Source: Desulfobacterales bacterium
GTDB lineage: Bacteria; Desulfobacterota; Desulfobacteria; Desulfobacterales; UBA2174_A
Direction of reading: 5' to 3'
DNA length: 10,081 nucleotides
NCBI GenBank assembly: GCA_025454075.1
Contig: JALOPD010000122.1
Span: forward strand, 1 to 10,081
Program-made: the position numbers and the translations under genes
The notes under the pieces: model-generated
Told to the model about the DNA's origin: nothing
Database searches by the model: none
Seen by the model: only the letters and a program-made list of their open reading frames with translations
Part shown: one piece after another, positions 1 to 10,081 of the stretch
Position numbering within the stretch: the first letter of the stretch is position 1
Layout: every line of letters begins with the position of its first letter

Positions 1-23
1 TGGAACCTAAATCGCCTTCCTGA

Positions 24-182
24 CAAGTCAACACCACCGTCACGCGGACCACCAACGCCATCAAGCACGCCTTCTGCCACTTCCCGCGCGCCGCCTGGCG
101 CGGGATAAACTCGAAGGCGCTCGCCCGGTTCCTGATCGAGGCGGCGCGCGCGACCGTCACCCCGGGCGGGCGGGTGTCACCG
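24..182 (+). other. Possible degraded methyltransferase-like fragment
   Basis: An open plus-strand frame follows a TGA at 21-23 and stays open to a TGA ending at 240, without a credible start codon or ribosome binding site. Its middle reads HFPRAAWRGINSKALARFL followed by IEAARATVTPGGRV. This resembles the late part of a class I SAM-dependent methyltransferase fold, with a short strand, a helix and then the PGGRV turn before the next strand. Sequence after about 180 no longer looks like that family. It may be a remnant of a decayed gene or a chance open frame in GC-rich DNA. I cannot distinguish these, and nothing else is seen in the first 198 bases. Confidence 0.15.
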
Positions 183-198
183 TCGACCCCCTCGGCGG

Positions 199-985
199 TC
201 ATCCGGGCCGGCGCTCCGATCCCGGGCGGTCGAAGCGGTTGAAGAGGCGGATCACCGCCTCGTTCCACCCTCGGCTGCCGGGGACGTCCGCCCGGACGAG
301 GCCGGGCAGTTCGACCGTCTCATAGGTGCCGTCCGGGTGCGGGATCAGGATGGGGATGTCGACGCTTTTCAGCATCGCGATGTCGTTGGCGCTGTCTCCC
401 AATCCGGCCGTGACGATGCGGCCGGCGATGTGGCTGGCGAAAATCTCCGTGCACCAATCTCCCGCCGGCGGTGATCTGCAAGCCCTGTGGTTCGGCGACG
501 GCGGCCAGCTCCTCGATCCGGCGCGGGTCCTCGATGAGAAAGGGCTCCGTAAACTCCCGCATCCGGGCCATGGCGGCCGTTTCCAGCGGCAGCCCGGTGC
601 GAGCCGCGATCTCCGCGACGCTCCAATCTCCGAAGCCCGTCACGCCGAAACGCTCCCTCACCGCAACGACGAACCGCCGGATCTCCGCGTAGGCCGCTCC
701 CAGCGGGACCACGGTATAGGCGCCGTCCCGGACGCCGTTTTCGATCTCGAAATTTCGATACCCCGCCGGAAAGAACAGCGCCGCCCCGTTTTCAGGAATG
801 AACGGCTCCCGGATCTGCAGTTCGGCCTGCAGCCGCTCGACCTCCACTCGGGTCTTGCTGGTCGTGAAGATCAACGGCACCCGCCGGCGCCGGATCAGGT
901 CCAGCGCGGGCCTGGCCGCATCGCAGGCATAGTCGTCGTGGTCGAGCAGGGTGCCGTCCAGATCGGTAAAGATCAGCAGGTTCAT
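199..985 (-). pseudogene. Broken mannosyl-3-phosphoglycerate phosphatase-like gene (HAD family)
   Basis: The intact family removes phosphate from mannosyl-3-phosphoglycerate to give the compatible solute mannosylglycerate in the cytoplasm. The ATG at 983-985 follows a good ribosome binding site (plus-strand acctcc, 995-1000). Residues 6-14 are the HAD motif I FTDLDGTLL with nucleophile D8 and acid D10. Motif II is FTTSKT with S43, and PENGAA at 64-69 is typical of the family. After residue 176 (GLQITAGGR) the frame changes at about positions 440-460. The other frame then carries the end of the protein: W, then ASHIAGRIVTAGLGDSANDI with motif IV, and VDIPILIPHPDGTYETVELP, ending at the TGA at 199-201. 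Joined, it would give about 262 aa. The segment between GGRxW and GDSxND is roughly 15 residues shorter than in E. coli YedP as I recall it, and the motif III lysine region (DKG-like) is absent. The gene is therefore probably non-functional unless the lesion is an assembly error. Confidence 0.75.
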
Positions 986-1337
986 CGTCGTGACACCTCC
1001 GATCCCGGCTCCTGAAAGGCACCGCGGGCGGCGGCGCGGCATGGCCAGGCGATCGAATGGAACATGGCAATCGAATCTCGCTCACACCAGCGGTCAAGCC
1101 GCAGACGGTTGACCACCAGGGCGCGTCCTGCTCGGGGACTGGATTGGACGTTGGCCCGTAGACAGCGGCCAGGACGAGTCATACTATCACACCTGTCGTA
1201 CTAGAAACAGACGCGCTTCCATGGCTGCCGGCGGGCACTGCCCGATCCGCGGAGAGCTTGCGTCTCCAGTGCGAGCGAATGCAGGCACGCATAGCCGGTC
1301 GGGGATCGCGTCAACATTCAAATAGGGAGGTTTGGCG
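986..1337. other. Intergenic region between the broken phosphatase gene and the lipoprotein gene
   Basis: This 352-base stretch separates two divergent genes. Short open frames cross it, but none has a ribosome binding site or a recognisable product. It holds the ribosome binding site of the minus-strand phosphatase gene (995-1000), a weak sigma-70-like promoter for the plus-strand lipoprotein (1159-1187), and the ribosome binding site gggagg at 1325-1330. I see no tRNA, riboswitch or clear repeat. Confidence 0.5.
1159..1187 (+). promoter_or_regulatory. Candidate sigma-70 promoter for the lipoprotein gene
   Basis: TAGACA at 1159-1164 matches five of six -35 bases. TACTAT at 1182-1187 matches four of six -10 bases, with the ideal 17-base spacer. 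Transcription would start near 1194 and leave an untranslated leader of about 144 bases before the lipoprotein start at 1338. The match is by eye only and the leader is long. Confidence 0.3.
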
Positions 1338-1808
1338 ATGAAACGATTGGTCGGAATGTCTCTCATGGCGATGGTGCTCGGGCTGTTCATCCTGAACGGC
1401 TGCGGGGAGAAAACGGAGGATGCCGCCAAGAAGGCGGCCGACAAGGCCAAGGAAGTCGCAGGGGCAGCCAAGGACGCCGCCACGGAAACCGCGAAATCCG
1501 CCGCCGCCTGGACCAAGGACAAGATGGACGCCTACATGGGCGAGATGAAGGATCAGCTGGGCAAGCTCGACAAGCAGTTCGAGGATTTCAGCTCCAAAGC
1601 CGAAAAGCTGACCGGCGAGGGCCGGGAAAAATACAAGCAGAACCTCGCGGCGGCGGCCGAGAAGAAGGAAGCCATTTCGAAGAAGATGAAAGAGCTGCAG
1701 GGCGCCACCGGCGAAGCCTGGGAAAAAGCCAAACAGGAGCTGGACAAGCTGATGGCCGAGCTGGCGCAGATTTACGAAAACATCAAAAAGGAATTCAGCA
1801 CCACCTGA
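1338..1808 (+). CDS. Ala/Lys-rich helical lipoprotein of unknown function
   Basis: This 156-aa protein carries a lipoprotein signal peptide: basic MKR, a hydrophobic core, then the lipobox LNGC with lipidated C22. The residue after the cysteine is Gly, so by the E. coli sorting rule it would go to the outer membrane. From about residue 24 to the end it is almost entirely predicted amphipathic helix. An Ala/Lys/Asp/Glu-rich repeat-like part (EDAAKKAADKAKEVAGAAKD, about 28-60) is followed by a more regular coiled-coil part rich in KEL and KLD units. This composition recalls LEA-like or apolipoprotein-like helical proteins, but no named family can be assigned. The ATG at 1338 is preferred over a TTG at 1332 because gggagg (1325-1330) sits seven bases before it. 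It stands alone, converging on the efflux operon. A role in the periplasm or envelope is plausible; function is unknown. Confidence 0.85.
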   Translation: MKRLVGMSLMAMVLGLFILNGCGEKTEDAAKKAADKAKEVAGAAKDAATETAKSAAAWTKDKMDAYMGEMKDQLGKLDKQFEDFSSKAEKLTGEGREKYKQNLAAAAEKKEAISKKMKELQGATGEAWEKAKQELDKLMAELAQIYENIKKEFSTT

Positions 1809-1852
1809 TATCGACCGTGCCGGCGCAGGCCCCCCCACGGGTAGCCTTTCAC

Positions 1853-1880
1853 ACCGCCGGGGCCGCGCCGGCCGGGCGGT
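1853..1880. terminator. GC-rich inverted repeat between convergent genes, possible bidirectional terminator
   Basis: ACCGCC at 1853-1858 pairs perfectly with GGCGGT at 1875-1880, and the 16-base GC-only interval can pair further. It lies between the lipoprotein stop (1808) and the efflux operon stop (1891), where a shared terminator would be expected. There is no T-tract on either side, so it is not a canonical intrinsic terminator and may only protect 3' ends. Confidence 0.3.
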
Positions 1881-1890
1881 CATGGGCGGA

Positions 1891-3291
1891 TCAGGCGCCG
1901 CCCCCGCCCAGGGCCGCGTAGAGCTTGACCTGGTTGACCAGATGGATCAGCCGGATGGCGATCAGTCCCTGCCGGGCGGAATAAAGTGAGCGCTGTGCAT
2001 CCAGCACGGTGAGGTAGATGTCGATGCCTTTCTGGTAGCGTGCGTTCGCGAGCCGGTAGGTTTCCGCGCTCGCGTCCACGAGGGACTGCTGCGCCGCCAT
2101 CTGCTCGGCCATGGTGCCCCGGCGCGCCAGGGCATCGGCCACTTCCCGGAACGCCGCCTGGATCGCGCCCTCGTATTGGTTCAAGGCGATCTCCTGCTGA
2201 ACCTCGCTGGCATCGAGCGCAGACCAGGTGCGCGGGTCGAAAATCGGCAGCACGGCCTGCGGGGTGACATTCCAGGCGAGCGAACCGGATTTGAGGAGAC
2301 CCGTCAGCTGCTCGCTGGCGGTGCCCACGGCGGTCGTCAGCGCAATCCGCGGAAAAAACGCCGCCCGCGCCGCGCCGATATCGGCGTTGGCGGCCTTGAG
2401 CAGGTTCTCGGCCTGCAGCACGTCCGGGCGCCGCAGCAGGATCTCGGACGTGGCGCCGGCAGAGACGTCCGGCAGCGGGGCGACGGCGCTAAGCCCTGCT
2501 GGCAGCCGGTCGGCCGGAACCGGGGCGCCCACCAGCAGGGTCAGGGCGTTTTCGTCCTTGGCCGCCAGTTCGGTGTAGCGCGCGACGTCCACCCGCGCCG
2601 CGTCCACCCGCGTCTGCACCTGGCGCAGGTCCAGCTCGGGCGCGACGCCGACCTCGAAACGCCGCCGGATCAAATCGTAGGAGGCCTGCTGAGCCTCGAG
2701 CGTGGACCGGGCCAGCTGCAGGTTCTCGCGGTCCGCGGCCAGCGTCAGGTAGACGGCGGCGACTTCGGACACGAGCAGGATCCGGGCACTGCGGCGGGCC
2801 TGGTCCGTGGCGAAGTATTCCTCCAGGGCGCGCCGCTCCAGACTGCGGATGCGGCCGAAGAAGTCGATCTCCCAGGCGGCGATGCCGAGCTCGGCACGGT
2901 AGTGTTCGTAGGTTTCCGACCGCCCCGTACCGGACAGGTCGTGGGGCACCCGCTCCTTGTGGCCGCTGCCGGCCGCATCGACCACCGGCAGCAGCTCGGC
3001 GCGCTGGATGCCGTAGAGGGCGCGCGCCCGCTGGACGTTCAACGCGGCCGCCCGCAGATCGCGGTTGTTCTCCAGCGCCGCCGCGATCAGCGCCTGCAGC
3101 CGATCGTCGGTGAAAAATTCCCGCCAGGGCGTCTCGTCGCCCAGCGGGGCCTCCGGGCCGGCCGTATAGGACGGGCCGCTCGGCCAGGCGGCGGGAACCG
3201 GCGCCGCGGGCCGCGTGTAGTCCGGGATCATGGTGCAGCCGCTCAGACACGCGAGCAGCCCCAGGATGGAAAGCAGTGTTTTTCGTCGCAT
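1891..3291 (-). CDS. Outer-membrane efflux channel lipoprotein (OprM/NodT-type TolC-like factor)
   Basis: This 466-aa protein is the outer-membrane exit duct of the tripartite pump and would act as a trimer reaching through the periplasm. The signal peptide ends in the lipobox LSGC with C19. The next features are the characteristic early PDYTRPAAPVPAAW segment and two homologous halves. The first has WEIDFFGRIRSLERRALEEY at 140-159, the second RRPDVLQAENLL at 287-298 and FFPRI at 312-316. The C-terminus (ARYQKGIDIYLTVLDAQRSL, 417-436) is also typical. Length is normal for the family. The ATG lies one base after the TGA of the pump gene (TGA-G-ATG), with a GGGAG about ten bases upstream inside the pump's end, so translation is probably coupled. 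It is the last gene of the operon. Substrate cannot be read from this subunit. Confidence 0.95.
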   Translation of the reverse strand: MRRKTLLSILGLLACLSGCTMIPDYTRPAAPVPAAWPSGPSYTAGPEAPLGDETPWREFFTDDRLQALIAAALENNRDLRAAALNVQRARALYGIQRAELLPVVDAAGSGHKERVPHDLSGTGRSETYEHYRAELGIAAWEIDFFGRIRSLERRALEEYFATDQARRSARILLVSEVAAVYLTLAADRENLQLARSTLEAQQASYDLIRRRFEVGVAPELDLRQVQTRVDAARVDVARYTELAAKDENALTLLVGAPVPADRLPAGLSAVAPLPDVSAGATSEILLRRPDVLQAENLLKAANADIGAARAAFFPRIALTTAVGTASEQLTGLLKSGSLAWNVTPQAVLPIFDPRTWSALDASEVQQEIALNQYEGAIQAAFREVADALARRGTMAEQMAAQQSLVDASAETYRLANARYQKGIDIYLTVLDAQRSLYSARQGLIAIRLIHLVNQVKLYAALGGGGA

Positions 3292-3292
3292 C

Positions 3293-6200
3293 TCAGCGCA
3301 CTCCCGGGGGATCGGTCAGGACCCGGCTCTCCGCCAGCCTCCGACGTGTGCGCTCCCCCTTGAACCGACGGGATACGAGCACAAAAAGCAGCGGGATGTA
3401 GAACAGGTCGATGAAGGTGGCCGAGAGCATGCCGCCGGTAACGGCTGTGCCGATGGCTCTCATCGCGCCCGCGCCCGCGCCGGTGGCCAGCGCCAGCGGC
3501 AGGACCCCGAAGAAAAAGGCCAGCGAGGTCATGATGACCGGCCGCAGCCGCACCCGGGCCGCCGCCAGGGTCGCTTCGACCAGGTTCGCGCCGTTCGCCA
3601 TCCGTTCCCTGGCGAACTGGATGATGAGGATGGCGTTCTTGGTCGTCAGGCCGAGGGTGGTCAGAAAGCCGATCTGGAAATAGACGTCGTTGTGCAGGCC
3701 CCGCGACCAGGTGGCCAGGGCCGCACCGAACACCCCCAGCGGCAGCATCAGCAGGTTCGCGAGCGGGATCGGCCAGCTCTCATAGAGCGCCGCCACGCAC
3801 AGAAAGATCACGAAGACCGAAAAGGCGTACAGCAGGAAGGCCTGCGAACCGGCCATGCGCTCCTGGTAGGAGAGTCCGGTCCACTCGAAGCCGACGCCCT
3901 GAGGCAGCCGCGCGGCCATTTCCTCCATGGCCGCCATCGCCTCGCCGGAGCTGCGGCCCGGCGCCGGTTCGCCCCAGATGTTGACCGCCGGAAAGCCGTT
4001 GTAGCGCTCCAGCCGCGGCGAACCCTGCGTCCAGTGCCCGGATGCGAAGGCGGCAAAAGGCACCATCTTCCCCGCGGTGTTCCGCACGTAGAGCCTTTCC
4101 AGGTCCCGGGGAAGCCTGCGGTACGGCGCGTCCGCCTGGACGTACACCCGCTTGATCCGCCCGGCTTGAATGAAGTCGTTCACATAGGCGCTGCCGAAGG
4201 CCGCTGATAGGGTGTGATGGATGGCGTCGATGGGAACCCCGAAGGCGCCGGCCTTTTCCCAGTCCACGTCGATGCGGTATTCGGGGACGTCCTCCAGGCC
4301 GTTGGGACGGACCTTGGCCAGCCGGGCGTCCTTCGCGGTCATGCCGAGCAGCTGGTTGCGGGCCTCGACCAGTTTTGCATGCCCCAGGCCGCCGCGGTCG
4401 AGCAGCTGGAAGTCGAACCCGGTGCCCACGCCCAGTTCGATCACCGCCGGCGGCGGAAAGGCGAATGCCAGCGCGTTGCGCATCCGGGCAAAGGCTTGCA
4501 TGGCCCGGCCCGCGATGGCCTTCACCCGCAGCTCCGGCCGGTCGCGGAGCTTCCAGTCCTTGAGCTTCACGAACACCATGCCGTTGGTCTGGGCCCTTCC
4601 GGAAAAGCTCACCCCGGAGATCGTCATGCAGGACTCCACCGCGTCCTTCTCGTTCTCCAGGAAATGGCCCCGCACGCCAGCCGCGACCTCCTTCGTCTGC
4701 TCCAGGGTGGCGCCGGTCGGCAGGACGATCTGCACCAGCAGGTTCCCCTGGTCCTCATCGGGCACATAGGCTGTCGGCGTTTGCAGAAACAGAACGCCCA
4801 CCGCCGCCACGATCAGGATGTAGACGGCGAAGTAGCGCAGTTTCCGGGAAAAGGAGCGCTCGACCGTCTGCACGTACCGGTCGCGGACCCGGAAGAAGCT
4901 GCGGTCGAACCACGCGAAGAAAGGACGCAGAAACCGGGCGGAGGCCTCCGCCGGTTCATGTCCGGCCGCCACGGGCCTGAGCAGGGTCGCGCAGAGGACC
5001 GGCGTCAGGATCAGCGCCACGACCACCGAGAGGAGCATCGAGGCGATGATGGTCACCGAGAACTGGCGGTAGATGACGCCGGTCGAGCCGCCGAAAAACG
5101 CCATGGGGCCGAATACGGCCGAGAGGACCAGCCCGATGCCGATCAGCGCGCTCGTGATCTGGTCCATGGACTTGGCCGTGGCCTCCCGGGGCGGGAGCCC
5201 CTCCTCGCTCATGATCCGCTCCACGTTCTCCACCACCACGATGGCATCGTCCACCAGCAGGCCGATGGAGAGCACCATGGCGAACATGGTCAGCATGTTG
5301 ATGGAAAAACCGAAAAACCCGAGCACCGCGAAGGTTCCCAGCAGCACCACCGGTACGGCGATGGTCGGGATCAGGGTAGCGCGGATGTTGCCCATGAAAA
5401 GCCACATGATCAGAAAGACCAGCAGGACGGCCTCGAAGAGCGTCTTGACGACCTCGTCGATCGCCACCCGCACGAAGGGCGTCGTGTCGTAGGGATAGAC
5501 CACCCGCATGCCGGGGGGAAAGAACCGGCTCATCTCCGCCAGTTTGGCTTTTACGGCGTCCGCCGTATCCAGCGCGTTGGCGCCCGCCATCTGGCGGATC
5601 GCCATGCCGGCCGCGGGCTTGCCGTTGAAGAACGCCTCGACATCGTAGGTTTCGGTCCCCAGCTCGGCGCGTCCCACGTCCTGGATGCGCACGATCGAGC
5701 CGTCCGGGTTGACGCGCAGGGGAATGGCGGCAAACTCCGACGGGGTCTTGAGCAGGCTCTGAACGATGACCGAGGCATTCAGGCGCTGGCCTTTTTCAGC
5801 CGGCGTACCGCCGAACTGGCCGGCCGAGACTTCGACGTTGTAGGACCTGAGCGCCGCGACGACATCCTGAACCGTCAGGTGGTAGTCGACCAGGCGGTCC
5901 GGGTTGAGCCAGATGCGCATGGCATACTGGGACCCGAAGTTTTCGACCTCCCCCACGCCCGGCACCCGCGCCAGCACCTTCTCCAGGTTGGATTGGGCAT
6001 AGTCCCGCAGGTCGTTTCCGTCCAGGCTGCCGTCGTCCGATATCAGGCCGACGATCATGAGGTAGTTCTTGGTGGCCTTCCCCACCGTGACCCCCTGGCG
6101 CTGCACCACCTCCGGCAGGCTCGCCATGGCGAGCTGAAGCTTGTTCTGCACCTTGGACCAGGCAAGGTCGGGGTCGGTCCCCGGAGCGAAGGTCAGTTCG

Positions 6201-6472
6201 ATGCGCGCCGCTCCGGCCGAATCGCTGGTGGCCGACAGGTAAAGCATCTTGTCGAGACCGGTCATCTTCTGCTCGATGACCTGCGTCACGCTGTTCTCCA
6301 CGGTCTCGGCCGACGCCCCCGGGTAGAAGGCTTGAATGTAGATCGACGGCGGGGCGATGGGGGGATACTGCGATATGGGCAGATGGTAGATGGCCAGGCC
6401 GCCCGCCGTCATCATGACGATGGCGATCACCCAGGCAAAGACCGGTCGATCCAGGAAGAACTTGGATAACAT
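3293..6472 (-). CDS. RND multidrug efflux pump, inner-membrane proton antiporter (AcrB-like, HAE1 family)
   Basis: This 1059-aa protein is a full-length AcrB-type transporter (AcrB has 1049 aa). It should export hydrophobic or amphiphilic compounds in exchange for protons as a trimer. The N-terminus MLSKFFLDRPVFAWVIAIVM is TM1, and SQYPPIAPPSI (34-44) is the usual following motif. The proton relay is complete: D408 and D409 in GLLVDDAIVVVENVER, K945 in TTKNAILIIQFA, R975 and T982 in RLRPVIMTS. FGSQYAMRIWLNP (179-191) is the conserved pore-domain motif. Aligned by eye with AcrB, the drug pocket phenylalanines are partly replaced: F136 by Y137, F610 by M616 and F615 by V621, while F178, F617 and F628 are kept as F179, F623 and F634. 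The ATG is preceded by GGAG at suitable spacing and lies 17 bases after the adaptor stop. The residue changes hint at a substrate range different from AcrB. Confidence 0.97.
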   Translation of the reverse strand: MLSKFFLDRPVFAWVIAIVMMTAGGLAIYHLPISQYPPIAPPSIYIQAFYPGASAETVENSVTQVIEQKMTGLDKMLYLSATSDSAGAARIELTFAPGTDPDLAWSKVQNKLQLAMASLPEVVQRQGVTVGKATKNYLMIVGLISDDGSLDGNDLRDYAQSNLEKVLARVPGVGEVENFGSQYAMRIWLNPDRLVDYHLTVQDVVAALRSYNVEVSAGQFGGTPAEKGQRLNASVIVQSLLKTPSEFAAIPLRVNPDGSIVRIQDVGRAELGTETYDVEAFFNGKPAAGMAIRQMAGANALDTADAVKAKLAEMSRFFPPGMRVVYPYDTTPFVRVAIDEVVKTLFEAVLLVFLIMWLFMGNIRATLIPTIAVPVVLLGTFAVLGFFGFSINMLTMFAMVLSIGLLVDDAIVVVENVERIMSEEGLPPREATAKSMDQITSALIGIGLVLSAVFGPMAFFGGSTGVIYRQFSVTIIASMLLSVVVALILTPVLCATLLRPVAAGHEPAEASARFLRPFFAWFDRSFFRVRDRYVQTVERSFSRKLRYFAVYILIVAAVGVLFLQTPTAYVPDEDQGNLLVQIVLPTGATLEQTKEVAAGVRGHFLENEKDAVESCMTISGVSFSGRAQTNGMVFVKLKDWKLRDRPELRVKAIAGRAMQAFARMRNALAFAFPPPAVIELGVGTGFDFQLLDRGGLGHAKLVEARNQLLGMTAKDARLAKVRPNGLEDVPEYRIDVDWEKAGAFGVPIDAIHHTLSAAFGSAYVNDFIQAGRIKRVYVQADAPYRRLPRDLERLYVRNTAGKMVPFAAFASGHWTQGSPRLERYNGFPAVNIWGEPAPGRSSGEAMAAMEEMAARLPQGVGFEWTGLSYQERMAGSQAFLLYAFSVFVIFLCVAALYESWPIPLANLLMLPLGVFGAALATWSRGLHNDVYFQIGFLTTLGLTTKNAILIIQFARERMANGANLVEATLAAARVRLRPVIMTSLAFFFGVLPLALATGAGAGAMRAIGTAVTGGMLSATFIDLFYIPLLFVLVSRRFKGERTRRRLAESRVLTDPPGVR

Positions 6473-6489
6473 CTGTTTTCTCCGTCCGT

Positions 6490-7692
6490 TTACTTGGCGC
6501 CCGCAGGTGTTTTTTCCACGGGCGGCCCTGAAACGGGTTCGAAAGGCACCGCCTTGACCGCGGCGCCCGGCCGCACCCGCTGCATCCCTTCGACGATCAC
6601 GCGATCGCCGGCCTCAAGACCCGATGCGACGAGCCATTGATCGCGGATGGCGCGGTCAAGGACAAGCATGCGTTGCGTCGCCCGGCCGTCGGCATCCACG
6701 GCCAGCGCAAACGGGTTCCCCTTCGGGTCGCGCGCAACGGCCTGCTGCGGAACCAGGACGGCGTTCTCGCTGGTGCCTTCCCGCAGCACCGCGCGGACGA
6801 ACATGCCCGGCAGAAGGGCGGCCTCCGGATTGGGAACCATCACCCGCAGGATGACCGTGCCGGTCGTGGGGTCCACGCTGACCTCGCGGAACTGAAAGGT
6901 CCCTTCCAACGGATACGGCCTGTCGTCTTCCAGGATGAGCTTGACTTTCTTCTGGTTCTTGCCGTTCTGATCCAGGCGCCCGTCCTCCAGACGGCTCCGC
7001 AGCCGCTGCAGTTCGGCGGTGGATTGGGGCACGTCCACGTAAATGGGATCCAGCTGTTGGATGGTCGCCAGCGCCAGGGGCTGGTAGGCCGTCACCAGGG
7101 CGCCGTCGGTCACGCTGGACCGGCCGATGCGGCCGGATATCGGGGCGAGGATCCGGGTGTAGCCGAGGTTGATGCGCGCCGTCGCGACCGATGCCTTGTA
7201 GTATTGGATATCCGCCTCCGCCTGCTTCATGGAGGCGGCGGCGTCGTCATAGTCCTGCTGGCTGACTGCTTTGTCGGCCAGCAGCTCCCGGTAACGGGTG
7301 GCCCTCAAACGGATGGCGGGCAGATTGGCCTCGGCGCGCTCGAGGGCGGCCTTGGCATTGTCGAGCGTCGCCTGAAAGGGGGCGGGGTCGATCTGATAGA
7401 GCACCTCGCCGGCCCTGACGTCGGCGCCTTCCGTAAACAGGCGCTTCAGGATGAGCCCGTTGACCTGCGGCCGGATTTCGGCGATGCGAAAGGCGGATGT
7501 CCGGCCCGGCAATTCAGTGGTCAGCACGACACGCTGGGTCGCGACCGTCAGGGTCGCCACTTCCGGGATCGGCGCCTGCGCTGCCTGCTTCCCATGCCCG
7601 TCTTCGCAGCCGCTCGTCAACAGGCCGGCCACCAAAGCGGTCAGAAGCGCGCCCCACTTTGACAGTTCTGAAACTGGGTTCTTGTATTGCAC
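6490..7692 (-). CDS. RND efflux periplasmic adaptor lipoprotein (AcrA/MexA-like membrane fusion protein)
   Basis: This 400-aa protein links the inner-membrane pump to the outer-membrane channel. A hydrophobic signal peptide ends in LTSGC, with C29 as the probable lipid anchor. The order is typical. The first half of the lipoyl domain is at about 70-105 (RPQVNGLILKRLFTEGADVR, then YQIDPAPF). A coiled-coil hairpin spans about 105-172. The second lipoyl half is at 176-210 (LGYTRILAPISGRIGRS), followed by a beta-barrel at about 215-300 and a membrane-proximal domain ending at GDRVIVEGMQRVRPGAAVK (362-380). The start is GTG (7690-7692), with GAGGA about eight bases upstream; no nearby in-frame ATG fits. 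It begins 13 bases after the 25-aa peptide gene and ends 17 bases before the pump gene, so it belongs to the same operon. Confidence 0.95.
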   Translation of the reverse strand: MQYKNPVSELSKWGALLTALVAGLLTSGCEDGHGKQAAQAPIPEVATLTVATQRVVLTTELPGRTSAFRIAEIRPQVNGLILKRLFTEGADVRAGEVLYQIDPAPFQATLDNAKAALERAEANLPAIRLRATRYRELLADKAVSQQDYDDAAASMKQAEADIQYYKASVATARINLGYTRILAPISGRIGRSSVTDGALVTAYQPLALATIQQLDPIYVDVPQSTAELQRLRSRLEDGRLDQNGKNQKKVKLILEDDRPYPLEGTFQFREVSVDPTTGTVILRVMVPNPEAALLPGMFVRAVLREGTSENAVLVPQQAVARDPKGNPFALAVDADGRATQRMLVLDRAIRDQWLVASGLEAGDRVIVEGMQRVRPGAAVKAVPFEPVSGPPVEKTPAGAK

Positions 7693-7705
7693 CGGTGTTC
7701 CTCGA

Positions 7706-7783
7706 TTACCGTCTGAAATAGATCATTGCCGCCGCGATGACTAGCGCCATCAGCACAACTGCGATTACCCGGGTAGCACTCAT
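7706..7783 (-). CDS. 25-aa single-span membrane peptide in the efflux operon
   Basis: This very short gene encodes 25 residues: MSATR, a hydrophobic span VIAVVLMALVIAAAMIYF (6-23), and the final pair RR. Basic residues flank both ends, as in a single inner-membrane helix. The ATG at 7781-7783 has an excellent ribosome binding site (aaggaga on the minus strand, 7791-7797) eight bases upstream. It starts 17 bases after the stop of the 105-aa gene and stops 13 bases before the adaptor's GTG start, so it fills an otherwise empty gap in the operon. No family is recognised. E. coli AcrZ (49 aa) is a known small helix that binds AcrB, which makes an accessory role with this pump a reasonable inference, but there is no sequence similarity I can claim. 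The alternative is a leader peptide acting by translational coupling. Confidence 0.7.
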   Translation of the reverse strand: MSATRVIAVVLMALVIAAAMIYFRR

Positions 7784-7790
7784 GGGGTAT

Positions 7791-7797
7791 TCTCCTT
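7791..7797 (-). promoter_or_regulatory. Strong ribosome binding site of the 25-aa peptide
   Basis: The minus strand reads AAGGAGA here, close to the anti-Shine-Dalgarno complement, eight bases before the ATG at 7783. This site decides the start of the 25-aa gene, because the longer in-frame reading (up to 7969) has no such site and runs antisense to no purpose through the preceding gene. It lies just before the 105-aa gene's stop codon would clear the ribosome (stop at 7801-7803), which favours coupling between the two. Confidence 0.7.
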
Positions 7798-7800
7798 CCA

Positions 7801-8118
7801 TCATCTGTCCAAGGGGTTTCGTTTTGAATCCCTGTCGCTGTTCGGCGTCACGGGCACCCGCACCCACGAGGCGTGGTTCACGAAGCCGAGTTGGCGCAGA
7901 GAGTCGGCCAGGCAGATGACCTCCGGCAAATTCAATAGCTGACCGTCGGCGTTGGATTCCCAGAAACAAATCGACCAGTCATTGGCGATCGTCGTGCTGT
8001 GGTACAGCTCGATGCGAGTTTGCGGAGACTCCAGAAAGATCCGGTTGAACGCATCGATGACCGATTCTCGGTCGCCCACATCAAACAGCCTGACCTGGAC
8101 CATTTCGATTCGCTGCAT
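7801..8118 (-). CDS. Conserved-looking 105-aa protein of unknown function, first gene of the efflux operon
   Basis: The protein starts MQRIEMVQVRLFDVGDRESV and has no signal peptide or membrane span, so it should be cytoplasmic. By eye the order of secondary structure is strand (EMVQVRLF), helix (DRESVIDAFNRIFLE), strand (RIELYHSTTI), strand (WSICFWES), helix (ICLADSLRQLG), strand (HASWVRVP). This is a beta-alpha-beta-beta-alpha-beta pattern like ferredoxin-fold or dimeric alpha/beta-barrel proteins. The sequence has normal amino-acid composition with several Trp and Cys residues, unlike a shadow frame. The ATG at 8116-8118 follows GGGGGTG at suitable distance and lies 28 bases after the predicted sigma-54 transcript start. 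The next gene begins 17 bases after its stop. I do not recognise the family. A small ligand-binding, regulatory or enzymatic role tied to the exported compound is possible, but this is a guess. Confidence 0.75.
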   Translation of the reverse strand: MQRIEMVQVRLFDVGDRESVIDAFNRIFLESPQTRIELYHSTTIANDWSICFWESNADGQLLNLPEVICLADSLRQLGFVNHASWVRVPVTPNSDRDSKRNPLDR

Positions 8119-8157
8119 TCCAACACCCCCGTCTATGACCGTGTTGACCCGCTGAAT

Positions 8158-8172
8158 GCCTGATCCGTGCCA
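8158..8172 (-). promoter_or_regulatory. Sigma-54 (-24/-12) promoter of the efflux operon
   Basis: The minus strand reads CTGGCACGGATCAGGCA. The -24 part TGGCACG (8166-8172) is identical to consensus. After the four-base spacer, AGGC (8158-8161) keeps the invariant GC at -12, although TT is replaced by AG. Nine of eleven defined bases match, at exact spacing. Transcription would start near 8146, 28 bases before the first gene, leaving room for just the ribosome binding site. The divergent neighbour encodes a sigma-54 activator, which strongly supports the call. A sigma-70-like alternative also exists on the same strand (TTGCCT 8214-8219, 16 bases, TATGAT 8192-8197). Confidence 0.72.
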
Positions 8173-8190
8173 GGATGAAAATAACAATAA

Positions 8191-8203
8191 AATCATATGG
8201 TTG
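8191..8203 (+). promoter_or_regulatory. Candidate IHF binding site
   Basis: AATCATATGGTTG fits the IHF consensus WATCARNNNNTTR at all defined positions but one (T instead of R at the sixth base). It lies about 20-30 bases upstream of the -24 element, between it and the inverted repeats, where IHF bending usually brings a sigma-54 activator to the polymerase. The consensus is loose and the DNA is AT-rich, so a chance match is possible. Confidence 0.35.
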
Positions 8204-8229
8204 TTGACAAGCGAGGCAAAAAGTGTCAA
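8204..8229. repeat. Inverted repeat TTGACA-N14-TGTCAA, candidate operator
   Basis: The two perfect 6-base arms are 8204-8209 and 8224-8229. The centre lies about 70 bases upstream of the predicted operon start. It could be a protein site or one half of an upstream activator sequence. The left arm is also a perfect -35 hexamer for plus-strand transcription, though no good -10 follows at 16-18 bases. Confidence 0.3.
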
Positions 8230-8233
8230 ATAA

Positions 8234-8260
8234 GATAGTTTTTGGCTATCGGATACGATA
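8234..8260. promoter_or_regulatory. Candidate upstream activator sequences (two short inverted repeats)
   Basis: Two inverted repeats overlap here: GATAG-N7-CTATC (8234-8250) and TATCG-GATA-CGATA (8247-8260). Their centres are about 96 and 108 bases upstream of the predicted sigma-54 start, within the usual range for dimeric activator sites. The second touches the TATAAA box of the activator's own presumed promoter, so binding there could also repress the activator gene. Assignment to this activator is inferred from position. Confidence 0.35.
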
Positions 8261-8264
8261 TAAA
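8259..8264 (+). promoter_or_regulatory. Candidate -10 box of the activator gene
   Basis: TATAAA matches five of six -10 bases and would give a start near 8271, just before the ribosome binding site at 8282-8289. No convincing -35 hexamer lies 16-18 bases upstream, so the promoter may be weak or helped by a factor. Confidence 0.3.
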
Positions 8265-8298
8265 TGCTAAATACGACAGTTAAGGAGGGCCTTTGGGC

Positions 8299-9864
8299 AT
8301 GGATGATCTGACCTTCTTCCGCGAGGGGACTCTGCGGATCTGCAGCAGCCTGGACATCGACGAAGCCCTGCAGGAATCGCTCGTTTTCCTGAAACGGTTC
8401 ATGCCGCTCAACTGCATCGAATTCAGCCTGTTCGAGCCCGATATCGGCGGCATCCGGGTGACGGCCCGGGCGGCCGACTTCAAGATGAAACACCCCCTGG
8501 ACACCCCGCTGCTGCTCTCCGAGGAGTCTCAGGCTTACATCAAGTCGCGCACCGGCGAGGTCGTCGTCATCGGCTCGGAATTCTCCCCGCCGCCGGTGCG
8601 CGAGATATCCGCCGCCTTCGGGCTTCGGAGCCTGACCGGTGTGGGCATGCCGCTGCGGATCAAGGGCGAGCGGCTGGGTTTCATCGCCGTGATCTCGAAA
8701 TCGGCGCAGCCGTTCACGCCGGAACACGCGCTGCGCCTGAAGCTGCTCCACGACCCCTTCGCGATCGCCATGTCCAACCATCTGCGCTACAGAGAAGTGC
8801 TCCGTCTTAAAGACCTGCTGGCCGACGACAACCGTTATCTGCACAAGGAGCTTCACCGGCTGTCCGGAGATGAAATCGTCGGCGAGAAGTTCGGGCTGAG
8901 CGCAGTGATGCACATGGTCCAGCAGGTCGCCCCCCGCGACAGCCCGGTCCTGCTCCTGGGGGAAACCGGCGTCGGCAAGGAAGTGGTCGCCAACGCGATT
9001 CACTACTCATCACCGCGCCGCAGCGGTCCCCTGATCAAGGTCAACTGCGGCGCCATCCCCGAAGGGTTGATCGACAGCGAGCTCTTCGGCCACGAAAAAG
9101 GGGCGTTTACGGGGGCCACCGCGATGAAGCGCGGCCGCTTCGAGCGGGCGCACGGCGGGACCATCTTTCTGGACGAGGTGGGCGAGCTTCCGGCGGCGGC
9201 TCAGGTCCGCCTGCTGAGGGTGCTCCAGGAAAAGCAGATCGAACGGGTCGGCGGCGCGGAGCCGGTGCCCGTGGACGTCCGCATCGTCACGGCCACCAAC
9301 CGCGACCTGGAGGGGATGGCCCGGCAGGGCGAATTTCGAAAAGACCTGTGGTACCGGATCAACGTCTTTCCGATCCGGATCCCGCCCCTCCGGGAGCGGA
9401 AGGCCGACATCCCGGCGTTCGTCTACTACTTCATCGGGCGCAAGACGCGCGAGATGAACCTGCGCGCGCAGCCGGTGCTGGCGCAGGGCACGCTCGAACG
9501 GCTTCAGCAGTACGATTGGCCGGGGAACGTCCGCGAGCTGGAAAACGTGGTGGAGAGGGAGTTGATTCGAAGTCAGTCCGACAACGCCGAACAGCCTCTG
9601 CGATTCGAGGAGATCATCGTTGGGCGCTCCCGGAGCCATGCCCCGGACTCCCCCGACCGCGCCGCGCCCCGGGATTTGAACGGCGTTCTGCGCAGCCATC
9701 TCGTGCAGACGCTACGCGCGACCAGAGGCCGGATCCAGGGTCCCGCCGGCGCCGCGGCCCTGCTGGGGATGCACCCGAGCACCCTGCGGCACCGGCTGCG
9801 GAAACTGGGCATTCCGTTCGGGCGGCTGGGCCGGCAGGACGGAGAGGCCGCGGCTACGTCTTGA
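8299..9864 (+). CDS. Sigma-54-dependent transcriptional activator with GAF sensor (FhlA-like)
   Basis: This 521-aa protein is a bacterial enhancer-binding protein that opens sigma-54 promoters using ATP. Residues about 1-160 form a GAF-like sensor; no receiver domain is present, so it probably responds to a bound small molecule rather than a kinase. A short helical linker (about 165-190) leads to a complete AAA+ domain: Walker A GETGVGKE (221-228), the sigma-54 contact loop GAFTGA (268-273), Walker B IFLDE with D292 and E293, sensor I TATNRD (331-336), the arginine-finger region [20 protein letters not shown] (346-365) and sensor [10 protein letters not shown] (407-414). The C-terminus (about 475-503, [20 protein letters not shown]) is a Fis-type DNA-binding helix-turn-helix. 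The ATG at 8299 is chosen over a TTG at 8293 because aaggaggg (8282-8289) fits it better. Its position, divergent from a -24/-12 promoter, makes the efflux operon its most likely target. Confidence 0.95.
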
Positions 9865-10081
9865 CGCACTCGCGCTCGCGCAGCCGGAAGCGCTGAATTT
9901 TTCCGGTCGCCGTCTTGGGCAGCTCGTCGACGAACTCGATGAATCGGGGATATTTGTAAGGAGCGAGATGCTCCTTGACGAAGGCCTTCAAGGCGGCCTC
10001 GTCGGTGGTCTGGCCGGATTGCAGGACCACGAACGCCTTGGTCTTGAGCAGCCCCTCGGCGTCCTCGGTTCCGATGACCGC
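9854..10081 (-). CDS. Aryl-CoA ligase, probably benzoate-CoA ligase type (C-terminal part only)
   Basis: The window holds the last 75 residues and the TAG stop (9854-9856) of an AMP-forming acyl-CoA synthetase; the rest lies beyond the right edge. Such enzymes activate a carboxylic acid with ATP and CoA in the cytoplasm. The segment APYKYPRFIEFVDELPKTAT followed by GKIQRFRLRE contains the C-terminal A10 motif PKTATGKIQR with the catalytic lysine (fourteen residues before the end). Within the superfamily this wording is closest to benzoate- and hydroxybenzoate-CoA ligases as I recall them; the exact substrate cannot be read from this part. The 3' end overlaps the convergent activator gene by 11 bases (9854-9864). 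Confidence 0.88.
   Translation of the reverse strand, partial: AVIGTEDAEGLLKTKAFVVLQSGQTTDEAALKAFVKEHLAPYKYPRFIEFVDELPKTATGKIQRFRLRERECVKT

What the first reader, a model, noticed from the sequence alone, without database searches (positions are those of the whole stretch)
8119..8298. Complete-looking sigma-54 control region facing an RND efflux operon, next to its own activator gene
The sequence shows a perfect TGGCACG -24 element with GC at -12, an IHF-like site just upstream and inverted repeats at about -70 to -108, all oriented toward the operon. The divergent gene encodes a GAF-AAA+-Fis activator. Drug efflux RND operons are more often controlled by TetR, MarR or MerR repressors or two-component systems, so sigma-54 enhancer control by an adjacent ligand-sensing activator would be an unusual mode of efflux regulation.
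Basis: partly seen in the sequence, partly recalled or inferred. Interest (0 to 1): 0.75.

Follow-up and report, generated by a model that had tools for sequence, protein, structure and literature searches.

The report
Sigma-54 switch for an efflux pump
A bacterial efflux pump operon here appears to be switched on by sigma-54 and an adjacent sensor-activator; the same control region, usually paired with a small unstudied protein, recurs in many relatives of sulfate-reducing bacteria, often in front of pumps but also in front of quite different enzymes.

Summary
On the minus strand, 8172..8157 is TGGCACG-N4-AGGCA (GG-N10-GC; 10 of 12 consensus bases; 0 of 100 shuffles of the 175-bp region reach it). 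Two 14-bp dyads start 88 and 65 bp upstream of it and an IHF-like site 31 bp upstream. Orthologue L174 (activator 77%, RND 88% identical) keeps the gene order and the -24/-12 bases. In 57 other loci the same dyad sits at -65, -88 and -117 (20, 27, 23 sites; 2.0, 2.2, 2.0 expected).

Of 78 loci found with an SML profile, 59 have a divergent sigma-54 activator within 600 bp and 43 an RND pump downstream; others carry acyl-CoA/thiolase, redox or other genes. SML co-varies with the activator's sensor domain more than with the pump.

So: a recurrent sigma-54 control cassette, most often driving RND efflux. Sigma-54-controlled efflux has precedents (EtpR, CbrB): a new variant of a known kind. RpoN dependence, the ligand and SML's role are inferred.

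The parts
8299..9864 (+). GAF-AAA+-Fis sigma-54 activator (bEBP); alternative TTG start 8293
8157..8172 (-). sigma-54 -24/-12 promoter TGGCACG-N4-AGGCA; predicted start near 8146
   Evidence: 10 of 12 consensus, 0 of 100 shuffles; conserved in orthologue L174
8191..8203 (-). IHF-like site CAACCATATGATT, 31 bp upstream of the -24 T
   Evidence: 8 of 9 consensus; 30 of 59 loci, the window among them, have 7 or more of 9 at -32 to -30
8224..8237 (-). enhancer dyad (UAS) TATCTTATTTGACA at -65
   Evidence: 11 of 12 to TAYCNTATTNGRTA; position conserved
8247..8260 (-). enhancer dyad (UAS) TATCGTATCCGATA at -88
   Evidence: 11 of 12; the orthologue has TACCATATTTGGTA at -88, 12 of 12
8265..8278 (-). 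weak third dyad TGTCGTATTTAGCA at -106
   Evidence: 9 of 12; tentative
7801..8118 (-). SML, 105-aa orphan protein, first gene of the operon; predicted ABM-like ferredoxin fold
   Evidence: no Pfam or NCBIfam family; AlphaFold pLDDT 85.2; Foldseek hits SnoaB, LsrG, PA0709
7706..7783 (-). 25-aa single-helix hydrophobic ORF (MSATRV...YFRR), possible small membrane protein
   Evidence: sequence; a 24-aa counterpart in L174; none passed the filter in the other 43 of 45 RND loci
6490..7692 (-). periplasmic adaptor (MFP), MexA/AcrA type, GTG start
   Evidence: TIGR01730 279.9 bits, cut-off 94.9
3293..6472 (-). RND permease, HAE1/AcrB type, 1059 aa
   Evidence: TIGR00915 1554.5 bits, cut-off 940.35; closest solved chains AcrB-like
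1891..3291 (-). outer membrane factor, OprM/NodT type
   Evidence: TIGR01845 367.1 bits, cut-off 210.05

Best explanation
This is one copy of a recurrent sigma-54 control cassette. The activator's GAF domain senses a small molecule; active activator binds two or three dyads 65-117 bp upstream of the -24 element; IHF bends the DNA between; and the AAA+ domain opens the sigma-54 polymerase complex at 8172..8157, transcribing SML, the tiny ORF and the MFP-RND-OMF pump from about 8146. SML, usually the first gene, is most likely the activator's own partner (it binds, converts or buffers the inducer, or contacts the GAF domain as feedback), while the pump is exchangeable cargo that removes the inducing compound or its relatives. 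Shown here by sequence: the sites, their fixed spacing, their conservation, and the activator-SML pairing. Inferred: RpoN and IHF dependence, ligand sensing, and SML's role. The confidence below is for the sigma-54 control; for SML as the activator's partner I would say 0.5.
For: Promoter: a site of at least 9 of 12 upstream of SML in 59 of 83 loci forward against 2 of 83 on the reverse strand; at least 10 of 12 in 47 against 0. Orthologue L174 (activator 77%, SML 57%, MFP 77%, RND 88%, OMF 67% identity) keeps the order and has TGGCACGAATTTGGCT. Enhancers: a motif written from window, L174 and L001, tested on 57 other loci, peaks at -69..-63, -91..-85 and -120..-114 (20, 27, 23 sites; 2.0, 2.2, 2.0 expected) and is near expectation elsewhere. 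IHF: 30 of 59 loci have 7 or more of 9 bases at -32 to -30. Pairing: of 78 loci found with the SML profile, 59 have a divergent activator within 600 bp, and 59 of the 70 with at least 1.5 kb upstream, although such genomes hold at most 31-80 activators each (10 genomes). sigma-54 is present in 20 of 20 SML genomes tested. SML distances follow GAF (r 0.81) more than AAA+ (0.68) or pump (0.39); partial SML~RND given GAF 0.09.
Against: No expression data. The window's own genome is not held, so its rpoN and IHF genes are untested. Its -12 element is imperfect. 24 of 83 loci, and 10 of 45 RND loci, lack a 9 of 12 site in the stretch scanned (at most 600 bp, often less); L001 has only 8 of 12. A sigma-70-like hit faces the operon (9 of 12; 0.5 expected per scan). 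The GAF domain is below Pfam's cut-off in the window protein. The pairing is not absolute: of the 80 activator relatives only 4 loci hold an SML, and two of the six closest (L002, L003) have none in the whole genome; 5 SML genes with over 4 kb upstream held have no activator there. Co-variation of neighbouring genes may reflect joint inheritance and rates: SML~RND is also beyond 1000 permutations, SML-GAF is not tighter than GAF-AAA+ (difference -0.03 to 0.11), and among distant pairs SML-GAF falls to 0.43. The loci are not all independent (60 activator groups at 80% identity among 69).
Confidence: 0.82

Rival explanations
1. The control region is real, but SML is a cargo enzyme or chaperone of the detoxification pathway (for instance acting on the pump's substrate) and has no regulatory role.
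For: Its closest folds include ABM-type enzymes: SnoaB, LsrG. It lies in the activated operon, not with the activator's transcript.
Against: SML stays while cargo changes between RND pumps, acyl-CoA dehydrogenase/thiolase/AMP-ligase sets, FMN reductase and others, and it co-varies with the activator's GAF domain rather than the pump.
Confidence: 0.35
2. The activator mainly controls other genes, and the pump operon is driven by a constitutive or sigma-70-type promoter.
For: One sigma-70-like match faces the operon (TTGCCT-16-TATGAT, 8219..8192). No transcript data exist.
Against: That match is near the number expected by chance (0.5). The sigma-54 site, the IHF-like site and the dyads are conserved in position across loci, and L174 keeps the sigma-54 bases while much of the surrounding DNA has diverged.
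Confidence: 0.08
3. The motifs are chance matches in AT-rich intergenic DNA.
For: A whole-window scan at 3 mismatches is not enriched.
Against: Direction bias 59 against 2 of 83, and fixed phasing in 57 other loci against shuffles; some of those loci are close relatives, but activators of 69 fall into 60 groups at 80% identity.
Confidence: 0.01

Closest known systems
EtpR (EbA324) of Aromatoleum aromaticum EbN1 (PMC4630880; abstract and passages read)
   Same: A sigma-54-dependent activator whose deletion abolishes transcripts of a neighbouring putative solvent-efflux cluster; sigma-54 motifs are reported in front of it.
   Different: It serves a catabolic and an efflux cluster in a betaproteobacterium; the text does not use the word RND (0 occurrences), and the passages read mention no SML-like first gene. 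Its sensor domain was not compared here.
CbrB-activated PP2810-PP2813 of Pseudomonas putida (PMC6296734; passages read)
   Same: An operon that by modelling may be an RND pump, with CbrB, IHF and sigma-N sites.
   Different: CbrB belongs to a global two-component system for carbon limitation, not an adjacent one-component sensor.
XF2093-94 of Xylella fastidiosa (PMC3224663; one passage read)
   Same: Predicted RpoN site upstream of an RND operon.
   Different: Prediction only; no adjacent activator is described in that passage.
DmpR/XylR/NifA/NorR-type enhancer-binding proteins
   Same: Sensor-AAA+-Fis layout, GAFTGA loop; AAA+ fold matches.
   Different: None of the 25 NCBIfam models shown (of 29 matching) reaches its cut-off for the window protein.
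AcrAB-TolC / MexAB-OprM (HAE1 RND pumps)
   Same: All three subunits.
   Different: The classical ones are repressor-controlled (recalled, not tested).
ABM / dimeric alpha-beta barrel proteins (SnoaB, LsrG, PA0709)
   Same: Predicted fold of SML: 24 PDB chains at Foldseek E 0.001 or better, nearly all of this kind, best 3.3e-5, TM about 0.5-0.6.
   Different: No sequence match to the Pfam ABM model for the window protein; 1 of 83 relatives at E 0.007.

Membership tests
sigma-54 (-24/-12) promoters | GG-N10-GC with TGGCAC-type -24 | tested here: met
   8172..8157, 10 of 12
sigma-54 (-24/-12) promoters | upstream enhancer sites for an activator | tested here: met
   phased dyads at -65 and -88; sequence only, binding not shown
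sigma-54 (-24/-12) promoters | transcription requires RpoN and ATP hydrolysis by the activator | not testable with these tools
   needs mutants or in vitro transcription
bacterial enhancer-binding proteins | AAA+ domain with Walker motifs and GAFTGA loop | tested here: met
   PF00158 2e-69; motifs seen in alignment A7
bacterial enhancer-binding proteins | Fis-type DNA-binding domain | tested here: met
   HTH_8 24.3 bits, cut-off 22
GAF-type one-component activators | N-terminal GAF sensor | tested here: inconclusive
   window protein sub-threshold (19.2 against 22.4 bits); 11 of 16 aligned proteins match at E 0.05 or better; the fold listing did not cover this part
HAE1 RND tripartite pumps | MFP + RND permease + OMF in one operon | tested here: met
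   subfamily cut-offs passed by all three; cotranscription inferred from spacing
ABM (Pfam PF03992) proteins | sequence match to the family model | tested here: not met
   none for the window protein; 1 of 83 relatives at E 0.007
dimeric alpha-beta barrel fold | beta-alpha-beta-beta-alpha-beta fold | tested here: met
   AlphaFold model E-H-E-E-H-E, Foldseek and VIA matches; dimerisation not tested

The most novel reading that the evidence does not exclude
SML is the founding member of an unnamed family of ABM-fold co-sensors: made from the very promoter that the activator turns on, it binds or converts the inducer and feeds back on the activator's GAF domain. The activator-SML pair would then be a portable sigma-54 sensing cassette that anaerobes plug in front of efflux pumps, fatty-acid-type degradation genes or redox enzymes.
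Probability: 0.4. Interest if true: 0.75.

Novelty: new variant of a known kind. Interest (0 to 1): 0.62.

Why it matters
RND pumps are best known under repressors (recalled). Here a sizeable group of bacteria appears to keep pumps behind a promoter type that is silent without an activator, with the control elements readable and at fixed spacing. That makes the regulon predictable from sequence (a dyad motif plus spacing), gives a handle on what these environmental pumps are for (the inducer), and exposes an orphan protein family with a testable role in signal handling.

Tried and rejected
Whole-window consensus scan: not informative by itself, since weak -24/-12 matches are as common as chance. 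Own genome: not held, so rpoN/ihf of the host could not be checked; rpoN of 20 SML genomes was checked instead. Tiny ORF as a conserved small pump subunit: counterparts in 2 of 45 RND loci only, so not part of the general module. First tally of RND loci (40 of 83, or 42 with MFP alone) was too low because of a 250-bp gap rule that dropped, among others, L174; it was replaced by a search within 5.5 kb (45 of 83, plus 2 with MFP only). The tree still carries the old labels (L174 as 'other'), so its change count (13) is not used. Sequence search of the SML profile in the PDB found 2 insignificant hits (best E 0.28). SML in the phylum of L006's genome (titled Myxococcales): 2 of 188 genomes, one being that genome itself. 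In the family of G240, 2 of 7 genomes have SML; the second locus (L204) was not examined.

Literature: searches (open-licence papers only) gave the precedents named and nothing on SML. The D. vulgaris sigma-54 regulome paper (PMC4641369, find passages only) has no 'RND' or 'efflux' in its main text; the 2025 sigma-54 survey (PMC12316311, find passages only) has no 'RND' and one 'efflux' (about FtsX-type permeases); in PMC5979394 (find passages only) several RND genes rise in an rpoN mutant, the opposite direction, while one RND outer-membrane lipoprotein gene is listed as positively controlled. PMC2621215, PMC13101534 and PMC10533852 (find passages only) had nothing on this arrangement. Other papers: search listings only. 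Supplements were not read.

Dropped rows: of 73 SML places (two half-length matches and one weak one) were not fetched wide; of 14, 1 at a contig end was not. Class counts therefore cover 70 places in 55 of the 57 genomes with a match. The -24/-12 scan took the region up to the activator or about 400 bp upstream of SML, so sites further off or in front of operons where SML is not first (such as L006, site at 7890) count as misses.

Full report
WHAT IS THERE. On the minus strand of the window, an operon runs SML (8118..7801, 105 aa), a 25-aa hydrophobic ORF (7783..7706), MFP (7692..6490), RND permease (6472..3293) and OMF (3291..1891); the divergent gene (8299..9864, +) is a sigma-54 activator. 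The pump is of the AcrB/MexB (HAE1) type by NCBIfam subfamily cut-offs and closest solved structures. The finding's 8119-8298 is the intergenic region between the SML ATG and the activator ATG.

THE PROMOTER. TGGCACGGATCAGGCA at 8172..8157 faces the operon, 54 bp before the SML start codon; it has a perfect -24, the exact GG-N10-GC spacing and a weak -12. In the whole window a 3-mismatch scan is not enriched (9 against 15.2 expected), but within the 175-bp region 0 of 100 dinucleotide shuffles reach its score.

TEST BY RELATIVES. The activator was used to find loci in genome contigs (the best 80 kept). L004, from a record titled Desulfobacteraceae bacterium, has the same order: activator, TGGCACAGGCTGTGCT, an SML-like protein, MFP, RND, OMF, with the RND only 39% identical. 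L001, L005 and L006 have an SML-like protein but other cargo: an FMN-reductase/flavodoxin-type protein, a molybdopterin oxidoreductase, a protein with sub-threshold hydrolase matches. The other 76 of the 80 loci hold no SML match at E 0.001, L002 and L003 among the six closest included (their whole genomes also have none at E 0.01). I then searched genomes with an SML profile (7 sequences): 57 of 241 genomes of L004's class have a match.

PAIRING. 64 of 83 SML genes (59 of the 78 found by profile) have an activator divergently placed within 600 bp, 6 more at 0.86-3.0 kb; 8 of the 13 without one have under 1.5 kb of upstream sequence held, 5 have over 4 kb and still none. Ten such genomes give 31-80 matches to the activator domain each; that search also rings in all 14 control genomes, so these are upper counts. 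Chance adjacency would be rare. Twenty of 20 SML genomes tested have sigma-54 (control: 4 of 14).

REGULATORY ANATOMY. A -24/-12 site of at least 9 of 12 bases precedes SML in 59 of 83 loci, against 2 of 83 on the opposite strand; at least 10 of 12 in 47 against 0. The window, its orthologue L174 and L001 share dyads; a motif written from these three (TAYCNTATTNGRTA) was tested on the 57 other loci with a site of at least 9 of 12: 110 sites of 9 or more of 12 against 43 expected, of which 20, 27 and 23 lie at -69..-63, -91..-85 and -120..-114 (expected 2.0, 2.2, 2.0), while the other stretches are near expectation. At 10 or more of 12, over all 83 regions, 69 sites against 9.1 expected, with 19 loci at p under 0.05, so most single loci do not show a strong dyad. 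An IHF consensus at 8 or more of 9 occurs within 64 bp upstream of the -24 in 21 of 59 loci (11.2 expected); at 7 or more of 9 in one orientation it peaks at -32 to -30 (30 of 59 loci; 0-4 at other offsets, 0-6 in the other orientation). The window has dyads at -88 and -65 and the IHF-like site at -31.

ORTHOLOGUE. L174 (genome G240): activator 77%, SML 57%, MFP 77%, RND 88%, OMF 67% identity, same order. Its promoter is TGGCACGAATTTGGCT; in the alignment the -24/-12 block stands out from diverged flanks, and its dyads are at -88 (12 of 12) and -66 (9 of 12). One orthologue at this distance was found.

CARGO. 45 of 83 loci carry an RND permease within 5.5 kb downstream of SML (43 of the 78 found by profile); 38 of the 45 have the activator within 600 bp and 35 a site of at least 9 of 12. 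In the class draw that is 37 of 241 genomes, 28 of them with pump, activator and promoter together. Other cargo includes acyl-CoA dehydrogenase, thiolase, AMP-dependent ligase, short-chain dehydrogenase, FMN reductase and an MMPL-type exporter; not every locus was annotated.

WHO DOES SML BELONG TO? In 34 loci with activator, SML and full RND, SML distances correlate with GAF 0.81, AAA+ 0.68, HTH 0.58, RND 0.39, all beyond 1000 permutations; the partial correlation with RND given GAF is 0.09 and with GAF given RND 0.77. In 69 loci: GAF 0.75, AAA+ 0.65, HTH 0.32. The GAF-RND difference holds on resampling (0.28 to 0.54), GAF-AAA+ narrowly (0.05 to 0.21); SML-GAF is not tighter than GAF-AAA+ within the activator itself (-0.03 to 0.11); among distant pairs GAF 0.43, AAA+ 0.24, RND 0.05. 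Joint inheritance of neighbours explains part of this; but since cargo changes while activator and SML stay together, I read SML as the activator's partner. Whether it binds, converts or reports the ligand is open.

COMPARED WITH WHAT IS KNOWN. Sigma-54 control of efflux is in print: EtpR is required for transcripts of a neighbouring putative solvent-efflux cluster in Aromatoleum aromaticum (PMC4630880, abstract and passages); CbrB activates an operon modelled as RND-like, with IHF and sigma-N sites (PMC6296734, passages); Xylella XF2093-94 is predicted (PMC3224663, passage). I found no description of the SML family or of this cassette in ten library searches, which cover open-licence papers only and cannot search by sequence. 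The mechanism class is known; the cassette with its orphan partner is, as far as these searches go, a new variant.

Noticed in passing
window 7706-7783 (-): 25-aa single-helix ORF between SML and the adaptor gene; the orthologue L174 has a 24-aa counterpart in the same place, but the other 43 of 45 RND loci show none by the same filter.
   Followed up: partly
L011 and L018: Acidobacteria/Blastocatellia MAGs in which an activator relative lies in the neighbourhood of an MFP-RND operon and the locus holds no SML match; could be an independent sigma-54/RND link.
   Followed up: partly
L002: Activator relative (49%) divergent from an acyl-CoA dehydrogenase gene with a 10 of 12 sigma-54 site but no SML match in its genome: a possible cassette that lost, or never had, SML.
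   Followed up: partly
L171: SML and activator in front of an MMPL-type exporter instead of a tripartite RND pump.
   Followed up: no
window 320-1042 (-): ORF that reads like a HAD-type mannosyl-3-phosphoglycerate phosphatase N-terminus (recalled, not searched) whose end looks out of frame.
   Followed up: no
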